From assembly GCA_016840025.1 (NCBI GenBank), contig JAEOTF010000219.1:1-5756 (forward strand): DNA of 5,756 bases. Direction: 5' to 3'. This DNA comes from Candidatus Hodarchaeota archaeon (lineage in GTDB: Archaea; Asgardarchaeota; Heimdallarchaeia; Hodarchaeales; YT1-039). Made by a program: the position numbers and the translations under genes. Of this stretch, positions 1-5,756 are shown piece by piece; positions within the stretch are counted from its first letter, which is position 1; each line of letters begins with the position of its first letter. The notes under the pieces were generated by a model. The model worked only from the letters and a program-made list of their open reading frames with translations, had not been told where the DNA came from and made no database searches.

Positions 1-1
1 A

Positions 2-121
2 AAAGAAAGTTCAGCCCAAGAAAAACTCTCAAAATACATTACTTTTTACAATGAAAAAAGGTTACACTTAAGTCTTGATCTTGAAACACCCAGACAATTC
101 GTTTCCAAGGTGCTGAACTAA
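2..121 (+). CDS. Transposase C-terminus (rve/DDE integrase core, IS481/IS3-like), partial
   Basis: An open frame enters from the left edge and ends at TAA 119-121, giving 39 residues. It contains YNEKRLHLSLDLETP, which matches the well-known end of rve-type DDE transposases (YNxxRPHxxLxxxTP) in the IS481 and IS3 families. The usual Pro after the Arg is Leu here. The conserved motif lies about 20 residues before the stop, as is normal for the family, so the C-terminus looks intact. The catalytic DDE residues and the start lie outside the window, so neither family nor activity can be settled. It marks the left edge of the repeat-rich region as bordering a mobile element. A possible element end, GTTAATGACAAA, follows at 126-137. 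Confidence 0.8.
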   Translation, partial: KESSAQEKLSKYITFYNEKRLHLSLDLETPRQFVSKVLN

Positions 122-240
122 CTGCGTTAATGACAAACAATAATCATACAATTAACCTGCTATTTTGAGGGCATGGGATTGAGGGATTCGTTATTTCTAG
201 GCTTGTCAAAAATGAAATCAAACCTAAAAAACAGTCACGA

Positions 241-333
241 AGTGAGGGTGGTCTACCGAATGAAGTTAGAACTCACTTTGTTACTTCAGGAGATAGCGAA
301 AGTGGATTGTTAAATCAACTTTTACCTGTGTAG
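241..333 (+). repeat. Repeat R1a: coding-like remnant (GGLxxEVRTxF)
   Basis: Read in frame to TAG 331-333, this stretch gives GGLPNEVRTHF, then a polar helix-like tail with LLNQLL. The same frame occurs at 2819-2950 (R1b) and 5110-5253 (R1c). DNA identity is highest around GAAGTTmGAAC (255-265). Many differences are synonymous (AGA/CGA, ACT/ACC) or conservative (HF/YY), which points to descent from a real protein-coding 3' end. The open frame extends upstream to a TGA at 166-168, but no start signal was found. The rest of the 122-340 gap holds nothing else recognisable. The parent protein was not recognised. Confidence 0.6.
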
Positions 334-339
334 AACATA

Positions 340-666
340 TTATCTATCTAATTCATGAGTCGCTTCTCTTACCCCCCATGCTCTTGAATTTTCAATCATT
401 GTCTTTATTTTTACTCTCTTTTCAGTGGGTACAATTAATTTTTCATTGAACGTTCTTGCACAAAACTCGCTCCACCTAGAGTATTTATTATCAGAACCAT
501 ATTTTGTTGTAGAGTAAGCAGCATCCGCATTAAAATGCATCAGAAGTAGTTCTGGATCATTATCCTTATTTCCTCTTTTACCTAGAGTGTCGATTATCCT
601 TACTGCTCTTGGAGGGGGCCGCCTCCAGTTGTTCACAATGTTTTTTACTGGTCTTAATATCTCCAT
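340..666 (-). CDS. Hypothetical protein A (108 aa, basic)
   Basis: Not recognised. The protein is basic, with an Arg/Pro-rich patch near the N-terminus (NNWRRPPPRAVR, about residues 12-23), a mixed central part, and aromatic and basic residues around TTKYGSDNKYSRW. There is no signal peptide or membrane segment. The basic patch could bind nucleic acid, but that is only inference. The ATG at 664-666 has no Shine-Dalgarno. A -10-like TCTAAT (minus strand, 673-678) ends 6 bases before it, as for the neighbouring genes, which supports this start. The gene sits alone between repeats R1a and R2a, 6 bases from the R1a stop. It is probably real, judging by its natural composition and promoter, but it could be a fortuitous frame. 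Confidence 0.55.
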   Translation of the reverse strand: MEILRPVKNIVNNWRRPPPRAVRIIDTLGKRGNKDNDPELLLMHFNADAAYSTTKYGSDNKYSRWSEFCARTFNEKLIVPTEKRVKIKTMIENSRAWGVREATHELDR

Positions 667-672
667 ATGATT

Positions 673-678
673 ATTAGA
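673..678 (-). promoter_or_regulatory. -10-like box of gene A, leaderless position
   Basis: TCTAAT on the minus strand matches five of six bases of TATAAT. Exactly 6 bases separate it from the ATG, so transcription would start at or next to the start codon. No good -35 lies 17 bases upstream. The alternative promoter at 699-727 would give a leader of about 25 bases without a Shine-Dalgarno. Confidence 0.35.
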
Positions 679-698
679 AATAATTATTATTGAAATGT

Positions 699-727
699 AG
701 TTTAATAGAAGCCTATATATTTGTCAA
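699..727 (-). promoter_or_regulatory. Sigma-70-type promoter facing gene A
   Basis: On the minus strand a perfect -35 TTGACA (722-727) is followed after 17 bases by TAAACT (699-704), four of six matches to the -10 consensus. It points into gene A, whose ATG lies 32 bases further on. The -35 is immediately outside repeat R2a. The spacing is ideal and the -10 is mediocre. Confidence 0.5.
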
Positions 728-733
728 AAATAA

Positions 734-832
734 TGGGTGGATAACGACTTTTCTTTTGAACCACATTTAGCCTTGTTCATAAAACTTCAAGAGGCATATC
801 CTGAGTATAGAAAGCAGTTTGTGTTTATTTAA
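734..832 (+). repeat. Repeat R2a: coding-like remnant (EPHLALFxKLQEAYP)
   Basis: In frame from 734 to TAA 830-832 this reads W-V-D-N, then EPHLALFIKLQEAYPEYRKQ and FVFI. The second copy is R2b at 1709-1850. Long blocks such as GAACCACATTTAGCCTTGTT are identical, and several differences fall at third codon positions (GCA/GCT, AAA/AAG) or are conservative (Ile/Met). There is no start codon or ribosome site, and a stop lies just upstream (731-733), so it is a fragment and not a gene. The peptide would be an amphipathic helix; the parent family was not recognised. Confidence 0.6.
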
Positions 833-836
833 GGGT

Positions 837-1017
837 AAGTGATGGGGACAATTAGACACCGCTCACTTTTGCATTCTCATTAATCACAATTGCATTATTA
901 TAATACTCTAAAAATTATTAGCAACTATATTCCTAGGTTGAGGTAAATAAAATATGTATGTTTTAAGAACATCACAAACTATATCTTTAAAATTTACATT
1001 ATGCTATATTACAGGTT
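837..1017. other. AT-rich intergenic stretch upstream of gene B
   Basis: No gene was recognised. A TATAAT at 899-904 has no convincing -35. A possible Shine-Dalgarno, GAGGT (940-944), precedes an ATG at 954. This opens a 27-codon frame ending at TGA 1035-1037, which overlaps the start of gene B in another frame. It could be a leader peptide coupled to gene B, or chance. There is no hairpin with a T-tract. Confidence 0.3.
1005..1010 (+). promoter_or_regulatory. -10 box of gene B, leaderless position
   Basis: TATATT (five of six matches to TATAAT) ends 7 bases before the ATG at 1018, so the transcript would begin at or one base before the start codon. No Shine-Dalgarno lies between them beyond a weak AGG. 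No clear -35 is seen at 16-18 bases upstream. Confidence 0.4.
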
Positions 1018-1659
1018 ATGCACAACCTGGAAACTGAAGGGGGTCCTGCAAATAGACGCGACTTCTTAAAAATTGTCGGTGCGGGTGCTACAGGGTTAGC
1101 AATTTATGGCTTCTGGAGATTAAACTACGATTTACAAACAGGAGAAAAACTAAGAAAGATGAATGAATGGGAACCCAAGGTTGCAGATTTTCTACGCGAA
1201 ACATTAGAATCTGATAAACTGGACAATCTAAAGGTTTTTAACGAAATCGCCCGACCTCAATTTGTTGATTTAGTTTCAGAGTCTAAAAGTTCCCTTCTCT
1301 CTCCGATTAAGGAAATCAGCAAGCCTCCGAGATATGACCTCTTAGCTTTTTCTTTAGGTGAGCATTATCAAGAGAATATCCCTACATATGAAGAGGCACC
1401 AGGATACGTTGATTTTTACAACGACACTCTTTCTTTTCTTGATAGAGCAATATTAAGAGTTGGACCCGAAAATGTAAAAGATAAGAATCTTGAAACACAA
1501 TCAAATATGTGGGTAGAAGCATTGTATAGGTCATATTCAGCAGCACATGAATTTGACCCAACGTTAAAAGATGGTGTTTATCTACCAGAAAACCAAACCC
1601 TCATTGGTCGCGGTATTGCTCCGCGCAATCGCTTTGTTAGATTGCAACCTCATTCATAA
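1018..1659 (+). CDS. Tat-signal exported protein B of unknown function (213 aa)
   Basis: The N-terminus carries a clear twin-arginine signal: NRRDFLK at about residues 12-18, followed by a Gly/Ala-rich hydrophobic stretch (IVGAGATGLAIYGFW, about 19-33). This fits the S/N-RRxFLK motif of Tat substrates, which are exported folded. There is no lipobox Cys. The hydrophobic segment is short and lacks a clear AxA cleavage site, so it may stay as an N-terminal anchor. The remaining 180 residues are soluble-looking and mainly helical, with no recognised domain, metal-binding cluster or Cys pattern; Tat substrates often carry cofactors, but none can be inferred here. It is a single gene between repeats R2a and R2b, with a terminator directly after it and a -10 box 7 bases before the ATG. 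The reading frame is secure; the function is unknown. Confidence 0.85.
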   Translation: MHNLETEGGPANRRDFLKIVGAGATGLAIYGFWRLNYDLQTGEKLRKMNEWEPKVADFLRETLESDKLDNLKVFNEIARPQFVDLVSESKSSLLSPIKEISKPPRYDLLAFSLGEHYQENIPTYEEAPGYVDFYNDTLSFLDRAILRVGPENVKDKNLETQSNMWVEALYRSYSAAHEFDPTLKDGVYLPENQTLIGRGIAPRNRFVRLQPHS

Positions 1660-1660
1660 T

Positions 1661-1689
1661 CTTATTTCCTGAAAAAATAAGCCTTTTTA
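1661..1689 (+). terminator. Rho-independent terminator of gene B
   Basis: CTTATTT (1661-1667) pairs with AAATAAG (1675-1681) around a 7-base loop, followed by CC and a T-run (1684-1688). The stem is AT-rich and therefore weak, but it begins two bases after the stop codon of gene B and has the right layout. Confidence 0.6.
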
Positions 1690-1708
1690 TACAAATCATT
1701 AATGGTCT

Positions 1709-1850
1709 GAAGCTTGTATACTATGGGCGGATAACGGTAATTATCTTGAACCACATTTAGCCTTGTTTATGAAGCTTCAAGAGGCTTATCCCCACTACTA
1801 GAAGCAATTCAGTTTTGTTTAGCGGGAACTAGTGAACTTTGTCAGGAACT
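1709..1850 (+). repeat. Repeat R2b joined to R3a
   Basis: The left part (about 1724-1820) is the second copy of R2, reading WADNGNYLEPHLALFMKLQE and AYPHY, then an in-frame TAG (1799-1801) where R2a has Arg. It is therefore a broken remnant. The right part (1811-1850, R3a) matches R3b at 2345-2384 at 34 of 40 bases, including the identical core AACTTTGTCAGGAACT. The end of the repeat runs into gene C and supplies that gene's TGA stop codon (minus strand, 1842-1844). A potential AAGC/GCTT hairpin in this copy is not kept in R2a, which argues against a conserved RNA structure. Confidence 0.6.
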
Positions 1851-2312
1851 ATAATTATTAGGAGTGTGACTCTCAACGAATAATGCTACTCTGGCTGCAT
1901 GTTCATGTCTAATATTTTTCCATTTAATTTCGGTCAGTTCAGGGAGTAAATGAGAATTTATCATTGATTCTGATTTTTCTGATATATGATGTTTAATAGT
2001 ACCTTCGGAATCAATGTAGCATTTTTCAGTCATCATACTTCCCATCCATTTTTTTGGCCAAATAGCCACTGTCACAAATGGAGGTTCTGGTTCAAGTGCA
2101 CCAATTTCGTAAAAGGCATCTGGTGAGACACTGATGGAGTAATCTTTACCTTTCAGCCATGCGGTATCTTCATCTTGACGATTTGATTGAACAGTATCGG
2201 TTAAGCCACGAAGGTAAGAAAATGGGTCTCGGCAAATCTCACTTTCTCTATCTAACTTGAAAGTCGGAAACATTAGTTGCACATTTTTTTCTGGTTGATG
2301 AATCTCTTGCAT
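1842..2312 (-). CDS. Hypothetical protein C (156 aa)
   Basis: Not recognised. It is a soluble protein without a signal peptide or membrane segment. The central part (VTVAIWPKKWMGS, about residues 79-91) looks like beta strands with aromatic residues, and the C-terminal third is helical and charged (SEKSESMINSHLLPELTEIKW). The ATG is supported by a perfect TATAAT 7 bases upstream and no Shine-Dalgarno. The last codons and the TGA stop lie inside repeat R3a, so the present C-terminus was probably set by the junction with the repeat. The gene is followed upstream on the same strand by the Nudix gene, but 76 bases and repeat R3b separate them and each has its own -10, so they need not be one operon. 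Confidence 0.7.
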   Translation of the reverse strand: MQEIHQPEKNVQLMFPTFKLDRESEICRDPFSYLRGLTDTVQSNRQDEDTAWLKGKDYSISVSPDAFYEIGALEPEPPFVTVAIWPKKWMGSMMTEKCYIDSEGTIKHHISEKSESMINSHLLPELTEIKWKNIRHEHAARVALFVESHTPNNYSS

Positions 2313-2319
2313 TGACGTG

Positions 2320-2325
2320 ATTATA
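2320..2325 (-). promoter_or_regulatory. -10 box of gene C, leaderless position
   Basis: A perfect TATAAT on the minus strand lies 7 bases before the start codon, placing transcription start at or next to the A of ATG. The base context upstream has no good -35 at 17 bases. No Shine-Dalgarno is present. Confidence 0.5.
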
Positions 2326-2344
2326 ACATTCAGTGTTTAAAAGA

Positions 2345-2384
2345 ATTTTTGTTTTTCGGGGACTGGTAAACTTTGTCAGGAACT
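2345..2384 (+). repeat. Repeat R3b
   Basis: A 40-base near-copy of R3a (1811-1850) with six mismatches; the last 28 bases differ at three positions only. It lies between gene C and the Nudix gene and ends 4 bases from the Nudix stop codon. Read on the minus strand, both copies begin AGTTCCTGACAAAG. This resembles GTTAATGACAAA just after the transposase stop (126-137), so R3 could be a lone end of an insertion sequence. That link is tentative. Confidence 0.6.
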
Positions 2385-2388
2385 TCTT

Positions 2389-2787
2389 TCAGTCTGAAAT
2401 ATATTGCTCAAAGAACTTTTTAGTTGCAGGCCATACTTTTTGATGTTTTAGTATTTCATTTCTAGTAAACCAGCCAATTTCCGATATTTCCTTTTCATCA
2501 ATAGTAATGGGATTATTTCCGTTGATACATTTCCACCAGTGAGTTGCCTGGTCTTTTACATCACCTGGTGTTTCTGCAATTTTCTCAATTGGAGTTATCT
2601 TGATACCCAATTCCTCCTGCACCTCTCTAATAAGTGAAGTTTTTTCATTTTCACCTTTTTCTAAATGTCCACCTGGTGGATAATAAAAGCCCGTGTGTTT
2701 TCCGAAGTCTCTTTTAGAACTTATAAGAAGAAATTCATTTGTGTCTTTTCTTTTACGAGAGATTATACCAACAACAACATTTTTCAT
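2389..2787 (-). CDS. Nudix hydrolase (132 aa)
   Basis: A complete Nudix box spans residues 40-62: G-x5-E (GGHLEKGE), seven residues, then REVQEELGI, matching GX5EX7REUXEEXGU with all metal-binding Glu and the Arg present. The enzyme should be an active Mg-dependent hydrolase of a nucleoside diphosphate linked to another group. The substrate cannot be read from the sequence; PPGGHLEKGE is typical of the small MutT/NUDT-like subgroup. The length is normal for a single-domain Nudix protein, with strand-rich flanks (NVVVGIISRKR at the N-terminus, EIGWFTRNEIL near the C-terminus). The start is supported by TATACT 6 bases upstream; there is no Shine-Dalgarno. It is divergent from the TrmB-like operon, with repeat R1b between them. 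A house-cleaning or nucleotide-signal role is possible. Confidence 0.92.
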   Translation of the reverse strand: MKNVVVGIISRKRKDTNEFLLISSKRDFGKHTGFYYPPGGHLEKGENEKTSLIREVQEELGIKITPIEKIAETPGDVKDQATHWWKCINGNNPITIDEKEISEIGWFTRNEILKHQKVWPATKKFFEQYISD

Positions 2788-2793
2788 AATTGA

Positions 2794-2799
2794 AGTATA
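2794..2799 (-). promoter_or_regulatory. -10 box of the Nudix gene, leaderless position
   Basis: TATACT on the minus strand (five of six matches to TATAAT) ends exactly 6 bases before the ATG, so the mRNA would start at the start codon. No Shine-Dalgarno exists in these 6 bases. No convincing -35 was found. Confidence 0.45.
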
Positions 2800-2818
2800 T
2801 CATTGTGAGGCTAATTGA

Positions 2819-2950
2819 GGCGGGGGTGTAATAGTAGACGAAGTTCGAACCTATTACGCTCAAGATAGTAGAAGTAAAGAAGTGATAAAACACTTACTTC
2901 TTGTTAATAACCACAAGATTGCTTCGAAGTCTCCATCAATGAATCTATAA
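2819..2950 (+). repeat. Repeat R1b: coding-like remnant (VDEVRTYYAQ)
   Basis: The frame from 2819 to TAA 2948-2950 reads GGGVIVDEVRTYYAQ, then SKEVIKHLLLVNN and a 14-residue unique tail. A TGA sits directly upstream (2816-2818), and no start codon opens it. The block around TAGTAGACGAAGTTCGAACC is almost identical to R1c, and the following differences include the synonymous TAC/TAT. It fills most of the gap between the divergent Nudix and TrmB-like genes, so their upstream regions meet inside or beside it. Confidence 0.65.
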
Positions 2951-2977
2951 CTATTGTTTTAGAAGGGTGTTGTGTAG

Positions 2978-2983
2978 TATATT
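2978..2983 (+). promoter_or_regulatory. -10 box of the TrmB-like/methyltransferase operon
   Basis: TATATT (five of six) lies 11 bases before the ATG at 2995, giving an expected leader of only 4-5 bases. A weak -35-like TTGTTT (2954-2959) lies 18 bases upstream, just beyond the end of R1b. No Shine-Dalgarno precedes the ATG. Confidence 0.45.
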
Positions 2984-2994
2984 CTAATTAAGTT

Positions 2995-3477
2995 ATGCAA
3001 AAGTTTGACAAAAGCAACCCAGAGGATTTTGAGGTGTTGAAGAACAAGTTTGTTTCGTTTTACGAGGGAATTGAAGGTATTAAGGAAGTTTATAGGGATA
3101 CTCTTAAAGCAAAAACCTATTTATTTTCACTTCTTCAACCCTCAGATGTTGATCCAGATTTATATAAATGGCTGACAACAGAATATGTTGAACAGAGGAT
3201 TAAGAAAGGTGTACAAGCTTATGTTGTTCTTTCAACCGAAAAGGAAGATGAAGCTCTTGGTGACTATATTGCAAAAAGCAGAGATGAGTTAAGAATATCG
3301 CACGTTATAAAGTCCGTCGGACACCCTTTTGAAAATGAGATTATCATATATGATGATAAAGTTGCCTTTATTCAATACAATCCAAAGTATCCACTTGGAG
3401 CTATTTTGATAACCCACAAACCCATTGCAAACACAATGAGATCCATGTTTTTGCACTTTCTTTGGAAATCAGAGTAA
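2995..3477 (+). CDS. Stand-alone TrmB-type C-terminal sensor domain (160 aa)
   Basis: The sequence follows the pattern of the C-terminal domain of TrmB-family regulators. It contains GIKEVYRDTLKAK (28-40), VDPDLYKWL (52-60), YVEQRIKKGVQAYVVLS (64-80), HPFENEIIIYDDKVAFI (110-126) and the end IANTMRSMFLHFLW (144-157). Full TrmB regulators are about 250-270 residues and begin with a winged helix-turn-helix that binds DNA. That part is absent: only about 27 residues precede the domain, and a -10 box and short leader support this ATG. It is thus probably a sensor or adaptor domain that cannot bind DNA alone. Inference: it either binds a small ligand and acts on the methyltransferase encoded 11 bases downstream, or partners a separate DNA-binding protein. 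A recent truncation that left the frame open is the alternative. Confidence 0.8.
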   Translation: MQKFDKSNPEDFEVLKNKFVSFYEGIEGIKEVYRDTLKAKTYLFSLLQPSDVDPDLYKWLTTEYVEQRIKKGVQAYVVLSTEKEDEALGDYIAKSRDELRISHVIKSVGHPFENEIIIYDDKVAFIQYNPKYPLGAILITHKPIANTMRSMFLHFLWKSE

Positions 3478-3488
3478 TATATGGAACT

Positions 3489-5027
3489 ATGGAGGAACCA
3501 GTCAAGAATGAAGGAACGACAGCAACAAACGAGGTTGTAACCGAGATCCAAAAAAAAGCTCCGGAAATTTCACAAAATAATCTACGAAAACTTGACCCCG
3601 AGGAATATCTTGAGACACTTAGAAAGGTAGCGTTTTCTGATGATGTCTCACCAGCCGCTGGATATATTGACGTGATTATTGACAGATTTCATGAAGAATT
3701 ATCTGAAAACGGAGATAAAGAATATCCTGCAAGGTGGATAGCACACGACATAGGGCAAGAAACCAGAAGAGTATTGTGGAGATTTGCTGTGGATAGGGAT
3801 ATAAGAGTAAAACCAGAATTATTGGACAAACTATATACCTTTGTAGATGATCCAAATAGAGTGGTGAGATTCCATTCAAGCGAGTATTTATCAGACATTA
3901 TTGTTTTAGATAATAGGAACGGTGAGGAGTCTTTGGGACTATATAGCCGGTATAAAAAGGATGTGGTAGGTAAACTAACAACACCAAAGGAAGATGATGA
4001 AGTTGAAACAGCAATATGGATGGTTGATACAGCCTGGGCGTCATTTCCTAGCCAACTCCAGCCGATGTTGATAGATGCAATGGAAGTTGCTGAAGACGAT
4101 GAAGCAATTATAAGAGCTTTTGGGATTTTTTCAAACAGGATTGGTTTTGAGGAAGCCAGAAAGTTACTTAAAAGTCATGCTCAAGAAAGTGAGGATTTTA
4201 GGCCAAAACTTGAGAAAATTGAGAAAGCGCTTGATTTGACGAGGGGGAAAGTCTTTGATGATCTAAAAAGACTATATGATGAAATTAACTTTCAAAACTA
4301 CGCACCCAATGAAGAACTGATTGCTTTTGAAAGAGATATTCTCATGCAAGAGATTGATGAGGATGACAAGAGAGTTCTAGACATAGGACAAGGTCCTGCC
4401 GGAAGGCATGTTAAAGCTTTGGGAGAAGAAGGGATCAATGCAATGGGATTTGATTTTGTCCAAAAACATTCTACTCTTGCAAAGAAAGCAAATCCCGAAA
4501 GAGATATTATGGTTGCTGACTGGCACAATATGCCTTTTAAAAGCGATAGTGTAGATGTAGCTTATTGTTTAGGAAGGTCGTTTACTCACAACACAACTAC
4601 CGATGATGCAATTGCATTTCTTAGAGAATCCAGGAGAGTTATTAAAGATGATGGTAAATTGATTGTAGATTTACCGGAAAACACTGGGAACTATTTCCAG
4701 CGAGAAAGAAACCGCCTCGAACAAGCTGCACAAAAACTCGGAATAAGTCATAAAGAATTGGGGTCAATAATTGACAGCCCAGATGGTATGAACTTTTTTG
4801 ACAGACTTCTACCTTCAGAGGAACAATTTAAGGCAATGGCAACGATATCCGGATTTGAAGCAGAGAGAATAAAAGAAAGAAGATATACAGATAGTGAGGG
4901 GCATGAAAATGTAAATGCTTACTACAGATTAACTCCTTTGGGAAAAACCCCCAGTTTTGATGAACTCATGGATGCAATTCATACAGCTCACACGGCTCAT
5001 CCTCCCCTATATGTAACTTATATATAA
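3489..5027 (+). CDS. HEAT-like helical domain fused to class I SAM-dependent methyltransferase (512 aa)
   Basis: Residues about 36-246 are all-helical with repeated paired-helix units of HEAT-like character, for example DDPNRVVRFHSSEYLSDII. A class I methyltransferase core follows (about 281-400). Motif I is VLDIGQGPAGR (296-306), with Gln301 where Cys, Ala or an acidic residue is more usual. Asp322 in GFDF ends strand 2, VADWHNMPF (342-350) is the loop that usually contacts adenine, and DSVDVAYCLG (353-362) is strand 4. The final segment (about 400-512) has a helical insertion and closing strands (ISGFEAERIKERRY), and ends with HTAHTAH. The substrate is unknown; it resembles Methyltransf_11/25-type small-molecule or protein methylases. 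ATG 3489 is preferred over the in-frame TTG at 3462, which would overlap the previous gene. There is no Shine-Dalgarno, so translation is probably coupled to the TrmB-like gene 11 bases upstream. Confidence 0.85.
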   Translation: MEEPVKNEGTTATNEVVTEIQKKAPEISQNNLRKLDPEEYLETLRKVAFSDDVSPAAGYIDVIIDRFHEELSENGDKEYPARWIAHDIGQETRRVLWRFAVDRDIRVKPELLDKLYTFVDDPNRVVRFHSSEYLSDIIVLDNRNGEESLGLYSRYKKDVVGKLTTPKEDDEVETAIWMVDTAWASFPSQLQPMLIDAMEVAEDDEAIIRAFGIFSNRIGFEEARKLLKSHAQESEDFRPKLEKIEKALDLTRGKVFDDLKRLYDEINFQNYAPNEELIAFERDILMQEIDEDDKRVLDIGQGPAGRHVKALGEEGINAMGFDFVQKHSTLAKKANPERDIMVADWHNMPFKSDSVDVAYCLGRSFTHNTTTDDAIAFLRESRRVIKDDGKLIVDLPENTGNYFQRERNRLEQAAQKLGISHKELGSIIDSPDGMNFFDRLLPSEEQFKAMATISGFEAERIKERRYTDSEGHENVNAYYRLTPLGKTPSFDELMDAIHTAHTAHPPLYVTYI

Positions 5028-5028
5028 G

Positions 5029-5253
5029 ATGTTACTTATGATTGGTTTCTGCTCGAACCTCAAACTCCCCATAATTATGGGTTATTATGATGCATTTTTA
5101 ATTATGTCCGGTTGGGGTGGACTAGTAGACGAAGTTCGAACCTATTATGCTCAAGAAACGAAAGAAAAGGAGTTGTTTAAATACTTATTATGTCTCAATA
5201 ACAATTCTGAAAAACAATCTATTTGGACAGTCAGCAAGAAACTCCAGATATAG
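5029..5253 (+). pseudogene. Short open frame ending in repeat R1c, probably a remnant
   Basis: A 74-codon frame starts one base after the methyltransferase stop. Its first part (MLLMIGFCSNLK and onward) looks random and has no ribosome site. The second part is the R1 motif. Because the recognisable half also exists twice elsewhere as a fragment without a start, the frame is more likely a decayed 3' end than a working gene. The palindrome CCCATAATTATGGG at 5068-5081 lies inside it and could be a weak hairpin at the end of the operon transcript, but no T-tract follows. A real small third gene of the operon cannot be excluded. Confidence 0.4.
5110..5253 (+). repeat. Repeat R1c: coding-like remnant (GWGGLVDEVRTYYAQ)
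   Basis: This is the best-preserved copy of R1, reading GWGGLVDEVRTYYAQ, then a charged helix-like part with KELFKYLLCLNNN, and ending at TAG 5251-5253. It shares with R1b a nearly unbroken match across GTAGACGAAGTTCGAACCTATTA. After that, protein similarity persists (KEVIKHLLLVNN against KELFKYLLCLNN) while the DNA has changed, the mark of past selection on protein. It closes the series of repeats at the right end of the cassette-like region. Confidence 0.65.
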
Positions 5254-5447
5254 CCTCAAAAGATCAGTCAGTGCTAGGCTCGATATTTCAATAAGATAAA
5301 ATATTCCATTCCAATTTACTATTAAAATGCTACCACCGAGGTATTATTAGATGTTATTGGAGAGGAATAAAAAGGGCAGGATAGTAACTTCAAAATTCCC
5401 CGATCCTCAAGTCTGAAAGTATTAACAAATTAGGCTTTAGATTAAGC
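5254..5447. other. Gap without recognised genes
   Basis: No gene, RNA gene or convincing terminator was seen. A 21-codon frame (5351-5416) has no ribosome site and an in-frame stop directly before it. The short inverted repeat TACC/GGTA at 5330-5343 is too small to interpret. Confidence 0.4.
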
Positions 5448-5476
5448 TTGACAAGGACTTGGCACAAGAGTAACAT
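5448..5476 (+). promoter_or_regulatory. Sigma-70-type promoter of the DUF5320-like gene
   Basis: A perfect -35 TTGACA (5448-5453) is followed after 17 bases by TAACAT (5471-5476), four of six matches to TATAAT. The expected start near 5483 gives a leader of about 39 bases that contains a strong Shine-Dalgarno. The -10 box overlaps the palindrome at 5475-5490. Confidence 0.6.
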
Positions 5477-5490
5477 GAATATATATTCAT
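5475..5490. promoter_or_regulatory. Perfect 16-base palindrome, candidate operator
   Basis: ATGAATATATATTCAT equals its own reverse complement. It begins in the last bases of the -10 box and covers the expected transcription start, so a bound dimer would block the promoter. AT-rich ATGAAT/ATTCAT dyads resemble ArsR/SmtB-type operators, but the regulator is not in the window and the family is a guess. With no loop, it is more likely a protein site than an RNA hairpin. Confidence 0.5.
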
Positions 5491-5501
5491 ATGATATGCA
5501 G

Positions 5502-5512
5502 GAAGGGGGTGA
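5502..5512 (+). promoter_or_regulatory. Strong Shine-Dalgarno of the DUF5320-like gene
   Basis: GAAGGGGGTGA differs from the full anti-SD complement AAGGAGGTGA by one base within its last ten positions. About 9 bases separate it from ATG 5522. It is the only strong ribosome site serving a recognised gene in the window and fixes this start. Confidence 0.75.
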
Positions 5513-5521
5513 AAATAATAT

Positions 5522-5756
5522 ATGCCAAGATTAGATAAAACAGGTCCGCAAGGCATGGGTCCAGGAACTGGTAGAGGTTTTGGTCCTTGCTTTGGTTTTG
5601 GACCTAGACATTTACACCACCACAATAGGGGGCTAGGTAGGTATTTCAGATGGAATTGGCCACAAGCGAAGGAAAGCCAAGTGGAGACTCTTGCGGATTA
5701 TCGAAAAGCACTTGAAGAAGAGCTGGAGGATGTCAAAAAGGAGGAAGAAGAACTAA
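5522..5756 (+). CDS. DUF5320-like Gly/Pro-rich protein, partial at right edge
   Basis: The first 78 residues are present. The N-terminus MPRLDKTGPQGMGPGTGRGF is the hallmark of the DUF5320 family (MPxxDxTGPxGxGPxTGRG), small proteins of anaerobic bacteria and archaea. They are often found near NifX/NifB-type iron-molybdenum cofactor proteins and Mrp-type ATPases. A Cys (23) and a His cluster (RHLHHH, 29-34) follow the Gly-rich part and could bind metal. From about residue 51 the chain turns into an acidic coiled-coil-like helix (ADYRKALEEELEDVKKEEEE), also usual in this family. The exact role is unknown. The leader, promoter and palindromic operator suggest regulated expression, unlike the leaderless genes to the left. 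The gene may head an operon outside the window. Confidence 0.85.
   Translation, partial: MPRLDKTGPQGMGPGTGRGFGPCFGFGPRHLHHHNRGLGRYFRWNWPQAKESQVETLADYRKALEEELEDVKKEEEEL

Follow-up and report, generated by a model that had tools for sequence, protein, structure and literature searches.

Genes of the window

The window, which is the whole stretch of 5,756 bases analysed here, begins with the C-terminal tail of an IS3/IS481-type transposase (2–121, plus strand; Pfam rve_2, E 1.4e-5; NCBIfam IS3, E 1e-6) that is cut by the contig end, indicating that the region has been touched by mobile elements. It is followed by ORF g0 (340–666, minus strand, 108 aa), which has no Pfam or NCBIfam family and at best a PHROGs match of E 0.13, and by gene A (1018–1659, plus strand, 213 aa), which has a weak Tat-signal-like N-terminus below the cut-off and otherwise belongs to no family. 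Gene B (1842–2312, minus strand, 156 aa) matches no family above the cut-off, and gene C (2389–2787, minus strand, 132 aa) encodes a NUDIX hydrolase (Pfam NUDIX, 8.5e-16). Gene D (2995–3477, plus strand, 160 aa), without a Pfam or NCBIfam family, forms an operon with gene E (3489–5027, plus strand, 512 aa), which carries a C-terminal SAM-dependent methyltransferase domain (Pfam Methyltransf_11, 9.7e-13) and, in its N-terminal region, a marginal HEAT-like match below the cut-off (E 0.096). A DUF5320 gene (5522–5755, plus strand; Pfam DUF5320, 1.4e-12) is cut by the contig end. The genes lying between the repeats described below had been called unrelated in the initial annotation, and they are: the best BLASTP pair within the window has an E value of 0.67.

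Gene C has matches at four loci in four unlike organisms, at 31–57% over short stretches, and gene E has one relative, P0002 (39%). No relative of gene A was found in plasmids or viral contigs, none of gene D in phages and none of gene E in plasmids; the best PDB matches of A and D reach only E 0.48 and 0.62. A two-row alignment of gene E and P0002 gave 0 matches at E up to 1e-15 in viral contigs and, at E ≤ 1e-15, 0 in 301 genomes of one phylum and 40 of another, the genome counts being uninformative without a known matching genome. Structures predicted for genes B and D from single sequences had low confidence (mean pLDDT 33 and 44).

In five of the seven genes (A, B, C, D and E), a −10-like box lies 4–13 nt upstream of the start codon, that of gene E sitting between D and E; most genes may therefore transcribe themselves. 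The box is absent from g0 and the DUF5320 gene, and over all ATGs of the window it occurs in 29 of 204, gene starts included.

Three pairs of direct repeats

The initial annotation described three repeat families between the genes, and self-BLASTN together with shuffled controls confirmed them as mutually unrelated families, each with only two copies in the window. R1 is a direct pair of 106 nt at 75% identity (R1a, 733–838, and R1b, 1723–1828; E 2.5e-18), R2 a direct pair of 89 nt at 75% identity (R2a, 2823–2911, and R2b, 5114–5202; E 5.1e-15) and R3 a direct pair of 38 nt at 87% identity (R3a, 1813–1850, and R3b, 2347–2384; E 5.7e-7), all given on the plus strand. When different gaps were compared in direct orientation (15 pairs), these three alone had scores that none of 200 shuffles reached. 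In reverse orientation none of the 21 gap comparisons was free of equal-scoring shuffles, the lowest counts being 1/200 for gap 2305–2420 and 2/200 for gap 5020–5525, each against itself. R1b and R3a are contiguous and overlap at 1813–1828, forming one composite block, and the six copies total 466 bases, of which these 16 are common to both; the genic part is the final 9 bases of gene B, taken in by R3a. The 3' end of gene C lies 4 bases from R3b. R2 contains a better conserved core, with a single mismatch in 34 nt (permutation p 0.001), and no comparable core is present in R1 or R3 (p 0.18 and 0.63).

The R1 pair brackets gene A, the R3 pair gene B and the R2 pair the operon D-E. Gene C is flanked by two different families, R3 on one side and R2 on the other, and g0 has R1a at its 5' side and only a weak R2-like stretch on the other; five of the six gaps thus contain a firm repeat and the sixth a weak one. 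The earlier statement that the genes are bounded by repeats stands for A, B and D-E, with their three significant pairs, but not for g0, the left side of which lacks a firm repeat. The three pairs never interleave, as is the case in 6 of 90 possible orders, and all three are direct, a 1 in 8 event; jointly this amounts to about 0.008, a post hoc figure. The common plus orientation of the repeats, also claimed at the outset, holds within each family, but it comes down to three comparisons with that 1 in 8 chance, because orientation is not comparable between unrelated families. Duplication in tandem of a gene and its repeat is ruled out as the source of the layout, since the genes in the units are unrelated.

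A possible third, diverged R2-like stretch, Lx (about 246–337, plus strand), lies left of g0. It is uncertain, as the shuffle tests disagree: 0 of 300 shuffles were as good against R2b, 3.7% of 300 against R2a and, under another scoring, 18 of 200. Compared as protein, Lx and R2b score 40, and values of 41 or more occur in 6 of 60 shuffled windows. A weak R2-like frame at 169–330 has the two R2 copies as its best matches outside itself (40 and 34), a link that is near chance.

Searches for further copies of R1, R2 and R3 in viral contigs, phages, plasmids and proteins gave no second copy, the one exact match of R3, inside a long coding frame of a viral contig, being taken as chance. No second instance of R1 was found among one genome per species, or of R2 in 400 cellular genomes, and the whole window had no blastn match in plasmids and phages. 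Nothing exceeded the Rfam threshold (the lone match had E 4.6). ARAGORN detected no tRNA and hence does not recognise the GTTCGAA of R2 as a tRNA arm. R3 was also considered as an intrinsic terminator of genes B and C and rejected: its minus strand does not fold, with 179 and 163 of 200 shuffles as stable as the two copies (folded on that strand only), and three terminator-like sites lie elsewhere.

Possible coding remnants in the repeats

Open plus frames run through R1a (734–829), R2a (2819–2947) and R2b, the last within a 74-aa open frame (5029–5253), and R1b (at 1799–1801) and R3a contain in-frame stops. With conservative changes counted, the amino-acid similarity of the R2 plus frame exceeds that of 4,000 random substitution placements (p 0.002, the strongest result among 18 frame tests); the plus frames of R1 and R3 gave p 0.06 and 0.09, and a minus frame of R3 matches the plus frame in this test (p 0.04). 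With identical residues only, the best frames of R1, R2 and R3 gave p 0.12, 0.11 and 0.15. The coding signal is significant in R2 alone, and there only when conservative changes are counted, and overall it is weak. R2 and, less surely, R1 and R3 may be relics of a coding region, left from the end of a lost gene. The protein database, searched within set length limits, yielded no parent gene for either R1 or R2; Pfam and NCBIfam yielded none, and PHROGs gave only E 0.12 or worse. R3 was rejected as a piece of the R2 family: 71% and 82% of 300 shuffles were as good at the DNA level, and the protein score of 31 lies below 32, the median of the best scores from shuffled windows.

Comparison with integron arrays and dif modules

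The boundary boxes of integron attC sites have the form RYYYAAC ... GTTRRRY. A strict pair of such boxes occurs at one place in the window, 1556–1642, inside gene A, and none occurs in the gaps. Relaxed AAC...GTT boxes (6/7 complementary, scored without a shuffle control) occur in the gaps at 150–286, 2885–2962 and 5052–5140; they overlap Lx, R2a and R2b only in part, none brackets a repeat, and all three places are unconvincing. R1a, R1b and R2b fold no better than their shuffles on either strand (the closest being R1b on the minus strand, 29/200). R2a folds into a stable hairpin that, on either strand, none of 200 shuffles equals; this hairpin is not kept in R2b, for which 171 and 176 of 200 shuffles are as stable. 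The window resembles an integron array or CALIN in its short unrelated genes among degenerate repeats of one orientation and in the position of R3 shortly after the stop codons of genes B and C. It differs from them in having genes on both strands, each repeat family confined to one pair and a promoter-like box of their own before five of seven genes, and, as had been stated from the start, no classical integron is seen here, the gaps holding no strict attC boxes and the repeats no shared hairpin. Clusters of attC sites without an integrase exist (PMC7923331); among the nine proteins scanned in this short 5,756-base contig no integron integrase passes the Pfam cut-off, and a single recombinase match falls below it.

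The pdif sites of Acinetobacter are 28 bp long with XerC and XerD arms (PMC6449649), and the pdif-flanked genes known as dif modules share with the present locus gene units bracketed by short related sites. The repeats here, however, are 38–106 nt long, and the dif match is at about chance level: the best match to the E. coli dif consensus lies where R1b begins and covers 16 of 22 arm positions, three places including R1a reach 14, and a score of 16 is reached by 3 of 60 shuffles, with two other consensuses reached by 39 and 59 of 60. A true cassette system, in which an integron-like or Xer/dif-like recombinase exchanges units at the repeats, is in keeping with these dif-like positions, with a repeat in every gap, weak in the sixth, and with the R3 copies at the 3' ends of genes B and C; it is very unlikely in view of the attC, hairpin and shuffle results and of the one sub-cut-off recombinase match.

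Origin of the repeat-bracketed units

It is established that the repeats are real, paired, directly oriented and located in the gaps, and that the genes between them are unrelated; the layout fits an accessory region assembled by insertions. Our preferred, still tentative reading is that of a mosaic accessory segment in which the repeat pairs around A, B and D-E are most likely old insertion scars. Donor DNA, circular or flanked, that combined a gene with a short region of homology to the target would recombine into that region by a homologous or site-specific crossover, leaving the region duplicated at both ends of the unit, and the copies would later drift to the 75–87% identity seen. Since R2, and less surely R1 and R3, look like coding remnants, insertion may have taken place at the ends of decaying genes and not at dedicated recombination sites. 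Known integrated elements have, on both sides, direct repeats of the 3' end of a gene (attL/attR). The units resemble them in their unrelated cargo between direct copies and in R2 as a possible coding tail, and differ in the strong divergence of the copies, in showing no intact target gene and in having no integrase over the cut-off. The insertion origin of the pairs and the crossover mechanism are inferred: the searches made found no empty site, relative of the region or second contig. The recombination at recurring short sequences proposed in the initial annotation likewise stays an inference, as no recombinase or recurrent site is evident.

Somewhat unlikely is the alternative that R1, R2 and R3 are ordinary dispersed intergenic repeats, REP- or MITE-like or of several degenerate families, that happen to have two copies each here and played no role in the arrival of genes. 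REP and MITE sequences are dispersed intergenic repeats, and the copies in the window are similarly degenerate and placed in gaps; the conserved core of R2 and the hairpin of R2a would also suit such an origin. However, the copies here are two per family and paired around units, an arrangement of non-interleaved direct pairs that is improbable at random, R1 and R3 lack such a core, and the hairpin is absent from R2b and from both copies of R1. It is unlikely, too, that the gaps hold decayed gene tails from one or two families formerly present in several tandem copies, between which other genes landed or survived without any link to mobility. The open plus frames in R2a, R2b and R1a, the conservative changes in R2, the contiguity of R1b and R3a and the R2-like frame at 169–330 point that way, but the coding signal reaches significance in R2 alone and requires conservative changes, no full-length parent was found, R3 is unlinked to R2 by DNA or protein, and the Lx link is near chance. 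Also very unlikely is a cassette system other than the integron, in which self-promoted units would insert by recombination into the tails of decaying genes, each insertion duplicating the tail, and so build an array of units that each have their own direct repeat pair. Should sister genomes be shown to carry different units between the same repeats, the locus would represent a route of gene capture outside integrons and dif modules; at present there is one contig, with scars compatible with several ordinary processes. No such layout is described in the titles and abstract openings surveyed.

The direct repeats, 38–106 nt long and 75–87% alike, do not look like the short target duplications of composite transposons or insertion sequences. 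Among 25 of the 26 inverted pairs of at least 12 nt, none places its arms in the two gaps flanking a single unit, as terminal inverted repeats would; one 14-nt pair, 743–756/5161–5174, links R1a with R2b across genes A to E.

Repeat pairs and the units they enclose

The repeat search and self-BLAST agreed on three direct pairs: R1 (733–838 and 1723–1828), R3 (1813–1850 and 2347–2384) and R2 (2823–2911 and 5114–5202), with left and right copies designated a and b. In an all-against-all comparison of gaps, these were the 3 of 15 direct pairs that beat all 200 shuffles, and none of the 21 reverse-orientation comparisons did so; the repeat search also gave shorter families, mostly inside genes. 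R1 brackets gene A (1018–1659, plus strand), R3 gene B (1842–2312, minus) and R2 the operon of genes D (2995–3477, plus) and E (3489–5027, plus). All copies sit in gaps, except that R3a overlaps the final 9 bases of gene B. R3 adjoins genes B and C (a NUDIX hydrolase, 2389–2787), both on the minus strand, at their 3' ends. The distance from gene A to R1b is 63 bases and that from gene E to R2b is 86 bases. The initial annotation had placed every gene between such repeats; the three pairs, each around its own unit, bear this out in part, but there are only two copies per family, and it is uncertain whether the R2-like stretch before ORF g0 (340–666, minus), at ~246–337 (Lx), is a further R2 relative.

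Within R2, a core of 34 bases carries a single mismatch (permutation p 0.001) and the remainder is poorly conserved; 3 mismatches fall in the first 43 bases of the repeat versus 19 in its last 46 (p 0.0002). A significant core is absent from R1 and R3 (p 0.18 and 0.63).

Coding potential of the repeats

A plus-strand frame is open in both copies of R2. Compared with 4,000 simulations in which the observed substitutions were placed at random, the two copies are more alike in amino acids (BLOSUM62) in this frame (p 0.002, the best result among 18 frame tests). In this test the plus frames of R1 and R3 tend in that direction (p 0.06 and 0.09), but a minus frame of R3 also scores p 0.04; the favoured frame is interrupted by stops in R1b and R3a. 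When identical residues only were counted, R1, R2 and R3 were all non-significant, with p values of 0.12, 0.11 and 0.15 in the best plus frame of each. The conservation pattern points to R2 as a putative coding remnant; for R1 and R3 this is only a lead. These searches gave no parent sequence. Among proteins of ~27–86 residues the R2 peptide matched solely its own window protein, and among those of ~165–525 residues no candidate shared three words with the R1–R3 read-through region. Genome contigs (one genome per species) yielded no match to a degenerate peptide pattern of R1, and viral contigs none to the R1 and R2 patterns. For the R1a, R1b, R2a, R2b and Lx peptides, Pfam and NCBIfam returned nothing and PHROGs only matches of E 0.12 or worse. 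R2 was found in 0 of 400 genomes, all from one phylum.

Origin of the layout

That all repeats share the plus orientation holds in that each pair is direct, but because each family has two copies this amounts to three comparisons, expected by chance 1 time in 8. Of the 90 orders, 6 are non-interleaved, among them the observed R1 R1 R3 R3 R2 R2; order and orientation jointly have a probability of ~0.008, computed after the pattern was seen. The bracketing of each unit by its own pair favours a local process. The enclosed genes are, as annotated, unrelated (best BLASTP pair E 0.67), which rules out duplication of a gene together with its repeat. We favour, tentatively, a reading in which the units were inserted by recombination at short homologous stretches, leaving the repeats as old scars; the landing stretches may have been decaying gene tails. 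That the copies are simply dispersed intergenic repeats, as their position in gaps would allow, seems rather unlikely, and the non-interleaved, direct pairing speaks against it. It is doubtful that they are the tails of lost paralogues; the open R2 frame speaks for this idea, and a coding signal that is significant in R2 only, and there only when conservative changes count, speaks against it.

A true cassette system, for which the layout itself would speak, we consider very improbable. attC sites are described as having boundary boxes and a folded hairpin (PMC2727003, PMC9668308). The only strict box pair in the window lies inside gene A. Relaxed criteria give three sites, whose overlap with Lx, R2a and R2b is only partial. 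R2a alone folds better than its shuffles, a fold not kept in R2b; in agreement with the initial annotation, no classical integron is seen. The R2a hairpin (2828–2857, GTAATAG/CTATTAC) is stable and is lost in R2b. A −10-like box lies 4–13 bases upstream of the start codon in 5 of 7 genes, versus 29 of 204 window ATGs; boxes at 1000–1017, 2313–2330, 2788–2800 and 2970–2994 precede the starts of A, B, C and D by 6–12 bases. This suggests that the genes are leaderless and self-promoted, a sequence-based prediction, unlike integron cassettes, which one account describes as promoterless (PMC6393395).

dif sites are described as 28 bp long with two 11-bp arms (PMC6449649). The best E. coli dif-like match in the window is the start of R1b (1724–1751; 16 of 22 arm positions, reached by 3 of 60 shuffled windows); the start of R1a (734–761) scores 14 of 22 and is among three places at 14. 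R1a and R1b diverge most where the dif spacer would sit, and two other dif consensuses matched the window at chance level. The dif-like character of the R1 starts is a lead, not a result.

Gene content

The window is a lone contig of 5,756 bases with a G+C content of 32–40% in sliding windows. It begins with a transposase tail (2–121) and ends in a cut DUF5320 gene (5522–5755). The N-terminal part of gene E has a marginal HEAT-like match and is joined to a SAM methyltransferase domain; the gene's sole relative among the 7,997 scored candidates sharing most words is P0002 (535 aa, 39%). PADLOC mad2 matches the methyltransferase part (E 8.9e-8), and gene C matches the PADLOC candidate PDC-S07 (E 1.1e-14). 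A Phage_int_SAM_3 match in gene B falls below the cut-off (E 0.012; 16.3 bits versus 22.6) and is probably due to chance. Three consecutive DUF5320-like matches, one with an internal stop codon, occur at G002:C38:29587-30276 (L006–L008), in the genome of locus L003.
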